Shown: positions 1 to 64,000 of the stretch, in pieces | Layout: the number at the start of each line of letters is the position of its first letter | Numbering within the stretch: position 1 is the stretch's first letter | DNA from: Halocatena salina | GTDB lineage: Archaea; Halobacteriota; Halobacteria; Halobacteriales; Haloarculaceae | Assembly (NCBI RefSeq): GCF_023115355.1 | Contig: NZ_CP096019.1 | Span: forward strand, 496,001-560,000 | Length of the DNA: 64,000 nt | Direction of reading: 5' to 3' | Notes under the pieces: generated by a model | The model's database searches: none | What the model was told of the DNA's origin: nothing | What the model saw: only the letters and a program-made list of their open reading frames with translations | Made by a program: the position numbers and the translations under genes

Positions 1-2
1 TC

Positions 3-383
3 ATCGGGCAGTTGAGCGCGAGCCGGGTGACTCAGCGAAAGATCAGGCGGCTCACGATCTCCGCTGAAAGCTGTTGGGTCGAACTCGACTACATCAACCA
101 GTCTGTCGAGGTCCACCGACAGTCTTCTTCTGAGTTCGTCAACAAAGGTGATATCCACCATCGTCATTCGAACGTCGTTGAGCGACTCTCGATCGACCAA
201 ACCGAGCCTCTGAAAAACGAACTAACGTCGTTCGCAACCGCGGTTCGGAACCACGAAGCCCCGATCGTGACGGGTGAAGACGGACTTCGGGCGCTCGAAC
301 TAACTCAGACGATCGATACGAAGGTAAACGACAAAACGGCAGAGACACAATCCAGTCCATTTTCCTACTCCGCCGTCGATTGA
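3..383 (+). CDS. Gfo/Idh/MocA-family sugar oxidoreductase, C-terminal part (5' cut by window edge)
   Basis: The reading frame is open to the left edge, so only the last ~126 residues are present and the Rossmann domain lies outside the window. The visible part has the strand-and-helix pattern that ends Gfo/Idh/MocA oxidoreductases: an ELDYINQSVEVHRQ segment, then a helix like ELTSFATAVRNHEAPIVTGE and a final GLRALELTQTI helix. In glycan clusters this family includes WbpB/WlbA-type enzymes that oxidise C3 of UDP-GlcNAcA. The next gene is a WbpD-like acetyltransferase and two nucleotide-sugar dehydrogenases follow, so a role in making a UDP-acetamido-uronic acid is likely. The exact substrate cannot be read from the sequence. 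An internal TTG at 12 is not evidence for a start because coding-like sequence runs through it. Confidence 0.75.
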   Translation: MGQLSASRVTQRKIRRLTISAESCWVELDYINQSVEVHRQSSSEFVNKGDIHHRHSNVVERLSIDQTEPLKNELTSFATAVRNHEAPIVTGEDGLRALELTQTIDTKVNDKTAETQSSPFSYSAVD

Positions 384-564
384 CCAGTAACCGACGCCGA
401 AGCGACGAAACACACAAGTCGACTCACACCGATGACAACTGAACGATCATGAAGCAACGAGGAATCACACGCGAACATCCTGATTCGGGATCGAAGACGA
501 ACGGTATCGACGCGGGAAGGAATGAGATCGGCAAGATAGCCACAGTGAGCGCGAGGGGCGTCCG

Positions 565-1149
565 ATGACCGCATACGACGCGGGGGTTGACGTCGACATC
601 GACGAGCGGGCGACCGTTGGATACCGACACGACGACGACGCATCGGCCACGGTGTTGGGCGATCGGGCACGGGTCCGGGCCGGCACGATCATCTACACGG
701 ACGTACAGATCGGGGACGATTTCACCACGGGCCACCGGGCACTCGTGCGAGAGGAGACGACGATCGGTGACTCGGTGGTCGTCGGCACGGACGCCGTTAT
801 CGACGGAACCACAAGCATCGGTTCACACGTGAGCCTCCAAACTGGAGTGTACGTGCCACGCGACACGGAGATCGGGGACAACGTGTTTATCGGACCCCGG
901 GCCGTACTGACGAACGATCCCTATCCCGTACGCCGGGATGTCGATCTCGTCGGACCGGTCATCGAAGATGGCGTCTCGATCGGGGCAAACGCGACGATAC
1001 TCCCCGACGTAACCGTCGGAGAGGGCGCGTTTGTGGCCGCTGGGGCCGTGGTTACGAGGAACGTACCGCCGAAGACGCTGGCGGTCGGCACACCGGCGGT
1101 TCACCAACAGTTACCACAGGAACTGACCCCGGAGAACATGCTACGATGA
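565..1149 (+). CDS. Hexapeptide-repeat acetyltransferase (WbpD/WlbB-like)
   Basis: 194 residues, almost entirely left-handed beta-helix. Imperfect hexapeptides of the form [LIV]-G-x4 recur ([30 protein letters not shown]), with a loop NDPYPVRRD and a C-terminal [12 protein letters not shown] cap typical of sugar O/N-acetyltransferases. The family transfers acetyl from acetyl-CoA. With a Gfo/Idh oxidoreductase upstream and dehydrogenases downstream, the best guess is N-acetylation of a 3-amino UDP-uronic acid. The ATG at 565 follows a 181-bp gap, and the stop overlaps the next start by 4 bp (ATGA), so translation is coupled. Substrate is inferred from context only. Confidence 0.85.
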
Positions 1150-2540
1150 GCGACACACAGACGACGAGCGTCGGACTTTATAATTCGGATGCATCGATCG
1201 CAGAACAACGGAACGCCCTGAAAAACGGCGCGGTCCCGGTGTCGGTGACTGGACTCGGGAAGATGGGGCTACCCCTCGCAGCGGTGTACGCCGACGTGAC
1301 TAGCAACGTCACCGGCGTTGATATCGACCGGGCGGTGGTCGATCAGATCACCGAAGGAGAGTGTCACATCACCGGCGAGCCGGGACTCCCCGAGCTCGTA
1401 TCGGAGCTGGTCGCTGCCGGAAAGCTCACTGCAACTACCGACGGCACGGCAGCCGCCACGAACGCGCGCGTTCACGTCGCGATCGTCCCGACGCTCATCG
1501 ACGAAAACGACCAGCCGGATCTGTCGGTGATGGAGACAGCCATGCGCACTATCGCCGGCGGACTCGAACCGGGCGACATCGTGATCGCGGAATCGACGTT
1601 GCCGCCACGGAGCTGTGTTGACCGGTTGCTGCCGGTGCTCGAAGCCGAAAGTGGTCTGTCGCTCGGGGAGTTCGGAATGGCCTTCTGTCCCGAGCGAACC
1701 GCGAGCGGTCGGGCACTCGAAGACATCCGAGGGGCGTATCCGAAGATCGTGGGCGGACTCGACGCGGAAAGCACCCGCGTGGCCGAGCTCATCTACGGAG
1801 AGATCAACGACAACGAGATCGTTTCGGTCTCGGATGCGACGACCGCCGAAGCGGTGAAAGTGTTCGAAGGCGTCTACCGCGACGTCAATATCGGATTGGC
1901 GAACGAGCTGGCCCGCCTGACCGAGGAGTTTGACATCGACGTGACCGAGGCCATCGATGCCGCGAACACACAGCCGTTCTGTGAGATCCACCAGCCCGGA
2001 GCGGGCGTTGGCGGCCACTGCATTCCGTACTATCCCCGGTTCGTGATGGGAACCGTCGAGAGCGAGACGCCAGTAATGGAGCAGGCACGAGAGACGAACG
2101 AAGAGATGCCCCACTACACGGCGACCCACGCGCTCGATGGACTCCGAGCGGAGGGGATCGATCCGGAAGATGCGGAGGTACTGGTGTTGGGACTGACCTA
2201 CCGTCCCGGCGTCAACGAAATCCGTGCCACCCCAGCACTGCCGATCGTTGAGAAATTGGATGACGCGGGCACGGCTGTGACCGCCGTCGATCCGGTGAAC
2301 AGTCACACCGAACCGTTCGAGGTGGCAGGAGCGACGATCGTTTCGATCGCGGAGATAGGCGAAGACTACGACGCGGTGGTGCTCGTGACGCCACAGCCGG
2401 CGTTCGACGATCTCGACGTTCCTGCGCTCGGGCCAACGGAGACGGATCAACGGCTCGTGCTCGTCGACGGTCGACAAGAACTGAAAAGCCTACGTGGTCA
2501 CGACGCAATTCATTACCGAGGAATAGGTATCAATGTCTGA
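1146..2540 (+). CDS. Nucleotide-sugar dehydrogenase (UDP-GlcNAc/ManNAc or UDP-glucose 6-dehydrogenase family), first copy
   Basis: 464 residues. The N-terminal NAD-binding Rossmann motif is [11 protein letters not shown], ending in the acidic VTGVDID. The centre has the family [16 protein letters not shown] helix, and the catalytic cysteine lies in [10 protein letters not shown] (Cys292). The C-terminal UDP-binding domain begins near [16 protein letters not shown]. The family makes two NAD-dependent oxidations of C6, giving UDP-uronic acids for surface glycans. It overlaps the acetyltransferase by 4 bp and the next dehydrogenase by 8 bp. Having two paralogous dehydrogenases in tandem suggests two different substrates. 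Which sugar each uses cannot be told from motifs. Confidence 0.9.
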
Positions 2541-3822
2541 AACATCGACGATCTGTATTATCGGCCAAGGATACGTTGGGTTGCCACTGGCGCTGGCGTT
2601 CGACCAGGAAGGATATGACGTCATCGGCTACGACATCAGCGAACAGAAGATCGACACGCTCACGTCGGGCACCGATCCGACGGGCGACCACGGTGACGAG
2701 ACGATCGCTGACAGCGACATCACGTTTACCACGGATGCAAGCACGCTCGAACGCGCGTCAATCATAATCGTCACGGTTCCAACGCCGGTCGACGATTCGA
2801 AAAACCCCGATCTCTCGTTCATCGAGGCAGCCGCCACGACGGTCGGCGAACACGTCTCCGAAGAGACGACGGTCGTGCTCGAATCGACCGTCTATCCGGG
2901 CGTCACCCAAGACGTTCTGGGCCCGATCATCGAAGAGAATTCCGGGCTGACCGTCGGAGAGGAACTGTCGTTGGGGTACTCACCCGAACGGCTCTCCCCC
3001 GGCGACGCCGGTCGTGGACTGCGCGAGGTGACGAAGATCGTCAGTGGGTCGGACGAGGAGACGTTGGACCGACTCGCGGAGCTGTATGGATCCGTCGTTG
3101 ATGAGGGGATCTACCGCGCGCCCACCATCGAGACCGCAGAGGCCGCAAAGGTAACAGAGAACGTCCAGCGCGACATCAACATCGCGTTGATGAACGAGTT
3201 GGCGATCGTCTGTGAGCACATGGATCTCGACACGCACGAGGTGCTCGAAGCTGCTGGCTCGAAGTGGAACTTTCACCAGTACCGACCCGGACTCGTCGGC
3301 GGGCACTGCATTCCGATCGATCCGTTGTATCTCGCCCACGGCGCAGAACGGGTCGGCTACCGGCCCCAGCTCATCATGCAAGGGCGGGAAGTCAACGAGT
3401 ACATGCCAAAACACACAGCGGAGCTCGTACTACAGGCACTCAATCGGAGCGGAAAGGTACTCAAAGAATCGCGGATCCTCGTGCTGGGACTCTCGTATAA
3501 ATCCAACGTTGGGGACATCCGCACCTCCCAAGTCCACGGCGTGATCCGTGCGCTTGCGGAGTACGGCGTCGACGTGGTCGGCTACGACCCACACGTCGAT
3601 CCCGACACCGCACGCGAGTCGTTTGGCATCGAGATCCAATCCGAGCTGTCGTTTACCGAGTTCGACGGCGTCGTACTTGCAACTGGCCACGAGGAGTTCA
3701 TGACGCTGTCGCCTGAGACGGTGGCGTCCGAACTCGACGAGGAGCCGATTCTCGTGGACGTGGCGGGTGCGTGGGAGAAAGACCGGGCGATCGAAGCGAA
3801 CTTCGATTACAACCGGCTGTGA
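2533..3822 (+). CDS. Nucleotide-sugar dehydrogenase (UDP-sugar 6-dehydrogenase family), second copy
   Basis: 429 residues, the same family as the preceding gene but clearly diverged. The Rossmann motif is GQGYVGLPLALAF with VIGYDIS after it. The helix ENVQRDINIALMNELA and the catalytic VGGHCIPIDPLYLAH (Cys259) are intact, and the C-terminal domain has VLGLSYKSNVGDIRTS. The GGHCIPIDP signature is typical of WecC-like UDP-N-acetylmannosamine/glucosamine dehydrogenases. It starts inside the end of the first copy (8-bp overlap). It ends 16 bp before the DUF354 gene, so the genes form one transcription unit. Confidence 0.9.
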   Translation: MSETSTICIIGQGYVGLPLALAFDQEGYDVIGYDISEQKIDTLTSGTDPTGDHGDETIADSDITFTTDASTLERASIIIVTVPTPVDDSKNPDLSFIEAAATTVGEHVSEETTVVLESTVYPGVTQDVLGPIIEENSGLTVGEELSLGYSPERLSPGDAGRGLREVTKIVSGSDEETLDRLAELYGSVVDEGIYRAPTIETAEAAKVTENVQRDINIALMNELAIVCEHMDLDTHEVLEAAGSKWNFHQYRPGLVGGHCIPIDPLYLAHGAERVGYRPQLIMQGREVNEYMPKHTAELVLQALNRSGKVLKESRILVLGLSYKSNVGDIRTSQVHGVIRALAEYGVDVVGYDPHVDPDTARESFGIEIQSELSFTEFDGVVLATGHEEFMTLSPETVASELDEEPILVDVAGAWEKDRAIEANFDYNRL

Positions 3823-3838
3823 TCGAGGATCGAACATC

Positions 3839-4861
3839 ATGCACTACTGCATCACGATCCAGCACCCGGCCCACGTCCACTTCTTCAAACACGCGATCAG
3901 GGAACTGCGGTCCGATGGACACGACGTGTCGGTGTTCGCCCGCGACAAGGAGGTGGCCGTCGATCTCCTTGATGCGTACGACATCGATCACGAGGTGCTC
4001 GTCGACGGACAGTCGAACGGGATCCAAGGGCTGCTCGTCGACCAACCCCGCTGGGAGTATCGGCTGCTCCAGCGCGCACGCGAGGAACGACCCGACGTGA
4101 TGGCCGCGATCGGAGGAACGGCCGTCGCCCACGTCGCAACGATCTGTGGGGCCAAAAGCGTCGTGTTCACTGACACGGAACACGCGCCAGGCAATACGAT
4201 CACGTTTCCCTTCGCTGATGAGATCTGGACCCCAGCATGTTTCACCGACGAGACGAGGGTGACACACGAGCGATACGACGGCTATCACGAACTGGCCTAC
4301 CTCCATCCCAACCGGTTCGATCCGGATCCCAGCGTCCTCGACAGCGTAGATCTCGAACCAGACGATCGGTTCGTCGTGCTCCGGTTGGTCTCGTGGGACG
4401 CCTCCCACGACATGGGTGAAAGCGGATTCGACGACGTGACCGACGTTGTCGACCGGTTAGAGGCGACCGGCGCGCGCGTGCTCATTACCTCGGAGACGGA
4501 ATTGCCGAGTCGTCTCGAAGACAATCGCGCGACCGTTCCACCCCATCGAATGCACGATCTCCTCGCGTACGCGGATCTCTTCGTGGGAGAGGGTGCAACG
4601 ATGGCGGTCGAAAGCGCAGTGCTTGGCACACCAGCGGTGTACGTGAACACGCTTCGGATGGGCTACACCGACGAGATCGAAGCCAAATACGGTCTGCTGT
4701 ACAACTGCCAAGGATCGTACCGACACCACAACGCGCTCGAAACCGCCGTGGACATCCTCACCGACGACACCGACTGGGAGGAGCGCCGTCAACAGCTGCT
4801 AGCAGAGACGGTCGATACGACTGACGTGATACTGAACGCACTCGATGACAGCCGAAACTGA
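3839..4861 (+). CDS. DUF354 family GT-B-fold protein
   Basis: 340 residues from ATG 3839. A longer in-frame start at 3767 would overlap the dehydrogenase by 56 bp and adds a basic tail that does not look native. The N terminus MHYCITIQHPAHVHFFKH resembles UDP-N-acetylglucosamine 2-epimerase and glycosyltransferase GT-B folds, as known for DUF354. The C-terminal half contains HDLLAYADLFVGEGATMAVE, the nucleotide-sugar-facing region of such folds. It overlaps the following glycosyltransferase by 17 bp. A catalytic role in the glycan pathway is inferred from fold and neighbours; the reaction is unknown. Confidence 0.75.
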   Translation: MHYCITIQHPAHVHFFKHAIRELRSDGHDVSVFARDKEVAVDLLDAYDIDHEVLVDGQSNGIQGLLVDQPRWEYRLLQRAREERPDVMAAIGGTAVAHVATICGAKSVVFTDTEHAPGNTITFPFADEIWTPACFTDETRVTHERYDGYHELAYLHPNRFDPDPSVLDSVDLEPDDRFVVLRLVSWDASHDMGESGFDDVTDVVDRLEATGARVLITSETELPSRLEDNRATVPPHRMHDLLAYADLFVGEGATMAVESAVLGTPAVYVNTLRMGYTDEIEAKYGLLYNCQGSYRHHNALETAVDILTDDTDWEERRQQLLAETVDTTDVILNALDDSRN

Positions 4862-5771
4862 TCCATCCGACCTTCGTGTATTGCAAGTGACGACCTCGAA
4901 CCGGTCGTTCTTCCAGCAACAGGTACAGGTACTAGAAGAGCGCGGCGTCGAGTGTGAAACGTTGATCGTCCCCCGTCCCCGATCGGGTGGGCGCGGTCCG
5001 CGGGAGTATCTGAGCGCGTATCTTCAACTGCTCGGTAAAGGGATCGCTGATTTCGATCTCGTGCACGTCAACTACGGGCTGGTCGGTCCGCTCGCGCTCT
5101 GTCAGCCTACCCGGCCGGTCGTGATGACGCTGTGGGGATCGGACGTGATGGGACCGCGGTGGCTCCGGAAGGTGAGCCACGTCGCCGCGCGGGGGAGCGA
5201 TGCCGTCATCGCGCCATCGAAACCGCTCGCTCGCCGGCTCGACGTACCACACGAGTACGTGCCGTTCGGTGTCGACACTGACTTGTTCGAGCCAGCTGAT
5301 CGTGATGCTGCCCGCCAGCGCGTGGGGTGGGACACCGACGAACGGGTCGTTTTGTTCCCCTACGATCCGGATCGGCCGGTCAAAAACCACGAGTTGGCCG
5401 AACGCGTCGTTGCCCGCGTTCCAAACGCGACGCTCAAGACGGTCACGGGGGCGGCATACGAGACGATGCCCGACTACATGAACGCAAGCGACGCGTTGCT
5501 CGTAACGTCTGATCACGAGAGCGGACCGATGAGCGTCTGTGAAGCCACGGCGTGTAACCTTCCCGTCGTCTCACGGGACGTCGGCTTCGTTTCCGACGTG
5601 TTAGATGACGTCGAGCCGAGCGGGATCGTCGACACCGAAGACGAACTCGTCGCTGCGCTCACGGACGTGCTCGACGCCGACGAGCAGTCGAACGGACGAG
5701 CCGTCCTCGACCGAAGCCTCGATCGGCTCGGACGAGATCTCGTTCACGTCTATCAGAAGGTTCTTAACTGA
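4845..5771 (+). CDS. Family 4 glycosyltransferase
   Basis: 308 residues. The N-terminal domain contains DFDLVHVNYGLVGPLAL and VVMTLWGSDVMG, typical of GT4 acceptor-side domains. The C-terminal donor-binding domain contains VVLFPYDPDRPVKNHELAE and LLVTSDHESGPMSVCEATAC, the family E-x7-E region in shortened form. It would transfer a sugar from a nucleotide donor to a lipid-linked or surface acceptor at the cytoplasmic face. It is the last gene of the co-directional glycan operon. Donor and acceptor are not predictable from motifs. Confidence 0.8.
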   Translation: MTAETDPSDLRVLQVTTSNRSFFQQQVQVLEERGVECETLIVPRPRSGGRGPREYLSAYLQLLGKGIADFDLVHVNYGLVGPLALCQPTRPVVMTLWGSDVMGPRWLRKVSHVAARGSDAVIAPSKPLARRLDVPHEYVPFGVDTDLFEPADRDAARQRVGWDTDERVVLFPYDPDRPVKNHELAERVVARVPNATLKTVTGAAYETMPDYMNASDALLVTSDHESGPMSVCEATACNLPVVSRDVGFVSDVLDDVEPSGIVDTEDELVAALTDVLDADEQSNGRAVLDRSLDRLGRDLVHVYQKVLN

Positions 5772-5819
5772 ATCGGACACTTACCCACACTGAAGGCACC
5801 CTTTCCCTGGCACATAGGG

Positions 5820-6521
5820 ATGAGTACTATGAACGCAGTGGTGAATACAGACACTGGTGTAGATACGAACCCAGAACCGCGAGCAGGTGAGGATTCACGT
5901 TCGACGGAATCGGACGAACGGTCGTCCGAACTGTCGAAAGACGAGCTGTTTCACCTGCTTCAGAATCAACGACGCCGACAAGTACTGGAGTTTCTCCAGG
6001 ATACGGATGGCGAAATCAACATGCGCGACGTTGCGGAGCAGGTTGCGGCGTGGGAAAACGACACGACGATCGACGCACTTGACTCCAATGAGCGCCAGCG
6101 CGTGTATATCGCGCTGTATCAATCCCACCTTCCCAAACTCGACGATGCCGGTGTGCTCACGTACAACCAACAGCGAGGCATCGTCTCGCGGACGGATCTG
6201 GCCGACCAGCTCGATGCGTATCTCAACATCGAGCCGTCCGCACCCGACACCGGATCATCCACAAATCCATCGAATCCATCGGATCCATCGAGCACTCACG
6301 AACGAAAGACGGAGGCGAACGACCCGGAGACCACAGTTCGTTCCACTCGTTTCCTCCAGTATTATGGCGTTGCGACCGTCGGTAGCGTCCTGTCGATCGC
6401 TGCTTCGATGGCCGACGTTATCACCCTCTCTCAGGGCGTTTTAGCGGCCCTCGTCACGGCACTGTTCGTCACCGTTACCGTCGGCATTGCAGCGTTCCAA
6501 CGCGACTTACTACCGAACTGA
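5820..6521 (+). CDS. Winged-helix (DUF7344-like) membrane protein
   Basis: 233 residues. Residues about 40-140 (ELSKDELFHLLQNQRRRQVL onward) form the halobacterial winged-helix domain in which an NxRRR motif leads into a helix-turn-helix; this matches DUF7344-type proteins. A Ser/Pro/Asn linker with SNPSDPSS repeats follows. Two hydrophobic helices at the C terminus (STRFLQYYGVATVGSVLSIA and TLSQGVLAALVTALFVTVTV) should anchor it in the membrane. A membrane-tethered DNA-binding regulator of the surrounding surface-glycan genes is plausible but inferred. An AGGG sequence precedes ATG 5820; ATG 5829 is an alternative start. Confidence 0.7.
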   Translation: MSTMNAVVNTDTGVDTNPEPRAGEDSRSTESDERSSELSKDELFHLLQNQRRRQVLEFLQDTDGEINMRDVAEQVAAWENDTTIDALDSNERQRVYIALYQSHLPKLDDAGVLTYNQQRGIVSRTDLADQLDAYLNIEPSAPDTGSSTNPSNPSDPSSTHERKTEANDPETTVRSTRFLQYYGVATVGSVLSIAASMADVITLSQGVLAALVTALFVTVTVGIAAFQRDLLPN

Positions 6522-6578
6522 ACGAACCGGTCGACGGTTCAAAACTAACGTTTTCTCAACGGCGATCGACTCGATGTA

Positions 6579-8726
6579 TTAGACGCCGTTCACCGATGGC
6601 GGTGATAGTTGGAATCCGAACAGTCCGTCGTCCGGTTCCGTCGTCGTCTCGTTCGTTGGCAAGGGAACGGTCGTCGTCTCGTTCGCCGGTGATGGGACCG
6701 TCGTCGTCTCGTTCGCCGGTGATGGGACCGTCGTCGTCGTCTCGTTCGCCGGTGAAGGGACCGTCGTCGTCGTCTCGTTCGCCGGTGAAGGGACCGTCGT
6801 TGTCGTCTCGTTCGCCGGTGGTGGCACGGTTTCTCCACCGTCGTCCGCCGGTGGTGGTGCGGCGCTCGTATCGTCCGTTGGTGATGACGACGTGGGAGCC
6901 GTCATCGGGGTATCCGACGGCGTCGGCTCAGGGGTGAGTCCGACGGTTCCATTGTAGCTCGGTCCTTCCGGTGACGATGGTGGAGCCGGAGGCCGATCCA
7001 CGATCGATCCGAGCACACCCTCGTCCGCCGATCCGAACGGTGTCATGGCCAACAACGGGAAGCCAGCAGCCATGACAGCACCGCTAACGACCACGATCAC
7101 CGCCGCGAGTCCGACGATCAGTTTGATCGCGGACGCCCGGCTCTGTTCGTTCCCGAACTGTTCGGACGCCTCAAACCGGCGTTTGATCGGCCGAACGGTC
7201 GACCCGACGGGATCGGGGATTTTCACGAGGATTTCGAATATCTCGCCGAGATCGATCGCCCCTGTGGCGATAGCGATCAACGAGTAGAGCAGAAAACCCA
7301 GCGGCGGGACGATCACGATGGCGATGGGAATCGCCCCAAAAATGCCGAGCCACGAGGGTCCCAAATCAGCGAACGTCGTCGAGCCGAACGACATCGACAT
7401 AATAGCGATGACGCTGGCACTGAGGATCGCCGTCGCGCTGATCCGGCCCAGACGGGCGTTTTTGAACGGGTAGTATCCCAGTACCCGCGCACCCCACATC
7501 TGAAAGATCGGTAGGGAGCCGTACCCTATCGAAGTCGACAGCGCTGCCCCGAGCATTCCATACTGGGGAATGAGCAGGAAGTTGAGAAGGAGATTTATCA
7601 CGGCTGAAACCCCAGTCGCCACGATCACGGTCCGCATGTTCCCACTCGCCTGATTGATCGTCAACAGAGGACGGGCGATTGCGAACCCGACCGTTCCGGG
7701 GAGCAAGATGAGCAGCGGCGTTACTGCTGGTTCCATCGCAGTACCGAGATACCACGGCACGAACTCCGAGGCAAGCGCCCCGAGACCGATCGCCAACAGC
7801 AACATCAACAACATAACGTATCGGGTCGATCGCGTCGCTAACTCCTCGATCTTCCCAAGGCGTTCCTTTGCCCAATGATCCGACGTGGACTGGATCATGA
7901 GTCCCTGAAGCGTTGTCGGGAGCAACCAGAGGAACTGTACCAGAGTGAGTGCACCCCTGTAATAGCCCGTTAACGTGCTGTTGGTGAACGCACTGAGCAT
8001 GAGGATGTCGAACTCATACATCGTTTTTAATAAGAAGAAATAAATGATCGAATTATGGTTGAAGTAAAACAGCTCTTTTCGAGGGAAATCAGACGGTGTC
8101 GACCGGAACAAGAATTTGAGTGAGAGTGATTTCGAGATGTAGATGAATCCAATGACGAACGCGATCATGCTCGCCAAGACCTGCCCGACGAAAACGCCAG
8201 CAACGCCGTAGCCGAGAAGCGCGAGCCCGATCGCCGCGATGTAGTAGGTGATCTTGTACACTACGTTCAACATACCCCCGATGTGTTCGAGTTTCAGCCC
8301 CATCAGCGTCCGACGAACGTACTCGCGGAACTGCGCTGCGAACACGAGCAGCGCTAGTATGTAGAGGTACGGGGTGTATCTGGGATCGAAGATCGTTCCG
8401 ACGATACCGAACTCGGCAGCGAGCACTAATACGATCGCTGCGATGACCGCAAAGAGAAGCGCGAGCCGGAAATAGTACGCAAATACATTGTTTTTCCACA
8501 TTTCCGCCTCATGTTCTTCGGCGATATACTTGCGGACGCCGCCGTTAATGCCAGAGCTAACCAGGATCATCAGTATACCGAACCCTGCGGACAGTGTCCC
8601 AAATACTCCGTACGTGGTGGGACCGAGGGTACGGATAAGGAGGGGAGAAAACAGCGCCTGGGCGATCGTGATCAGCACCTGTGAACCGGCAACCGCGGCA
8701 AATGCAGTAACGAGATTCCGTTTCAC
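6579..8726 (-). CDS. Wzx-like polysaccharide/lipid flippase with sequon-repeat stalk
   Basis: 715 residues, far longer than the ~480-500 of ordinary Wzx/AglR-like flippases. Residues ~1-500 are the MOP-superfamily core with about 14 membrane helices (start MKRNLVTAFAAVAGSQVLIT). A basic linker and an extra helix follow (SAIKLIVGLAAVIVVVSGAV, ~545). The rest is a Pro/Ser/Thr-rich region that ends in six tandem 10-11 residue units of the type PSPANETTTTV, each with an Asn-Glu-Thr glycosylation sequon. The flippase should move lipid-linked glycans outward, which fits the glycan operon next door. The stalk is expected to be extracytoplasmic and may itself be glycosylated. It is convergent with the winged-helix gene. 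Confidence 0.85.
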   Translation of the reverse strand: MKRNLVTAFAAVAGSQVLITIAQALFSPLLIRTLGPTTYGVFGTLSAGFGILMILVSSGINGGVRKYIAEEHEAEMWKNNVFAYYFRLALLFAVIAAIVLVLAAEFGIVGTIFDPRYTPYLYILALLVFAAQFREYVRRTLMGLKLEHIGGMLNVVYKITYYIAAIGLALLGYGVAGVFVGQVLASMIAFVIGFIYISKSLSLKFLFRSTPSDFPRKELFYFNHNSIIYFFLLKTMYEFDILMLSAFTNSTLTGYYRGALTLVQFLWLLPTTLQGLMIQSTSDHWAKERLGKIEELATRSTRYVMLLMLLLAIGLGALASEFVPWYLGTAMEPAVTPLLILLPGTVGFAIARPLLTINQASGNMRTVIVATGVSAVINLLLNFLLIPQYGMLGAALSTSIGYGSLPIFQMWGARVLGYYPFKNARLGRISATAILSASVIAIMSMSFGSTTFADLGPSWLGIFGAIPIAIVIVPPLGFLLYSLIAIATGAIDLGEIFEILVKIPDPVGSTVRPIKRRFEASEQFGNEQSRASAIKLIVGLAAVIVVVSGAVMAAGFPLLAMTPFGSADEGVLGSIVDRPPAPPSSPEGPSYNGTVGLTPEPTPSDTPMTAPTSSSPTDDTSAAPPPADDGGETVPPPANETTTTVPSPANETTTTVPSPANETTTTVPSPANETTTVPSPANETTTVPLPTNETTTEPDDGLFGFQLSPPSVNGV
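6634..6828 (-). repeat. In-frame 30/33-bp tandem repeat encoding ANETTT(T)VPSP units
   Basis: Six adjacent units inside the 3' end of the flippase gene. Three encode 11 residues (33 bp), two encode 10 (30 bp), and the last is diverged (PLPTNETTTEP). Unit-length changes come from gain or loss of one Thr codon in the ETTT(T) run. Every unit keeps the N-E-T sequon, so selection or recent expansion is suggested. The near-identical DNA makes copy-number change by slippage likely. Confidence 0.9.
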
Positions 8727-9219
8727 GCGTTGTCCACACGAATGTGAGCCGGGGGGTTCTCTTTATCGGTTCGCTTCGACGGAGCATCTGCTCCCATCGA
8801 TACCGTTAGACAACAGCCACCGGAGAGGATACATCGACCTGAGGAATGTGTGTGTGAGGGCATAGCGACGTCAGTATTTGGCGTACCGGTACTACACGTC
8901 TGATCCACATTATTATAGACCATCTAATGACTTGCTGAGCGAAGAGACAAAAACGAGATGAATCACATCTCTATCTCATTATTTATATTGGTATTTCATC
9001 TCCACCGACCAAGTTCGATAGGAAGACTACTCCAAACGTCACAGAGCAATGAGCGGCTATGAATGATGAGAAACACACGAAGACGGTTGCTCACGAATCA
9101 CTAGCCAGCTGTGAGTACGGTCGCAGTCGGAAACAACTGTTTCAATCGTTGAGAAACAGTTGTTATCCGATTTATGTGGCGGATAGTAATATCGACGCAT
9201 CACACAGTAGAGGTAGAAG
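8727..9219. other. Intergenic region, AT-rich in the middle, with one strong inverted repeat
   Basis: No convincing gene is seen in these ~490 bp between the divergent flippase and hydrolase genes. Short frames here lack haloarchaeal codon usage. The stretch ~8900-9000 is AT-rich and includes a TATA-like ATTATTTATATTGG near 8978. The only clear structure is the 12-bp inverted repeat at 9132-9164, listed separately. Confidence 0.6.
9132..9164. promoter_or_regulatory. 12-bp perfect inverted repeat (candidate operator or hairpin)
   Basis: The left arm AACAACTGTTTC (9132-9143) and right arm GAAACAGTTGTT (9153-9164) are perfect reverse complements separated by 9 bp. It ends 56 bp before the hydrolase start and just before a TATA-like TTTATGTGG (~9170), where an operator would sit. 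A dimeric repressor site is the simplest reading; an RNA hairpin is the alternative if transcription starts further upstream. Confidence 0.6.
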
Positions 9220-10041
9220 ATGGACCACTCAATCAGCAGACGACAGACAATGAAGCTGTTCTGTGGATTAACTGTTACAGGTAGCCTTGCTGGGTGTACA
9301 GAGGACGAAGCAGCAAACAACACGACTACCACGACGCAAGGATCGACGCCCACAGCGACACAAACCACTGCGCCGTCGACGGGAACTGCAGAACCGACAG
9401 CCACCGAGGATACGACGACGACCACTCAAACGACCGAACAATCGGACGCTAGCGGAAAGAGTGTCTCCTTTTCGACGAACGATGGTCGAACGGCGAAAGG
9501 AACCTTGTACAGCAGCGGCTCCTGTGCGGCCATCCTCGTTCCCGGGGATGGATACGACAGAACGGCTTGGGAGCCTCAGGCAAACGCAATCGCCCAAGAA
9601 GGTCACACGGCCCTGGCGGTAACGATGGACACCGACACCCCCGCCACAAAGGCCAAGACGATCGCCGGTGCCGTCTCGTATCTCCGGGACGAACAGGGTG
9701 CAAAGACAGTCTGTGCTATCGGTGCCAGCTCCGGAGCCAATGCTGTCGTGAGAGCGAGCACGATTTCCGGAACGACTATCGACGGCTCGGTCATCATCTC
9801 AGCTGGCGGGGCAGAGAGCTACGCTCGTGAACTCTCCGGTCGACTGCTGTTCATCGTCGGAAAGAATGATGAAACCCGATATGTCCAAGTCACCAAAGGG
9901 ATGCATCAGCAGGCATCCAATCCGAAACGGCTCGAAGTGCTCCCGACAGAGGGACACGGACAAGGCATCTTCGATACTGATCAAGGCGACGCACTTCAGA
10001 ACATGATCGTCGAATTCTCGACCACCGTGTGTTCCGGGTGA
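9220..10041 (+). CDS. Tat-exported lipoprotein with alpha/beta-hydrolase domain
   Basis: 273 residues. The start at 9220 is preferred because it gives a twin-arginine motif (SRRQTMKLF) followed by a hydrophobic stretch and the lipobox LAGC, the usual arrangement of haloarchaeal Tat lipoproteins; ATG 9250 would lose the RR pair. After Cys comes a ~50-residue Thr-rich spacer. The hydrolase domain begins near SGKSVSFSTNDGRTAKGTLY. The nucleophile elbow is GASSGAN (Ser170), with candidate acid in VGKNDETRY and His in PTEGHGQG. It probably acts at the outer membrane face as an esterase or related hydrolase. Substrate is unknown. Confidence 0.75.
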   Translation: MDHSISRRQTMKLFCGLTVTGSLAGCTEDEAANNTTTTTQGSTPTATQTTAPSTGTAEPTATEDTTTTTQTTEQSDASGKSVSFSTNDGRTAKGTLYSSGSCAAILVPGDGYDRTAWEPQANAIAQEGHTALAVTMDTDTPATKAKTIAGAVSYLRDEQGAKTVCAIGASSGANAVVRASTISGTTIDGSVIISAGGAESYARELSGRLLFIVGKNDETRYVQVTKGMHQQASNPKRLEVLPTEGHGQGIFDTDQGDALQNMIVEFSTTVCSG

Positions 10042-10247
10042 GACCCTCGCTCCGCCATCAGGTGGAGATTTGGGCACGTACACCGGGTTCGCGTACGCTC
10101 ACAACTACTTCGATTTTCTCGACGAGGGAACCGTCCACTCTCGCCATCACGACGGAGACCGACCCGTTTCAAAAACGCACTGCGTTTCGATGATCCATCG
10201 GAAAGTCCGTACTGACACGACTTCGGATACGGAGCAGGACGATCTTT
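10040..10247 (+). pseudogene. Possible 3' remnant of a lost coding sequence
   Basis: After the hydrolase stop, the +1-shifted frame stays open for about 69 codons with protein-like composition (for example GFAYAHNYFDFLDEGTVHSR) to TGA at 10245-10247. It has no ATG or GTG start at a suitable place. It could be the decayed tail of a gene deleted upstream, or chance in GC-rich DNA. No family is recognised. Confidence 0.25.
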
Positions 10248-10330
10248 GAGCGCACTTTCTAGATGAGGCACGGACAGCTGTTACCTACCAGAGAAACGGT
10301 GTCATAGGAGTAACGATCACAAAAACAGTT

Positions 10331-10471
10331 ATGGGGCAGATAACTAAGGTGATGTACGAGCTAGGAGAAACTGCGCCTCCACTGGAGGTGTCTGATTGCA
10401 CGGGTCGAAACGGGATATCGAACCCTATGTGCCATCGCCACTACCAGCCACACTCGGTATCCCGTTGGTAG
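10331..10471 (+). CDS. Possible 46-residue small ORF
   Basis: ATG 10331 to TAG 10471 encodes 46 residues beginning MGQITKVMYELGETAPPLEV, with two Cys and three His near the C terminus (DCTGRN...MCHRHYQPH). The Cys/His content could bind metal, but the spacing fits no motif I know. No clear ribosome site is present. It lies alone in the 543-bp gap 10042-10584; the rest of that gap, including an AT-rich part after ~10500, shows no gene. Confidence 0.25.
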   Translation: MGQITKVMYELGETAPPLEVSDCTGRNGISNPMCHRHYQPHSVSRW

Positions 10472-10584
10472 CGTGCTTGTGTCTCCGGAAGGGGACATAT
10501 CCATATTAGTAGTGTCATCTGTCCAATATTCATCGCGATAGTAGTGTGCTAAAATAATTAAGCATCCCCTGTACTAAGTAACGC

Positions 10585-11127
10585 ATGGGAAACCGCGATA
10601 AGCGTCGGTCGCGATCACGACGCAACCGAGACAGACGATCATCCCGTGATGGGGATCGATCAATCGGAAAACAGCGCCTCGTGCAAGGAGGATTGGTACT
10701 CGCCGGGATCGGGCTGTTCGCCGTCGGCATCCTCATCACCCTGCTCGGGGGCTTTCCATCACTACCCAGTCTCAACGACACGTCGACGCCGAAACCATCG
10801 ACACCGTCAGCAGTACCGACAGAAGAACCGTCGGATCCGTCGTCCACCGAGGAACCAGCCGACACCACGACTTCCGATTCGAATCCGGCGAATCCGACGA
10901 ATCCGACGAACCCCACCACGACCACATCAGCCCCGACAACTACTATCGAATCACCGACCACTCCGACGGAAACCCAACCGACCACTACGACCACGACCGA
11001 ATCCCCTCCCCCATCGACACCGACACCTGAACCGACACCAACCCAGACAACGGAAGCAACACCGCCCCAAACCACACCACAAGACCCCGTCATCCCACCT
11101 GGTCTCGGGAACGACACAGAAGGATAG
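10585..11127 (+). CDS. Single-pass membrane protein with Thr/Pro-rich extracytoplasmic stalk
   Basis: 180 residues, in three parts. Residues 1-31 are Arg/Asp-rich and should be cytoplasmic (MGNRDKRRSRSRRNRDRR). One membrane helix follows at ~33-58 (LVQGGLVLAGIGLFAVGILI). The remaining ~120 residues are low-complexity Thr, Pro, Ser and Glu, with tandem NPT units and Thr runs. The positive N-terminal side places the stalk outside. Such mucin-like stalks suit O-glycosylated wall spacers. Two NDT sequons are present; the NPT triplets have Pro in the X position and are not N-glycosylation sites. No domain or function is recognised. Confidence 0.7.
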   Translation: MGNRDKRRSRSRRNRDRRSSRDGDRSIGKQRLVQGGLVLAGIGLFAVGILITLLGGFPSLPSLNDTSTPKPSTPSAVPTEEPSDPSSTEEPADTTTSDSNPANPTNPTNPTTTTSAPTTTIESPTTPTETQPTTTTTTESPPPSTPTPEPTPTQTTEATPPQTTPQDPVIPPGLGNDTEG

Positions 11128-11143
11128 CTAACAGGACGGACGT

Positions 11144-12784
11144 TTAAGCGAACTCCTCGAACGACAGCGTGAACTCTCCGCTGCCACTGAAGGAGTCGAC
11201 AGCAACATACATGGGAGCGATCGCTTTGGGTGGTTCGATCGTGATCCGTTCTTGACTGTTGCTCGACTGACCGGCGTAGTCGTGTTGCCCTCCTGTGGGA
11301 AGAATATCCCGTCCATCGATCACGTACAGATCGAAATCGGCGTCCGACGGACCATTGAGGGTGATCACGACCTTGCTCGGTGAGTCATACCCCCACGTGT
11401 AGGAGAAGTAGTTTTTTGGCTTGGAATCCGAAAGGGCACCGCCCACCTCCGTCGCAGTCGACTTGATATCGGAACCACCGTCGTTCGTGTTCCGATCCGA
11501 ACCCGTCTCGGAGTTTGAATCATCCGGTCGAGCATCGGAATCGGTGTTAGAATCGGACCCGGTGGTGTCACCGGGTGACGTCGTGATCGCTGTGCCCGCA
11601 TCGATTCGACCGACACCCTGTTTCGATTCCGAAAGCCCAGTATCAACGGCGGTGTTTCGAAGGTGAGTTCGCAACTCCTCGCTCGTCAGATCATACTTCG
11701 CGAGAGTAAGCGCTGCGACCCCCGAAACGACCGGTGCTGCCATCGATGTACCGGAAGCGGTGTTGTATCCATCGTCTGTCCACGTCGAGACGATGTTCGT
11801 CCCGGGAGCCGTCAGTTCGATCGCATCGCCGTAGTTCGAATAGGACGCTAACGATTCGTCCGGGTCGAGAGCCGATACGGCGATACACTCGTCATAGGCT
11901 GCGGGATAGGCCGTCTCATTGCTTCCGTTGTTACCGGCAGCAACGACGACGAGTGCGCCGTTGGAACTGGCGTATGTGACGGCGTTTTGCATCGTCTGGG
12001 AGCGACCACCACCGCCCAGCGAGAGGTTGATGATGTCCGCACCCTGGTCGACGGCCCATTCGATGCCGTCCGCGATGTCGGAGACGGATCCCCACCCCCC
12101 ACCATTAAGCACTCGAGCCGACAACAGAGTCGAATCGCTGATACCGGAGACACCCTGGTCATTGTCCGTGTGGGCACCCGCGATACCCGCTACGTGGGTT
12201 CCGTGGGGTTCCTTCGAAAGATCTTCCGGATACGGATCGTTGTCACCGTCGACGAAGTCCCGACCGGGGGAAGACGCCATGTTCGGCTCCAGATCGGGAT
12301 GGTCGTACTGTACCCCTTGATCCACCATGGCGATCGTTACGTCGGAACTTCCGAGAGTTTCTTCCCACGCTGTGGGTGCATTGATCGCCTCGGCGACGTA
12401 CTGCTCCTCGTAGCGAGGATCGTTCGGAAGGAACTGCGCGTGATACGTCTCGTTTTTTTCTATGTATTTAACGGAACTGGTGTCCGTTACCGCCTGTGAC
12501 AACGCTTGTTGCGTCTGTGTGGCGTCCTCATCTCCTGGCAGCTCGACGGCAGCGTAGCCGATCGTGTCGTTTTCATGAACCACGCTGGCCGAGCTCGGGA
12601 GGTACGGATCGACCTCGTCCCGTAGACGGTTCTCCCCAACTCCGACACCAACGATCCACTCAGTCGGCTTCGGTCCCGGATCACGGCCGGGAGTCGCCGA
12701 AGCGACGCCCGAAAAGCCCCCCAAGCTGGCAGCGCCACTCAATCGAAGGAACATTCGTCGGTCAAGCCCCGAACGGCCCATCAT
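11144..12784 (-). CDS. Tat-secreted subtilisin-like serine protease (halolysin type)
   Basis: 546 residues. The N terminus has a Tat signal (LDRRMFLRLSGAASLGGFSG ending ASA), then a ~90-residue I9-type propeptide. The S8 catalytic domain has Asp near 151 (IAMVDQGVQYDHPDL), His near 194 (PHGTHVAG) and Ser near 346 (ASGTSMAAP). An Asp/Ser/Asn-rich linker leads to a C-terminal pre-peptidase-like beta domain (PSDADFDLYVID ... GSGEFTLSFEEF). The family degrades extracellular protein; the Tat route exports it folded. Two adjacent ATG codons make the first residue ambiguous by one. The AT-rich region after 12785 is its likely promoter. Confidence 0.93.
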   Translation of the reverse strand: MMGRSGLDRRMFLRLSGAASLGGFSGVASATPGRDPGPKPTEWIVGVGVGENRLRDEVDPYLPSSASVVHENDTIGYAAVELPGDEDATQTQQALSQAVTDTSSVKYIEKNETYHAQFLPNDPRYEEQYVAEAINAPTAWEETLGSSDVTIAMVDQGVQYDHPDLEPNMASSPGRDFVDGDNDPYPEDLSKEPHGTHVAGIAGAHTDNDQGVSGISDSTLLSARVLNGGGWGSVSDIADGIEWAVDQGADIINLSLGGGGRSQTMQNAVTYASSNGALVVVAAGNNGSNETAYPAAYDECIAVSALDPDESLASYSNYGDAIELTAPGTNIVSTWTDDGYNTASGTSMAAPVVSGVAALTLAKYDLTSEELRTHLRNTAVDTGLSESKQGVGRIDAGTAITTSPGDTTGSDSNTDSDARPDDSNSETGSDRNTNDGGSDIKSTATEVGGALSDSKPKNYFSYTWGYDSPSKVVITLNGPSDADFDLYVIDGRDILPTGGQHDYAGQSSNSQERITIEPPKAIAPMYVAVDSFSGSGEFTLSFEEFA

Positions 12785-12954
12785 ATTCTGGTTAACAGAA
12801 TTAGCAATAATACGTTAAAGCTTACTATATCAGCACACAATTTCCAATTATACGGATAGTACCTATTGGTTAAATAATATGATGGATCGTAAGCGATGCA
12901 GTTCGAAACGCGGTAGTGTGTTCTAGTAACGACTTTGAAGGACGAGAGCCTGTA

Positions 12955-13401
12955 ATGGACATGGAGAGGCTTTATAACCGATTTTCCAGCGATTCTCGGA
13001 TAGGAGTGTTCGTAGATGGGCCGAACGTACTCCGATCGGAGTTCGATGTCGATCTCGATGACGTGCGATCAGCGACGCGAGAACACGGTCGAGCAGTTGT
13101 GACACGGTTGTACGTCGACGAGCACGCGACACCCGAGTTGATCCAAGCCGCCGAGGCTCGCGGATTCGAAATCGTCGTCACGAGTGGTGATGTCGACGTG
13201 AAGCTCGCAGTGGACGCCGCTTCGGCCGCCGTGCGCGACGAGTTCGATACGTTAGCGATCGTTTCACGAGACATGGATTTCAAGCCGGTTCTCGAAGTCG
13301 CAGCGAGAGAAGGGATACAGACACTTGCCGTTGCACCCGGCGAATACGGACGCTCGGACGGACTACAGAACGCGGCTCACACTGCGATCACCCTCGAGTG
13401 A
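12955..13401 (+). CDS. NYN-domain (PIN-like) protein, TIGR00288-type
   Basis: 148 residues from ATG 12955; GTG 12916 upstream and ATG 12961 are alternatives. NYN-fold acidic motifs are clear: IGVFVDGPNVLR (first Asp), VTSGDVDVKLAVDAAS and AIVSRDMDFKPVLEVA. These resemble the metal-binding acidic residues of PIN/NYN ribonucleases. The length matches the archaeal TIGR00288/DUF88 group, whose substrate is not established. An RNA-processing nuclease is a reasonable inference. A T-run follows the stop. Confidence 0.75.
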   Translation: MDMERLYNRFSSDSRIGVFVDGPNVLRSEFDVDLDDVRSATREHGRAVVTRLYVDEHATPELIQAAEARGFEIVVTSGDVDVKLAVDAASAAVRDEFDTLAIVSRDMDFKPVLEVAAREGIQTLAVAPGEYGRSDGLQNAAHTAITLE

Positions 13402-13409
13402 CAACGGTC

Positions 13410-13415
13410 TTTTTT
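13410..13415 (+). terminator. Oligo-T terminator after the NYN gene
   Basis: Six T on the coding strand 9 bp after the NYN stop codon. Archaeal RNA polymerase terminates at such short U-tracts without needing a hairpin, and none is seen here. Confidence 0.45.
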
Positions 13416-13441
13416 CTAAGGGACACAGAGCCACTCTAACC

Positions 13442-14287
13442 ATGGACGAGACACAACCGACACCGACACTCGACAACCATCTCCACCTTGATCCGGTAAA
13501 CGGCCGTGGTGTCGCCGCAGCCGAAGAGTTCGCTGCCGTCGGTGGGACGCATTTGCTCGTATTGAACAAACCGTCGTGGCACTACGGTGGGGAGATCACG
13601 GATGCGGACGATTTCCGCGCGGGTTTCGAACACACGCTCGACGTGACGCGCCGGTCAACAGCAGTGTTACCGGGCCGCGCGTGGGCGGTACTCGGCGTTC
13701 ACCCGACACTGATTTCGCGGCTCACAGACCAAGGATTCACACCCGAAGAAGCGCGGGATCTCATGCAGACGGGTCTCGATGTGGCGGCTGAATACGTCGC
13801 CTCGGGCGATGCACTCGCGCTCAAATCGGGCCGGCCTCACTACGAAGTGGACGAGGCCGTCTGGACGGCTTCGAACTCGGTGATGCGCCACGCGTTCTCA
13901 CTCGGAGCCGCCAACGACTGTGCCGTCCAACTCCACACCGAAGGGGGTGAGGAGTTCACCGAAGTGGCACAGTGGGCAGCCGACGCTGGGATGTCTCGTC
14001 ACCGGGTGGTGAAACACTACGCCGGGGGACGAGTGACCGGTCCGACACCCAGCGTTCTCTCCGACAAAGACGAGCTACTTCGGGCAGCCGAGGCGGGTGA
14101 GCCGTTCATGATGGAAACGGATTTCATCGATGATCCCGAGCGACCGGGAGCTGTACTCGGACCCAAGACCGTTCCACGTAGAACGACGTGGCTCCGAGAG
14201 CAGGGCTACGAGACCGCCCTCGAAATCGCTCACGTCGAAACGCCCCACCGCGTGTACGGCATCGATACGAACGAGACGCTTGAGTGA
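13442..14287 (+). CDS. TatD-related metal-dependent hydrolase
   Basis: 281 residues from ATG 13442; an upstream in-frame start at 13325 would run through the end of the NYN gene. The N-terminal DNHLHLD is the amidohydrolase-type metal-binding H-x-H motif. HTEGGEE and VVKHYAGG provide later histidines, and METDFIDD near the C terminus an acidic ligand. These fit the TIM-barrel TatD family, whose members include DNases and other phosphoesterases. This archaeal branch has no assigned substrate. It lies 40 bp behind the NYN gene, but the T-run between them suggests separate transcription. Confidence 0.75.
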   Translation: MDETQPTPTLDNHLHLDPVNGRGVAAAEEFAAVGGTHLLVLNKPSWHYGGEITDADDFRAGFEHTLDVTRRSTAVLPGRAWAVLGVHPTLISRLTDQGFTPEEARDLMQTGLDVAAEYVASGDALALKSGRPHYEVDEAVWTASNSVMRHAFSLGAANDCAVQLHTEGGEEFTEVAQWAADAGMSRHRVVKHYAGGRVTGPTPSVLSDKDELLRAAEAGEPFMMETDFIDDPERPGAVLGPKTVPRRTTWLREQGYETALEIAHVETPHRVYGIDTNETLE

Positions 14288-14366
14288 GCCATCCCATCTG
14301 TCGCTGTGTCCGAAAACCGACGATGAGTGAGAAAGGCATATCATCGACTGGCTGTTGTATCGTGAT

Positions 14367-14951
14367 ATGAGTGCTCCCGAGGGTGAGTATTACACCGAAG
14401 AGCGTTGGCAGAACTGGATCGATCGATTAACATCGGAAGAGATCGACCTCGAAGACGAAGAATCGGGGCGTCTGCTTCAGAATTTTCAGGATGATACGGT
14501 CATCGCGATCGCAAAGATCGTCTCCGATTACGACGACGAGATACTCGATGAGGAGACGGCGTTATCGGAACTCACTGACGTGCGCGAGATCGTGCTTACG
14601 GATCTCGAACTCGACGAGGAAAACGAAAACACACTGATGTTGGTGAACGCCGTTCAGACGGCACTCGTCTGTGTGTTTTATGCCGCAGAAGAGTACGTCG
14701 TCGACACCGACACCGAAACGGACGTCGAACAGTGTATTCATGCCGCGCGCGACGCGGAAGCCCAAGAGGAGTTCGAAACAGCACTTGGGTACTGCGCACA
14801 AGCGGGGGCGGCCATCATCGCCGGAAAGGAACTACCGGCTGACGCCGGTGAAGAGATCGAGTACGGACCCGTGGCTGATTGGATCACTGGCCTGCGAAGC
14901 CTCCAAGGCGCAATGGCCGATCCCGAAGTGGTCGAGCCTGAAGACAGCTGA
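14367..14951 (+). CDS. DUF2150 family protein
   Basis: 194 residues from ATG 14367; a TTG at 14355 would add four residues and is less likely. The protein is strongly acidic and predicted mostly helical, without a signal or membrane segment. Runs such as TEERWQNWIDRLTSEEIDLE and NAVQTALVCVFYAAEEYV match the haloarchaeal DUF2150 family as I remember it. The family has no known function. It stands between a TatD gene and, convergently, the HEAT-AAA+ gene. Confidence 0.7.
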   Translation: MSAPEGEYYTEERWQNWIDRLTSEEIDLEDEESGRLLQNFQDDTVIAIAKIVSDYDDEILDEETALSELTDVREIVLTDLELDEENENTLMLVNAVQTALVCVFYAAEEYVVDTDTETDVEQCIHAARDAEAQEEFETALGYCAQAGAAIIAGKELPADAGEEIEYGPVADWITGLRSLQGAMADPEVVEPEDS

Positions 14952-15192
14952 AACGAAACCACAGTCATAGCCCGACGGTCCGAATCACGGTTGTTCCTGG
15001 GTTTCAGGAACGGAATCACGACGACCAGTACAGCCATTGAACGCTCTACATCGAACCGGTCGACGCCCTCGATTCGGACGATTTCTACAGAAGCCACGAG
15101 GACAAGAGCGTCCAAATCACCCCACACGAGAAATCGAGACTGTCGTGGCGTCGAAATCCGGTGTACTCCGTTCCACCAAGAAACGGCGACCG

Positions 15193-17610
15193 TTACCGCT
15201 TGTCCAAACTCGCTCGGATCTCTTGGACGGATTCGGTTACGTCCCGTTGTGTGACGTTTTTCGGACCGCTTCCGGTTTTCGCGCGTTGCATCGCCTTCCG
15301 GGCGGACAGTTCGGCAGCGTGTTCGATGTCACTAGCGACGAACCCCTCGGTCATAGCACCGACATCATCCAGTGAAAGCCCATCAGTTGGCGCTGAAAGG
15401 GACGCATCAAACAGCGCAATTCTGGTGTCTGTATCCGGCGGAGGGACCTCGATCAGCTCGCTGAATCGACCCGTTCGCAACATCGCCGGATCGATATCGT
15501 CCACCTTATTGGTTGCACCGATCACCACGACGTCTTCATCGTCGTCGTTGAGTTGTGAGAGCTCAGCAAGGAACTGATTGACCATCTGGCGTTCACTTTT
15601 GACTTGGTGTACGTTCCGGTCTGTGGCTAGGGCGTCGATCTCGTCGATGAACACGAGACACGGCTGATTCTGCCGGGCCTCCTCGAACATCGCTCCGACG
15701 TTTTGTGCACCTTCACCGATCCATTTGCTGACGAGATCGCTCGCTTTAATGCTGATGAACGAACAGTCGAGTTCACCAGCAAGACATTTCGAAACGTACG
15801 TCTTCCCGGTTCCGGGTGGACCGTGCAGAAGTACACCGTTTTCAACGCCCAGACCGTACTCCTCGTGAAATTCCGGCTGTGTGAGGGGATCGATGATGGT
15901 TCGTCGAAGCTGGTCTTTCAGTTCATCCGCGCCAACCACGTCCGAAAAGTCCATCGCTGGGGAACGTTGGACGTACGACCCCGTCATTCCCTGTTGGGAC
16001 GTGATCTCGTCGATAGCACTGAACAGATCTGATTCGGTGACAACACTCTCACGTCCCGTTTCCTGCTCTCTGGTCGCCGCTTTGACGCTGGCTCGCCGCG
16101 CGACCTCGACCATATCCGACGCCACGAGACCGTCCGTGTTGCGTTTGAACTGGTCGAGATCGATCGCGTCGATGGGGGCACTCATGTGCTGGTTGAAAAT
16201 AGCGATGCGAGCCTCAGCGTCGGGCGGGGGAACGTGGATCTTGGAGTCGAATCGACCCGTTCGAAGCATCGCATCATCCATGCTCTCTGGGGCGTTCGTC
16301 GCGCCGATCACGACGATGTCATCCTCGCTACCGAGGGTCGAGAGTTCACTGAGCAGTTGGGAAATCAGTTTCGTGTCCTCTGGACGCTGATGTATCCCCG
16401 ATCGATCGGAGGCGATCGCGTCGATCTCGTCGATGAACACGAGACACGGCTGATTCTGCCGGGCCTCCTCGAACAGCTGTGCCATCACATTTCCTCGTTG
16501 ACGATCGATACTTCCCCCATCGATGCTGATGTACTGACAGCCAATCTCACCGGCGAGACATTTCGAGATATGAGTTTTCCCGGTTCCGGGCGGCCCATGA
16601 AAGAGCACACCGTTATCCGCTGCCACACCGTACTTTTCGAACACGTTATTGCCTGAAAACGGTTCGATGATCTGTCGTCGCAACGTTTCTTTGAGCGATT
16701 CCATCCCGGCTACGTCGTCGAAATCCAAATCGGGAGAGTTGTCGACGAGTTCCGTTTGTGAGGTGGACCGTCCGGTGGCCACGCCAGCAAAGAGTTGATT
16801 AGCGGCGTGTGGATCACCGTTCGACATCGCCTGTGCTACAGCAACCGCCTCCGAAACGACCGGACTGGGATCGTCAGAGAGTTCGTTGAGATCGGGAGGG
16901 ATCGAGCCGGGGAAGTGTCCGAACGCGACGCACGCCGCCCCACGAACCTCCGGATCCTCGTCGGAGCACAGTTCGGAAAGTGGCTCTCTGAACTGGTCAG
17001 CGCGATCAGGGAACGCTGCAACGAGATTGCCAGCCGCAAGCGCAGTATGAGTTTGGACCGACGAATCGGAGCTGGTGAGTGCGTTCTGTACGGCGTCTGC
17101 GTGTTCAATCACGGCATCAGGATAGTCCCGCGCGAAGAATTTCAACGCCACAGCTGCGTTGGCACGAACGTTACCCACTGAATCACCGAGCCGACGAACG
17201 AGCCGCGCAACGATCTCTTCAGCGTCTTTCGAAGACTGCTTTACGACCTTGCCCGGGGCACCGCGACAACTGTGGGCGATCACTGAAGCGGCAACGGTTC
17301 GTACCTGCTTGTCTCGCCGACCGAGTAATGAAATCGCTTCCGCACCCGCCTCCGGCGTCGAACGCTCCTGTAACTCCTGAGCGCGTTTTCGGAGTCGGCC
17401 ATTCCATAACGTCCTCAGAACATAGAAATAAAATATGGCGGCTAGTATCACGATGACTACGATGAGTACTACGTTTTTAGCCGCGGTAGAAGGGGCGAGC
17501 TGATCGAAAAACGTGTCGAAAATCCTCTGAGCGATGATAATTACGATAAAGATCAATGCAAACCCAATTCCCAACCGTATCATCCTCTGATCGGTCCAGC
17601 GTACGCTCAT
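15193..17610 (-). CDS. Membrane-anchored HEAT-repeat double AAA+ ATPase
   Basis: 805 residues from ATG 17610 (TTG 17622 is an alternative). Two membrane helices lie in the first ~65 residues (ALIFIVIIIAQRIF and VLIVVIVILAAIFYFYV). About 200 residues of HEAT/ARM-like helical repeats follow (for example VGNVRANAAVALKFF, DPEVRGAACVAFGHF). Two complete CDC48-type AAA+ modules come next: Walker A GPPGTGKTH near 344 and GPPGTGKTY near 600, both with Walker B LVFIDEIDA, and both with GATN sensor 1 and MLRTGRF. The usual CDC48 N-domain is absent and appears replaced by the anchor and repeats. Unfolding or remodelling of membrane or HEAT-bound substrates is a family-based inference. Confidence 0.85.
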   Translation of the reverse strand: MSVRWTDQRMIRLGIGFALIFIVIIIAQRIFDTFFDQLAPSTAAKNVVLIVVIVILAAIFYFYVLRTLWNGRLRKRAQELQERSTPEAGAEAISLLGRRDKQVRTVAASVIAHSCRGAPGKVVKQSSKDAEEIVARLVRRLGDSVGNVRANAAVALKFFARDYPDAVIEHADAVQNALTSSDSSVQTHTALAAGNLVAAFPDRADQFREPLSELCSDEDPEVRGAACVAFGHFPGSIPPDLNELSDDPSPVVSEAVAVAQAMSNGDPHAANQLFAGVATGRSTSQTELVDNSPDLDFDDVAGMESLKETLRRQIIEPFSGNNVFEKYGVAADNGVLFHGPPGTGKTHISKCLAGEIGCQYISIDGGSIDRQRGNVMAQLFEEARQNQPCLVFIDEIDAIASDRSGIHQRPEDTKLISQLLSELSTLGSEDDIVVIGATNAPESMDDAMLRTGRFDSKIHVPPPDAEARIAIFNQHMSAPIDAIDLDQFKRNTDGLVASDMVEVARRASVKAATREQETGRESVVTESDLFSAIDEITSQQGMTGSYVQRSPAMDFSDVVGADELKDQLRRTIIDPLTQPEFHEEYGLGVENGVLLHGPPGTGKTYVSKCLAGELDCSFISIKASDLVSKWIGEGAQNVGAMFEEARQNQPCLVFIDEIDALATDRNVHQVKSERQMVNQFLAELSQLNDDDEDVVVIGATNKVDDIDPAMLRTGRFSELIEVPPPDTDTRIALFDASLSAPTDGLSLDDVGAMTEGFVASDIEHAAELSARKAMQRAKTGSGPKNVTQRDVTESVQEIRASLDKR

Positions 17611-17884
17611 CGTGACCTCCAAAGGACTGGCCGGAAGATAACGCTTCTCGAAAGAGGTGACGTGACACCCAGCGGTACAGAGGAAGAATTCATCGTTCTA
17701 TCTTTCTTTGGGTACTGGTTAGTATTATTACCCATGGCGCATAAGGACTTCATTCATACGGTGGGCATCGATATCGATACGTCATAGAACCCACCATATA
17801 TCGTAGTGAAATAAATACATTCAATAAATATAACTGCTCTCTCAATATCTTTTTTACCCTCTAACTTAGTGTGATACTTACTGT
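17611..17884. other. AT-rich divergent intergenic region
   Basis: About 270 bp separate the AAA+ gene from a divergent membrane-protein gene. The part after ~17695 is AT-rich, with TAGTATTATTACCC near 17730 and ATAAATATAAC near 17823 as possible promoter elements for the two sides. No gene is seen. Confidence 0.5.
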
Positions 17885-18373
17885 ATGGGGCGGATTTCAG
17901 ACCGTGTTCCTGAATCTGTATCATCGTCGTTCGGACAGGTAAGGGGTGGGTATCGCCGCGTAAGCTACGTGGTTTGGTGGATCTGGAACAAACTCGTACG
18001 GATCGTAACGCAGTCCGGTTGGGAGGATTTTCGCATATCGGCGATCGTAACGGTTGGACTTGTCGGTCCACTGTGGCTCATCCTCGTTGCGGCGTACGAT
18101 TTCGGACTCATCGTGGTTGGACGGATACTCTGTACCAGTGGTTGGATGGGTCTCGGGATCGCCCCCATGATAGCGACCGTGTTACAGTTCACGACGATCG
18201 TCTTTTTCACCAAATTCCTCGTTCGGTCGATGATAAGGCTCAGCCGAGCGGGTAGTCAGACGCCGGATATCATGGGTCCGACGTTCTCGCTCGCTGGAGC
18301 ACTCTTCCCAACCGTTATCACTAGCGTCCTCCAGATCGGACAAAGTACCATCGCGGTCTGTCTTTCCACCTGA
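17885..18373 (+). CDS. Uncharacterised multi-pass membrane protein
   Basis: 162 residues with three or four hydrophobic helices: ISAIVTVGLVGPLWLILVAA, GWMGLGIAPMIATVLQF, TIVFFTKFLV and GALFPTVITSVLQIG. The first ~45 residues are basic and Trp-rich (YVVWWIWNKLVRI). No family is recognised. It is transcribed away from the membrane-anchored AAA+ ATPase across a shared AT-rich promoter region, so it could be a partner or substrate, but that is speculation. Confidence 0.6.
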   Translation: MGRISDRVPESVSSSFGQVRGGYRRVSYVVWWIWNKLVRIVTQSGWEDFRISAIVTVGLVGPLWLILVAAYDFGLIVVGRILCTSGWMGLGIAPMIATVLQFTTIVFFTKFLVRSMIRLSRAGSQTPDIMGPTFSLAGALFPTVITSVLQIGQSTIAVCLST

Positions 18374-18539
18374 GACCGTTCGGCCGTCGGAGATCCGTCC
18401 GTTCTCCGTATCGTTCGCGTTCGATCGAGATCGATCGCCAAAGGGGTAGTTCGGAACTTCCTATCAAAGTAGTACAGTTCGGGGACTGAGAATCAAATAA
18501 CTATACAGGGATGAAGCGAGAAGACGTACACATCGTTCC

Positions 18540-18878
18540 ATGACAATACGCTCGACACTAGTTGACACGATGCTAGTAGGTATGAAAGACGGTAATGAGA
18601 CCAAGCGCAAGCTAACGATCGTTCTGTTGGCGATCGTTGGGGTGTCCATCCTGTTGCGGCGTCGGGGAAGTGACCAAACGAGCGAGACCGAAGAAGACGA
18701 ACATGAACCAACGGACACAGAAACGGTTTCAGAGGAGAGCACCACTAGCGAACCGACGAGCATGACGGAATCGATAACCAGTAATCAACGAGAGCTCGAC
18801 ATGTTCGACATGCTCGCTATCTTCGCCGCCGCGATCACCGAAGCGAGAGACGAATACCACGAACGCACAGGACGCTGA
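18540..18878 (+). CDS. Uncharacterised small membrane protein with acidic Thr/Glu-rich region
   Basis: 112 residues from ATG 18540; ATG 18570 and 18582 are alternatives. One hydrophobic helix (LTIVLLAIVGVSILL) is flanked by basic residues (KRK, RRR). A Glu/Thr/Ser-rich segment and a C-terminal helix (DMFDMLAIFAAAITEARDEY) follow. A TATA-like AACTATACAG lies ~45 bp upstream. No family is recognised. The antisense frame here has a low-complexity translation and is rejected. Confidence 0.5.
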   Translation: MTIRSTLVDTMLVGMKDGNETKRKLTIVLLAIVGVSILLRRRGSDQTSETEEDEHEPTDTETVSEESTTSEPTSMTESITSNQRELDMFDMLAIFAAAITEARDEYHERTGR

Positions 18879-19000
18879 AACCACCCCGGCTACCTGATGT
18901 TCGATCTTCTTCGATCAACGGCTCTTACAACTACCGAGTGACGGACCCAGCCGCTCAAACTGGCAAAAGCACTTTATCCACTCGACGACTACTGTGAGGT

Positions 19001-19234
19001 ATGAATAAGCATTTCAAAGATGCGTGGTACTACCTCAAGCGAGCCAGCCATGAAAGTCGACTCGGCGTAATGGAAGCAGTTTCACCCCTCGAAAAGGACC
19101 TCCGTACCCGACTCGGGATCAAATCGATCGAGCCGGAGTCGAAACGGACTCGGAGTGAACGACTAAAAGCGGAGTTCGAAGCGTACCGAAGCCGAGCGAA
19201 ACGAATGTACCACCGGGCACAGACCCGAATCTAA
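19001..19234 (+). CDS. Small haloarchaeal helical protein (DUF7553-like)
   Basis: 77 residues beginning MNKHFKDAWYYLKRASHESR, charged and helical throughout, with a basic C terminus. The opening resembles a set of small haloarchaeal proteins that start MNKHFxDxxYYLKRA and have no assigned function; this is from memory, not a search. ATG 19001 is the only good start. The tRNA-Val gene follows 63 bp later on the same strand. Confidence 0.65.
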   Translation: MNKHFKDAWYYLKRASHESRLGVMEAVSPLEKDLRTRLGIKSIEPESKRTRSERLKAEFEAYRSRAKRMYHRAQTRI

Positions 19235-19259
19235 ACCACTCCGGACCGCGGAGTCGAAA

Positions 19260-19269
19260 GGAATCCTTA
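19260..19269 (+). promoter_or_regulatory. Putative tRNA promoter element GGAATCCTTA
   Basis: GGAATCCTTA ends 28 bp before tRNA-Val, the spacing of an archaeal BRE/TATA region when the leader is very short. The same ten bases occur upstream of tRNA-Thr in this window. Confidence 0.4.
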
Positions 19270-19297
19270 AGTTACCGCGCTCGTTTCTACCGATTGT

Positions 19298-19372
19298 GGG
19301 TTGGTGATCTAGGCTGGTTATGATACCTCCTTCACACGGAGGAAGTCGGCGGTTCAAATCCGCCCCAACCCA
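19298..19372 (+). tRNA. tRNA-Val (anticodon CAC)
   Basis: 75 nt with a full cloverleaf. The 7-bp acceptor stem GGGTTGG pairs with CCAACCC, discriminator A. The anticodon arm is CCTCC-TTCACAC-GGAGG, giving anticodon CAC for Val codon GTG. The T arm is GGCGG-TTCAAAT-CCGCC. The D-loop has the GG pair. No CCA is encoded and no intron is present. Confidence 0.95.
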
Positions 19373-19399
19373 TGTTCTGGCGCGAACGAACGTGAGCGA

Positions 19400-19434
19400 C
19401 TGTACTGTACTGGACTGGATTGGATTGGATCGGA
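19400..19434. repeat. Seven tandem degenerate pentamers (YTGKA type)
   Basis: The units CTGTA, CTGTA, CTGGA, CTGGA, TTGGA, TTGGA, TCGGA follow one another without gaps. They lie between tRNA-Val and the degenerate copy of its 3' end. The pattern suggests slippage or repeated short duplication at this junction. Confidence 0.6.
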
Positions 19435-19465
19435 TTTGAATCAGGGAATGGAGCGTGCGGAACGA

Positions 19466-19492
19466 CCGAGGTTCAAATTCACCCCGACCTAT
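19466..19492 (+). other. Degenerate copy of the tRNA-Val 3' end (possible attachment-site remnant)
   Basis: 27 bases matching the T arm and 3' acceptor strand of the tRNA-Val gene at 21 of 27 positions, including GGTTCAAAT, CCCC and the terminal AT. The 5' half of a tRNA is absent. Partial tRNA 3' ends of this kind are left by integrases that use tRNA genes as attachment sites. Only ~95 bp separate it from the intact gene and no integrase is visible, so it would be a scar. Confidence 0.45.
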
Positions 19493-19591
19493 TGCTCCTG
19501 TAGATCGTTACCGACTAGCTGCAGGTCACTGTCATTTACACGCCGATTTTTGGATTCACGACTGGATTACAGCCAGTGACAACCAGAGTGG

Positions 19592-20857
19592 TTAAGACGT
19601 CCTGTCCAACGGCTCTCGCAGTTTCCACACGTCGTTGGCTGGTTCGAGGCGGTGTGGCTCGGCTCCTCGATCCGTGAGGATGCCCGCGTGATAGAGGATC
19701 GCTTTCAACTGAAAAACGGTCGGTGAATGGAAAACGTCGCCCTCTTTGAGCGCAGTAGAACGAAGGTCACCGTTCACATCGAGTACTCGACGACGAACGT
19801 CCTCCGTACCACGGAGAAACAGCTCCACAGTGAATGTTGGATATGTAATGTGTAACCACTCGACGAGATCCACGAGCGATGGCGTGGTGAACCCGTCGTC
19901 GTGCATCGTCTGGAGTTCCGTGACGAGAAGCTTCGTTGCCGGATATTCCCACACGACCCGTCTCGTCAACGATCCCCATTCGGGCGCACATTCACAGAAC
20001 CGGCGTCTCGATCCGTTCCACGCCTCGAACGACGCCAGCGCAGCAGTGATAGATTCATACCGACGCAAAGCGAACCTGATCACCTCCTCACCGAGTGATG
20101 TGAGAACGACACCGCTGGGACGTTCCTCGATAAGACCGAGAAAGGCTGCACCCCTGCGAGCGCCTTCGACGGCGTCGATGACGTGCTTGGAGAAGACGGT
20201 GGCGGTGTCGTCAGGATGACACAGCGCGAGCGGATATCCAAGATAGTTTTTCGGATGATTCAGTCCGAAAGATTTGCCAGCAACGCCGTGAGCAGTCGCC
20301 TGAAACCGAATCGCATTCGCATCGCCGGACGTTCGGTTGCCGACGACACGGGGGACTTCAAGCGGTGTGACGGTCCCGTCAGAATCGACGCCGAGGACAC
20401 CGACGTTGAGTTCTCGAGCGAGCGCCCGGTCGGTTTGGGAGACGGTCTCGGCGGGTGCTGTGACGTACGCGGCATTGGCTTGGTGAAGACGGTCGTACGC
20501 CTGGATAATCCCCCGTTCGACATCGGCCGTCTCAGCGTCGGTATCCCCTTTTGCCTCGACAGCGATCAGCGGCGGTCGCTCACCGAAACGCTCGACTGCA
20601 AGCAGTTCCGGCCCGGGCGAGCAGACGCCAACGAGATCCGGAAACCCCGATCCAAGTTCGACGTGGTTGAAAGGAGCCAACCGCTCACGAACGGGCGACG
20701 GAATCGGGCGACCGGAAAGCCACTCTTCTACCGCAAACTGCGTGTCGACGACGGCGTACGTGTTCGATGCCGCGAGATCGGAGAAAAGGTGGTCTTTGGT
20801 GTGGGCGAGGACCATCGGCTCCGAAAGTGGTGTTGCGCTTGCCATATGACCGTTCAT
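19592..20857 (-). CDS. PD-(D/E)XK nuclease-like protein
   Basis: 421 residues from ATG 20857; ATG 20845 is an alternative. In the first 160 residues, GSGFPDLVGV and, ~25 residues later, PPLIAVEAKGD form the spaced D...E-x-K arrangement of the restriction-endonuclease-like fold, followed by a helix (VERGIIQAYDRLHQANAAYV). The rest is helical with winged-helix-like segments. No methylase, specificity subunit or helicase lies next to it. It could be a repair, defence or RNA/DNA-sensing nuclease. No specific family is recognised. The palindrome at 20934-20958 sits where its promoter would be. Confidence 0.55.
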   Translation of the reverse strand: MNGHMASATPLSEPMVLAHTKDHLFSDLAASNTYAVVDTQFAVEEWLSGRPIPSPVRERLAPFNHVELGSGFPDLVGVCSPGPELLAVERFGERPPLIAVEAKGDTDAETADVERGIIQAYDRLHQANAAYVTAPAETVSQTDRALARELNVGVLGVDSDGTVTPLEVPRVVGNRTSGDANAIRFQATAHGVAGKSFGLNHPKNYLGYPLALCHPDDTATVFSKHVIDAVEGARRGAAFLGLIEERPSGVVLTSLGEEVIRFALRRYESITAALASFEAWNGSRRRFCECAPEWGSLTRRVVWEYPATKLLVTELQTMHDDGFTTPSLVDLVEWLHITYPTFTVELFLRGTEDVRRRVLDVNGDLRSTALKEGDVFHSPTVFQLKAILYHAGILTDRGAEPHRLEPANDVWKLREPLDRTS

Positions 20858-20933
20858 CTGCTGGCCACCCAAGAACAGTTACGGTGCGGGACATCCGAAC
20901 CGAAACCGTCGTCTGCATAGCCAAAACATTTAC

Positions 20934-20958
20934 AGTCTTTTAGGCATACCTAAAGACT
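20934..20958. promoter_or_regulatory. DtxR/IdeR-like iron-box palindrome
   Basis: TTTAGGCATACCTAAA (20939-20954) has perfect half-sites TTTAGG and CCTAAA, of the TTAGG-N4-CCTAA type bound by DtxR-family metalloregulators. The symmetry continues outward (AGTC ... GACT) with one extra T on the left. It lies ~77 bp upstream of the nuclease-like gene (minus strand), next to a TATA-like element at ~20920-20933. A factor-independent hairpin is the alternative reading. Confidence 0.55.
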
Positions 20959-21013
20959 ACGGCTCGGGGAGAGCCGAGCTGTACGCATCGGTCAAAAATG
21001 ACAGTGGGCGAAA

Positions 21014-21049
21014 GTACTGTCGGTTCGTAGTTCTTTTCGCCGACAGTAC
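21014..21049. terminator. 10-bp stem-loop downstream of the adenosyltransferase gene
   Basis: GTACTGTCGG (21014-21023) pairs perfectly with CCGACAGTAC (21040-21049) across a 16-nt loop. It lies 14-49 bp beyond the stop of the minus-strand adenosyltransferase gene, where a 3'-end structure would be. No strong T-run on the minus strand accompanies it. Confidence 0.35.
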
Positions 21050-21062
21050 ATCTCTGTTCCTA

Positions 21063-21596
21063 TCAGTATGTCGGTGATTCTTCAGTGATACCTTCGCGTT
21101 CGTTTACGACTCGTGCGAAGACGAACAGCGCGTCAGAAAGCCGGTTTAGATACGTGATGGCCGTTTCGTTCACGGGTTCGTTCGTCGCAAGCGCGACAGC
21201 CCGGCGTTCTGCGCGGCGGACGACAGCTCGTGCGTGGTGGAGTTTCGCGCCCGCTGTACTGCCACCGGGGAGTACGAACGATTCCAGCGGATCGAGTTCC
21301 TCGTCGTAGTCGTCGATCCACGCTTCGAGGCGGTCGATCTCCGGGTCGTCGAGTCGTGGACTGTCGCTGTCTTCGTCAGGATCGGCGAAGTCAGCCTGGA
21401 TGATGTGAAGGTGGTTTTGAACCTCTCGGAGCCGTTGGTCCACGTCGTCGTGACCGGACGGAACGATGACGCCGATGAGCGCGTTGGCTTCGTCCACGGT
21501 GCCGTAGGCTTCGATTCTCGGGTTCGTCTTCGAGACGCGAGACATGTTTCGGAGATCGGTCTGGCCCTCATCACCACGCCCCGTGTAGATCTTCAT
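21063..21596 (-). CDS. PduO-type cob(I)alamin adenosyltransferase
   Basis: 177 residues, the usual size. Family motifs are in order: the N-terminal ATP loop GRGDEGQTDL, YGTVDEANALIG, FVLPGGSTAGAKLHHAR, the basic VRRAERRAVAL helix and YLNRLSDALFVFAR. The enzyme transfers the 5'-deoxyadenosyl group of ATP to cob(I)alamin, the last step to coenzyme B12. A btuFCD-type uptake system lies ~11 kb away in the same window, which is consistent with salvage of corrinoids. It is transcribed in the same direction as deoC, 34 bp downstream of it. Confidence 0.93.
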   Translation of the reverse strand: MKIYTGRGDEGQTDLRNMSRVSKTNPRIEAYGTVDEANALIGVIVPSGHDDVDQRLREVQNHLHIIQADFADPDEDSDSPRLDDPEIDRLEAWIDDYDEELDPLESFVLPGGSTAGAKLHHARAVVRRAERRAVALATNEPVNETAITYLNRLSDALFVFARVVNEREGITEESPTY

Positions 21597-21629
21597 GGAT
21601 CGATACTCGGCTGCTACTGTCTTATATTC

Positions 21630-22265
21630 TCACGTCCGATCGTTTACCGTTCGATACTCCTTGACGAGCTGAACGCCGCTTGAGGCACCGATGCGTTCGG
21701 CACCGGCTTCAAGGAGGGCGTTCGCTCGGTCGTACGAACCGATCCCACCACTCGCTTTCACAGGCAGATACTCGCTCATGAGCGCCACGTCGTCGACGGT
21801 CGCGCCCCCATCGGCGAAACCGGTCGAAGTTTTCACGAAATCCGCGCCCGCAGCGGCCGCAAGCTCACAGGCGCGGTGTTTCTCCTCGGGTTCGAGCACC
21901 GCCGTTTCGATGATGGCTTTCACCGGAATCGGAACGGCATCGACGACGGTCTCGATGTCGGCGACGAGGGCTTCATCCGCACCTGCCTTGAGTCGGCCGA
22001 CGTTGATGACCATATCAAGCTCGTCACAGCCGTTGCTGTAGGCTTGTTGGGCTTCGACGCGTTTGGTTTCCGGCGTGTGTTGTCCGTGAGGAAAGCCGAT
22101 AACTGTCGTCAACACCACATCCGTTTCGACGGTGGGAACGTAGCAGGGCGGAATACAGGCGTTCATTCCATACCGTTCGGCGTCTCTAACGACCCGTTTG
22201 GCGTCAGCTGCCGTCGTGTCTACGCCGAGAACCGTGTGATCGATGCGAGCGGGAAAATCGTCCAT
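21630..22265 (-). CDS. deoC: Deoxyribose-phosphate aldolase
   Basis: 211 residues from ATG 22265; the longer open frame to 22460 would run into the divergent DUF63 gene and has a non-native basic tail. TIM-barrel class I aldolase signatures are clear: [34 protein letters not shown] and the Schiff-base lysine motif [21 protein letters not shown] and IGASSG form the phosphate-binding end. It splits 2-deoxyribose 5-phosphate to acetaldehyde and glyceraldehyde 3-phosphate. The PfkB kinase and nucleoside phosphorylase ~1-2 kb away support a nucleoside-degradation role. Confidence 0.93.
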
Positions 22266-22354
22266 ACGGAGGAATACACACGGAGTGAGATACGTCCGTC
22301 GGTGGTCGTTAAATGTCGGTAGGGCTTTGCCGCCAGCGCGGAACAGTTCGCTCA

Positions 22355-23155
22355 ATGCAACTGTTACCCGAAGGGTTCGTACTCCCGCCACTGCCGTATC
22401 TGGTCGGGATCGTCCTCGTGAGCCTCGTGATCGTTGGTGTGCTGTACCGGCAGACGCCACGAATTACAAAGCAGACAGTCGTCGCGCTCGCGCCATGGAT
22501 GACGGTCGGAGCCGGACTGTACGCGCTCGAACAAGCTACGGTGGTTCCGGCAGTGCTCGCACCGTTTGCGAGTGCGCCAACCGTGTATCTCACGACGTTC
22601 GTCGTCGTGGGAGCGATCGTTGCCGTGGTTGGGGATCGCCAACCCGCTCGGTTCGCGATCGATAGCACACCCGGGGTGGTGCTCATTACGGGAACAGTGG
22701 TGGCTATCGGTGTGTTCGCCGTTGCAGGTATCGCTGCTGTCCAGTCACCACCGGTACACGTGTTTTGGCCGGGCGTTGCCGTCGTGGGAGCCGCCGCGAT
22801 CACCGGTGGAGGATGGCTGTTGTTTCGGTCTTTTTTTCCGACAGCCATCGAGGAAACCGGTGGGGCTGGACTGCTCGTCGTGTTCGGCCACGCGCTCGAT
22901 GGCCTATCGACTGCCGTCGGACTGGCGTTTCTCGGATTCGGCGAGCAGACACCGCTCTCCCAACTCCTGATCGATGCCGGTGGCGTGGGGTTGTTCGTCG
23001 TCGTGAAAGTGCTTCTCGCAGTGGTGATCGTTGGTCTTCTCACCGACTACGTCAGAGAGGAACCCTCCGAAGGGAATCTACTGCTCGCAGCCATCGCCGC
23101 CGTCGGTCTGGGTCCGGGTGTTCACAACGTGGTTCTGTTCGCCATCGTGGGATGA
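22355..23155 (+). CDS. DUF63 family membrane protein
   Basis: 266 residues from ATG 22355; an in-frame start at 22313 adds a polar tail lacking in the family. It has about seven or eight hydrophobic helices and the typical opening [42 protein letters not shown] and [10 protein letters not shown] match the archaeal DUF63 pattern. The family is widespread in haloarchaea and has no assigned function. It is divergent from deoC and 54 bp ahead of the PfkB kinase. Confidence 0.75.
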
Positions 23156-23209
23156 CCGGTGTGTTCGAAGAGGAGACGTTTTTGGGTCGGTCGGATGTAC
23201 GATGTGATA

Positions 23210-24082
23210 ATGCGCGTTATCTGTGCCGGACACGCCAACTGGGATGTCACACTCCACGTCGGGCACCTTCCGACAGCAGACAGCGAGGCACGAATTTACG
23301 AGCGCCACAGTGGAGGAGGGGGGAGCGCAGCGAACACGGCTGTAGCGCTCGCACAACTGGGTGTCTCGACCGGGATCATTGGAAGCGTCGGAGCCGACGC
23401 CAACGGTCGATCAGCTCGTTCTGAGCTACGGGAACGTGGCGTGGACACTACGGAGCTACAGATCGTAGAGGGACAAACGGCCGTGAAATACCTCGTCGTC
23501 GCTCCCGACGGGGAGGCGTTCGTTCTTGGCACCGACGGCGTGAACGAAGCTGTCGATCTCGACGACGTTTCCGAAGCGTACATCGGAGCCGCCGACCACC
23601 TCCATCTAACTGGCCAGGACCCCGAGACTGCTGGTAAACTGGCTGAGATCGCCACACAAGCCGGCGTCAGTGTGAGCTTCGATCCCGGGCGGCGGTGCAC
23701 TGGGCGGACGTACGACCGGACGCTCGAGGTTGCTGACATCGTCTTTCTGAATCGCCGCGAATCCGAGATGATCGACAGCCCCGAAGAATGTATCGTGGTC
23801 AGAAAACACGGAGAAGGGGGAGCGGACGCACACACGCCAAACGGAACGGCCCACCATCCGGGGTACGACATCGATGCGGTCGATACGACAGGAGCCGGTG
23901 ATGCCTTCGCCGCGGGCTTCATCTACGCTTATCTCTCCGGGTCCGACGCAGGATACCACCGGCCGCTCACCGTCGGCAACGCGTGTGGGGCGATCGCTGC
24001 CCGATCGAGTGGCACCCGCCCGGAACTATCATGGGATGCGATCGAATCGGTTCGGGAGTCGGCCACCGGATCGAATCAGTGA
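23210..24082 (+). CDS. PfkB-family carbohydrate kinase (possible ribose-1-phosphate or nucleoside kinase)
   Basis: 290 residues from ATG 23210 (ATG 23195 is possible). The first PfkB signature is GGGGSAANTAVALAQLG; the second, with the catalytic base, is DTTGAGDAFAAGF. ATP-dependent phosphorylation of a sugar hydroxyl is expected. Between the aldolase deoC and a nucleoside phosphorylase, an attractive substrate is ribose 1-phosphate, as in the haloarchaeal pentose bisphosphate route for nucleosides. Ribokinase or adenosine-kinase activity is equally compatible with the motifs. Confidence 0.8.
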   Translation: MRVICAGHANWDVTLHVGHLPTADSEARIYERHSGGGGSAANTAVALAQLGVSTGIIGSVGADANGRSARSELRERGVDTTELQIVEGQTAVKYLVVAPDGEAFVLGTDGVNEAVDLDDVSEAYIGAADHLHLTGQDPETAGKLAEIATQAGVSVSFDPGRRCTGRTYDRTLEVADIVFLNRRESEMIDSPEECIVVRKHGEGGADAHTPNGTAHHPGYDIDAVDTTGAGDAFAAGFIYAYLSGSDAGYHRPLTVGNACGAIAARSSGTRPELSWDAIESVRESATGSNQ

Positions 24083-24160
24083 CTGTTAGATACTCCGTGT
24101 CCATCACCAGAGGAAAACGCGATCCGGCAAACGTTTGTCTCCGCCCTCGAAGTGGATGGT

Positions 24161-24892
24161 ATGAGCGAACAAAAGCAGCCACATCTGCTCGTCGGGCCGG
24201 ACGAGACAGCAGACATCGCACTCGTGCCGGGCGATCCCGGACGGGTCGATCGCATCGCTGAACAGTGTGACAGCGCAGAAACGATCGCCGAAAACCGCGA
24301 ATACAAGCTCGTCAACGCCGTGTATGAGGGTCGTGATCTCACCATCTGCTCGACTGGCATCGGTGCCCCATCCGCAACGGTCGCAGTCGAAGAACTCTCT
24401 GCCGTCGGCGTCGAGACGTTCATCCGTGTCGGAACCACCGGCGCGTTGCAGTCCGATATCGAGATCGGCGACATGATCGTCGCATCAGCCGCAGCCAAAG
24501 ACGAAGGCACTACGAAGCGCTATGAATCGTCGACGATTCCGGCAGTGGCGGATTTCGAGGTGTTGTCGGCACTGGTCGATGCGGCAAACCGAAACGATGA
24601 GACCGTTCACGTCGGACCGATCGCTACCGACGACGCGTTCTACGCCGAAACTGACGAATACGTGAAGGCGTGGGAGGCAGCGGGACTACTCTCCGTGGAG
24701 ATGGAAGCGGCGGCGATCTTCACCCTCGCCCGTCGGAAGGGACTACGAGCGGGCGCGATCTGTACCGTCGATGGAAATCTCGTCCGCGGCACCCAGAAAG
24801 GCGAGACCGATGCCGAGGAGCTTCCGGAGAAAGCACGCGACAACGTTGGCCGCGCGATCGAGCTGTCGTTGTCCGCGGCAGCAGAGCTGTGA
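24161..24892 (+). CDS. Nucleoside phosphorylase (PNP/UDP family)
   Basis: 243 residues from ATG 24161 (ATG 24152 is three codons upstream). Family features: VPGDPGRVDRIAE near the N terminus for phosphate, STGIGAPSATVAVEEL, VGTTGALQ, and the C-terminal SVEMEAAAIFTLA nucleoside-binding motif. The enzyme cleaves nucleosides with phosphate to give a base and (deoxy)ribose 1-phosphate. It follows the PfkB kinase by 78 bp and probably feeds it and DeoC. The call of uridine versus purine nucleoside specificity is not secure; overall it looks closest to uridine phosphorylases. Confidence 0.9.
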   Translation: MSEQKQPHLLVGPDETADIALVPGDPGRVDRIAEQCDSAETIAENREYKLVNAVYEGRDLTICSTGIGAPSATVAVEELSAVGVETFIRVGTTGALQSDIEIGDMIVASAAAKDEGTTKRYESSTIPAVADFEVLSALVDAANRNDETVHVGPIATDDAFYAETDEYVKAWEAAGLLSVEMEAAAIFTLARRKGLRAGAICTVDGNLVRGTQKGETDAEELPEKARDNVGRAIELSLSAAAEL

Positions 24893-24907
24893 GGCGAACG
24901 AAACAGC

Positions 24908-24913
24908 TTTTTT
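24908..24913 (+). terminator. Oligo-T terminator after the nucleoside phosphorylase gene
   Basis: Six T on the coding strand 15 bp after the stop codon and 24 bp before the next start, suggesting that the HPP gene has its own transcript. Confidence 0.4.
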
Positions 24914-24937
24914 CTCAGTTCGGACGAAACAGGCTGT

Positions 24938-26458
24938 ATGTTCGGGGGGGACCGTCTATGGGCGTACGCTCGGAGGCTTCATCGGATCGAACGGCGTGAA
25001 CTCCGAGAGTTTCGGGCGTGGATCGAAACGACACGAAACCTCATCCGCCTCACAAGTTTGGTGGTAATCCCCCTGTTGCTCGCGCTGGTCACGTTCATCT
25101 CACACGTAAATCCGGCACTCTCGTTTCTCCTGTTCCCGCCACTCGCGTCGGGAACCCACACCCTCTTTTCCGATCCCGAGGGCACGTATTCCACCCCGTG
25201 GAACTTCGTCGGTGGGTTGACGATCGGGGCGTTGTGTGGCTGGCTCACGTTGATCATTCCTCACACGGGATGGCTTCCGATGGGAACGATCGGGGGTGTC
25301 TCACCGGCAGGCGCAGCGATGTCGATCTTTTTCACGGGGGTTGTCACGTGGGTGCTGGATACAGAGATCTCCTCGGCGTTCTCGACGGCGCTTCTCGTGT
25401 TGCTTACCGGAACACCCGATCGGGCCGGCATCTACGTTTTGAGCATCGCGGTGTCGAGTACGCTGGTCGCAGTCGTGTTCGTCCTTTGGCGCAAGAGCGT
25501 CTATGCCGAACGCGCGGAGTATCTGTACCAATCAACCCAAGGGGACGACCACGTTCTCGTCGTGATGCGCGGTGAACATCCCAATGCGACCGCAATGTTG
25601 GGTGCGCGACTCGCCAGCGCCCACGACGCCGGAAAGGTCGTGTTGCTACAGATGGCCGACAATGACGCGATCGAAAGCGTCGGCGGATCCGGCTCCGACG
25701 ATACGGGAGACAGCACCCCAGTCCAAGGGGAACAGACTGTCACGACTAGCTCGGAAGCAGCCCGAAACGAGGGGGAGATCGACGTGGACGAAGCGGACGA
25801 ATCACAGTCGGTCGAGGAACGCGCCGCATCGGCGTTCGCGTCGGCGTTGGAAAAACGGGCACACATGATCCGAACGAAAGTCGGCGTGCCCTGTGAGGTC
25901 GTCGTGGCCAGTGAAGGAGCAAATCCGGCCCGAACGGTGCTACACACCGTTCATGAAACGAACTGTGATCTCATCGCGGTACCGTATGAAACGCGGTATG
26001 GATCGCTATCACCGTTCCTCCGGGAGTTGTTTAGGGGGGACACCGACGTACTCGTCCACCGATCGGCCGATGAACGCACCGACTGGAAACGTGTACTCGT
26101 GCCCGTTCGACAGGAGAGCGACGTGGCACACAGCATGATCGATTTCGCCGTCCGATTAGTCGGACGAACAGGACACGTCTCCGTTGCCCACTGCATCTCG
26201 AACGAACGCCAGCGGCGCACTGCCGAAGAGATGCTGTCCCACCTCACAGAAACCGTGACGATCGCTTGTGAGACACGTGTCGCCCGGGCTGCTATCGAGT
26301 CGTTTCTCGACACCTACACACGTGGCTACGATCTGGTCATCATCGGTGCGAGTCAAGAACGGAGTGCGACCTCTCGGTTCATCTCACCACCTACCTTCTA
26401 TCAGATCGACTCGCTCGACTCCGACGTGGCGATCCTCGATCGAAATTACCGGATGTGA
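24938..26458 (+). CDS. HPP-family membrane protein fused to universal-stress-like domains
   Basis: 506 residues. The first ~200 hold several membrane helices of the HPP family, with the namesake FLLFPPLASGTHTLF and GGVSPAGAAMSIFFTG. The cytoplasmic remainder resembles two Usp-like nucleotide-binding folds (VLVVMRGEHPNATAMLGARL and WKRVLVPVRQESDVAHSM, ending DLVIIGASQERSATSRF). They are split by a long acidic Ser/Thr/Asp insertion at ~245-300. HPP proteins include nitrite transporters, but the haloarchaeal fusion type has no confirmed substrate. A regulated anion transporter is inferred. Confidence 0.75.
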   Translation: MFGGDRLWAYARRLHRIERRELREFRAWIETTRNLIRLTSLVVIPLLLALVTFISHVNPALSFLLFPPLASGTHTLFSDPEGTYSTPWNFVGGLTIGALCGWLTLIIPHTGWLPMGTIGGVSPAGAAMSIFFTGVVTWVLDTEISSAFSTALLVLLTGTPDRAGIYVLSIAVSSTLVAVVFVLWRKSVYAERAEYLYQSTQGDDHVLVVMRGEHPNATAMLGARLASAHDAGKVVLLQMADNDAIESVGGSGSDDTGDSTPVQGEQTVTTSSEAARNEGEIDVDEADESQSVEERAASAFASALEKRAHMIRTKVGVPCEVVVASEGANPARTVLHTVHETNCDLIAVPYETRYGSLSPFLRELFRGDTDVLVHRSADERTDWKRVLVPVRQESDVAHSMIDFAVRLVGRTGHVSVAHCISNERQRRTAEEMLSHLTETVTIACETRVARAAIESFLDTYTRGYDLVIIGASQERSATSRFISPPTFYQIDSLDSDVAILDRNYRM

Positions 26459-26522
26459 CGGTATCTCCGACCCCTCGATCGAACGGAACGACTACGCTGT
26501 TGTGGATCCCATACCGGAACGT

Positions 26523-26798
26523 ATGCGCTGGAAACTGTTTGCCACGCTGAGCGAGACCGCTGGAAAGCGGAAAGTGTCGGTCGACGTCGAATCAGGTGCA
26601 ACCCTCGATGAGGCCCTCGAAGCGCTGTTTGACGCCCACCCCGAACTCCGCGAGGAGGTGTTCGATGGGGAGGGCGAACTGTACGATCACATCCGCCTGC
26701 TTCGGAACGGACAGGATCCATTCACGAACGACGGGCTCGATACGAGGGTTGCAGAGGATGATGAACTGGCCTTGTTTCCGCCGGTGAGCGGTGGGTAG
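26523..26798 (+). CDS. samp1: Ubiquitin-like small archaeal modifier protein (SAMP1/MoaD type)
   Basis: 91 residues from ATG 26523. It opens MRWKLFATLSETAGKRKVSV and ends ELALFPPVSGG with the terminal Gly-Gly needed for adenylation and conjugation. The beta-grasp pattern and the central GELYDHIRLLRNGQDP match haloarchaeal SAMP1 closely. SAMP1 is conjugated to lysines by the E1-like UbaA and also serves in molybdopterin synthesis as a sulfur carrier. No E1 gene is in the window; a MoaB homologue lies 36 kb away. It has its own upstream spacer of 64 bp. Confidence 0.88.
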   Translation: MRWKLFATLSETAGKRKVSVDVESGATLDEALEALFDAHPELREEVFDGEGELYDHIRLLRNGQDPFTNDGLDTRVAEDDELALFPPVSGG

Positions 26799-27001
26799 GT
26801 CGGTCGATACCATCCCGTCGATCCATCGAGACCGCCGAAGCGTTCATCGATCGCTTCCGACATCCCTAGAACGAAGTCGGCTGCCCCCGGCTAGCAATGG
26901 GATGGTCCCGACTATCCAAGCCGGTGACAACACATCGGTACCGATCACGATGCGTCGACGAGAAGCCGAACAGCCCAACGGCAATCACACGGAGGCTGAC
27001 G

Positions 27002-28687
27002 ATGAAAACGGTCGATAGCGTCGTAGACACGCTCGAAACGCTCGGCATCGAGTTCGTGTTCGGGTATCCGGGTGGACGCGTCATCGAACTGTTCGAAGCG
27101 CTCGCGGAATCGGATATTCAGGTCGTTCGCCCGCGCGATGAACGGGAAGCGAGCGTGATGGCCGAAACGTGTGGCCGACTCACCCGACAGCCCGGTGTGC
27201 TTGCTGGACAGGGACCGTGGATCGGTAGCATCGGTGCGATCGGGCAGATGGAAGCTCGGCTCGGCTCCTCTCCGATGGTCGTACTCACCGAGTCCTCGGA
27301 GCGAGGCGAGTATTCCACGCTGGCCCCCTATCAGCAGGCCCGAGGCGATTATGGGGGGTTGGATCTCTCGACCGTGCTCGATGGCATCACCAAAGAGCAT
27401 TGGTCACCGAGAACGCCCGCCGAGACGCTCCGAAGCGTACAGCTCGCATTCAAACACGCTGTCGCGGGACGGCCTGGTCCGACAGCAGTCGTCTTCGACG
27501 GCGATGCGATCACTGAGACGGTGCCTACCGATCCGATACCGCCCGTCTGGGATCCGGCAGCACAAACTCGAACGTGGACTACCGCCCCCCCAGACACGGA
27601 CGTTCGAGCCGCGACTGAAGCACTCGAATCGGCTGAAAGGCCGGTCATCGTCGCTGGAAACGGCGTCCACGCGGCGCAGGCCTACGAGGAGCTTCGAACG
27701 GTCGCGGCTGCCTACGACGCCGTCGTAACGACCTCCTACCTCGGGAAGTCGACGATCGCTGAAACCCACAACCGCGCGGCAGGCGTGATCGGTTCGTTCG
27801 GTCACGAAGGGGCCAACAGGATCGTAAGCGAAGCGGACGTGCTGTTGGTGGTCGGCTGTCGACTCAACCCGATGGACACCAACTGGCAGGCACCCGGATT
27901 CATCCGCCCTGACGAACAGACGATCATTCACGCCGACATCGACCCGCGCAACACTGGGTGGGTGTATCCAGCGGACATCGGGCTGGTCGGTGACGCCCGT
28001 GAAACCCTGTCCCTGCTCGCCGAGTCCGGCCATCAATCGTCGTCGTGGGCGCTGGATCGAGCGGCAAACGCACGCGAGGACTTCACCGATCCGATGTGTG
28101 AATCGGACGCCGTCCCGATCACACCCCAACGCGCGGTGGCGGCGATCGACTCGGTCGTGGATAGTGAGACTCTCGTCACGGCTGACTCGGGAAACAACCG
28201 GTTTTGGTTGTTACAGTACCTCCAAACGCCCGCTCCCCGGACCTACTTCGGAAGCGGTGGCGTCGGCGGAATGGGATGGGCACCGCCAGCGGCGGTGAGC
28301 GCTGCGCTCGTCACCGACAAAAACGTGATCGCCGTGGCTGGCGATGGCGGATTCGCGATGACGATGACCGCCGTCGAAACCGCGCTCGAATACGGCGTGG
28401 CGCCGACGTTCGTCGTACTCAACGACACCGGTCTCGGCATGGTGCGCCAGATGGACGACCGGATCCCCGGTGTCACGTTCTCCGATACGGAGTTCACCGA
28501 CGTTGCAGACGCGTTCGGTGCGCGCGCCGAACGCGTCGAAGCGCCCGAGAATCTCGAACCCGCACTCACTGCGGGAATGAAAGCCGACGAACCGACGGTG
28601 GTCGACGTGCGAATCGATCCCGAGATCCAGATGAGCGAGACGCTTCAATCATCATTTTACGCCGACATCGGAGGACTCCACGAGTGA
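27002..28687 (+). CDS. Thiamine-pyrophosphate enzyme (acetolactate-synthase-like)
   Basis: 561 residues from ATG 27002; the frame is open to 26897 but upstream codons look non-coding. The PYR domain begins with GIEFVFGYPGGRVIELFEAL and keeps the cofactor-activating Glu (RDEREASVMAE). A central FAD/NAD-like domain has VIVAGNGVHAAQA. The C-terminal PP domain has the TPP signature GDGGFAMTMTAVETALEYG ... VVLND. Family members include acetolactate synthase, sulfopyruvate decarboxylase and benzoylformate decarboxylase. No small regulatory subunit or ilvC is adjacent, so biosynthetic acetolactate synthase is doubtful and the substrate is open. Confidence 0.85.
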   Translation: MKTVDSVVDTLETLGIEFVFGYPGGRVIELFEALAESDIQVVRPRDEREASVMAETCGRLTRQPGVLAGQGPWIGSIGAIGQMEARLGSSPMVVLTESSERGEYSTLAPYQQARGDYGGLDLSTVLDGITKEHWSPRTPAETLRSVQLAFKHAVAGRPGPTAVVFDGDAITETVPTDPIPPVWDPAAQTRTWTTAPPDTDVRAATEALESAERPVIVAGNGVHAAQAYEELRTVAAAYDAVVTTSYLGKSTIAETHNRAAGVIGSFGHEGANRIVSEADVLLVVGCRLNPMDTNWQAPGFIRPDEQTIIHADIDPRNTGWVYPADIGLVGDARETLSLLAESGHQSSSWALDRAANAREDFTDPMCESDAVPITPQRAVAAIDSVVDSETLVTADSGNNRFWLLQYLQTPAPRTYFGSGGVGGMGWAPPAAVSAALVTDKNVIAVAGDGGFAMTMTAVETALEYGVAPTFVVLNDTGLGMVRQMDDRIPGVTFSDTEFTDVADAFGARAERVEAPENLEPALTAGMKADEPTVVDVRIDPEIQMSETLQSSFYADIGGLHE

Positions 28688-28760
28688 GCACAGAATAGAT
28701 CATTGCTGACAAGATATCTGGTATCGGCAACTTTTTCCACTCGCTCAAAGAAAGACCTGT

Positions 28761-29714
28761 ATGGTATCCGTACTCATCACGGGCGGTACCGGATTCATCG
28801 GATCGTATGTCGCACAAGAGTTCATCCAAGCGGGTCACGAAGTAATCGCGTACGATACGTCGACCGACACACACGTACTGGAACAGCTCGGTATCGCAGA
28901 TCGGATTTCGATCCGACGCGGTGATGTTACCGATCCGACTGACTTCATGCGCGCGATAACCGAGACGGGTGCAACGCACGTCGTTCATCTTGCGGCGTTG
29001 TTGACGAGCAGCGCGCGCGAACAGCCCCGACTCGCTCATGCGGTCAACATTGGCGGTACGAATACAGTGTTCGAGGCGGCTCGGATCCTCGACGACCAGA
29101 TCGAGCGCGTCGCGTGGGCGTCGAGTGCAGCCGTGTTCGCACCCCCAGAGAACTACGACGGCTGGGTCGGCGAGGACGATCTCGTGTATCCCGACACGCT
29201 GTACGGTGCGACGAAGGAGTACAACGAACACCAAGCCCGGTGCTACCACGAAGAATACGGCGTCTCTCACGTCGGGCTTCGTCCGACCGTCGCGTACGGA
29301 CCCTATCGAGAAACGGGTGGATCGGCGTTTCTCGCAAACCTCATCGAAAAACCGGCGCTCGGCGAGCCGTTCAGCGTCGAGTACGGCGATCAGATCATCG
29401 ACTGGCAGTACGTCAAAGACATCGCACAAGCGTTCCGCCTTGCGACCCTCACTGACGATTCACAGCTATCACGCCGGATTTACAACGTTCGTGGAGAGTG
29501 TGCCACTATCCGAGACGCCGCCGAAACCGTCGAAGCGATCCTTCCCGAAGCCGATCTCACCGTTTCCGATGACGGTGAACTACCGTGGACGCAGCAACTC
29601 GATATGAACGCGATCGAATCGGATATGGGCTATGAGGTAAACTACGATCTCGAACGAGGCATCAAAGAATACATCAATATTCTTAGAGAAGACAGAGGAT
29701 TACAGCCGGTGTGA
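28761..29714 (+). CDS. NAD-dependent epimerase/dehydratase (extended SDR)
   Basis: 317 residues. The N-terminal Rossmann motif is ITGGTGFIGSYVAQEF and the catalytic motif YGATKEYNEH supplies the Y-x3-K pair. WASSAAVFAPP provides the Ser/Ala position before it. The C-terminal substrate domain includes IIDWQYVKDIAQAFRLA, typical of nucleotide-sugar epimerases. It follows the TPP enzyme by 73 bp on the same strand. A nucleotide sugar or related polyol ester is the likely substrate, but no glycan gene is adjacent here. Confidence 0.85.
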   Translation: MVSVLITGGTGFIGSYVAQEFIQAGHEVIAYDTSTDTHVLEQLGIADRISIRRGDVTDPTDFMRAITETGATHVVHLAALLTSSAREQPRLAHAVNIGGTNTVFEAARILDDQIERVAWASSAAVFAPPENYDGWVGEDDLVYPDTLYGATKEYNEHQARCYHEEYGVSHVGLRPTVAYGPYRETGGSAFLANLIEKPALGEPFSVEYGDQIIDWQYVKDIAQAFRLATLTDDSQLSRRIYNVRGECATIRDAAETVEAILPEADLTVSDDGELPWTQQLDMNAIESDMGYEVNYDLERGIKEYINILREDRGLQPV

Positions 29715-30037
29715 AATTCTTCGACGTGTCCGGCGCACATGACCGATAGCACAGCTGTTTGATAACATACGTCTACTAGCGCTGGCCGAAATCTACGCCA
29801 ACGTTTCTCGCTTGAGACCATCATGATGTTATCGGATAATATGTTAGGTATTGTCTACCATGGTACGAAACTCATATATATCTCGAAAAGCACCGGTAGC
29901 AGGCGTGTCCGCTGAGAAACCCATTCATAAGTTATGGAGAGGATTTTTAAAGAGTCGCTTGTGGGTATGCTATGGCTACACCAGATGGTATCGGTTGGTG
30001 ACGGGGAAAGCTTTATTAATGGAGCAAGCACTACGTT
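29715..30037. other. AT-rich intergenic region without a supported gene
   Basis: About 320 bp. A short palindrome CATCATGATG is at ~29819-29828, and GATAACAT (29761-29768) recurs inverted as ATGTTATC (29826-29833). AAAGCTTTATTAATGG near 30008 may be the promoter of the next gene. The frame 29851-30294 overlaps a better gene and is not supported. Confidence 0.5.
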
Positions 30038-30298
30038 ATGATGACTATGACTGGATATTACGATTTTGTGCTGGGGGTGATACCGTTGTCCCTATTCGGT
30101 GTATCGGGTGTGTTGACCGTTGTCGGGGTGGAGACAACACTCTCCGTACTGGTCGCGGCGTCGATCGCAGTGGCATTCATGGGCCACGCGTTGTTCGTTC
30201 GGACGCCGACCGATCAGGAGCCAGCCGAGCAGTTGTCGACCGACCAGAGCACGGAACGCTCAGCTCGCGTCGAGACGAATCCAGTCAGATCTGACTAA
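30038..30298 (+). CDS. Small two-helix membrane protein
   Basis: 86 residues. Two hydrophobic helices (FVLGVIPLSLFGVSGVLTVVG and LSVLVAASIAVAFMGHALFV) are followed by a polar Thr/Ser/Glu tail. Small proteins of this layout are common in haloarchaea but I do not recognise a family. ATG 30044 is an alternative start. A TATA-like sequence lies ~25 bp upstream, suggesting a leaderless transcript. Confidence 0.6.
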   Translation: MMTMTGYYDFVLGVIPLSLFGVSGVLTVVGVETTLSVLVAASIAVAFMGHALFVRTPTDQEPAEQLSTDQSTERSARVETNPVRSD

Positions 30299-30351
30299 CG
30301 ACCGACGTCCAGACACCATCGTTAAGCCTCCACTCTGCGTTTCGTATACGT

Positions 30352-31341
30352 ATGACGGAGACGCTGTTTCTACGAAGTAAGGAGCTCTCAGGATTGGCGA
30401 CTCCCTCGGAGTACGTATCGGCAGTTCGGGAAGGGTATAGACAGCAAGGATCCGCTGCACCTCGAACGAAACTCGTCGCCGATGATAACGCGGGGATGCT
30501 GACCGGGTACTTAGCCATCCTTCCAGAAACGGGGGCGATGGGCGGATATACGTACGCAGCAGGATTCGGAGACGAGGACGTCCACTTTTTCCTTCCGTTG
30601 TTCGACGCCGACAGCGGACGGCCTCTCGCTCTGTTGGATGGGGCAAGCCTCAATCCGTTCAAAACGGGAGCGACCGGAGCAGTCGGTGTTGACGCGCTCG
30701 CGCGCCAAGATGCCCGGACTCTCGGACTCATCGGCAGTGGCGCACAAGCACGCGGCCAGCTCCGGGCTACGATGACGGTCCGCCCGTTCGAGACGGTGAC
30801 GGTGTACTCGCCGACAGCGGAGAGCCGCGAAGCGTTCGCCGACGCGATGAACGACCGATACGATGCAACGGTTCGACCGGTAGCGACGAGCGAGGCTGCC
30901 GTCGAAGGATCTGACGTGGTCATCACGGCCACGAACGCCACAGAACCGGTGTTCGACGGCGACCGACTCGAACCGGGCACTCACGTCACGGCGATGGGTC
31001 AGTACGATCCCAATGTCAGAGAGATCGATGCGACGACCGTCGAACGCGCGACGTACGTGCCCGATCTCCGCGCTCGCGCAACCAGCGATGCGGGCGCGTT
31101 CTTACAGGCGATGGACGAACGAGGGCTGACGGAAGCGGACATCCACGGTGATCTGGGTCAGGTGCTCGCTGAGGAGGTGCCGGGGCGAACGACGGAGACC
31201 GAGATCACGGTGTTCGACAGTGGCGGCACTGGCATCGAAACCGTCGCCGCCGCGTACATGTTGTACGAAAAAGCGATCGAGCACGATCTCGGCGAGTACA
31301 TCGACATCGCACCCGGAAGTGCAGCGTTGACCGGTGAGTAA
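30352..31341 (+). CDS. Ornithine cyclodeaminase / mu-crystallin family protein
   Basis: 329 residues. The NAD-binding domain has LGLIGSGAQARGQLRA. The substrate domain includes GGYTYAAGFGDEDV and GASLNPFKTGATGAVGVDAL, a region conserved in the OCD/mu-crystallin family. C-terminal GDLGQVLAEEVPGRT and VFDSGGTGIETVAAAYMLYEKA fit well. Members include ornithine cyclodeaminase, archaeal alanine dehydrogenase and imine reductases, so the true reaction is uncertain. It lies 53 bp after the small membrane protein on the same strand. Confidence 0.85.
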   Translation: MTETLFLRSKELSGLATPSEYVSAVREGYRQQGSAAPRTKLVADDNAGMLTGYLAILPETGAMGGYTYAAGFGDEDVHFFLPLFDADSGRPLALLDGASLNPFKTGATGAVGVDALARQDARTLGLIGSGAQARGQLRATMTVRPFETVTVYSPTAESREAFADAMNDRYDATVRPVATSEAAVEGSDVVITATNATEPVFDGDRLEPGTHVTAMGQYDPNVREIDATTVERATYVPDLRARATSDAGAFLQAMDERGLTEADIHGDLGQVLAEEVPGRTTETEITVFDSGGTGIETVAAAYMLYEKAIEHDLGEYIDIAPGSAALTGE

Positions 31342-31349
31342 CGCACCGA

Positions 31350-32351
31350 TCAGACGTACGGCGTCAGACCGACCGCGGTGAGAAGCGGGACGCCGCTGGC
31401 GATCGCTCCGAACAGGTAGCCCGCGATCGCACCCCCGTTCAACAGCGGGAGCCCAGCGTGAGGCCGACCTGCTGTCACCAGTTTGATGAGTACGAGGAGA
31501 CCGACGAGAGTACCACCCATCGCAGCGAGCACAGGGACCGAAAGCAGACCGCCCAAGACGACCGGTTCTGAAGGGAGGAAATACGCTGCGCTTGCGACCA
31601 ACACCGACGGCATCACGGCGTCGCCCAAACCAATGTACAGCGCATCGCGTTCGGGGCGAGAGTCGGACATCGTCTCGGGTCGATCGGAATCGTTGCTAGC
31701 AGTGTCAGTCGATTCCGTTCCGTGCTCGTCTCGGTCGGCAGCGTCGAGATACGAATACGAACGCGTAAGTGGGACCACGAGTACGACTGGAATTTTGAGA
31801 TCCATCATCCCCGACGCCAACGTGAGCATATGTTCGGTTTTGTACACGCTGATAGCGTCATACACCGCAAGCGCGATCAACAACAACAGTGCGGGAAGGA
31901 GACCGAGGCTGATCCCGAACAGTCCGGCAGCACCCATCCCGATCACGACGCCAGCGGCGTCGATGACGTACCACTCGGGGTAGAACCACAGCGCGAACGA
32001 GCCCGCGAGTGCTGTGAGGGCAGCCGGTCCGTTCATGACTCCAACGATTCCGGGACCGACCTCGATGGGCGGTAGGAACACCGAAAAAACGTAGTAAGTG
32101 AGCAGTGCACTCGAACCAACGATAAACATTCGAATCAACGTATCGGCATCGAACCGAAACGCAAGAAGCATCACTCCGGTCACGACGAACACACCGAGGA
32201 GATACAACACGGTGTTTGTCGGATCCGACGGATCTTCGACGGGCTGGTAGCCAGCAGCACGAAACGGTTCGACCAGCGCCACTGCACCGATCTGAACCAA
32301 CACGAACACCGCGATCGTCACACCTCCAGCAACGTACAGACGCTTGGTCAT
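31350..32351 (-). CDS. Presenilin-family intramembrane aspartyl protease (PSH)
   Basis: 333 residues from ATG 32351. About nine membrane helices are visible. The two catalytic aspartates are in LAVYDAISVYKTEHM (YD motif) and YIGLGDAVMPSVL (GxGD motif), with a hydrophilic Asp/Ser/Glu-rich loop between them as usual. A Pro-Leu C-terminal helix (LPLLNGGAIAGYLFGA) takes the PAL position in variant form. It should cleave substrates within the membrane; none is known. The frame runs to 32378, but that would add nine residues ahead of the natural MTKRLYVAGG start. Confidence 0.9.
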   Translation of the reverse strand: MTKRLYVAGGVTIAVFVLVQIGAVALVEPFRAAGYQPVEDPSDPTNTVLYLLGVFVVTGVMLLAFRFDADTLIRMFIVGSSALLTYYVFSVFLPPIEVGPGIVGVMNGPAALTALAGSFALWFYPEWYVIDAAGVVIGMGAAGLFGISLGLLPALLLLIALAVYDAISVYKTEHMLTLASGMMDLKIPVVLVVPLTRSYSYLDAADRDEHGTESTDTASNDSDRPETMSDSRPERDALYIGLGDAVMPSVLVASAAYFLPSEPVVLGGLLSVPVLAAMGGTLVGLLVLIKLVTAGRPHAGLPLLNGGAIAGYLFGAIASGVPLLTAVGLTPYV

Positions 32352-32420
32352 ACGAATACACACGGAGATGATCGACAAGTCTTTCCCGCTCTTGGTCCGT
32401 TCCGGACCCGAAGCGCATCC

Positions 32421-32666
32421 TCACTCGGACCGAGCGTAGACGACGGTGCCAAGCAGCGGGGCCAGCTGGGTCTCCGACGCCGGCGAGACCGCCACGAAAG
32501 GACGGTCCACAGGACCGAACACGTCCACCACCTGTCCGACAGTGTCGAGTCGTTCGTCGATTACAGTGGTGCCGAGATCCGGATACGACGCGTCCGATGC
32601 GCGGACGACTGCGAGTCCTTGAGCGGTGTTCACGACTGCTCCGACGCGTTGGATCCCCGTTGGCAT
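32421..32666 (-). CDS. gar1: H/ACA ribonucleoprotein protein GAR1
   Basis: 81 residues, the size of archaeal Gar1. It opens MPTGIQRVGAVVNTAQGLAV and contains IDERLDTVGQVVDVFGPVDRPFVAV, the reductase/elongation-factor-like beta-barrel seen in Gar1. The protein binds Cbf5 in H/ACA RNPs, which make pseudouridine in rRNA. It is 7 bp downstream of SRP19, a common archaeal pairing. Confidence 0.88.
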   Translation of the reverse strand: MPTGIQRVGAVVNTAQGLAVVRASDASYPDLGTTVIDERLDTVGQVVDVFGPVDRPFVAVSPASETQLAPLLGTVVYARSE

Positions 32667-32673
32667 CTATCGG

Positions 32674-32952
32674 TCACCCTCGGATCGCAGTGACGTACGC
32701 GCCGACGGCCTGGAGCAGATCGCTCTTGCTCGCGTCGTCGGCATCTCGAACGACGACGCGCCCACGCGGTTCGTACTCGCGGGGATACGTCATCTCTCGT
32801 TCGATGACGGCGTCGTATCCGACCTGTTGAACGGCGGTAGCAATCTCGTCAACGGTCGGATTTTCGACCGCGAGATCCAGCGACACACGACGGCCCTCGT
32901 TTCGAGACAACGTCGAATCGAATGCGGCGGGCCAAATCACGTTTTCGACCAT
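32674..32952 (-). CDS. srp19: Signal recognition particle 19 kDa protein
   Basis: 92 residues. It contains [20 protein letters not shown], the conserved RNA-binding start of SRP19, then [20 protein letters not shown] and [16 protein letters not shown]19 binds 7S RNA and helps SRP54 assemble for co-translational targeting. No 7S RNA gene is visible in the window. The downstream Gar1 gene overlaps its transcription unit. Confidence 0.92.
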
Positions 32953-32997
32953 ACCGGGGCGTATCGGGGGAACGGCAACGAATCTTACGGGAAGTCC

Positions 32998-34071
32998 CTA
33001 CCGCCGGGCGAACAACGCGCCCGAGAGGGTCAGCACCGCGAGCACTGCGGCAACGACACTGAAGCCGGGGCCGGTGGTGGCTGTCGCCTGTGGTCCGGAG
33101 GTAACGTCCGTTCTTTCGTCACCGGGCGATGACGCGGTCGATGCCGAGAACGCATCGGGATGGAACGTTTGAGCGAGCGTTTTCATCGGGCGCACCACCC
33201 GCGGCGCGGGCTGACTGACGTAGTTCGAATCGACGCTCACCGTTTGGTCGTTCTGGAGCGCGGTCGTTTCCGCATACGCGGTTCGGTTCGGGAGGGCAGA
33301 CATGTGATCCGGCGTGATGATCCATTGGGGATCCCGTTGGATCACCGTCTCCGGATTGATCTGTTGATAGCCCGTGATGTTGGCGGTAGCGGCGACGTTC
33401 TCCGCGCCTGCGCTCGTGATGATCTCGTGAATGAACGTCCCGTTACCCGGCGTGTAGCCGTCGGACATCACGTACAGCACCCGCGGGCGGTCCTGATCCG
33501 TCGTAGCCGATTCGATCGACGCCACGGTTTCGTTCATCGCCTCGGCACGCTGGGAAGCCGCTTCACACGCCCCGACGAGCCGTCCGGTGTGAGACGTTTT
33601 GGTCGAAACGTCCTCGATCGACTCGCTCAATCCGAACTTGTACACCGTTAGCCCCGCGCTTCGGAGCGTTTCGACCGTTTCGTTCGGGACGCTGTTCGGC
33701 GCGAGCACGAGATCCGGCTCCGCCGACACGACCGTCTCGATGGATGTCGAGAAGCCGTCGTCGCCAGTAACGTCCGTTCGTGACTCAGACCCGTTCAGAT
33801 ACGAGGTCGTCGGACCGATCGGCATGCCCACGACCTTTCCATCCGCGTCGATCTCCCACATCGTCTGGGCCGCGCTTGGCTGGAGCGCGACGACACGTTC
33901 AGGCTCGCTATCGACGGTCACGTGAGTCCCCGTCGCGTCGGTCGCGCTGAACGGGAACGAACACGACGGCTGTGCTGACTGGGCCGATACGGACACAGGT
34001 GCGCCAACAGCCGCTGGCATCGTACTGAAAAGCACCACTCCGACGAGGAACACGATCACTCGGTTCATCAC
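32998..34071 (-). CDS. btuF: Surface-anchored corrinoid-type ABC substrate-binding protein (BtuF-like, PGF-CTERM)
   Basis: 357 residues. A Sec signal (VIVFLVGVVLFSTMPAAVGA) precedes a periplasmic-binding-protein fold with ERVVALQPSAAQTMWEI and EPDLVLAPNSVPNETVETL, like BtuF/FhuD. The C-terminal TTGPGFSVVAAVLAVLTLSG plus ARR is a PGF-CTERM anchor, cleaved and lipid-linked by archaeosortase in haloarchaea. The divergent permease and ATPase genes complete the transporter. The adenosyltransferase elsewhere favours cobalamin, but iron-siderophore systems look alike. Confidence 0.85.
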   Translation of the reverse strand: MMNRVIVFLVGVVLFSTMPAAVGAPVSVSAQSAQPSCSFPFSATDATGTHVTVDSEPERVVALQPSAAQTMWEIDADGKVVGMPIGPTTSYLNGSESRTDVTGDDGFSTSIETVVSAEPDLVLAPNSVPNETVETLRSAGLTVYKFGLSESIEDVSTKTSHTGRLVGACEAASQRAEAMNETVASIESATTDQDRPRVLYVMSDGYTPGNGTFIHEIITSAGAENVAATANITGYQQINPETVIQRDPQWIITPDHMSALPNRTAYAETTALQNDQTVSVDSNYVSQPAPRVVRPMKTLAQTFHPDAFSASTASSPGDERTDVTSGPQATATTGPGFSVVAAVLAVLTLSGALFARR

Positions 34072-34084
34072 TCGAGCGGAGGGT

Positions 34085-34118
34085 TCGTTTGCAATAAATA
34101 TTTGGCTAATCCAAACGA
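34085..34118. promoter_or_regulatory. Inverted repeat centred in the btuF/btuC divergent promoter
   Basis: TCGTTTG (34085-34091) and CAAACGA (34112-34118) are 7-bp perfect inverted repeats with a 20-bp spacer. The spacer contains the symmetric TATA-like AAATATTT. The intergenic region is only 57 bp, so one bound regulator could control both directions. Confidence 0.45.
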
Positions 34119-34128
34119 GGTTGTGAAC

Positions 34129-35226
34129 ATGGAACGGTGGAAGCGGACCCTGTGGTGGTCACTCTGGCTGTCGGTGTTTCTCGGCGTGACCATCGTCTGG
34201 AGCGTTACCGTCGGTCCGGTGAGCGTTCCGGCGGCTACCGTGGTACAGGCGATCCTCAACACGGTGGCGATTCCCACATCGGTGACGGTCGATCCCGGAA
34301 CGAGCGCTCCGATCGCTCACGTTCCGTGGGTGGGGATCGACGTGGCGTTCGTCCATCCATTTTCGTTTCCCGTTCCACGCGCCAAACAAATCATCGTCGC
34401 GCAGATTCGTCTGCCACGGATCGTACTCGCTGCGATCGTCGGATTCGCGCTCGCTACGGCCGGGACCGTCATGCAAGGGCTGTTTCGGAATCCGATGGCC
34501 GACCCCTCAGTCATCGGGGTATCCTCGGGAGCCGCCGTCGGGGCAGTCACACTACTGGTGTTTGGGATTTCGGTCCCGTTCGGACTACAAGGAGTCGCTT
34601 TTCTGTCGGCACTCATCACGGCGTTTGCCGTGTATCTCATCGCCACGACAAACGGACGGACACCAGTCGAGACGCTCCTTCTCGCTGGTGTCGCCGTGCA
34701 GACGTTCCTCGGTGCAGTCGTCTCGTATCTATTGTTACAAGCGGGTGAGAGCGTCAACGCGGTGTTGCACTGGCTGATGGGAGACCTCGCCACTGCCGGA
34801 TGGGATGACGTGACTGGAACGCTGGTTCTGTCGCTGGGTTCGTTCGCCGTTCTGCTCGTCTTCGCGCAGGATCTGAACGTCCTCTTGTTGGGTGAAGAAC
34901 AAGCCCAAACGGTGGGGATCGATGTCGAACGAACGAAACGCATCCTGTTGACGGTGGCGACCCTCGCTACTGCCGCCGCGGTGTCCGTGGCCGGCGTCAT
35001 CGGTTTCGTTGGACTCATCGTTCCCCACATGCTTCGGTTGCTCGTCGGACCGGATCACCGGGTGTTGTTGCCGACCAGCGCCATCGCAGGGGCAATATTT
35101 CTCGTCGGGACCGACACCGTCGCGCGAGGAGGGGCCACACAGTTGCCTGTCGGCATCGTGACAGCAGCACTCGGTGCACCGTTTTTCCTGTATCTACTAC
35201 GCCAACGCGAGGTACATCAACTGTGA
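34129..35226 (+). CDS. btuC: FecCD/BtuC-family ABC permease
   Basis: 365 residues from ATG 34129, following the TATA-like element by ~26 bp. About ten hydrophobic helices are visible. Family motifs include AQIRLPRIVLAAIVGFALAT, GLFRNPMADPSVIGVSSGA, VLHWLMGDLA and GFVGLIVPHMLRLLVGPDHR. It forms the membrane channel for vitamin B12 or siderophore import together with the BtuD-like ATPase, whose start overlaps its stop by 4 bp. Substrate choice follows the binding protein next door. Confidence 0.88.
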   Translation: MERWKRTLWWSLWLSVFLGVTIVWSVTVGPVSVPAATVVQAILNTVAIPTSVTVDPGTSAPIAHVPWVGIDVAFVHPFSFPVPRAKQIIVAQIRLPRIVLAAIVGFALATAGTVMQGLFRNPMADPSVIGVSSGAAVGAVTLLVFGISVPFGLQGVAFLSALITAFAVYLIATTNGRTPVETLLLAGVAVQTFLGAVVSYLLLQAGESVNAVLHWLMGDLATAGWDDVTGTLVLSLGSFAVLLVFAQDLNVLLLGEEQAQTVGIDVERTKRILLTVATLATAAAVSVAGVIGFVGLIVPHMLRLLVGPDHRVLLPTSAIAGAIFLVGTDTVARGGATQLPVGIVTAALGAPFFLYLLRQREVHQL

Positions 35227-36011
35227 GTGATCCCTTGATCGATGTCGATAGCGTGTCAGTGGCACTCGGAGAGACACGGATCCTCCGTGACGTCTCGCTG
35301 TCGGTGCCGTCGGGTTCGTTCGTCGCGCTCGTCGGGCCGAATGGGGCTGGGAAAACGACGCTGTTGCGCACGATCAACGGCGTCCTCACTCCCGACAGGG
35401 GATCCGTATCGATCGATGGGCGGGATATACAGTCGTTGTCATCCCGAGCGATCGCCCGGTCGGTCGCAACGGTGGCTCAGGATACGACGGTCTCCTTTTC
35501 ATTTTCCGTTCGGGACGTCGTCGCCATGGGACGCACACCCCACCGATCGCGGTTCCGACGCATGGAACGGGAGCCGATCGAGCGGGCGCTCGAACGAACA
35601 CGAACCGCCGAGCTGGCCGATCGGTCGATCGAGACAGTAAGCGGAGGTGAGCGCCAGCGCGTCCTGTTGGCGCGAGCGTTAGCCCAAGAAACACCCGCAT
35701 TGGTGCTCGACGAACCGACAGCCAGTCTCGACGTCACCCATCAAGTGCGAACGCTCGGGCTCGTTCGAACACTCGTCGACGAGGGGAAGACTGCGCTCGC
35801 GGCGATCCACGATCTCGATCTCGCCGCACGATTCTGTGACGCCATCGTCGTGCTCGCCGACGGTCAGGTGCTCGCTCGCGGATCGCCCGAGACCGTCTTC
35901 ACCGAGTCAGTGATCGAGCAGGCGTTCGGCGGAGAGACGCGGGTTCACATCCACGAAAATCCTGCCACTGACTCACCATCGATCACGATGCTTCGATCGG
36001 GGGATCCGTAA
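35223..36011 (+). CDS. btuD: ABC transporter ATP-binding protein (BtuD-like)
   Basis: 262 residues. Walker A is GPNGAGKTTLLRTI, the signature is VSGGERQRVLLARAL, Walker B is ALVLDEPTASLD and the H-loop is AAIHDLDLAARFCD. The start is GTG 35223 inside an ATGA-like 4-bp overlap with btuC. It powers the corrinoid-type importer. The C-terminal ~30 residues (VIEQAFGGETRVHIHENPAT) are the usual regulatory tail of this group. Confidence 0.88.
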   Translation: MSDPLIDVDSVSVALGETRILRDVSLSVPSGSFVALVGPNGAGKTTLLRTINGVLTPDRGSVSIDGRDIQSLSSRAIARSVATVAQDTTVSFSFSVRDVVAMGRTPHRSRFRRMEREPIERALERTRTAELADRSIETVSGGERQRVLLARALAQETPALVLDEPTASLDVTHQVRTLGLVRTLVDEGKTALAAIHDLDLAARFCDAIVVLADGQVLARGSPETVFTESVIEQAFGGETRVHIHENPATDSPSITMLRSGDP

Positions 36012-36062
36012 GCGCCGTCTGACCACACGGTGTGTGAGTCCGTGTCGATATCGGTTCACTCC

Positions 36063-36072
36063 GGAATCCTTA
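36063..36072 (+). promoter_or_regulatory. Putative tRNA promoter element GGAATCCTTA
   Basis: The same ten bases found upstream of tRNA-Val, here ending 45 bp before tRNA-Thr and running into TTATACTG. The wider spacing would give a longer 5' leader for RNase P to remove. Confidence 0.4.
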
Positions 36073-36117
36073 TACTGCTCTTGAGTCGAGTTGTATGTGA
36101 AGCGAATCGCGGGTTGC

Positions 36118-36190
36118 GCCAGTGTAGCTCAGCTGGCAGAGCGAATCCTTCGTAAGGATTAGGCCAAGGGTTCAAATCCCTTCACTGGCT
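36118..36190 (+). tRNA. tRNA-Thr (anticodon CGT)
   Basis: 73 nt. Acceptor stem GCCAGTG pairs with CACTGGC, discriminator T (U). The anticodon arm AATCC-TTCGTAA-GGATT gives anticodon CGT for Thr codon ACG. The T arm is AAGGG-TTCAAAT-CCCTT and the D-loop has GCTGGC. No intron and no encoded CCA. Confidence 0.95.
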
Positions 36191-36234
36191 TATTACTTCG
36201 TTATTCTTGAAATAATCTTCAGCCAGAGAGGAAT

Positions 36235-36606
36235 TCACTCGGAATCAACCTGCACGTTTTCGAGCGTCACCGAGACGTCCTCAACGACGATCGAGACTGA
36301 ACCGACCTCATAATCCTGCCCGTTGAGCGAGACAGTGAATCCGTCAGTCGTCATGGAGGCATTATGGACGGTGTAGGTGCGTTCCTGGATGTCGACAGTG
36401 GGAAGCCCCGACCCGCTAACGTGAATATCACCCACCGTTACTTGTTCGTTGGATATCTCGATGTCCACCTGTCCGATCTGCTTGGCCTCCGTGTCTGCGC
36501 TCGCAGCCGCTGATCCGGCTCCGGCAACGACACTCGTCGCTCCGAGCGTCACGAGAACAAGCGCCATTACTACAACGGCCTGTCTGAAGCTCGGTCGGTA
36601 CCGCAT
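36235..36606 (-). CDS. Secreted small protein of unknown function
   Basis: 123 residues. A clear Sec-type signal peptide (FRQAVVVMALVLVTLGATSV ... AAASA) is followed by ~90 residues that alternate in a beta-strand pattern (QVDIEISNEQVTVGDIHV, DVSVTLENVQVDSE). No Cys, lipobox or C-terminal anchor is present, so release or surface association by other means is expected. No family is recognised. Confidence 0.65.
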   Translation of the reverse strand: MRYRPSFRQAVVVMALVLVTLGATSVVAGAGSAAASADTEAKQIGQVDIEISNEQVTVGDIHVSGSGLPTVDIQERTYTVHNASMTTDGFTVSLNGQDYEVGSVSIVVEDVSVTLENVQVDSE

Positions 36607-36751
36607 ATCTATCGGTTGGTGATGCAGCGATAAGTCTCTTCTGTCGACTCAAAGCGGCGTCAAGAGACCTTCACAAACCCGATTTCGAGACGGTTCTGGA
36701 TGGAAGTCGAACCCACACGATGAATAAGTACCTGCGGAGTCATGCACTCGT

Positions 36752-37315
36752 ATGTCCAAACCAATGCGAAACTTTCCGGTACCCGATCACGAGGAACTAC
36801 CCGAGGATCTCCGCGAGCGGATCGAAGACGAGACCGAACAGACAGGGTTTACGCCGAACGTGTTCAGCGCCTTCGGCTACAAGCCGAGCCATTTCCGGGC
36901 TTTTTTCGCATATCACGATGCGCTAGTAGAGGAGACCACGCTCGAACGCGAAGAGATCGAGATGATCGTCGTCACCGTCAGCGGCGTAAACGACTGTCTG
37001 TACTGCGTCGTCGCCCACGGCGCGCTGGTCCGAATCTACGCCGAGGCACCGCAGCTGGCCGACCAACTCGCTACCAACCACCGAAGTGCGGATCTCAGCC
37101 CAAACCACCAAGAAATGCTCGATTTTGCTGTGAAGCTCACCGAATCACCGGAGACGGTCACCCGGGGCGACCTCGCCCAACTCCGTAACGTCGGCTTCTC
37201 CGAGGAGGAGATCTGGGACATCGCCAGCGTCGTCGCTTTCTACAACCTCTCGAACCGGATGGCAACCGTGGCCGATCTGCGCCCTAACAAGGAGTTCTAC
37301 GAACTCGGTCGATAA
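36752..37315 (+). CDS. AhpD-like / peroxidase-related alkylhydroperoxidase family protein
   Basis: 187 residues. The carboxymuconolactone-decarboxylase/AhpD fold is indicated by EIEMIVVTVSGVNDCLYCVVAHG, with the redox C-x2-C pair and following His. DFAVKLTESPETVTRGDLAQL and VAFYNLSNRMA fit the uncharacterised peroxidase-related subfamily. It probably reduces peroxides through the vicinal cysteines with an unknown electron donor. A TATA-like sequence is weak; the start at ATG 36752 is the first good one. Confidence 0.85.
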   Translation: MSKPMRNFPVPDHEELPEDLRERIEDETEQTGFTPNVFSAFGYKPSHFRAFFAYHDALVEETTLEREEIEMIVVTVSGVNDCLYCVVAHGALVRIYAEAPQLADQLATNHRSADLSPNHQEMLDFAVKLTESPETVTRGDLAQLRNVGFSEEEIWDIASVVAFYNLSNRMATVADLRPNKEFYELGR

Positions 37316-37461
37316 ACCAGCTCGCTGGCTCAACTGCCACGAACGCTACTCAAGTACGCACACCGTCGTGGGCCGCACTTTCATCACGTTTGGTGTGATC
37401 ACCACCGAGCGCAAACGTGAGAACGACGACGAGTTTCGTCATAATCCACTGTATTAGTATT

Positions 37462-37536
37462 ATGAATAAAGGAGGTTTATTCGTGGCTGTCGCTAGTGAA
37501 CGAGGTTGTTGTTTTGTTGTTGTTGCGTTGGCCTAG
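37462..37536 (+). other. Strong Shine-Dalgarno sequence followed by a very short ORF
   Basis: GGAGGT (37471-37476) is a perfect anti-16S match and stands 6 nt before GTG 37483, which opens 17 codons to TAG 37536; ATG 37462 is in the same frame and gives 24 codons. The peptide is hydrophobic with a Cys pair (ERGCCFVVVALA). The DNA is a TTG/GTT-rich low-complexity run and could instead be a terminator for the AhpD-like gene. The remaining ~250 bp of the gap 37316-37573 shows no gene. Confidence 0.3.
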
Positions 37537-37573
37537 ATAGTTACCCTATTAGGGGAGTGCTCATCACGATCAG

Positions 37574-38380
37574 TCACCCTCCACGGACGGTGGCCATCAC
37601 ACCGTTCGTGTGCACGTCATCGATTTCCTCACCGTCCAGCTGTTCGGCTCGATCCAACTGCTCGATCAGTTCGGGTTCGAACACGAGCTTCTTGCGTTTT
37701 TTCCCCTGTTTCAGCCGCACATCGTCCCCGCCCATCTCTTCGATGAACTCCATCACCCGGCTCACCGTCTGGTGGTGGGCCTTGCTGTACGTCTCACGGA
37801 GTTTGTCCCGAATCGCCCGCGAGTCGATCACCTTCCGTCCCTTCATCGCTGTTTTGGATTTGACGCTTTTGATCTCGCTGACGATCGCTCGACTTCGAAG
37901 TTGATTCTTTGAGAGCGCTTCGGTGGCGATCGCGTCGGGCAGTCTGACGATCTGTTCCAAGGAGCTGCGCCCGCCGTTGACCCGTTTGAGCTCTCCCGTG
38001 ATCTCTTTCATTTTCGTGTTGAGCTTGTCGATCACGTTGAGGTTGACCGACGACTGTTCGTCGGCATCGGTGACCGTGCTCCGAATGTCGGCCTTGTCGC
38101 GCTCGTTTTCCGTCCGGTAGCTGGCGAGCTCTTCTTCGAGCGCGTCGATCCGCTCGTCTTGCTCTTCGATCGTCGTCGCCTGTTCGTCGATCGTCTCCTG
38201 TTGCTCAGCGAGCGTATCCTGTTGTTCACTCACCGTCTCTTCGAGCTCCGTTACCCGGTCGCGGGTCTCGTGAATCGCACTGATGAGTTTATCGACAACA
38301 GCATCAGATTCAGTAAATTTAACTGTGCTCCGACCGTCCGTACCATTGGGTTGATTGAACATAGATTTGTCCAAACCCAT
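37574..38380 (-). CDS. Coiled-coil protein with C-terminal winged-helix-like domain
   Basis: 268 residues. After a short polar start, residues ~30-100 form a long coiled coil with EQQ-x-TLAEQQETIDEQ repeats. A middle section (SVNLNVIDKLNTKMKEITGE) follows. Residues ~165-250 (RKVIDSRAIRDKLRETYSKA onward) look like a helix-turn-helix ending in a basic KQGKKRKKLVF. An oligomeric DNA-binding protein is a fair inference; similar proteins may occur on haloarchaeal plasmids, but I cannot name a family. AT-rich DNA flanks it on both sides. ATG 38362 is an alternative start. Confidence 0.55.
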   Translation of the reverse strand: MGLDKSMFNQPNGTDGRSTVKFTESDAVVDKLISAIHETRDRVTELEETVSEQQDTLAEQQETIDEQATTIEEQDERIDALEEELASYRTENERDKADIRSTVTDADEQSSVNLNVIDKLNTKMKEITGELKRVNGGRSSLEQIVRLPDAIATEALSKNQLRSRAIVSEIKSVKSKTAMKGRKVIDSRAIRDKLRETYSKAHHQTVSRVMEFIEEMGGDDVRLKQGKKRKKLVFEPELIEQLDRAEQLDGEEIDDVHTNGVMATVRGG

Positions 38381-38945
38381 TCTTCGAACGTGTTGGTATC
38401 ACGTTCGAGGGAACCGGTTTCCGGTTCGTGCCGATCGAATGAGTCTACCTAACACGTGATAGTCTCACTATTTAATAGTAACGACATAGATGAACGCGAT
38501 ATGACTGTCTACCAATACCTCCAGAGACATCCCACAGACCACGAAATAACGGGTTTGTAGTCGCCCATGTCGATCGAGTCATTGGGTAATGATTATATAT
38601 TACCACTTCTAGACAAGAATTCGTCCAAACCATCATGACTACCATAGCTATATTGATATTTTCCGAATCTGTATAACGTTGCTGATGGTATGCTCGACAC
38701 TCACATATTCTGTCACCTAATACGAATAACATCGTGGTCGAATTCGGCTGACCCAGCGCCGAGCGTGGTACCACGGCACTCTCGTGAACTACCGATAGCT
38801 GTTTCGTTTCGGTGGATAAGGTGGGAAGAACGGCAAACAGCAGTCAAAACCCATTCGGAACAGTCCCATAGGGAAACCAATCAGCGCACATCACATGGGA
38901 GCCATCACCTGTGGATTTATAGGGAAACTCCTGATAGGGATAGCC
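38381..38945. other. Long AT-rich intergenic region
   Basis: About 565 bp without a supported gene. TAGGGAAA occurs twice ~50 bp apart (near 38871 and 38919) just before the carboxylase gene, and GATTTATAGG at ~38912 may be its TATA box. The long antisense frame that reaches into this area is a shadow of the carboxylase gene. Confidence 0.5.
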
Positions 38946-40766
38946 ATGTTCGAGAAGGTATTGATTGCGAATCGGGGAGAGATCGCCGTCCGTGTGATGC
39001 GCGCGTGTGAGGAGCTTGACATCGCCACGGTTGCAATCTACAGCGAGGCCGACAAAGACGCCGGTCACGTCCGATACGCTGATGAGGCGTACAACGTCGG
39101 TCCGGCCCGTGCAGCCGACTCGTATCTGGACCAGGAGGCGATCGTGGACGTTGCCATCCGTTCGGGAGCGGACGCCATCCATCCGGGGTACGGATTCCTC
39201 GCCGAAAACGCCGAATTCGCAGCGCTCGTAGAGGAAACGGACGACGTTACGTGGGTCGGCCCATCGAGTCAGTCGATGGAACAGCTCGGCGAGAAGACGA
39301 AAGCCCGAACGGTGATGGAGACCGCTGACGTCCCGATCGTGCCGGGGACGACCGAGCCGGTCACAGATCCCGAGGAGATCGTGGCGTTCGGCGAGAAACA
39401 CGGCTACCCACTTGCAATCAAAGCCGAGGGCGGCGGAGGCGGTCGTGGTCTGAAAGTGGTTCGGAACGCTGACGAAGTCGAAGATCAACTCGAAAGCGCA
39501 CAGCGGGAGGGTGAGGCGTATTTCGACAACGATTCGGTGTACGTCGAGCGCTATCTCGAACAGCCGCGTCACATCGAGGTACAGATCATCGCCGACCAGC
39601 ACGGCAACGTCCGCCACCTCGGAGAGCGGGACTGTTCGCTCCAACGCCGTCACCAGAAGGTCATCGAGGAAGCACCTTCCCCGGCGCTCAACGACGATCT
39701 CCGCGAGGAGATCGGTGAAGCCGCACGACGAGGCGTCCGCGAATCCGATTACACCAACGCCGGCACTGTGGAGTTTCTCGTCGAGGACGGGGAGTTTTAC
39801 TTCCTCGAAGTCAACACCCGGATTCAGGTCGAACACACCGTTACCGAGGAGATCACTGGCATCGACATCGTGAAGTGGCAACTCCGGGTCGCCGACGGCG
39901 ACGAACTGGAGTTCGACCAGTCGGAAGTCGAATTCGACGGCCACGGCATGGAGTTTCGTATCAACGCCGAGAACGCCGCCGAGGAGTTCGCTCCGGAAAC
40001 CGGTACCCTCACCACGTACGACCCGCCGGGTGGCATCGGTGTCCGTCTCGACGACGCGCTCAAGGAAGGCGACACCATCAGCGGGGAGTACGACTCGTTG
40101 GTCGCAAAACTCATCATCCACGGGAGCACCCGTGAGGAGTGCATCGCGCGCGCACGTCGGGCACTCGCAGAGTACGACATCGACGGACTCACCACGGTGA
40201 TCCCGTTCCACCGGCTGATGCTCACCGACGAAGCGTTCACTACTGGAACGCACACCACGAAGTATCTCGATAGTGAACTCGATCCCAGCGCCATCGAGGA
40301 GGCCCAAACCCGGTGGGGATCCGATTCGATCGACCCATCCACGGACGGTCAAGAGGAATCGGTCGTCGAACGTCAGTTCACCGTGGAGGTCAACGGCAAG
40401 CGCTTTGAGGTGAATCTCGAGGAACGCGGTGCACCACCGCTTCCGACGAACGGACAGGGCAACGAACGGGGATCCCGTCCGAACAACCCCGAAACCAACA
40501 GCGCAGGCGGAAGCAGCGGGGGAAGCAATGACGGTCCGGTCACCACAGCAGAAGGTGAACGCATTACTGCAGAGATGCAAGGGACGATCCTCTCGGTGGA
40601 CGTCTCGGAAGGCGACGAGATCGATGCAGGAGACGTACTCTGTGTGCTTGAAGCGATGAAAATGGAAAACGACATCGTCGCCAGTCACGGCGGAACCGTC
40701 ACGGAAGTCGCCGTAGAGCAAGGACAAAGCGTCGACATGGGCGATGCGCTCGTCGTCATCGACTGA
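38946..40766 (+). CDS. Biotin-dependent acyl-CoA carboxylase alpha subunit (biotin carboxylase + BCCP)
   Basis: 606 residues from ATG 38946. The N-terminal biotin carboxylase has [18 protein letters not shown], the ATP-grasp Gly-rich loop [14 protein letters not shown] and the catalytic [16 protein letters not shown] Gly/Ser/Asn-rich flexible linker (~500-530) leads to a biotinyl domain with EAMKMEN, whose Lys carries biotin. It makes carboxybiotin for acetyl/propionyl-CoA carboxylation. The carboxyltransferase beta subunit and biotin ligase are not in the window, so the acyl-CoA substrate is inferred from haloarchaeal PccA. Confidence 0.92.
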
Positions 40767-40881
40767 TAGGATAGTCCGACTACACCGTCTGTGATCGCGT
40801 CGGAACGGCTGCAGCGAACCGACCGAGATGGAATCGAATCAACGGGTTTTACCAATCACACCTTGGATATATACCAGATAG

Positions 40882-41817
40882 ATGGGTGCGACAACCGACT
40901 CCAATGCCACGAGTACTCGATCTCAAACGGGATCGAAGCTACCGGAATTCGTTTTCGATCAGCCGTTCCGAACTGTCGTTGCTGCAACGGTCGTGCTAGC
41001 TGCCGGAACCGGAATCGTTGCGTTCGCGTACATCACCGTTTTGACCGAGCTCAGAGTTGCACCGCGGGAGGACGCCCTTCTCATCATGGGAATCCTCGCT
41101 GTGCTGTTGTTGGCCAGTACAAACTTCTTGGGCTATCTCCGTCAGAGCGAAGCGATAAACCGAGGGGTCGCATCGGTTCGTGAACATCGCACACGAGGTT
41201 CCGAGGGGTTCACAGACCTCCACGAGCAAACCGAGAAACTCCAACAAGCGATGGGACTGCTCACGGAACAACAGGCAACCCACCGCGCGTTGTATGCCCC
41301 ATCGCTCGAAATCGATTGGCTCCGATCGACCAACGGGGACGAATCGGCAGATGGAGCCCAGTTCACCGTTACGAACCTGTCGTTTGGTGCTGCGCTAAAC
41401 GTTACCGTCCGTTCGGAGATCGAACTGGTCGATCCGCCCGAAAAGTACAGCGTCAGCGGGAGTCACGCGATCTGTCCGGCGACCCGGACCGACAATCGAC
41501 ACCAGTCGGTTCGGATTCCGCCGTACGCCGACGGTCTGGATATCGGAATGGTCGTTCTAGTCGATGTTTCTGAGGATCTTCCCGAGCAGGCTCGGAAACA
41601 CACCGTAACGTGTCGATTCACGGATGCAATGCGCGTCTTCTACGAGGACGGTGTCCAAGCGGTCGACCTCTCCTTCGAGATCACGTACGAAGACGTGTTC
41701 GGCGAAGAGTACACCGAACGGATCCAGCTCCCGAGAGCAGACCTCACCGAGGAGATGACGCTCGACGACGTGCTTTCCTCAACGCCACGAACGAGAGGAT
41801 GGTCGGACGACGTATAA
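40882..41817 (+). CDS. Uncharacterised membrane protein with extracytoplasmic or cytoplasmic beta-rich domain
   Basis: 311 residues. Two adjacent membrane helices (TVVAATVVLAAGTGIVAFAY and LLIMGILAVLLLASTNFLGY) are followed by a short coiled coil (LHEQTEKLQQAMGLLTEQQ). A ~180-residue domain then looks beta-rich (AQFTVTNLSFGAALNVTV, HTVTCRFTDAMRVFYEDG). A TATATA string lies only 9 bp before ATG 40882, too close to be its TATA box, so the start is uncertain. No family is recognised. Confidence 0.6.
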   Translation: MGATTDSNATSTRSQTGSKLPEFVFDQPFRTVVAATVVLAAGTGIVAFAYITVLTELRVAPREDALLIMGILAVLLLASTNFLGYLRQSEAINRGVASVREHRTRGSEGFTDLHEQTEKLQQAMGLLTEQQATHRALYAPSLEIDWLRSTNGDESADGAQFTVTNLSFGAALNVTVRSEIELVDPPEKYSVSGSHAICPATRTDNRHQSVRIPPYADGLDIGMVVLVDVSEDLPEQARKHTVTCRFTDAMRVFYEDGVQAVDLSFEITYEDVFGEEYTERIQLPRADLTEEMTLDDVLSSTPRTRGWSDDV

Positions 41818-42053
41818 GCCGAAAGCGTATCACTCTGAGTCGATCGAAACGAAATCACCGATGCCATTTTATTCAGATGGAGAAAAACAAACGTACGGCA
41901 GAATGTAATCGTCCCTAGTTGTCGCCGTTTTCCAACGGTACGCTCCCTCAAATATCATAGTTTTGTCTAGTTTCACAATCTAATTGCATTTATTTTCAAT
42001 TACAATATATTGATAAACAGACATAAGATAGTAAAGTGAGTAGGGAGTTGCGG

Positions 42054-43565
42054 ATGATCGATCGTTCACGACGCGATTTCCTGAGGTACACTGGGATCGT
42101 AACCACCGCAATCGGTTCGGCGAGGCCAGGAACGGCACGGAGGACTCCGGAAACCAACGCGAGAGCATCTCACACCGTCCCGGGACGGCTTGAGCTACTT
42201 GGACACGCTTTTCTTGACAATCCACCGGGAATCTACAGTAACGGCGTGCTCAGAGACGACGGACGATACGGGCTGTTGGGTGGATACTACGGGGAGGGTG
42301 GAAGCTTTCTCGTCGATCTCGAAGATCTCTCGAATCCCACACAGGCCCACCGTCTCAGATCACCGATGACGAACCGACAGAATGACGTGGCGTTCGACGC
42401 CCGCGATGGGTTGTACTACCGTACTCAGGAGCCGAACACTGAAGACGGCGAACGAGGGTTTCAGGTCGTCGATTACGGGTATGCGACGGGTACCGTTTCG
42501 GAGCCGACGATCGTCGCAGACGTGGATACGCCACGAACGGGGGTCCACCACATCGAGTCCCATCCCGAAGCGCCGTTGGTGTACGCCGTCGACAAAAAGG
42601 GGAACGAGCCGGGCGTGCTCACTTACGACACGAGCGATCCGACCGACCCGGTGTTGATCGATGTGACTGGTCCGTACGGCTACGCCCACGACATCACTGT
42701 CGAAGCCGATCGGGACCTTCTACATGTGGCGTACATCGATGGGCGGTTCGTCGGATACGTCGTGTTCGATATCGCGGATCCCACCTCACCGACCGAACGT
42801 GGCCGGGTTGATTACGCCGACCGGCCCGATTACGAGGCGATCGATCTCGCCGGATTCGAAGCGTGTCATTCAGCACGGTTCGATCCTGAACGGAAACTTG
42901 CGGTCCTCAGCGACGAACGAGGGACGGGAATCCCAGGCGGCAAGCACGTATTCGACATCGGATGGGGCGACGGCTCCCCGGAGGATCCGGTCCACCTCGG
43001 GTTCACCCACTCACCCAACGCCACCGAGCAAGGCGATGACGAGCAGTTCTTCTGGACGACCCACTTCCACGACGTGGCATCGTGTGGTGATACCACCCTC
43101 CTCGTAGACGGCGGCTATCACGAAGGTGTCTGGATCGCAGACATCACCGATCCGAGGGATCCGACGCCCTCCCAGCAGTTCCAGACCCGCAAAGACGAAC
43201 ACCGCGCAAAACAGTTAGGAAGCGGCCCAATCATCGATTCCCTCGATTCGATACATCCCCCGTTCGTGTGGTCTGCCGAATACAACGAGACACGGGGCTT
43301 CGTGTTTGCGAGCGATTCCATTACTGGCGCGTACGTCTTCGACATCTCCGCGGACTCCTTCGAGTTCCGGACGATCGAGGAAGAACTCGCTCGATCGTTC
43401 GAACCGACCGGCGAGATCGGTGCTCGGGAACTCGATCTCGCCAGACACTACAACGAAGAACACGCGACCGTTCCGAACACCGGAGGGAAGGTGTTGACCG
43501 ACGAGGTTCTCGCAGAGATCGAACGGCGTGTCGATGCGGCATCACAGAGCGCGACCACCATGTAA
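42054..43565 (+). CDS. Tat-exported LVIVD-repeat beta-propeller protein
   Basis: 503 residues from ATG 42054. The N terminus RSRRDFLRYTGIVTTAIG is a Tat signal. The rest is repeats ending in motifs such as FLVDLEDLSNPTQ, LTYDTSDPTDPVLIDV, VVFDIADPTSPTERGRV and WIADITDPRDPTPS, the D-(I/T)-(S/A)-DP(x)-P pattern of LVIVD beta-propeller blades. Such proteins are extracellular and of unknown ligand. Histidine-rich FHDVASCGD and an acidic C terminus are notable. No lipobox or anchor is present. Confidence 0.8.
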   Translation: MIDRSRRDFLRYTGIVTTAIGSARPGTARRTPETNARASHTVPGRLELLGHAFLDNPPGIYSNGVLRDDGRYGLLGGYYGEGGSFLVDLEDLSNPTQAHRLRSPMTNRQNDVAFDARDGLYYRTQEPNTEDGERGFQVVDYGYATGTVSEPTIVADVDTPRTGVHHIESHPEAPLVYAVDKKGNEPGVLTYDTSDPTDPVLIDVTGPYGYAHDITVEADRDLLHVAYIDGRFVGYVVFDIADPTSPTERGRVDYADRPDYEAIDLAGFEACHSARFDPERKLAVLSDERGTGIPGGKHVFDIGWGDGSPEDPVHLGFTHSPNATEQGDDEQFFWTTHFHDVASCGDTTLLVDGGYHEGVWIADITDPRDPTPSQQFQTRKDEHRAKQLGSGPIIDSLDSIHPPFVWSAEYNETRGFVFASDSITGAYVFDISADSFEFRTIEEELARSFEPTGEIGARELDLARHYNEEHATVPNTGGKVLTDEVLAEIERRVDAASQSATTM

Positions 43566-43649
43566 CGGCTCGGTTCTCGATCGAAACGACGCGACAGCCG
43601 AAGCTGCCAGACCGATCTTCCTTTAATGATTGCAGTGGATAGCTTCCCT

Positions 43650-46600
43650 ATGAGCCGGTTCGAGGAGATAGACGACCGTTACGATCCCCACGCGGTCGAG
43701 CGTGAGACCGCCGAATACTGGGATGCGGTCGACGCCTACGAGCAGACGAAAGCACACAGGGATGGGGAACAGCCGTACTTCTTCGTGGATGGACCGCCGT
43801 ACACGTCAGGGTCGGCCCACATGGGAACCACGTGGAATAAAACACTGAAAGACTGTTATATTCGGTACCTCCGGATGTCGGGCTACGACGTGACGGACCG
43901 ACCGGGCTACGACATGCACGGGCTGCCGATCGAGACCCGCGTCGAAGAGCGTCTCGGCTTCGAGAACAAGAAAGACATCGAGGCGTTCGGAGAACAGCGG
44001 TTCATCGAGGAGTGTAAATCGTTCGCCGATGAGCAGTTAGATGGTCTTCAGGAGGACTTCCAGTCGTTCGGTGTGTGGATGGACTGGGAGAACCCCTACA
44101 AGACGGTCTCGTCGGAGTATATGGAGTCCACATGGTGGGGGTTCAAGCAGGCCCACGAACGGGAATTAGTCGAACAGGGACAACGATCGATCAGCCAGTG
44201 TCCCCGGTGTGAGACCGCCATCGCCAACAACGAAGTGGAATACGAGGTCGTAGACGATCCATCCATTTACGTGAAGTTTCCGCTGACGGAGCGGGAGGGA
44301 TCGCTCGTAATCTGGACGACTACCCCGTGGACGATTCCGGCGAACACGTTCGTCGCCATCGATGGCGATGCAACCTACCAGGCTGTTCGGGCCGAAACTG
44401 ACGGAGGGACGGAGACGCTGTATCTCGAAGCGTCCTGTGTCGAGGCGGTTCTCGACCGGGGTGGATACGATGGGTACGAAGTCATCGAGTCGTTCGACGG
44501 CGAGGAGCTGGTGGGGTGGACGTACGAACATCCCCTTGACGAGGAAGTTCCTGACCATCCCGAGGGGGAGGACGCGCTTCAGGTGTACACCGGCGACTAC
44601 GTCGAGATCGATCGCACCGGTCTCGTTCACAGCGCCCCCGGGCACGGTGAGGAAGACTTCGAACGAGGACAGGAACTCGGGCTGCCGGTCGTCTGTCCGG
44701 TCGGTCCAGACGGTGTGTTCACCGAACGCGCTGGGGCGTACGCCGGGCAGTTCGTCAAAGACGCCGACACGGAGATCATGGCGGATCTCGACCGTAAGGG
44801 GTTGTTGCTCGCTGAAGGCACCGTCTCTCACGATTACGGCCACTGCTGGCGGTGTGATACGGGCATCATCCAGATCGTCACCGATCAGTGGTTCATCACC
44901 GTCTCGGAGATCAAAGACGAGCTGTTAGAGAACATCGAAGACAGCGAATGGTATCCACAGTCAGCCCGCGACAACCGATTCAAAGACTTCGTGCAGGCGT
45001 CACCGGACTGGAACGTCTCCCGACAGCGGTACTGGGGCGTTCCGATCCCGATCTGGACGCCCGAGGAGTGGTCGGGGAAGATGGACGAGGTGATCGTCGT
45101 TGGCACGCGCGAGGAACTGGCCGATCGGGTGGACCAAGCGATCGATCCTGAAACAGTCGATCTTCACAAAGACACCGTTGACGAGCTGACCATCACTGAG
45201 GACGGACGCACGTACACCCGCATCAGCGACGTGTTCGACGTGTGGATAGATTCAGCAGTCGCCACGTGGGGCACACTCGACTATCCCCACAACGAGGCGG
45301 CGTTCGAGGAGCTGTGGCCGGCGGATCTCATCATCGAAGCTCACGACCAGACGCGGGGCTGGTTCTGGTCCCAGTTGGGGATGGGCACCGCCGCACTCGG
45401 CGAGGTGCCCTACGAGCAGGTGCTGATGCACGGCTGGGCGCTGATGCCCGACGGCCGGGCGATGTCCAAATCCAAGGACATCCTCATCGATCCACACGAG
45501 GTGATCGATGAGTACGGCACTGATCCCATGCGGGCGTTCTTGCTGTCGTTCACCGCCAGAGCCGAAGACATGAAGTTCTCGTGGGATGAGGTGGCCGAGA
45601 TGAAACGCCGACTCAACATCCTCTGGAACGTGTTCCGGTTCTCGTTGCAGTACATGCGCCCCGACGGCTTCGATCCCGAACAGGTCTCGGTCGCGGACGC
45701 ACAAACGGAGGTCGTCGACGAATGGGTACTGTCGCGGCTACAGACCGTCGAAGCGGAGATGGCGGAGCATTTCGAGGCGTTCGAGCAAGACAAGGCGTTC
45801 AACCGACTGATCGAGTTCGTCGTCGAGGACGTTTCTCGGTTTTACGTACAAGAGATTCGTGATCGGGTGTGGCCCGAAGCGGACTCTCCCTCGAAGACGG
45901 CGGCGTACGCCACTCTGTACACCGTTCTCGAAGAGACGGTCGCACTTCTCGCCCCGTTTGCGCCCTTCGTCGCAGACACGTTATACCAGCATCTCACGGG
46001 CGACACCGAGTACGACACCGTCCACATGTGCGACTGGCCCGAACCAGCAGACCAGTGGCGCGATCGAACCCTCGAAGCCGATATCGAGATCGTCCGAGCG
46101 GTCGAGGAAGCCGGATCGAACGCCAGACAGAAAGCAGAGCGGAGCCTGCGCTGGCCGGTCGAGCGGATCGTCGTTGCCGCCGAGACCGAAACGACTGTCA
46201 CAGCCGTCGACCGCCGGCGTGATCTCATCAAAAACAGACTCAACGCTCAGGAGATCCAACTCGTCGAACCGGGCGAACAGTGGGGAGAGCTTCGATACGC
46301 CGCTGAGGCGGATATGAGTGTTCTCGGACCCACGTTTGGCGACGACGCAGGGCAGATCATGAACGCGCTCAACGATGCAAGCGTCACAGAACCGACCGTC
46401 GAGGCGCTCGAAACGGCCGTGTCAGAAACCTACGAGCCGGTTTCGCTGACCGAAGAGATGGTCGAAATCGTCACCAAAACACCCGCCGATGTGACCGGAA
46501 CGGCGTTCGATACCAACGGCGAGCAAAGCGGTGTCGTCTACGTCGATACGTCGTTGACACCGGAGATCAGAAACGAGGGGTACGCGCGCGAAGTCACCCG

Positions 46601-46862
46601 ACGGGTCAACGAGATGCGCAGCGATTTGGAACTCGACAACAGCCAGCGCATCCAACTCGATATCACGGTCGACGACGAGCGAATCGCCCAACACATCACC
46701 GAACGATCGGAACTCATCCGGGAGGAGGTTCGTGCGGAGACGATCGGAACCGTCGAAGACGGATACCGGAAAGAATGGGAGATCACGAACGTCGACAACG
46801 ATACGCCGGTTGCGCTCACGCTTACCATCGAGCCGGTGGCACCACAGAAAGCTTCGACGTAG
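43650..46862 (+). CDS. ileS: Isoleucyl-tRNA synthetase
   Basis: 1070 residues from ATG 43650. The class I HIGH signature appears as SAHMGTTWNK and the KMSKS loop as RAMSKSKDILIDP. The insertion (editing) domain contains VIWTTTPWTIPANTFVAID and GLVHSAPGHGEEDFERGQE. The archaeal/eukaryotic-type C-terminal domain with FVVEDVSRFYVQEIRDRVWP follows. It charges tRNA-Ile and edits Val. A possible upstream start at 43626 is less likely. Confidence 0.97.
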   Translation: MSRFEEIDDRYDPHAVERETAEYWDAVDAYEQTKAHRDGEQPYFFVDGPPYTSGSAHMGTTWNKTLKDCYIRYLRMSGYDVTDRPGYDMHGLPIETRVEERLGFENKKDIEAFGEQRFIEECKSFADEQLDGLQEDFQSFGVWMDWENPYKTVSSEYMESTWWGFKQAHERELVEQGQRSISQCPRCETAIANNEVEYEVVDDPSIYVKFPLTEREGSLVIWTTTPWTIPANTFVAIDGDATYQAVRAETDGGTETLYLEASCVEAVLDRGGYDGYEVIESFDGEELVGWTYEHPLDEEVPDHPEGEDALQVYTGDYVEIDRTGLVHSAPGHGEEDFERGQELGLPVVCPVGPDGVFTERAGAYAGQFVKDADTEIMADLDRKGLLLAEGTVSHDYGHCWRCDTGIIQIVTDQWFITVSEIKDELLENIEDSEWYPQSARDNRFKDFVQASPDWNVSRQRYWGVPIPIWTPEEWSGKMDEVIVVGTREELADRVDQAIDPETVDLHKDTVDELTITEDGRTYTRISDVFDVWIDSAVATWGTLDYPHNEAAFEELWPADLIIEAHDQTRGWFWSQLGMGTAALGEVPYEQVLMHGWALMPDGRAMSKSKDILIDPHEVIDEYGTDPMRAFLLSFTARAEDMKFSWDEVAEMKRRLNILWNVFRFSLQYMRPDGFDPEQVSVADAQTEVVDEWVLSRLQTVEAEMAEHFEAFEQDKAFNRLIEFVVEDVSRFYVQEIRDRVWPEADSPSKTAAYATLYTVLEETVALLAPFAPFVADTLYQHLTGDTEYDTVHMCDWPEPADQWRDRTLEADIEIVRAVEEAGSNARQKAERSLRWPVERIVVAAETETTVTAVDRRRDLIKNRLNAQEIQLVEPGEQWGELRYAAEADMSVLGPTFGDDAGQIMNALNDASVTEPTVEALETAVSETYEPVSLTEEMVEIVTKTPADVTGTAFDTNGEQSGVVYVDTSLTPEIRNEGYAREVTRRVNEMRSDLELDNSQRIQLDITVDDERIAQHITERSELIREEVRAETIGTVEDGYRKEWEITNVDNDTPVALTLTIEPVAPQKAST

Positions 46863-47006
46863 TTCGATCCAAACGAGTACGGCTCAGTCGTCACGCTCTC
46901 AAAGCAAACGATACCGAACGTCTCCCCGGCGGTCGGTTCGCATTCGGATCGTCTCCCTCCGAGCCTTGAGAACCCTTATACAGGTGACTGGTGTCGGTAA
47001 CAGGAG

Positions 47007-47489
47007 ATGGAGAAAATCAACGAGTCCGACATCGAGTGGACTGAGTACGATCCTGACCCTGATGACGTAGCGTTTCGGCGCAAACAGCTCTCAAGTCACA
47101 CCGATGGCGGCGAACTCGGCTGTAGCCTCTATGAACTCCCATCAGGAATGCGCTCGTGGCCGTACCACTACCACACGGCGAACGAAGAGGCGCTGTACGT
47201 GCTGGCGGGTGAAGGTCTGCTCGTCGCGTCCGACGGCGAGAAGCCGCTCGCTGCGGGAGACTTCGTCGCGTTTCCGGCGGACGAACGCGGCGGTCATCGA
47301 ATCATCAACGACAGCGACGAACCGCTCCGATACCTGCTGCTTTCGACGATGAACGAGCCTGATATCACGATCTACCCCGAGATGGAGAAATTCGGCGTCT
47401 ACGTCGGCTCACCGCCCGGCAGGCGTGAGGAACGATCGTTCGAGGGCTACTACGACAGCAACGCCGAGACCGAGTACTGGAACGAGTGA
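47007..47489 (+). CDS. Cupin-domain protein
   Basis: 160 residues. A single cupin barrel is indicated by WPYHYHTANEEALYVLAGEG (metal-binding H-x-H and Glu) and GDFVAFPADERGGHRIIND (second His motif). The C-terminal extension ITIYPEMEKFGVYVGSPPG is common to a haloarchaeal/bacterial group of sugar-binding or dioxygenase-like cupins. The reaction is unknown. It begins 144 bp after ileS. Confidence 0.8.
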   Translation: MEKINESDIEWTEYDPDPDDVAFRRKQLSSHTDGGELGCSLYELPSGMRSWPYHYHTANEEALYVLAGEGLLVASDGEKPLAAGDFVAFPADERGGHRIINDSDEPLRYLLLSTMNEPDITIYPEMEKFGVYVGSPPGRREERSFEGYYDSNAETEYWNE

Positions 47490-47590
47490 CGACAACGGCC
47501 GTTCTCAACTGTCGATAGGCTTTTTCAACTCCCTGAGAAAGACTCACGTATGACTACCAGTCGGAGCGACTCGAACCGGGTGAGTAGCCG

Positions 47591-47806
47591 ATGACGAGCC
47601 TCCGTGAGTGGCTCCAGCAAGCCCGCGAGGAGCGGTGGGGGCTGCTCGTCGACCTCGTCTTCGCGATCGTGTGGGTGACGATGGTCGATCTCCTCTTTCG
47701 GGTCCTCGAAGGACCTGTTTGGGCCTACTACATGTTCATGCTTGCGGGTATCATCGCGTACTTCGGACTGTTCTGGAACCTCGAACTCGCGAAAAGCCAG
47801 CGGTGA
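47591..47806 (+). CDS. Small two-helix membrane protein
   Basis: 71 residues. A polar start MTSLREWLQQAREERWG precedes two helices (LLVDLVFAIVWVTMVDLLF and WAYYMFMLAGIIAYFGLFW) and a short basic tail. I do not recognise the family, though such small proteins next to transporters are frequent in haloarchaea. It is convergent with the UspA gene. Confidence 0.65.
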   Translation: MTSLREWLQQAREERWGLLVDLVFAIVWVTMVDLLFRVLEGPVWAYYMFMLAGIIAYFGLFWNLELAKSQR

Positions 47807-47937
47807 GGACCAGTGGCTCGGTACCGATCGCTCCCGGTATGTAGGACGTTTCACGACCCTGTGTGTCTGTATCTCGTCATCGACCGAAGGTCGAGAACCG
47901 TCTCGTCGACGCCGAAAAGCTCGCTGCTCAACCAGCG

Positions 47938-48408
47938 CTAGTCTTCACCTTCATGAACGTCAACCACGAGGACGGGAACGGTCGTCGTCCGAAGAGTCCG
48001 CTCGGCGACGCTACCCAGCAGGACACGTTTGACACCGCCGCGGCCAGCCGATCCCATCACGATGAGATCGACGCCGTGATCCTCGGCGTACCCGTCGATT
48101 CGATCGTGGGGCTGCCCGGCAGCGACCGCTTCCGTTACCTCGAGCCCATACTGGACGGCTTGCTCGGCGACCGCACCGGTCGCCTGGTTAGCTCGGTCCT
48201 GAATCTCGGACATCTCGTCGTACTGACCCTGCCTAATTCGATCGACCTGCTCGGTGCCGAGGCTGATGTCCATCGCGCTGGTGTCGATGACATACAGCGC
48301 GTGGACGTCCGCATCGTACATTTCAGCGAGATTGAGCGCGTGATTGACAGCACCCTCTGCGACGGCGCTACCGTCGGTCGGAACGAGTATCGTGTCGTAC
48401 ACCGTCAT
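47938..48408 (-). CDS. Universal stress protein (UspA family)
   Basis: 156 residues from ATG 48408. The start YDTILVPTDGSAVAEGAVNH and the ATP-binding G-x2-G-x9-G-S/T motif (VMGSAGRGGVKRVLLGSVAE) are typical. The ATG overlaps the stop of the symporter gene by 4 bp, so it is translationally coupled to an acetate-type transporter. Usp proteins placed with transporters in haloarchaea are thought to modulate their activity; that is inference here. Confidence 0.9.
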   Translation of the reverse strand: MTVYDTILVPTDGSAVAEGAVNHALNLAEMYDADVHALYVIDTSAMDISLGTEQVDRIRQGQYDEMSEIQDRANQATGAVAEQAVQYGLEVTEAVAAGQPHDRIDGYAEDHGVDLIVMGSAGRGGVKRVLLGSVAERTLRTTTVPVLVVDVHEGED

Positions 48409-50078
48409 CGACCCTCCGTAGTCCCGCCATCGGTAGCGACATCTTCGGCGGTTTCCATCTGACTCATCGGTTCTGGACTGTGACACTGGCGGACGAGACG
48501 CTTGATGTCCTCGGGCGGATTGTCAGTCACCATCGAGACGGCGATAATCACGGCGAAGACGATCGGGACACCGACGAGCGCTGAGGAAGTTCCGGGAAGC
48601 CAGGTCGCAAGTCCCGGAAGAAGGGCATCTTCGACACCAGTGTACATCGGAATCACGGTATCGTTTATGATCGCACCGAACGAGATGATGATTCCCGCAA
48701 TCATCCCGGCGAGGGCACCTTCTCTCGTCGTGTTCTCCCACCAGAGCCCGAGGAAGAACACCGGGAAGAAGATGCAACCGGCGATCGCGAACGCCATCGC
48801 AACGAGTTCACCGATCAGTGCGGGAGGATTGAGGCCAACGACGGTCACGAGGATGCCGATCCCGATGATCGTTCCCCGGCCGACGATCATCTGCTCGCGC
48901 TGTGTCGCGTTGTCCTTATAGAGATTCGTGTAAATGTCGTGGGCGGCTGCCGACGAGGCGGTGACGAACAGTCCCGCTGTCGTCGCGAGTGCGGCCGAAA
49001 CCGCGCCTGCAGCAACGAGGCCAACAAGCCATTCCGGAAGACCCGCAAGCTGAGCCGTCAGTAGAACGATCGCGTCGGACTCCGATCCGGCCATCCCCAT
49101 GAAGCCCGTACCGTCGCTGACCTCACGGTTGTAGAGGAGGCCACCGAAGGCAGCGTAGGTTGCCGTCCCCCAGTAGAGGAGGCAAATAGAGAACAGTCCC
49201 CAGACGGTCGACCAGCGAGCGGTTCGTTCATTGTCGACCGTGTAGAAGCGCACGAGCACGTGCGGGAGACCACAGGTCCCGACGATCAGGCTGAAGGCCA
49301 GTGCGGTCCATGCGAAGTAGCCCGCGTTCGCGAACGGTTCGACGAACTGCGCCTCAATGCTGGCGGCCTCGGCGACTTGCGGACCCGCCTCCAGATACGG
49401 CACGGCGATCGACCACCCCTCGGCCCAACCGGTCGCATAAAGACCGATCGTAAACGCGAGGATGAGGATGATGTACTGAATCGCCATGTTCTTGGTCGTG
49501 CCAAGCATCCCGGAAAGGGCGACGTAGCCGATGGTGACTGCCATCAGCAGGATGACGCCAACCTCATAGGAGACGCCGAAGATGTACTGGCCCATCAGAC
49601 CCATACCGCTGGCCTGACCGACCGCGTAGACGAACGCGATCGCGAGCGTGGTGAACGCCGCGATACCGCGCGCCCAGTCGGAGTAAAACCGGTCACCGAC
49701 GAAGTCGGGGGCGGTGTACTTCCCGAAGCGGCGGAACTGCGCGGCCATGAAGATCAGCAAAATGAAATATCCCGTGGTCCAGCCGACGACGTACGCAAGT
49801 CCGAAGTAGCCAGCAGTCGCGATCAGGCCAGCGACACCGAGATACGACGCGGCACTCATCCAGTTAGCGCCGATCGCCATCCCGTTCTCGATCGAACCGA
49901 TCGACCGACCTGCGACCCACAGTTCGTCGACTGCGGCGACACGGAAAAGGTACCCGACGCCGAGGAACAGCCCCAGCATGGAAATAACCGTCAGTGCCGG
50001 GAGCAGTTTGAACTCACCGACGTCTAACGCGGTTCCCTGCAAAATAACTGGGTCGATCGTCGCAATGGCCTCCATCAT
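48405..50078 (-). CDS. Sodium:solute symporter, acetate-permease (ActP/VC_2705) type
   Basis: 557 residues with about 13 membrane helices. SSF-family features include ELWVAGRSIGSIENGMAIGANWMSA near the N terminus and GLPHVLVRFYTVDNERTARWS. It should import acetate or a similar monocarboxylate with Na+. The upstream DUF4212 gene overlaps it by 4 bp (ATGA), the downstream uspA also by 4 bp, and acs lies just upstream; together they form an acetate-uptake and activation operon. Exact solute is inferred. Confidence 0.9.
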   Translation of the reverse strand: MMEAIATIDPVILQGTALDVGEFKLLPALTVISMLGLFLGVGYLFRVAAVDELWVAGRSIGSIENGMAIGANWMSAASYLGVAGLIATAGYFGLAYVVGWTTGYFILLIFMAAQFRRFGKYTAPDFVGDRFYSDWARGIAAFTTLAIAFVYAVGQASGMGLMGQYIFGVSYEVGVILLMAVTIGYVALSGMLGTTKNMAIQYIILILAFTIGLYATGWAEGWSIAVPYLEAGPQVAEAASIEAQFVEPFANAGYFAWTALAFSLIVGTCGLPHVLVRFYTVDNERTARWSTVWGLFSICLLYWGTATYAAFGGLLYNREVSDGTGFMGMAGSESDAIVLLTAQLAGLPEWLVGLVAAGAVSAALATTAGLFVTASSAAAHDIYTNLYKDNATQREQMIVGRGTIIGIGILVTVVGLNPPALIGELVAMAFAIAGCIFFPVFFLGLWWENTTREGALAGMIAGIIISFGAIINDTVIPMYTGVEDALLPGLATWLPGTSSALVGVPIVFAVIIAVSMVTDNPPEDIKRLVRQCHSPEPMSQMETAEDVATDGGTTEGR

Positions 50079-50494
50079 TCGCCCTCACCCCCGTCAGCGG
50101 CAACGCCATTGGCTTGTGCCTCCTCAGTGTCGTGAGAGATGCCGTACTTGCTGTCGAGTCGGTCCCGCTGCATCGCGTAGGCGACCGACAGTAACAGCGC
50201 CGCAAGCGGTGTGAAGACCGCCGTCAGAAAGAAGTGTAACGGGAATCCGCCGAAAACCGTGATTCCCGTCATCGTGTCGGGGGCGAGCAGCGTCGCCGTC
50301 GTCGGCCCAAAGACGACGATGACCCACGCGATGAACGAAATCCCGATCACCCGCAGGTGATCCCGCATGAACGGGGTCGCCGGTTTGAAGATGTTTATTT
50401 CCTTATCGAGGTACGTTTCCGTCACAACGCCGCCGTCCGTCTCAACGGCCGTACTCTCGGTCAACTCAGTGTCGTGATTGGTGTTATCTGTCAT
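50075..50494 (-). CDS. DUF4212 small subunit of the sodium/solute symporter
   Basis: 139 residues from ATG 50494. Two membrane helices (VIGISFIAWVIVVFGPTTAT and FPLHFFLTAVFTPLAALLLS) with a DKEINIFKPATPFMRDHLRV lead-in match the DUF4212 'putative solute:sodium symporter small subunit'. It is always found before a VC_2705-type symporter, as here. A longer frame upstream to 50827 overlaps acs and is a shadow. The N-terminal ~30 residues are acidic and halophile-like. Confidence 0.85.
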   Translation of the reverse strand: MTDNTNHDTELTESTAVETDGGVVTETYLDKEINIFKPATPFMRDHLRVIGISFIAWVIVVFGPTTATLLAPDTMTGITVFGGFPLHFFLTAVFTPLAALLLSVAYAMQRDRLDSKYGISHDTEEAQANGVAADGGEGE

Positions 50495-50552
50495 GGGTGC
50501 TGTGATGTGAATCGTTTTTCGTGGTTTTTGTAATCGAAATAATATTCGAGGG

Positions 50553-52532
50553 TTAGTTGTCGGTGACCTTCTGTTGGATATCGCTGACGACATTCGGGTT
50601 TCGCAGCGTGCTTGTGGTGCCCAGCTCGTCGTCGTTAGCGATATCTTCGAGCAGTCGACGCATGATCTTCCCTGACCGGGTTTTCGGGAGTTCGGGCGTG
50701 AACACGACCTCCTCAGGGCGGGCGATGGGACCAATCGCCTCCTCGACGCTCGCAACGATCGCGTCGTGGAGGTCATCGCTTTCCTCATACTCATCTTCGG
50801 TGATAACGTAGGCGTATACGGATTCACCTTTCAGCTCGTGGGAGCCACCGACGACGGCGGCTTCCGCGATGCCCTCGACGCCGACGATCGCGCTTTCGAT
50901 TTCCATCGTTCCGAGCCGGTGGCCCGAGACGTTGATCACGTCGTCGACCCGTCCGAGAACGGTGATGTAACCATCGTCGTCGACTTTCGCGCCGTCCTCC
51001 GGGAAGTACACCCAGTCGTCGGGATCGTCCGAATCGGTGTCAGAGTACTCAGACCAGTACTCTTCGACGAATCGCTCGTCGTTTTGGTACAGCGTCCGGA
51101 GCATGCCGGGCCACGGCTTCTGGATGGTGAGATAGCCAGCCCGTCCATTGTCGACCGGATCACCCTCGCTGTCGAGGAGTTGTGCGTCGAGACCCGGCAA
51201 TGGCGGTCCTGCTGAACCAGGTTTCATGTTTCCGACGCCGGGCAGCGTCGTCACCATCATCCCACCAGTTTCGGTCTGCCACCACGTATCGACGACCGGA
51301 CAGTCTTCATCGCCGATGTGAGTGTAGTACCACTTCCACGCGCGGGGATTGATCGGCTCACCGACGGTACCCAACAGCCGGAGGCTCGAAAGATCGTGCT
51401 CGTCGGGATACTCCGTGCCCCATTTCATGAATGCCCGGATGGCGGTGGGAGCGGTGTACAGTTGAGTAACGTCGTACTCCTCGACGATCTCCCATATCCG
51501 ATCTTTCTCAGGGTAGTCGGGGGTGCCCTCGTACATGACGGTCGTGGTGCCGAGCGCGAGCGGACCGTACACGATGTAGGAGTGGCCGGTAATCCAGCCG
51601 ATGTCAGCCGAACACCAGTAGGTGTCTTCGGGTTTGATGTCGAGTACGGCTTGGGCGGTCCACGCGACCCACGCGAGATAGCCCCCTGTGGTGTGTTTGA
51701 CGCCTTTTGGCTTGCCCGTGGTGCCGGAGGTGTACATCAAAAACAGCATGTCTTCGGCGTCCCGATCGACGGGAGCTACGGTGGCTCCCGCTTGTTCGGC
51801 GACCAGTTCGTCGTAATCGTGGTCGCGCTCTCTCATCGGGTGGTCGTACTCCTCACCGAGACGGTCCACGACGATCCCCGTTACGTCGTGGTCGACGCCG
51901 GACACGCCTTCGTCAGCTTTCTCCTTGTGTTCGAGCGCGTCACCACGCCGGTAGTAGCCGTCACACGTGATGAGATACTCCGAATCGGCGCTGTTCATCC
52001 GGGTCGTCAGTGCTTCGGCCGAAAAGCCCGCGAAGACGACCGAGTGGGGCGCACCGATGCGCGCACACGCCAGCATGGCGATCGGTAGCTCCGGCACCAT
52101 CGGCATGTACAGCGTGACGACGTCGTCTTCCTCGACACCGAGCTCCCTGAGTGTGGCAGCCACTTCGTTGACCTCTCGGTGAAGTTCTGAGTAGGTGTAG
52201 CGCCGCGTCTCGCCCAGTTCACCGATCCACTCGATGGCGACCTCCTCACCCCGCTCGTCGAGATGCCGATCGAGACAGTTCTGGGAGGCGTTGAGTTCTC
52301 CCCCAGTGAACCATTCGTAAAACGGTGGATTCGAATCATCGAGGGTCGTCTCGTAGTCGCTCGACCAATCGATGAGTTCGGCCGCTGCGTTCCAACATTC
52401 GGGCCAGTTCTCCTCGAACCGCTCGTAGATCGACTCATCTGAGACGTTCGCCTGCTCGACGAACGACTCAGGAGGAGCGAACTCGTCTTGTTCGGCCAGT
52501 CGTGCCTCCAATTCTCCAGTATCATCCGCCAT
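50553..52532 (-). CDS. acs: Acetyl-CoA synthetase (AMP-forming)
   Basis: 659 residues from ATG 52532; ATG 52556 is an alternative. Core adenylate-forming motifs are intact: YTSGTTGKPKGVKHTTGG (A3), DTWWQTETGG (A5), GRVDDVINVSGHRLGT (A8) and KTRSGKIMRRLL with the acetylatable catalytic Lys. It activates acetate to acetyl-CoA with ATP. It heads the acetate operon, 58 bp from the DUF4212 gene. A regulator gene lies just beyond its start and a diverged second copy beyond that. Confidence 0.95.
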   Translation of the reverse strand: MADDTGELEARLAEQDEFAPPESFVEQANVSDESIYERFEENWPECWNAAAELIDWSSDYETTLDDSNPPFYEWFTGGELNASQNCLDRHLDERGEEVAIEWIGELGETRRYTYSELHREVNEVAATLRELGVEEDDVVTLYMPMVPELPIAMLACARIGAPHSVVFAGFSAEALTTRMNSADSEYLITCDGYYRRGDALEHKEKADEGVSGVDHDVTGIVVDRLGEEYDHPMRERDHDYDELVAEQAGATVAPVDRDAEDMLFLMYTSGTTGKPKGVKHTTGGYLAWVAWTAQAVLDIKPEDTYWCSADIGWITGHSYIVYGPLALGTTTVMYEGTPDYPEKDRIWEIVEEYDVTQLYTAPTAIRAFMKWGTEYPDEHDLSSLRLLGTVGEPINPRAWKWYYTHIGDEDCPVVDTWWQTETGGMMVTTLPGVGNMKPGSAGPPLPGLDAQLLDSEGDPVDNGRAGYLTIQKPWPGMLRTLYQNDERFVEEYWSEYSDTDSDDPDDWVYFPEDGAKVDDDGYITVLGRVDDVINVSGHRLGTMEIESAIVGVEGIAEAAVVGGSHELKGESVYAYVITEDEYEESDDLHDAIVASVEEAIGPIARPEEVVFTPELPKTRSGKIMRRLLEDIANDDELGTTSTLRNPNVVSDIQQKVTDN

Positions 52533-52720
52533 GGATGACTCCACGTCATTAACCATCGACCATAAACGACCCCGCTAATTATCACAACTCGGCTGTGTGG
52601 TGGACCAGATCGAAAACAACTATCACAGTGTGTCTCACGGGTTTATTCTCCCACAGGGACACGAACCGTCTGAAACCGGTTGGATAGCGCCTAGATAGTT
52701 AGGTTCGACACCGGGGCGAG

Positions 52721-54358
52721 TCACGCGTCTTCGATGATGGCACGAAGGAGCTTCTGCTGTGCGATTCGGAGGTGGTGGTGGAGCGTCGGGGAGGAAACGC
52801 CAAGCGAATCGGCCAGTTCCTCAGCCGTCGAATCACGGGGCCATTCGAAGTACCCGCCGAAGTACGCCGAGCGGAGCACCGCCGCCTGACGGTCGGTAAG
52901 CGTCTCCACCAACCCCGTATCGGTCGTGACCGTTCGTTCGCCCTGTCGTTTTGCTTTTAAATATACGCCGGGAAACGAGTCGGTGAGCCGTTCGACAACG
53001 CCGCGGACGTCAGTATCAGTCGAAACTTCCCCAACCAGTTGTCCACGCTTGGGATCGACGGTGTACGACCGAACGCGACCGCCGGTTGCCGTGAACGTTC
53101 GTATCGGTGAACGCCGAAGCGTCAGTTCGAGCAAACACTCAGTGTTGTTCTCTCCAACGAACCGACTGTTTACTACCGCATCGGTAGTATCCGTCCGGTC
53201 GAACACCGCGTCGGGGGTGGTGTCGCGAGCGACGACGTAACACAGTATCCCTTCCTCGACTGGAACGACTCCGTTCAGCTCGAACGTACACGAAAGCGCC
53301 ACTGCGGTGGCCGGAAGGGGAGCATCTTTCGAATCGACGCCGAACGTCAGTTCGGTCACGGTATCGGCGAGCAGCCGTCGCTTTCGCTCGACTGCGGCCA
53401 GCGCGTGGCCGACCTGCGCACCCAATACTGTGAGAAGATCGCGTTCACCGGCACCGAATCCGTCCGGCTCCGTCCCGATACCGAGCAGCCCGCGAGGGGT
53501 TTCTCCACCGACGAGTGGAACCGCGATCAGGGTGGCTGTCGGCGTGTCCTTCACTCTGACCGCTTGCGCTTCGATCGCCGATGCCATGAGTTCCGGATGA
53601 TCGGACACCAATCGATCGATCATCTCGCGCTCGGCGCCAGCATGGGCCTGTGTGACCAGTCCGTCACCAGTCGTCTCGGCGGCCCACGCGAAGCGATACC
53701 CCTCCGTTTCGGCCAGTCTGGCGCATACGGCGTCGTGGATCTCCGAAGGAGCAGTGGCCGCCGCGAGCGCATCACCAACGTCCGCCGCAACCGACAGGGT
53801 TCGGTGGAGCTGTGTGGGCTGTTCCATCGGCTGGTGTTCGTTGGCGAACGTCGCCGCGATCTGCTCACGATCCGGGCGTTCGACGTACGGTTCCAGCGCG
53901 GACAGCCGATCGTACGCGGTGACGGCGAGGACGACCTGTGGATCGATTCCCTCGCGAAGCAGCCCCATCGCGTGAGTAGCCCGCAGTTCTCGGGTCGACA
54001 CCTCCCGAAAGCGATCATCGCCAGTCGCAGTCGAAGCCCTGTTTCCACACTCTTTGACGATCATCTGTATCCGTCGTTCAGAAACCGAAAACAGTGTTCT
54101 TTCAGCACCGTTCGATCGAGCGTACTTCTCGAAGGCGTGGGCAACCGCTGTTGGCAAAGCCGCTTCTCGATCTCCAATGTCGAGAAATCGCGTCCCATCG
54201 ACAGTTACGATGTCGTCCCGTCGTACTTCCACCACCTCGCTAGGCCGAAGTCCGACCTCTCCACACAGCCGAACGATGAGATCGCTCCGGTGGGTGCGCG
54301 TCGCCCGACGAAGACGATCGTATCCACCCTCACAGAGAAACCGAACTATCTCGGCCAT
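52721..54358 (-). CDS. Bat-type regulator: integrase-like domain + GAF + HTH_10
   Basis: 545 residues from ATG 54358; the frame continues to 54685 but overlaps acs2. Residues ~1-175 resemble a tyrosine-recombinase catalytic domain: GLRPSEVVEVRRDDI supplies the first Arg, STRELRATHAMGLLREGIDP the second, and ALEPYVERPD the Tyr, while the usual histidines are replaced. A GAF-like domain (~195-345, with FAWAAETTGDGLV, LIAVPLVGGETPRGLLGIG) follows. The C-terminal LTDRQAAVLRSAYFGGYFEW to LHHHLRIAQQKLL is HTH_10, as in the bacterio-opsin activator. It lies between the two acs genes and probably controls them. Confidence 0.8.
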   Translation of the reverse strand: MAEIVRFLCEGGYDRLRRATRTHRSDLIVRLCGEVGLRPSEVVEVRRDDIVTVDGTRFLDIGDREAALPTAVAHAFEKYARSNGAERTLFSVSERRIQMIVKECGNRASTATGDDRFREVSTRELRATHAMGLLREGIDPQVVLAVTAYDRLSALEPYVERPDREQIAATFANEHQPMEQPTQLHRTLSVAADVGDALAAATAPSEIHDAVCARLAETEGYRFAWAAETTGDGLVTQAHAGAEREMIDRLVSDHPELMASAIEAQAVRVKDTPTATLIAVPLVGGETPRGLLGIGTEPDGFGAGERDLLTVLGAQVGHALAAVERKRRLLADTVTELTFGVDSKDAPLPATAVALSCTFELNGVVPVEEGILCYVVARDTTPDAVFDRTDTTDAVVNSRFVGENNTECLLELTLRRSPIRTFTATGGRVRSYTVDPKRGQLVGEVSTDTDVRGVVERLTDSFPGVYLKAKRQGERTVTTDTGLVETLTDRQAAVLRSAYFGGYFEWPRDSTAEELADSLGVSSPTLHHHLRIAQQKLLRAIIEDA

Positions 54359-54467
54359 GTTTCGGATATAGCTAATAGAACGAAATAGTAATTCCGGAAT
54401 AGGGGCAGTAACGACTGTAAAGAATAAAATCACTCCGAGAAGAAGATCGAATCCGTTTCGGAATTCG

Positions 54468-56405
54468 CTACGTTTCCGAATCGTCGTGGCGTTCGAGTTC
54501 GCCGACGATCTCCGGATTCCGAAGCGCGCTAGTGTCGCCGTACTCCCGACCGGTGGCGATCGCAACGAGCATTCGACGCATGATCTTTCCCGACCGGGTT
54601 TTCGGAAGATCGGGTGTAAACACGATCTGGTCGAACGTGAGTTCCGGCCCAAATGTGTCCTCGACGGCATCACGCACCGCATCACGGAGCGGATCGATAT
54701 CCGTTCTGAGTGTCGGACTGACGTAAGCGTGAACGGCGGTCGTCAGCGGACGGTCGATACCGATGACGGCCGCTTCAGCGACGCCGTCGACTGAGACGAT
54801 CGCTCGTTCGATCTCGGTGGTCCCGATCCGCTGGCCATCGACAGTGAGACCGTCGTCGACTCGGCCCAGTAGGGTGATGTAACCGTCCTCATCCATCACA
54901 GCTTCGTCGCCCGGTAGATACATCCACTCCTCGCCCGCAGCGCTACGCCCCCACTCCGATGCGTCCGCGAGTTCGCGGGCCATCCCAGGCCACGGTGTCC
55001 GGATTGCGAGCAGCCCTCGCTCACCCGGTGGAAGTTCCTGCCGATCACTGTCGACGACCGCAGCTTCGACGCCGGGTAACGATGGTCCCGCTGAACCGGG
55101 TTTCATCACGTCGATCCCCGGCAGCGTCGAGACCAGAATTCCACCAGTTTCGGTCTGCCACCACGTATCGACGACTGGACAGTCTTCATCGCCGACGTGA
55201 GTGTAATACCACTCCCACGTGGAGGGATCAATGGGTTTTCCTACGGTGCCCAACAGCCGGAGGCTCGAAAGATCGTGCTCGTCGGGAGACGCCTCATCAC
55301 CCTTCATGAACGATCGGATGGCCGTCGGTGTCGTGTACAACACGTCGACAGCGTTGCGTTCGACGATCGACCAGATGCGGTCTGGATCGGGATGGTCGGG
55401 GGTGCCCTCGTACATGACGGTCGTGGTACCGAGCGCGAGCGGACCGTACACGACGTAGGAATGGCCGGTAATCCAGCCGATGTCTGCGGTGCACCAGTAG
55501 GTGTCTTCCGGAGTGATATCGAGTACGTCCTGTGCAGTCACTGCGACGTGAGCGAGATAACCGCCTGTAGTGTGGGTAACGCGTTTCGGTTCGCCGGTCG
55601 TACCTGACGTGTACAGCTGAAACAGAACGTCGTCCGTCCGACGGATGATAGGCTCGACAGTAGCTCCAGCGTACTCGGTAAGCAACGAATCGTAGCTGTG
55701 TTGGTTTTCACCGAGCGACGGCTCGCCGAGCCGTTCGACGACCACGGTGTCGTGGAGTTCGTGATCGAGAGCCATCCGAGCGTTGTCCGCTCGACGCTTC
55801 TGGTTGATCGCATCACCCCGACGGTAGTAACCATCACACGTGATGAGACACGCCGAATCCGCCCGATCCATCCGGGCAGCAAGCGCGTCTGCGGATAGCC
55901 CGGCAAACACGACGTTATGAGGCGCACCGAGGCGGGCACACGCCAGCATCGACGCGACCAGTTCGGGCAGTACTGGCATATAAAGAGTGACGACATCACC
56001 GGTTTCGACGCCGAGATCTCGGAGTGCCCCGGCGATCGCATTTACTTCCCGATAGAGATCTAGATACGTGTAGCTCCGCGTCTCTCCTAACTCACCTTCC
56101 CACCGGAGGGCGAGCCGGTTTTTCCGCGCGTCGAGATGACGATCGAGACACTCATAGCAGGCGTTGAGCCGACCGCCAGTGTACCAATCGAACGGGGGAT
56201 CATCCCCTGCTCGAACCGACTCGTAGGATTCGTACCAATCGAGTACGTCGGTTGCCCTATCCCACGACGTATCGGCCGTTTGGGATCGGAAGTCCCGATT
56301 CACACGGTTTGCCTGCTCGCGGAACGACACCGGCGGCTCGACCGAATCGTCGGCCTCCATCGGTGTGTCGATAGGCCGTACCGCCGGAAAAGGATTGGCC
56401 TCCAT
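54468..56405 (-). CDS. Second acetyl-CoA-synthetase-like protein (AMP-forming)
   Basis: 645 residues from ATG 56405; ATG 56360 (630 residues) is equally possible, and the two starts sit in a short direct duplication (both TPMEA). It follows the Acs pattern through DTWWQTETGG, GRVDDGLTVDGQRIGT and KTRSGKIMRRML with the catalytic Lys. The A3 loop reads YTSGTTGEPKRVTHTTGG, with Arg in place of the usual Gly after PK. Parts are nearly identical in DNA to the first acs 4 kb away. It may use another short acid or act as a regulated paralogue. Confidence 0.88.
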   Translation of the reverse strand: MEANPFPAVRPIDTPMEADDSVEPPVSFREQANRVNRDFRSQTADTSWDRATDVLDWYESYESVRAGDDPPFDWYTGGRLNACYECLDRHLDARKNRLALRWEGELGETRSYTYLDLYREVNAIAGALRDLGVETGDVVTLYMPVLPELVASMLACARLGAPHNVVFAGLSADALAARMDRADSACLITCDGYYRRGDAINQKRRADNARMALDHELHDTVVVERLGEPSLGENQHSYDSLLTEYAGATVEPIIRRTDDVLFQLYTSGTTGEPKRVTHTTGGYLAHVAVTAQDVLDITPEDTYWCTADIGWITGHSYVVYGPLALGTTTVMYEGTPDHPDPDRIWSIVERNAVDVLYTTPTAIRSFMKGDEASPDEHDLSSLRLLGTVGKPIDPSTWEWYYTHVGDEDCPVVDTWWQTETGGILVSTLPGIDVMKPGSAGPSLPGVEAAVVDSDRQELPPGERGLLAIRTPWPGMARELADASEWGRSAAGEEWMYLPGDEAVMDEDGYITLLGRVDDGLTVDGQRIGTTEIERAIVSVDGVAEAAVIGIDRPLTTAVHAYVSPTLRTDIDPLRDAVRDAVEDTFGPELTFDQIVFTPDLPKTRSGKIMRRMLVAIATGREYGDTSALRNPEIVGELERHDDSET

Positions 56406-56424
56406 CGGTGTCCCGGCCGGTAAT

Positions 56425-57393
56425 TCACCGGAAAGAGATGGCGTCGAATCGGGATGCGATGATCGGAACGAACGAACGCCGCTGGATGCAGACGAACCCG
56501 GCGAGAATCGTGAAAAAACCACACGCCGTGAGCGGATCGATCAGATCACCCAACAACAACCATGAGAGAACCGTAGCCGAGACCGGTTCGAGGTACCCGA
56601 TGAGATTGATCTGTGTCGGACCGATCCGATCGAGCAGTTCGAAATACAGAAGAAACGCCCCCGCACCAGTGACGATTCCGAGGTACACGAGGGAGATGCC
56701 AGCAATCGGTGTCCACTGAATCGCTGCCAGTGATTCGCCGCGAACGAGACCAGCGACGAACAGCAACGCTGAGCCGATGAGCATCGCCCACGCTTGTACC
56801 GTCCGAGGCGGAAGCGACGTCTCGATAGGTTGAGTCAACACCGCTCCAAGCGCGAAGCAGACGGCACCGAGAAACACCGTCGCAACGCCGATCCCATCTC
56901 CTGTCAACAGCGCGCCCGGGTCCAAGGCCAAAAATCGCACAGCTAACGACTGCCCGACACCCTCGGGCACGCCCGGTTGGGCGACGAAAAACACGCCCAG
57001 AAATCCGAGGGCAAATCCGACGAAATCCATCGACGTCACCTGATTGTCAAGCAGTCCAGCCGCGAACAACGCTGTTAACACTGGACCCAGGCTGACGATC
57101 ACCGCTGCGATCGGACCACTGACGTGTTGTTGACCGAGATACAGAAACGCGTGGTGGCCACCGATGAGAAAGCTCCCAGCGATTCCGGCGACTAACCACT
57201 CCCTGTGGGAGCGGGGATACCACTGTGGTGTCGAATACCAGGCGTAACCGAGCACGACGACGCCCGCGATGAGATACCGCAGTGCTGCGAACTCGATCGG
57301 TGGAAAATATCCCAGCCCGATATCGATCGCCACAAACGAACTTCCCCACAGCGTACCGAGAAGCAAAAATGCCCCGACCAGCTGTCGTCTCAT
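56425..57393 (-). CDS. EamA-domain (DMT superfamily) transporter
   Basis: 322 residues with ten hydrophobic helices in two EamA repeats: LLLGTLWGSSFVAIDIGLGY opens the first and GAVCFALGAVLTQPIE the second. The end YLEPVSATVLSWLLLGDLID is the conserved last-helix motif. Members export amino acids or other metabolites; the substrate is unknown. It lies 19 bp upstream of acs2 on the same strand and may be cotranscribed. Confidence 0.88.
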   Translation of the reverse strand: MRRQLVGAFLLLGTLWGSSFVAIDIGLGYFPPIEFAALRYLIAGVVVLGYAWYSTPQWYPRSHREWLVAGIAGSFLIGGHHAFLYLGQQHVSGPIAAVIVSLGPVLTALFAAGLLDNQVTSMDFVGFALGFLGVFFVAQPGVPEGVGQSLAVRFLALDPGALLTGDGIGVATVFLGAVCFALGAVLTQPIETSLPPRTVQAWAMLIGSALLFVAGLVRGESLAAIQWTPIAGISLVYLGIVTGAGAFLLYFELLDRIGPTQINLIGYLEPVSATVLSWLLLGDLIDPLTACGFFTILAGFVCIQRRSFVPIIASRFDAISFR

Positions 57394-57551
57394 TGGCTAT
57401 CACTCCGATAGTGGCGAGAGCACACGCCCTCGCCGATACGACGTAGTGAACGGATCGCGTTCATGGAAAATATTGTAGAGTAGTGTATGATATAGCTGTT
57501 GGTTGAACTGTGGTACGATAAATGCTGATTATATCGATTGTATGTATAAGA

Positions 57552-58064
57552 TCAATCGAGAAGGCGATCACGCATCGTTTCCCGAGAGATCTGTTGTAGC
57601 GGCTCGTGACCGTCGAGCAGCGTGCTGATCGTGTACGTGGAGATCGTTCGTTCGACTCCGTCGAGACGTTCGAGTGTGGTGATGAGGTCCTCAACCATTT
57701 CGGGATCAGACAGTTGTGCGATCACGAAGAAGTCGGTGTCGCCCGCCGTGAAGTAAACGTGGGTGATACCGTCGATGTCGGCGAGTTTCTCACCGAGTGG
57801 CTCGTAGGTATCTTCCTCATAACCGGCAATGATCTGAATCACAAACGTGATCTCAAAGCCAAGCGCCTCAAGATCGATGTCGTAATGATCGTTGCGTATG
57901 ACCTCCGCTTCCCGGAGCTGTTTCAGTCGGTAGTTCACGGTCGAAAGGGGGATTCCAGTCACCTCCGAGATGCGATCCGGGCTTCGGGTTTCCGTGTCTG
58001 CGATGGTTTTCAAAATATCGATGTCCTTTTCATCGACGTCCATATCCGTATCTGGCTGGTCCAT
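57552..58064 (-). CDS. Lrp/AsnC-family transcription regulator
   Basis: 170 residues. The N-terminal winged helix is DEKDIDILKTIADTETRSPD ... GIPLSTVNYRLKQLREAEVI. The RAM-like ligand-binding domain includes FVIQIIAGYEEDTYEPLGEK and GDTDFFVIAQLSDPEMVED. The last ~25 residues are a family extension. It is transcribed toward the EamA gene, so it may regulate that transporter; the 158-bp gap between them contains a TATA-like ATTATATCG. Confidence 0.9.
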   Translation of the reverse strand: MDQPDTDMDVDEKDIDILKTIADTETRSPDRISEVTGIPLSTVNYRLKQLREAEVIRNDHYDIDLEALGFEITFVIQIIAGYEEDTYEPLGEKLADIDGITHVYFTAGDTDFFVIAQLSDPEMVEDLITTLERLDGVERTISTYTISTLLDGHEPLQQISRETMRDRLLD

Positions 58065-58626
58065 CTCTCAAATCTTTCGTCCGGTATTGAACGACAATAC
58101 AACGACCGGCCGCTCGTGGGGATTACGAGCAACCACTCGAAAAGTATTCAGGCATTGTCGATCGATGACCGGCGAAACGACGGAGGTACGCCGCCAACGA
58201 GGGAACACAGGGCTAATTTGCCATGGTCCGGCGACCGTTCCTAGGGGGGATGTGTATAAAGGAATTCGTTAGGATCTAGTGGCGATTTGATCACTAGTAA
58301 CAGTTATCGGTCGATCACCTGATTCCTGACAATGAATTTTTATACCTGTATAGTAGCTCTGTGAGAGATGATAATGAAATTTTGATTAGTTTGGTGTTAG
58401 ATAATTAACTAGAAAACCGTGGGATGTAGGAGAGTCAATACATTAGTCCTGACGAGAGATAGAAGAGCTGTATAGTAATGTTCTATGTCCATCTGAGTAG
58501 TAACGTTTATAATATATGTGTTTGAATATGGTTGTACTGGGAAACTCCACGATCGATTTGCCGACTTCCGGTGTGGATCAGTTCGGCAAAAAATCGTCAA
58601 CGTGGGATTCGTCCCAGATGATACCC
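58065..58626. other. AT-rich intergenic region with long leader of the first acidic peptide
   Basis: About 560 bp with no supported gene of its own. GTATAAAGG near 58254 is a TATA-like element of unclear target. TTTATAATATATG near 58507 is the best promoter for the peptide gene, giving a leader of about 85-90 nt. CTAGTG (58276) recurs inverted as CACTAG (58292). The octamer TCCACGAT is at 58546. Confidence 0.5.
58603..58616 (+). promoter_or_regulatory. Hairpin TGGGA-TTCG-TCCCA in the leader of the first acidic peptide
   Basis: A perfect 5-bp stem with a TTCG loop ends 10 bp before ATG 58627. As RNA it would carry a UUCG-type loop. It sits where ribosome access would be affected. A second, unrelated hairpin is at the matching place before the paralogous peptide gene. 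Confidence 0.45.
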
Positions 58627-58848
58627 ATGAAACGAGCTATCCACGTTGCGTTGGCCGCGTTCATGCTGTTGGGCATGATCGCGGGGGCCGGCGCGACACC
58701 CGCTATGGCAGAGAGCACAGACGTCACCTACGACGATGACAACCACGGCGTCGACAACGACGGCGTCGATGTCGATGATTCCTCCAACGTTATCATCGAC
58801 GATAGCGAAGACAACGACTTCCTAGACCTCGGCTTGGATATCCTGTAA
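58627..58848 (+). CDS. Secreted Asp-rich 73-residue peptide, copy 1
   Basis: 73 residues from ATG 58627. The Sec signal (MKRAIHVALAAFMLLGMIAG to TPAMA) is nearly identical to that of the second copy at 60927. The mature part, about 45 residues, is dominated by Asp with Asn, Val and Gly (VTYDDDNHGVDNDGVDVDD) and ends LDLGLDIL. No Cys, lipobox or anchor is present. The conserved leader with a fast-changing acidic mature part suggests a secreted peptide family; Ca2+ binding, surface association or signalling are guesses. Confidence 0.65.
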   Translation: MKRAIHVALAAFMLLGMIAGAGATPAMAESTDVTYDDDNHGVDNDGVDVDDSSNVIIDDSEDNDFLDLGLDIL

Positions 58849-59019
58849 GGTGTAGGGAGCCTCGTTCCATCTCGTTGACGCTCGTGATTACCTCCGTTTC
58901 GTGCCGGTGAGAGCTACGTCTGCGCTGGTCGTTTGTTACCGACCCACTCAACAGGTTCTCGGGCAGTGTATTATATGCTGTGATTCTCTAACACCGGTGA
59001 CTGGCCAGTGTCGGAGCTA

Positions 59020-60081
59020 TCAGTACTCTTTGGTCTCGACGAGTCGTCGCGCAATACGGTGGGCACCACGTGCAGCGGCAGTTGTCGGTTCTTCGGGAGC
59101 GATCACCACGATATTCCGTTGGAGTTCCGTGCTGAGTCGGTCCTCGAACGCTTTACCCAAGCCAGGGACGACAGCCATATCACCGGTAAGGACGATCGGC
59201 TTCTCCAAGGTCCGTTTGTAGATTTTGATGGAACGACTGGCAAGGCGGGGGAGAAACCCGTTTGCGATTTCGTCGACGGCTTTCTCAACGTATCGATCGA
59301 TTGCGTCGCTCACCCCGTGTTCGACAGTGGATTCGTGGATCGGTTTCCCGGTGCTGGTGGCACTGTCAGTAAACGGTCGAAAATCGTCGTGATCGGTGCG
59401 TCCTTCTTTGTATTCTCGTGCCGTGGTCCGATCGATGTGAACCCGACCTTGAGTTCTTTCCTCGACGTTGTTGATGATCCATTTATCGACCTCAAAGCCC
59501 CTGACCGATCCCGTCGAAAATCGTGCTAGCTGCTCTCCACGACGATACACGCATCCTTCAAGATTCGTCGATCCTGCATTGATCGCAATAAAGATCCGAT
59601 CGAGCGCATCCAATCCGCTTTCAAACACCGGAATCGAGCCGCACAATGCCATCGGATAGCCACAGAGAAGACGCTCACCGATGCTCTCTTCGACGATGGT
59701 GTCGAGCATCGTCGCTCGGTTGTCGAACGAGGGGATCGCATACACCACGACGCTGTTAGACGGAAGCTCGTTCGCCCGAGCAAACGCATCAAGAAACGAA
59801 TGCGTTACAGTGGCCCGCTCGTCGGTCAGCTCCGATTGGAGCATGAACTGCGCTCGGTCAGGGTACTCGGTCGCCGCTCGGTCGCCGTAAACAGTTCGGC
59901 GCTTGCCCGTCAGCACGTCCTGATACGTCGCCGAGCACGTCAAAGCCACCTCCGTTTGAACGGTGTCGTCCACCGACCGAGCAGCGACCGTTCGAACGCC
60001 ACCGACAATGAGACCGACCGGGGTTGGGACATCCCCTCCGTCTTCACTCGTCCCACTCGCGGACGCATTCTCTTCGAGCAT
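59020..60081 (-). CDS. Actin-like ATPase (MreB/ParM/salactin-like)
   Basis: 353 residues. The actin-superfamily layout is visible with substitutions: PTPVGLIVGGVRTVAARS takes the phosphate-1 place, IFIAINAGSTNLEGCVY the phosphate-2 loop (usually DxGGGT), and KPIVLTGDMAVVPGLGKAF the adenosine motif. ALCGSIPVFESGLDAL and KWIINNVEERTQG fill the connecting regions. Such proteins polymerise with ATP for cell shape or DNA segregation. Salactin of Halobacterium is the closest concept I can name, without a search. It lies between the two acidic-peptide genes, on the opposite strand. Confidence 0.65.
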   Translation of the reverse strand: MLEENASASGTSEDGGDVPTPVGLIVGGVRTVAARSVDDTVQTEVALTCSATYQDVLTGKRRTVYGDRAATEYPDRAQFMLQSELTDERATVTHSFLDAFARANELPSNSVVVYAIPSFDNRATMLDTIVEESIGERLLCGYPMALCGSIPVFESGLDALDRIFIAINAGSTNLEGCVYRRGEQLARFSTGSVRGFEVDKWIINNVEERTQGRVHIDRTTAREYKEGRTDHDDFRPFTDSATSTGKPIHESTVEHGVSDAIDRYVEKAVDEIANGFLPRLASRSIKIYKRTLEKPIVLTGDMAVVPGLGKAFEDRLSTELQRNIVVIAPEEPTTAAARGAHRIARRLVETKEY

Positions 60082-60159
60082 ATCGATCCATTGGTTCTGG
60101 TGGGAGGTATTTCGACCTTTTGTAAATTATGTGTATGTTCTCACATTCCGACGCACACG

Positions 60160-60582
60160 TCAATCGATTTCAATAAGTAAATAAAGTGATCCAAGTAGCA
60201 TTGCGATATCACCGCGCCACGCGTGAAGGAATCCCCAAACTCCGTAGCGTTCGGCGTCTTGAACCGGAAATACCCAGATGCCGTGACCAACGAGAATCGG
60301 AATCTTCGTTGTGACAATCGCACCGAAAGCGATCAACAACAGAAACACGGCAGCCAATCGCGTTGCAAGCCCAACGAGTACAGCACCGCCCGCAATAACC
60401 TCAATCACTCCCACAACGGTAGCTGTGGTTTGGGGGACGGGAAAGCCCATCGTGGCAAAACGCGTTGTGCCAAGTATCCCTGGGAACAGCAGTTTTTGTA
60501 TTCCTTCTGTAATGAAAACGCCACCAACTAACAGCCTGATGAGGATCAGAGATGCCGGTCCCTGAGTACCTAACTTCGCCAT
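60160..60582 (-). CDS. DoxX-family membrane protein
   Basis: 140 residues with four hydrophobic helices. The DoxX start ILIRLLVGGVFITEGIQKLL and the helix VVGVIEVIAGGAVLVGLATR are characteristic. The family is tied to thiosulfate/quinone and oxidative-stress functions in some organisms but is mostly uncharacterised. The stop lies 78 bp from the actin-like gene start and both are on the minus strand, so cotranscription is possible. Confidence 0.88.
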   Translation of the reverse strand: MAKLGTQGPASLILIRLLVGGVFITEGIQKLLFPGILGTTRFATMGFPVPQTTATVVGVIEVIAGGAVLVGLATRLAAVFLLLIAFGAIVTTKIPILVGHGIWVFPVQDAERYGVWGFLHAWRGDIAMLLGSLYLLIEID

Positions 60583-60926
60583 GCATCACGTCCTCTCGTC
60601 TCCAGATTAAACGTTTTCCATACCATTCACTATTGTTCTCGTTTAATGTAATTGTTGATATGTTACGAATGCACTTCATTATGGATAAGTGATACACCAA
60701 TAACAGTGGAAATCGGACTATCGACGCCGTGCAGTCAAGTATGAGATGACAAAATATATTCACATCAGGTAGTAACGTATCATGATAAGTTAAATTGAAT
60801 CGATTGTTTCATTACTATCAGTCGAAGAAATATTTATTGCAGATGTGCTCGAATGAATATCTGCTGGGCGAGCAGTCCACGATTCCCTCATTGGAGGGAT
60901 CATAGTGGATCCCAGTCCATATACCC
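60583..60926. other. AT-rich intergenic region with the leader of the second acidic peptide
   Basis: About 340 bp with no gene. AAATATTTATTG near 60828 is a probable TATA box for the peptide gene, giving a leader of ~70 nt. GCAGAT (60840) recurs inverted as ATCTGC (60858). The octamer TCCACGAT is at 60876, and two overlapping hairpins follow. Confidence 0.5.
60884..60913 (+). promoter_or_regulatory. Two mutually exclusive hairpins in the leader of the second acidic peptide
   Basis: Hairpin A pairs TCCCTC (60884-60889) with GAGGGA (60894-60899) around ATTG. Hairpin B pairs GGGATC (60896-60901) with GATCCC (60908-60913) around ATAGTG. They share bases 60896-60899, so only one can form. ATG 60927 is 13 bp further, which would suit attenuation-like translational control. 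Confidence 0.45.
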
Positions 60927-61148
60927 ATGAAACGATCTATCCGCGTTGCGTTGGCCGCATTCATGCTGTTGGGCATGATTGCGGGAGCCGGCGCGACACC
61001 AGTTGCAGCGCACGGTTGCTCAGGAGACGATATCAGTGACGATGATGATGTCGATGTCGATAATAAAGGCGGTAACGTCGTCGTTGATTACGAGGACCGT
61101 AGCGACGACGACGGCTTCGACGATAAGGATTTCTTCGACATCGTATAG
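60927..61148 (+). CDS. Secreted Asp-rich 73-residue peptide, copy 2
   Basis: 73 residues, exactly the length of copy 1. The Sec signal (MKRSIRVALAAFMLLGMIAG to TPVAA) shares all but a few residues with copy 1 and the DNA is correspondingly close. The mature part differs: HGCSGDDISDDDDVDVDNKG, then VVVDYEDRS and DGFDDKDFFDIV. It has one Cys near the mature N terminus, which copy 1 lacks; the Cys is not in a lipobox. A T-run terminator follows. Function is unknown. Confidence 0.65.
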   Translation: MKRSIRVALAAFMLLGMIAGAGATPVAAHGCSGDDISDDDDVDVDNKGGNVVVDYEDRSDDDGFDDKDFFDIV

Positions 61149-61458
61149 GGTGAACCGACCAAACGATTTTTTTGATGTGCTGTCTCAAACAGATAGCAAG
61201 CAATACCGATAGCAGAAATCGTATCACAACACGCTTCATAATTGTTAATAATTCATTACTTATGGATATGTTTCGATGCGTTTTTAGGGTTCGAGTGGGA
61301 CCACCAAAGTAGACTGTCCACGATTGAATAGACGAGACGGCATACGATACTTAGTACAACAGAGGGGCAGTCTGCGATCTGTGTTTGCTCTCCACGAGGC
61401 AGCTCATTCGAACAAACGTCCTGCCTCGGTTTTTTCTCAGTGAGTCAGAAGAGAGGGG
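61149..61458. other. Intergenic region after the second acidic peptide
   Basis: About 310 bp. It holds the T7 terminator at 61167 and a third copy of the octamer TCCACGAT at 61317. Nothing else is recognised; no gene is seen on either strand. Confidence 0.5.
61167..61173 (+). terminator. T7 terminator after acidic peptide copy 2
   Basis: Seven T on the coding strand 18 bp after the stop codon, in the sequence CGATTTTTTTGATG. This is the clearest oligo-T terminator in the window. Confidence 0.5.
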
Positions 61459-61794
61459 TCAGCGTACACCACTGATAGCAGTCCAGACAGCGACCGATCC
61501 GAGTGCGAGTGCTGGCACGAGGGGCAAAACGAGATACGCATCCCGAAAAGACAGTCCTAGCGCGGTGATAACAGGTTCTGCGTACGGGAGATACAGTATC
61601 GTCGCAGGAGCGACGACGAAGGCGACAGCAAGCATTCCGAGGAGAAACCAGCCACGCCGTCCAAACGCCTGGTCGGAGCGGTCTCCTTTCGGCCCATCGA
61701 GATACGCCTTTGTCGTCCGGTCGGGTTCATCGTGATCGGTCTGGTCTCGGAACGACTCGGGATCATGGACGTAACCGTCGTTCTCACCGGTCAT
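61459..61794 (-). CDS. Uncharacterised two-helix membrane protein
   Basis: 111 residues from ATG 61794. An acidic N-terminal part (MTGENDGYVHDPESFRDQTD) leads to two helices (WFLLGMLAVAFVVAPATILY and AYLVLPLVPALALGSVAVW). The start overlaps the end of the alcohol dehydrogenase gene by 11 bp on the same strand, so the two are an operon. The longer frame to 61890 is a shadow. No family is recognised. Confidence 0.65.
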   Translation of the reverse strand: MTGENDGYVHDPESFRDQTDHDEPDRTTKAYLDGPKGDRSDQAFGRRGWFLLGMLAVAFVVAPATILYLPYAEPVITALGLSFRDAYLVLPLVPALALGSVAVWTAISGVR

Positions 61795-62875
61795 ATGCAC
61801 TGTCACCAGACTGTGTCTGGCTGTCCGAGGCGCGTTGTACCTCGCTGTCAGGAACGACGACGACCTTGCCGAATCCCTCGCGTTCCTCAAGGAGTTCGTG
61901 AGCGCGCGCGATATCGCTCATCGGGAGTATCGTCCGGCGGTGGGGTTCGAACGTACCGTCCCAAACCAGTGACAACGCGTCGTCGGTCTCTCCCGGGGTC
62001 GCCATCGTGGAGCCGATAATACGGAGCTGGTTCCAGAAGATTCGGTTGATGTTCGTTTCGGCGGTCGGTCCGGTGGTTGCCCCACACGTAACCAATCGTC
62101 CCCCTTTAGCGAGTGATTTCAAGGAGTCTTCCCATGTTGCAGGACCGACGTGATCGACGACGACGTCGACACCTCGCCCGTCGGTCAGAGCATAGATCTC
62201 ATCGGTAAATTCGGTTTCCTCGTAGTTGATGAGATGATCCGCACCACAGTCACGCGCATGATCGAGTTTTTCATCGCTACTCGCCGTGGCGTACACCACA
62301 GCACCAGCGTGGGCCGCGATCTGGACCGCCGCATGTCCGACTCCGCCGCTCGCACCGTGGACGAGGACGTGCTCGCCAGCGGCGATATCGGCCTGTGTGT
62401 GAAGCATCCGCCACGCGGTCTGGAAAACCAGTGCAGCCGAGCCGGCGGTCGGCCACTCGACGGTCTCAGGAACGGGAACGAGGTTGTCAGCCGGGATGGC
62501 AGCTAACTCCGCGTGAACGCCAGTCACGTGCTCTCCGATCAGATGAAACGACTCACACATCGATTGCTGTCCATGGCGACAGTACTCACACGTTCCACAC
62601 GATCGTCCGGGCGAGACGGCAACGCGATCACCGTCCGAAAAACGGCTCACTGCCGAACCGGTCTCGCTGACCACACCAGCCGCGTCGCTGCCGGGAATGT
62701 GAGGCATCGCAAGATCGACGCCTGGCAGTCCACGACGGGTGTGGATATCGAGGTGATTCAGTGCCGCTGCTTTGATGTCGAGCAGTACCTCATCAGCCGA
62801 TATCTCGGGATCTGGATGCTCTTCGTAGGACAGAACGCTCCTATCGCCGTGCTCGGTGAACTGTACGGCCTTCAT
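61784..62875 (-). CDS. Zinc-type alcohol dehydrogenase / quinone-oxidoreductase family (MDR)
   Basis: 363 residues from ATG 62875. The catalytic domain begins MKAVQFTEHGDRSVLSYEEH. A structural zinc site is present as C-x2-C-x2-C-x7-C (GRSCGTCEYCRHGQQSMCE). The NAD(P)-binding motif is HGASGGVGHAAVQIAAHAGA. The catalytic-zinc Cys seen in classic ADHs is not at the usual place (position occupied in NHLDIHTRRG), as in quinone-reductase-like members. The C-terminal ~15 residues are Ser/Gln-rich. Substrate is unknown. Confidence 0.88.
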   Translation of the reverse strand: MKAVQFTEHGDRSVLSYEEHPDPEISADEVLLDIKAAALNHLDIHTRRGLPGVDLAMPHIPGSDAAGVVSETGSAVSRFSDGDRVAVSPGRSCGTCEYCRHGQQSMCESFHLIGEHVTGVHAELAAIPADNLVPVPETVEWPTAGSAALVFQTAWRMLHTQADIAAGEHVLVHGASGGVGHAAVQIAAHAGAVVYATASSDEKLDHARDCGADHLINYEETEFTDEIYALTDGRGVDVVVDHVGPATWEDSLKSLAKGGRLVTCGATTGPTAETNINRIFWNQLRIIGSTMATPGETDDALSLVWDGTFEPHRRTILPMSDIARAHELLEEREGFGKVVVVPDSEVQRASDSQTQSGDSAYDR

Positions 62876-62977
62876 GCTCGATTCTCCGTGTCTGGACGCA
62901 AAACACTGTTGATAGTTCCAACCCGTTATGGCGGACGGTCTGTCACCGGAATCAAACCACTTGTAGGGGACACACCA

Positions 62978-63535
62978 ATGAGAAGTATGCCAACGCAACC
63001 ATACGATCGGTCCGAGGAAGAATCAGATAGAAATCACGAGCACAACCATCACCACCACGATGTAGAAGATCCCGGCGTGGCCGTTCTGACCGTGTCCTCC
63101 TCGCGGTCAGTCGACGACGATCCATCCGGTGACGCGATCGAAACCGCGCTCAATGATGCCGACTACCGCGTTGTCGAGCGCGAGAGTGTCGGTGACGACT
63201 ACGACGCGATCCGATCGCGCGTTGAATCCTACACGACCGACGAGCGTGTCGATGCCGTCGTCACGACCGGTGGGACGGGAGTAACTCCTGATGACGTGAC
63301 CGTCGAAGCAGTTTCGTCGCTGTTCACGAAGGATCTGCCTGGGTTTGGTGAACTGTTTCGACGGCGCTCTGCCGATGAGATCGGAACGCGTGTCATCGGA
63401 ACGCGTGCCACTGCGGGTGTCGTGGCTGAGATGCCAGTGTTCTGCTTACCGGGAAGCGAAAACGCTGCGCAGTTGGGTGTTTCTGAGATCATCATCTCCG
63501 AACTACCCCACCTCATTGGTCTCGCACAGCGGTAA
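62978..63535 (+). CDS. moaB: MoaB/MogA-family molybdenum cofactor protein
   Basis: 185 residues from ATG 62978; ATG 62987 is an alternative, and the frame upstream overlaps the divergent dehydrogenase gene. An N-terminal His-rich stretch (NHEHNHHHHD) precedes the conserved VAVLTVSSSRSVDDDPSGD. TTGGTGVTPDDVTVEA is the molybdopterin-binding signature and FRRRSADEIGTRVIGTRATAG follows. The family adenylylates molybdopterin. The 102-bp gap to the divergent gene should hold both promoters. Confidence 0.9.
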   Translation: MRSMPTQPYDRSEEESDRNHEHNHHHHDVEDPGVAVLTVSSSRSVDDDPSGDAIETALNDADYRVVERESVGDDYDAIRSRVESYTTDERVDAVVTTGGTGVTPDDVTVEAVSSLFTKDLPGFGELFRRRSADEIGTRVIGTRATAGVVAEMPVFCLPGSENAAQLGVSEIIISELPHLIGLAQR

Positions 63536-63685
63536 TAGCTCCAACTCACGGTAACTCGCAGTCACACGACATTGTCGGTGTCGTTGCGCGCCCGTGTGAA
63601 ACTCGATCGTAGAATACGAGTCCGGCCGCGTCGGTCATTACGTGTTCGACGAGAGATACAGCATAGACTTGTTCGAATGTAAGAG

Positions 63686-63700
63686 GTATTTTCGTCTGTT
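63686..63700 (+). repeat. Origin-like repeat, degenerate copy R0
   Basis: GTATTTTCGTCTGTT matches the right part of the 19-bp unit but lacks one base in the GTACGTTT part. Confidence 0.45.
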
Positions 63701-63712
63701 TCGAGCACACAG

Positions 63713-63731
63713 ACAGTACGTTTCGTCTGTT
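63713..63731 (+). repeat. Origin-like repeat, copy R1
   Basis: ACAGTACGTTTCGTCTGTT, identical to R2 over 19 bp. Confidence 0.8.
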
Positions 63732-63762
63732 CCCAGAGGGATCAGACCCGGGGAGGTGGGGG

Positions 63763-63786
63763 GACACACAGTACGTTTCGTCTGTT
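63763..63786 (+). repeat. Origin-like repeat, copy R2 (24 bp shared with inverted R4)
   Basis: The 19-bp unit (63768-63786) preceded by GACAC. All 24 bases recur inverted at 63957-63980. A G-rich run (GGGAGGTGGGGGG) is directly upstream. Confidence 0.8.
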
Positions 63787-63846
63787 CTTCCTCGAAGAGA
63801 TCCCCCCCTCCTGCTTCACGACCTGCCTCGTTCGCGGGTTGGACCC

Positions 63847-63865
63847 ACGGTACGTTTCGTCTGTT
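63847..63865 (+). repeat. Origin-like repeat, copy R3
   Basis: The 19-bp unit with one change (ACGGTACG for ACAGTACG). Confidence 0.8.
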
Positions 63866-63940
63866 CTGTCGAACCTCTCTATAGTGATTGAATCTTTCGA
63901 TAGCAGCAATAAGATCCCCATACATCCGAAACGGAGTGGA

Positions 63941-63960
63941 TGTTTTCTAGCTAGAAAACA
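63941..63960. repeat. Perfect 20-bp palindrome
   Basis: TGTTTTCTAG and CTAGAAAACA are perfect reverse complements with no spacer. The right arm overlaps repeat R4 by 4 bp. Confidence 0.8.
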
Positions 63961-63980
63961 GACGAAACGTACTGTGTGTC
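63957..63980 (-). repeat. Origin-like repeat, inverted copy R4
   Basis: On the minus strand this reads GACACACAGTACG followed by TTTCGTCTGTT, identical to R2 for 24 bp. It faces the direct copies R1-R3 and leaves ~90 bp between R3 and R4. Confidence 0.8.
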
Positions 63981-64000
63981 TTCTACTTAAAGAGTGAGAA

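Follow-up and report, generated by a model that had tools for sequence, protein, structure and literature searches.

The window, that is, the whole stretch of 64,000 nucleotides of Halocatena salina that was analysed, carries two small peptide genes set among neighbours of recognizable families (Table 1). Each runs from ATG to stop and encodes 73 residues, as the initial annotation had it, and its description of the pair was borne out on inspection: residues 7-25 (VALAAFMLLGMIAGAGATP) are the same in both copies, the leader DNA matches at 69 of the first 75 nucleotides, the stretch ATACCCATGAAACGA precedes the ATG in both, the mature parts differ despite the common leader, and copy 2 contains one Cys, copy 1 none. 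The actin-like gene and doxX named as adjoining both lie on the minus strand between the two copies. The actin-like protein proved to be a divergent salactin paralog (497 bits against a PF25229 cut-off of 27.1) and is the lowest scorer among the three salactins of the same genome; it is treated as a neighbour, and no part in the peptide mechanism is claimed for it. Further relatives in this genome had been missed, namely a third close paralog (C1:2032095-2032313, minus strand) with 79% identity to copy 1 and a mature part of the same type, and three more family members of another type.

Table 1. Coordinates of the peptide genes, their upstream elements and neighbouring genes; position 1 is the first nucleotide of the window.
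Feature	Position	Strand	Details
Lrp/AsnC-type regulator, 170 aa, syntenic neighbour	57552..58064	-	scan and synteny
TATA-like box, copy 1 (TTTATAA)	58506..58512	+	CTGG 31 nt further on
Predicted 5'-UTR hairpin, copy 1	58537..58617	+	P1, CTGGGA 58537-58542 with TCCCAG 58612-58617; nested P2, TCCACG/CGTGGG
Copy 1, type I peptide, 73 aa	58627..58848	+	leader residues 1-28, 58627-58710; mature part, 58711-58845
Divergent salactin paralog, 353 aa, neighbour	59020..60081	-	Pfam Salactin PF25229, E 3.2e-149
DoxX family protein, 140 aa, syntenic neighbour	60160..60582	-	PF07681, E 3.4e-14
TATA-like box, copy 2 (TATTTATT)	60831..60838	+	sequence
Predicted 5'-UTR hairpin, copy 2	60863..60916	+	P1, GCTGGG with CCCAGT
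Copy 2, type II peptide, 73 aa	60927..61148	+	leader as in copy 1, cargo different

A profile of the leader alone, built from 25 leaders over 29 positions, was run on the seven genomes of the genus (Halocatena/Actinarchaeum) and recovered 52 genes, with members in all seven. Eight of these, in G006, repeat chromosome coordinates of G002 (a duplicated assembly), leaving 44 distinct genes. In YIM 93972, family reading frames lie on CP071306.1 at about 143136-143381 (+), 145326-145709 (+), 301104-301496 (+), 301845-302069 (+), 1833414-1833638 (+) and 2338409-2338630 (-), and on chromosome 2 at about 447118-447357 (+). Fifty of the open reading frames matched at E ≤ 5.1e-7 and two at about 1e-3, while the next match reached only 0.196; the two weaker matches are one long type IV gene in G002 and G006, which the type IV profile recognizes at 7.4e-26 and 9.9e-26. 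By our own sorting, the 44 genes fall into types I (12), II (2), III (16), IV (9), H (3) and V (2), so that one leader precedes six or more types of cargo. The kinds of cargo comprise Asp-rich, Asn-rich (type IV), His/Asp-rich and Cys/Asp-rich peptides as well as a repeated NVLG unit (type III, in one-unit and two-unit forms), type V being Cys-rich with 14 and 17 Cys. Mature peptides are strongly negative in most types, DxDNDGxDxDD stretches occur in the type I mature part, and types I, II and H end in short C-terminal tails that resemble one another (D-L-x-L-D-x-L, LIDIL). Lys and Arg are few or absent in most mature parts of types I and III. The Asp-rich character first attributed to the mature parts thus holds for types I and II, whereas types III, IV, H and V differ.

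The 25 aligned leaders, read by eye, show a basic start, a hydrophobic core and a small-x-small end, as in Sec substrates of the signal peptidase I type, and the conserved leader of about 28 residues ends in A-x-A. Tat substrates are marked by a twin Arg, lipoproteins by a lipobox Cys and type IV pilins by a hydrophobic stretch after the cleavage site; none of these is common to the 25 leaders, and the three identities were rejected on this ground. No match above cut-off was obtained for family members in Pfam or NCBIfam, and no relative turned up when viral sequences were scanned with the type III profile; in PHROGs the type III repeat weakly matched phrog_37341 (E 2e-4), a group of unknown function. 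The AlphaFold model of copy 1 consists of the leader helix only (mean pLDDT 53) with no fold for the mature part, and hence gives no structural support for any function; a structure search from this model was dropped because the model was too poor.

The initial annotation had proposed following the leader across haloarchaeal genomes. Present in all seven genus genomes, it has no comparable counterpart in 15 other haloarchaeal genomes of the same taxonomic family: 14 of these gave some match to the leader profile at E ≤ 10, the best being partial and within longer reading frames (0.0022 and 0.0025). Searches with single types gave scattered matches, in 32 of 116 genomes for a type I protein query (E ≤ 0.1) and, at E ≤ 0.01, in 24 and 18 of 195 genomes for the type III and type IV profiles, respectively. 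Outside the seven genus genomes the best of them were 2.7e-4 in a frame of 315 aa, 2.8e-4 in one of 71 aa from G137 that covers 34 of 74 positions, and 7.8e-5 in one of 1133 aa, and we take these single-type matches as probably due to chance or low complexity. In a wider contig collection the type I profile detected 10 loci, all in four named strains: Halocatena pleomorpha SPP-AMP-1 (G004), Actinarchaeum halophilum YIM 93972 (G001), YIM A00010 (G005) and YIM A00013 (G003). Thus, in the collections searched, the family was found only in this genus.

All four named carriers form hyphae, and Streptomyces-like hyphae and spores are reported for the clade in the main text of a 2023 paper, which also describes the expansion of one MreB-like family, a peptide importer equivalent to bldK, and secreted Asp-rich proteins among the gained genes (PMC10067837). 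As the clade is one lineage, the co-occurrence of hyphae and family counts as a single event.

Five genomes, G000, G004, G005, G003 and G001, share the gene order lrp, type I, (salactin), doxX, second peptide, QOR. The neighbourhood pointed out initially is therefore syntenic, although at one family locus only and with salactin missing there in G005; in G001 and G003 the salactin at this locus has only 36-39% identity. The slot of the second peptide holds type II in G000 and G005, the Cys-rich type V in G001 and G003, and a decayed remnant in H. pleomorpha; in G002 QOR and doxX stand farther apart (about 8 kb), with other genes and four type IV genes between them. Types II and V are alike in promoter (shuffle z 4.6-7.2) and leader (13.9) but not in their mature parts (0.7). 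Thus, at the doxX-adjacent slot, the cargo varies between species while promoter and leader remain homologous. Around a second type I gene, too, the flanks are conserved across these five genomes; they were read by eye as trp genes and a rhomboid-like gene. A single Cys stands at a constant position in the B copies (5/5) and in none of the A copies (0/5).

Between syntenic type I orthologs, dN/dS in the mature part is about 0-0.27 where defined, and in the leaders 0-0.56 with one value above 1 (1.35, G004/G005 B copies). The type V pair gave 0.26 for the mature part and 2.05 for the leader, the latter on almost no synonymous change. Type III pairs were similar to type I, with the exception of G000c/G004c (mature pN 0.31 against pS 0.20), a pair that may be non-orthologous. 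The mature parts are mostly under purifying selection, and "variable" applies between types, not between orthologs. This qualifies the conserved-leader/variable-cargo layout proposed for the original pair, for which dN/dS by region had been suggested as a check: the family exists, is larger than a pair and differs in cargo at one syntenic slot, where the mature parts of types II and V are unlike, but, apart from the one type III exception, the comparisons lend no support to hypervariable mature parts within a lineage. The gap of orders of magnitude that the leader profile leaves between the family and the background, together with purifying selection in both parts of most ortholog pairs, places the family above chance.

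A plain NG86 comparison, in which leader pS fell below mature pS, was set aside because Asp codons bias it, and codon identity was compared with neighbouring genes instead. At identical residues, leader codons were retained more often than the neighbours predict (59 of 70 against 49.8, P 0.008; 100 of 130 against 83.3, P 0.0016; 155 of 174 against 140.7, P 0.0019), while mature codons behaved as predicted (81/100, 181/266 and 320/378), in a test where overlapping loci were entered together for two genome pairs and some control genes counted twice. This suggests a modest constraint on the leader at the nucleotide level.

Many members have a TATA-like hexamer in their upstream region and, about 31-33 nt beyond it, a CTGG at the transcript start predicted from TATA spacing; a CCAG stands 13-23 nt ahead of the ATG. 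CTGGG at the predicted start pairs with CCCAG just before the ATG, and this stem, P1, encloses a 5'-UTR hairpin that in the typical member ends about 6-16 nt before the ATG. The hairpin, common to many members, had been overlooked in the first reading of the sequence. CCAG occurs within -26 to -4 in 31 of the 44 family genes compared with 19 of 165 other reading frames. Pairing of at least 5 bp between a 9-nt segment at offset 29 and positions -28 to -6 was found in 20 of the 25 family genes that carry a TATA hexamer, compared with 13 at offset 26 and 10 at 32 (which overlap), 0-3 at offsets 5-23 and 1-7 at 35-59; only five control genes had the hexamer, too few for use. Twenty-five family UTRs folded as long hairpins with a mean z of -2.57, against -0.26 in 44 controls (P 4e-8), a comparison in which the 25 had been chosen for a CTGG/CTGC arm at the expected place, which favours low z, and the control upstream regions were unselected. 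Individual values ranged from -4.66 to +0.44, and the 19 family UTRs with no arm at the expected place were left unfolded. Among the 23 UTRs with CCAG, P1 has a pair probability of 0.77-1.00 in 20 and fails in three. The two window copies gave P1 probabilities of 1.00 and 0.77 and shuffle z of -2.42 and -2.63 for copies 1 and 2, respectively.

RNAalifold applied to 15 mixed UTRs returned P1 only, near-invariant in sequence and with zero two-sided changes, so the claim of covariation is drawn from three other comparisons. First, in a six-row type I alignment, whose structure was derived from one of its rows, 94% of cells pair against 25-46% when the rows are slid; one P2 pair shows four pair types, and two-sided change is seen in two pairs only. 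Second, types V and H retain pairing with other letters (TCTGC/GCAGA, GCTGGTTG/CAGCCAGC), the former being available to two V-type UTRs in place of the usual P1. Third, ten close pairs contain 11 two-sided changes, which alone are informative here, since alifold chose the structure and the count of "0 broken" among 194 pairs follows from that choice.

The stringent pattern TTATA-N25..28-CTGGG-N40..70-CCCAG matched 11 times in the seven genus genomes, in every case immediately ahead of a family gene (two pairs of these matches are the duplicated G002/G006), and zero times in the controls; nine matches were found in nine of 237 other genomes. The element is missing from most genes of type III and from the type IV genes inside operons. 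No Rfam 15 family scored above its gathering threshold between 58400 and 61300, the one sub-threshold match being narK (24 of 43.2 bits, E 0.11), which overlaps a coding region. A covariance model trained on six type I UTRs recovered its own six with strong scores and matched further sequences weakly; the best other match in the genus (G002, E 0.009) overlaps a 323-aa reading frame and was treated as chance.

Computation establishes a gene family confined to one genus in the collections searched, kept in synteny, under purifying selection in most ortholog pairs, preceded in many members by a hairpin and changing cargo at one slot; the functional steps given below are inferred from this anatomy. 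The reading we favour, tentatively and short of calling it probable, is a lineage-specific exported family under joint hairpin control that would furnish surface or matrix peptides tied to the hyphal life of Halocatena/Actinarchaeum. From a TATA promoter, the transcript would begin with a 5'-UTR formed as one long hairpin from the predicted start; this hairpin may act on mRNA stability or translation, so that members would be expressed together. The leader would direct the product to Sec and be cleaved during export, and the mature peptides would function extracellularly, most probably in the surface or matrix of hyphae and spores, in a role that might resemble the working of chaplins without homology to them. 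A bolder version strikes us as rather unlikely: that a clade-specific, RNA-controlled secretion cassette, conserved in promoter layout, 5'-terminal hairpin and leader and replaceable in cargo, supplies the surface or matrix peptides that allow hyphae and spores, as a counterpart in function, though of separate evolutionary origin, to the chaplin/rodlin coat, in the sole archaeal lineage with a Streptomyces-like life cycle. Against the proposal, Asp-richness could be plain salt adaptation, the hairpin is missing from most type III and operon-internal type IV genes, and in the mature part of one type III pair pN exceeds pS.

The strongest rival, improbable in our estimate, would have the products serve as extracellular oligopeptide signals, with exported precursors cut and the pieces re-imported by a BldK-like permease, triggering aerial hyphae. 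It draws on the short, similar C-terminal tails of types I, II and H and on the peptide ABC importer of YIM 93972, which is described as up in aerial hyphae and as restoring hyphae in a Streptomyces bldK mutant (PMC10067837). Yet the entire mature part is conserved and not just a short end, the unlike cargo types are hard to reconcile with one receptor, and no linked protease or receptor gene was found. Less probable again is that the peptides bind extracellular Ca2+ or Mg2+ or interact with minerals, at germination or on the S-layer. The DxDNDGxDxDD stretches of type I would suit such a function, and the 2023 paper suggests Ca2+ binding for the gained Asp-rich proteins and links Ca2+ to germination (PMC10067837), but it would leave types III (NVLG) and IV (Asn-rich) unexplained, and no known Ca2+ fold was matched in the family scans.

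We attach similarly low probability to CTGGG/CCCAG being a DNA operator, two half-sites for a regulator, in place of an RNA stem: the near-invariance of P1 in the 15 mixed UTRs, free of two-sided change, would fit this, but the nested P2 covaries, types V and H still pair using other letters, the ten close pairs hold their 11 two-sided changes, and the UTR folding energies are low. Secreted antagonism peptides (halocin-like) or decoys, with a conserved leader and cargo diversified against competitors, seem a distinctly doubtful reading; the leader-cargo layout, cargo turnover, the decayed copy in H. pleomorpha and the Cys-rich type V recall such systems, against which stand mostly purifying selection between orthologs, the strong negative charge of most types, the lack of any known family match above cut-off, and the scan of a few neighbours, in which no gene for immunity or dedicated transport was recognized. 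That these are ordinary Sec signal peptides, alike by shared constraint and forming no family, is already disfavoured to the point of being scarcely credible, for although all leaders share the n-h-c layout with a small-x-small end, a sharp gap separates the family from other reading frames of the same genomes, leader codons are kept more than neighbours predict, and hairpin and promoter layout are common to many members.

For the favoured reading as exported surface or matrix peptides, the chaplins offer one of the nearest comparisons. Chaplins come as short and long forms with single or double units of one domain, to which the one- and two-unit forms of type III correspond. As in the accounts of Streptomyces chaplins and rodlins (PMC3079736, PMC5314377), several short secreted proteins per genome occur in an organism forming hyphae and spores. 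The family here is not homologous and is acidic or Asn-rich, not hydrophobic; the chaplin domain ChpA-C (PF03777) was above cut-off in none of the seven genus genomes and unmatched by the family proteins, and membership was rejected accordingly. Conopeptides and bacteriocin precursors likewise set a shared leader before differing mature parts, but here those parts are mostly under purifying selection between orthologs, and no modification gene was recognized among the few neighbours scanned.

The closest published description is one sentence in Tang et al. 2023, which states that several gained secreted proteins have Asp-rich repeats with a possible capacity for Ca2+ binding (PMC10067837). These proteins share with the family the clade, secretion and gain in morphogenetic haloarchaea; the leader family and the 5'-UTR hairpin are not described in the sections concerned, and the main text makes no mention of signal peptide, chaplin or salactin. 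In the literature on Halocatena, Actino-/Actinarchaeum, salactin and haloarchaeal small secreted peptides, most subscription papers lying outside its scope, no description of the family was found. The initial annotation was thus nearly right in calling the peptides undescribed, that single main-text sentence, which may refer to these genes, being the possible exception.

On present sequence evidence the family, unlisted in Pfam and NCBIfam and found, in the collections searched, only in the one archaeal group known for fungus-like filaments and spores, is a candidate for a role at the filament surface, in its construction or in signalling, because one promoter layout, RNA hairpin and export signal are reused before very different peptides in a hyphal group only. 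It bears on the question of what makes up the hyphal and spore surfaces of the clade beyond S-layer proteins, to which it contributes a small set of clade-restricted proteins predicted to be exported, many of whose genes have an RNA element and a predicted transcript start. A family-wide structured 5'-UTR would also stand out among haloarchaea, most of whose transcripts are leaderless; in Haloferax volcanii this was reported for 72% of coding transcripts, and structured leaders were judged not typical in the section concerned (PMC4983044). The haloarchaeal 5'-UTR stem-loops described in translational control concern two single genes and act together with 3'-UTRs (PMC2636863), whereas here one hairpin layout is common to many members of one gene family.

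The type I B copy of G005, a genome of the same hyphae-forming genus, has a leader one nonsynonymous change away from the leader of G005's own A copy, against 10-11 such changes from the leaders of the other B copies, and the cysteine characteristic of B copies is retained. Gene conversion of this leader is possible. In H. pleomorpha, a decayed remnant of copy 2 lies between doxX and the neighbour of doxX, its leader part gone.

Among the three salactins of this genome, the one in the window scored lowest. At the syntenic position, identity to it is 73% in H. pleomorpha and 36-39% in G001 and G003, and G005 has no salactin there, so this gene looks fast-evolving. An expansion of one MreB-like family in the clade is reported in PMC10067837.

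As to the assemblies compared, chromosome coordinates of shared matches were identical between G002 and G006, and the latter has extra contigs and 9% contamination; G006 therefore looks like a near-duplicate of G002 or a mixed assembly.

Type III cargo contains its unit twice in four members (L048, L064, L049, L052; 130-137 aa), and the unit weakly matches phrog_37341, of unknown function (E 2e-4). Weak, sub-threshold chaplin-domain matches (E 0.07-0.15) were found in a 177-178 aa frame of five genomes of the genus. Finally, the TATA-CTGGG-CCCAG pattern, the promoter box and predicted 5'-UTR hairpin arms preceding many family genes, has matches in a different genus, g5, at a sequence conserved across three of its genomes (L174, L175, L177).

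Coordinates of the features discussed
Feature	Genome	Sequence	Position	Strand	Similar matches
B copy	G005	L039	3931-4152		
Copy 2 remnant	G004 (H. pleomorpha)	L038	1727-1845		
Salactin	G000 (H. salina)	window	59020-60081	-	
Frame with sub-threshold chaplin-domain match	G000	C1	70364-70501		G001, G003, G004, G005

Follow-up and report, generated by a model that had tools for sequence, protein, structure and literature searches.

Archaeal Orc1/Cdc6 initiators bind origin boxes of the kind described below through their winged helix and initiator-specific motif, and during initiation MCM is loaded at an A+T-rich element. We know of no studies of replication in the genus Halocatena, on whose chromosome the present analysis would place a second, genus-conserved origin. 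For haloarchaea in general, a correspondence of one initiator to one box type was proposed (PMC3528665) and shown genetically in Haloarcula hispanica, where each origin depends on its neighbouring cdc6 gene (PMC3936714). The boxes themselves are described as ending in the so-called G-string, a halophile-specific feature used as a filter in origin prediction (PMC3528665, PMC4595724) and essential at oriC1 of H. hispanica (PMC3936714).

The window considered here is a stretch of 64,000 nucleotides of the Halocatena chromosome (C1:496001-560000), and close to its end lies a cluster of 19-bp repeats that a preliminary description had likened to a replication origin. This reading is supported, because an orc1/cdc6 gene follows 70 bp beyond the window, the boxes are unique, and the pairing of boxes and gene is kept in relatives. 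Judging from sequence anatomy, the repeats and the gene very likely constitute a second chromosomal replication origin, i.e., a replicator-initiator pair of the oriC2 type. The features of the locus are as follows.

62978-63535, plus strand: upstream neighbour, a MogA/MoaB-like molybdopterin-binding domain protein (Pfam PF00994, E 1.6e-28)
63686-63703, plus strand: R0, degenerate half-box (TTTTCGTCTGTTTCG), five mismatches to the 19-mer
63713-63731, plus strand: R1, candidate origin recognition box, exact ACAGTACGTTTCGTCTGTT
63768-63786, plus strand: R2, candidate origin recognition box, exact ACAGTACGTTTCGTCTGTT
63847-63865, plus strand: R3, candidate origin recognition box with one change (ACGG...)
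63866-63956, no strand: putative unwinding element between the facing R3 and R4, 91 bp, 58% A+T
63957-63975, minus strand: R4, inverted candidate origin recognition box, exact 19-mer
63986-64000, no strand: beginning of a conserved block on the promoter side (ACTTAAA ... AGAACACACGAAACAGACGAAC), which continues beyond the window
64007-64022 (C1:560007-560022), minus strand: R5, degenerate inverted box (AAACAGACGAACGGTA), 7 bp beyond the window end
64070-65269 (C1:560070-561269), plus strand: orc1/cdc6 gene, 399 aa, 70 bp beyond the window end

The three direct and one inverted 19-bp repeats that had been described are present at the positions listed and lie far above chance, as only 0.01 matches are expected at up to three mismatches and four were found, a number that none of 100 dinucleotide-preserving shuffles of the 64-kb window reached. 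Equally real is the 24-bp stretch reported as common to 63763-63786 and the inverted copy, which has 100% identity (L030:1764-1787 against 1958-1981), and the degenerate copy claimed at 63686 does exist but is weak; R0-like copies also occur in the two nearest relatives (L045, L046). The layout consists of four units running one way, including the degenerate R0, the 91-bp spacer, two units running the opposite way, including the degenerate R5, and then the gene. At least two repeated boxes in opposition are therefore found, in the form of three direct and one inverted near-exact copies and two degenerate ones.

In the whole genome (4,012,255 bases in five contigs), the 19-mer is found nowhere else at up to one mismatch, rather than being scattered over promoters, and the other orc genes have other boxes, so that the boxes are specific to their own initiator gene. 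The next-best match carries two mismatches and lies on contig C4, where it is isolated and without repeats, and it was rejected as another box site. Downstream of orc, no copies of the 19-mer were found at up to five mismatches (L044), and the viral collection contained no box carriers. The open literature, searched for this sequence apart from published box logos and supplementary lists, yielded no relevant paper.

The preliminary description had named as its own main test the presence of orc1/cdc6 beyond position 64000, and this test was passed. The intergenic region adjoins a gene longer than 300 aa that encodes AAA+ and winged-helix domains. Its product scores above the NCBIfam TIGR02928 cut-off, carries the Pfam domains Cdc6 lid (PF22703) and winged helix (PF09079), and aligns over nearly its full length with two archaeal Orc1 chains of solved structure, 2qby_A (E 2e-56) and 2v1u_A. 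By domain content and alignment, the gene product is an Orc1/Cdc6 initiator, made up of an AAA+ ATPase plus a winged helix.

The R3-R4 spacer, at 58% A+T in a 12-kb neighbourhood of 44%, qualifies as an A+T-rich element. It ranks with the less stable of the 60-bp windows in these 12 kb, the start of the orc gene being equally weak, and it encloses a GCAATA stretch that is conserved among the relatives compared. The strongest conservation is that of a block at the orc promoter, comprising R4, the ACTTAAA element and R5 directly before the gene, which runs on past the window through R5 into the orc1/cdc6 gene.

Among the named relatives, Halocatena pleomorpha is the nearest, with 98% Orc identity, and the others, namely YIM A00010, 'Actinarchaeum halophilum', YIM A00013 and H. 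marina, have 86-95%. The box cluster precedes the orthologous orc in all five, and the distance from the R4-equivalent facing box to the orc start codon is constant (111-113 bp), with the number of far-side boxes ranging from two to nine; H. pleomorpha has, in addition, a box copy downstream of orc. Four of the five relatives share the order zinc-type oxidoreductase, mogA, boxes, orc and FAH-type hydrolase, and the MogA-like gene is outside the origin and marks this conserved gene order. H. marina carries the pair on a 388-kb contig, and two more of its records have it on plasmids of 360-365 kb. The H. marina array (L103:3088-3554, NZ_JALLPK010000004.1) has nine box copies with a strict 56-bp spacing on one side plus one facing copy, an iteron-like expansion that perhaps followed transfer to a plasmid.

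Two further observations concern the surroundings of the locus. Downstream of orc, a block of ~340 bp (L030:3713-4054; C1:561712-562053) has 78-87% identity in four relatives and seems to contain a short ORF (MEERSRTRTDGRYENYGRFETREGLLVVYEHDNPN...). Within the window, the region 48405-56522, judged by eye from translations, holds a sodium:solute symporter-like gene (48405-50078) adjoining acetyl-CoA-synthetase-like genes (50553-52556 and 54468-56522), which flank a regulator-like gene (52721-54685).

From this anatomy and its conservation, we infer binding, unwinding, firing and autoregulation in the following manner. The Orc initiator would bind the facing arrays of 19-24 bp boxes, with R0-R3 on one side and R4-R5 on the other, and, once bound, would open or prime the A+T-rich 91 bp that separate R3 from R4, where MCM would then be loaded. 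Binding at R4/R5 would also limit the synthesis of the initiator by repressing orc. The pair thus probably autoregulates its orc gene, because the inverted boxes R4 and R5 sit in the orc promoter region, and the conserved R4-ACTTAAA-R5 block before the gene likewise suggests repression by the bound initiator. Against an origin stand the missing G-string, which published predictions demand of boxes in haloarchaea (PMC3528665), the dormancy of some orc-adjacent haloarchaeal origins (PMC4595724), and GC skew, which has no inflection in the 400 kb around the site, although none is found around the canonical oriC1 either.

That oriC1 lies on the same chromosome at C1:1,506,187-1,506,500, 0.95 Mb distant and beside another orc gene, with canonical facing boxes (TTCCAGTTGAAACGAAGGGGTGGGGGGG) at C1:1,506,187 and 1,506,488. 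The present locus was rejected as the haloarchaeal oriC1, since the canonical box TTCCAGTxGAAACGAAGGGGTGG of that universally conserved locus is absent here and oriC1 is at C1:1,506 kb. No repeat array accompanies two more orc-like genes of the chromosome, at C1:630 kb and 1,469 kb; with boxes at only two chromosomal orc loci, the chromosome therefore has two origin candidates, 0.95 Mb apart. Several orc genes on the other contigs carry their own, different repeat families.

The origin candidates on C2-C5 (L035, L036, L037, L039, L040, L041) have distinct box families, such as CACACCACTGTTTCAAGTGAA (C3:14 kb), CACACATCGATAGAGGGGTGTG (C4:7 kb), CCACTATTGCCAGTAA (C5:162 kb), CACCCCTTCGGTTCCGTCGTTA (C5:18 kb) and ACACAGCGGTTTTCCTGAGTTATT (C2:267 kb), and several of the genome's other families seem, by eye, to be G-string-free. 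There are also broken orc1/cdc6 remnants, L042 (C3:213127-213656) and L043 (C3:286867-287226), one of them split with an in-frame TAG and one a C-terminal fragment.

As for the activity of the locus, we lean towards an origin that fires in normal growth, and otherwise one that is dormant. A true origin that stays silent in normal growth and serves as a backup to oriC1 is a sub-case of the same explanation, and a rather unlikely one: an oriC1 with canonical boxes does exist 0.95 Mb away, and orc-adjacent precedents are documented in Haloferax mediterranei (PMC4595724), but the gene order conserved in four relatives is the pattern of active Haloferax origins, the dormant Haloferax origin having been found in a variable context and the active ones in conserved gene order (PMC4595724). 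It is very improbable that the repeats are nothing but an operator through which Orc or another regulator controls orc, and perhaps mogA, with no start of replication. R4 and R5 do lie in the orc promoter region, where the most conserved block sits; however, up to four boxes placed far upstream face the inverted ones across an A+T-rich spacer, in relatives the orc gene often has boxes on either side, and the ten upstream copies in Halocatena marina (388-kb contig) are unneeded for a simple operator. The multi-site operator that the preliminary description gave as its alternative is thus retained in part, as autoregulation is likely too, but it does not exclude an origin. Finally, it is scarcely credible that the chromosome recently acquired this origin by integration from a plasmid, a view that can draw on the H. 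marina orthologue on 360-365 kb plasmids in two records and on the related orc genes found on many haloarchaeal plasmids. Synteny largely refutes it, as the same chromosomal neighbours occur in four relatives; moreover, Orc identity within the genus is 86-98%, the genus is one clade in the Orc tree, and in H. marina it is the plasmid position that seems derived.

Regarding the proposed second chromosomal origin as a member of a larger group, related boxes are found across haloarchaea beside orc genes of 57-65% protein identity, usually in facing orientation with the orc gene between them, and next to orc genes at 43-48% identity neither of the box classes described here was found. The boxes fall into two classes with a common inner half: a G-string class, GAACAGACGAAACG-AGGGGTGTG, in Halorubrum and relatives, and a second class, RRCASACGAAACG-TACTSTSTC, in Halocatena and a large set of haloarchaea that spans Halobacterium, Haloferax, Haloarcula, Halococcus, Natronomonas and Natrialbaceae. 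When mapped on a maximum-likelihood tree built from 66 proteins, the box class requires two changes (one is also possible) against 13 for shuffled labels, and since so few changes are needed, box type and Orc lineage go together. Both box classes (GAGGGG and TACTCT types) were also seen near one orc in Halorubrum and relatives (L110, L112, L115, L117, L139, L147, L150), which recalls the two-box-type origins of Halorubrum lacusprofundi and Haloquadratum walsbyi (PMC3528665).

In the Halocatena box, the outer half is GTACTSTGTG in place of GAGGGGTGTG; the box ends in GAAACGTACTGTGTG, and none of the four copies has a G-run there. The G-runs by the repeats, put forward earlier as an origin-box feature, are not the haloarchaeal G-string, as in box orientation C's follow R2 and neither C's nor G's follow the other copies. 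Moreover, the flanks of 177 wider-family boxes, which were chosen by their TACTS half, contain no G-run and have a CTCTCWCTC-like tail instead. In the initiators, residues 121, 122, 128 and 132, which fall where the alignment places the initiator-specific motif, and the winged-helix residues 355, 361, 374 and 376 separate the two box classes within the family, a contrast that is confounded with descent. Residue 122 is T in 16 of 16 G-string members and K or R in the remaining 35, but it was rejected as determining the G-string in general, because this genome also has T in other Orc families, with boxes that seem G-string-free.

We tentatively propose that a large haloarchaeal origin family may work without the G-string, and that within one Orc family the inner half CAGACGAAACG stayed fixed and the outer half was switched between G-string and TACTSTSTG, with residues 121, 122, 128, 355 and 376 of the DNA-contacting initiator-specific motif and winged helix of Orc changing too. 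If this is true, such origins would escape genome-wide predictions in which the G-string serves as a filter. In addition, the ~60%-identical sister Orcs, whose boxes have the same inner and different outer halves, provide a natural experiment on the role of the G-string, and the contrast among Halocatena, Halorubrum and Haloferax could reveal which Orc residues read each box half.

Among the known systems, the Halocatena pair can be compared with oriC2-cdc6E of Haloarcula hispanica (PMC3936714), which it resembles in its layout as a candidate second chromosomal origin beside oriC1 and in the gene-specific boxes upstream of its own cdc6 gene. The H. hispanica locus differs in that Cdc6E is titrated there by 11 boxes arrayed downstream (PMC3936714); at the Halocatena locus no such downstream box-rich titration region was found at up to five mismatches, and the copies are upstream only. 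As at haloarchaeal oriC1 (orc7/cdc6A type), a separate locus, facing boxes enclose an A+T-rich stretch upstream of orc in the Halocatena pair, and the core CAG..GAAACG is common to the Halocatena box and the oriC1 box of the same chromosome, whereas the box ends in GAAGGGGTGGGGGGG at oriC1 and in GTACTGTGTG, without G-string, here. One sister family, with boxes AAGAACAGACGAAACGAGGGGTGTG and 62-65% Orc identity, occurs in Halorubrum and relatives; it is alike in the left half AACAGACGAAACG and in boxes on both sides of orc, and differs in having a G-string as the right half, against TACTGTGTG here. The other, with boxes RRCASACGAAACGTACTCTCTC and 57-61% Orc identity, is spread over Halobacterium, Haloferax, Haloarcula, Natrialbaceae and others; oriCa, a published family with an active member at Halobacterium orc10 (PMC3528665), may belong to it. 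This second sister family has the same kind of box with no G-string, and its inverted boxes usually lie directly downstream of orc, whereas in the Halocatena group the facing boxes lie upstream.
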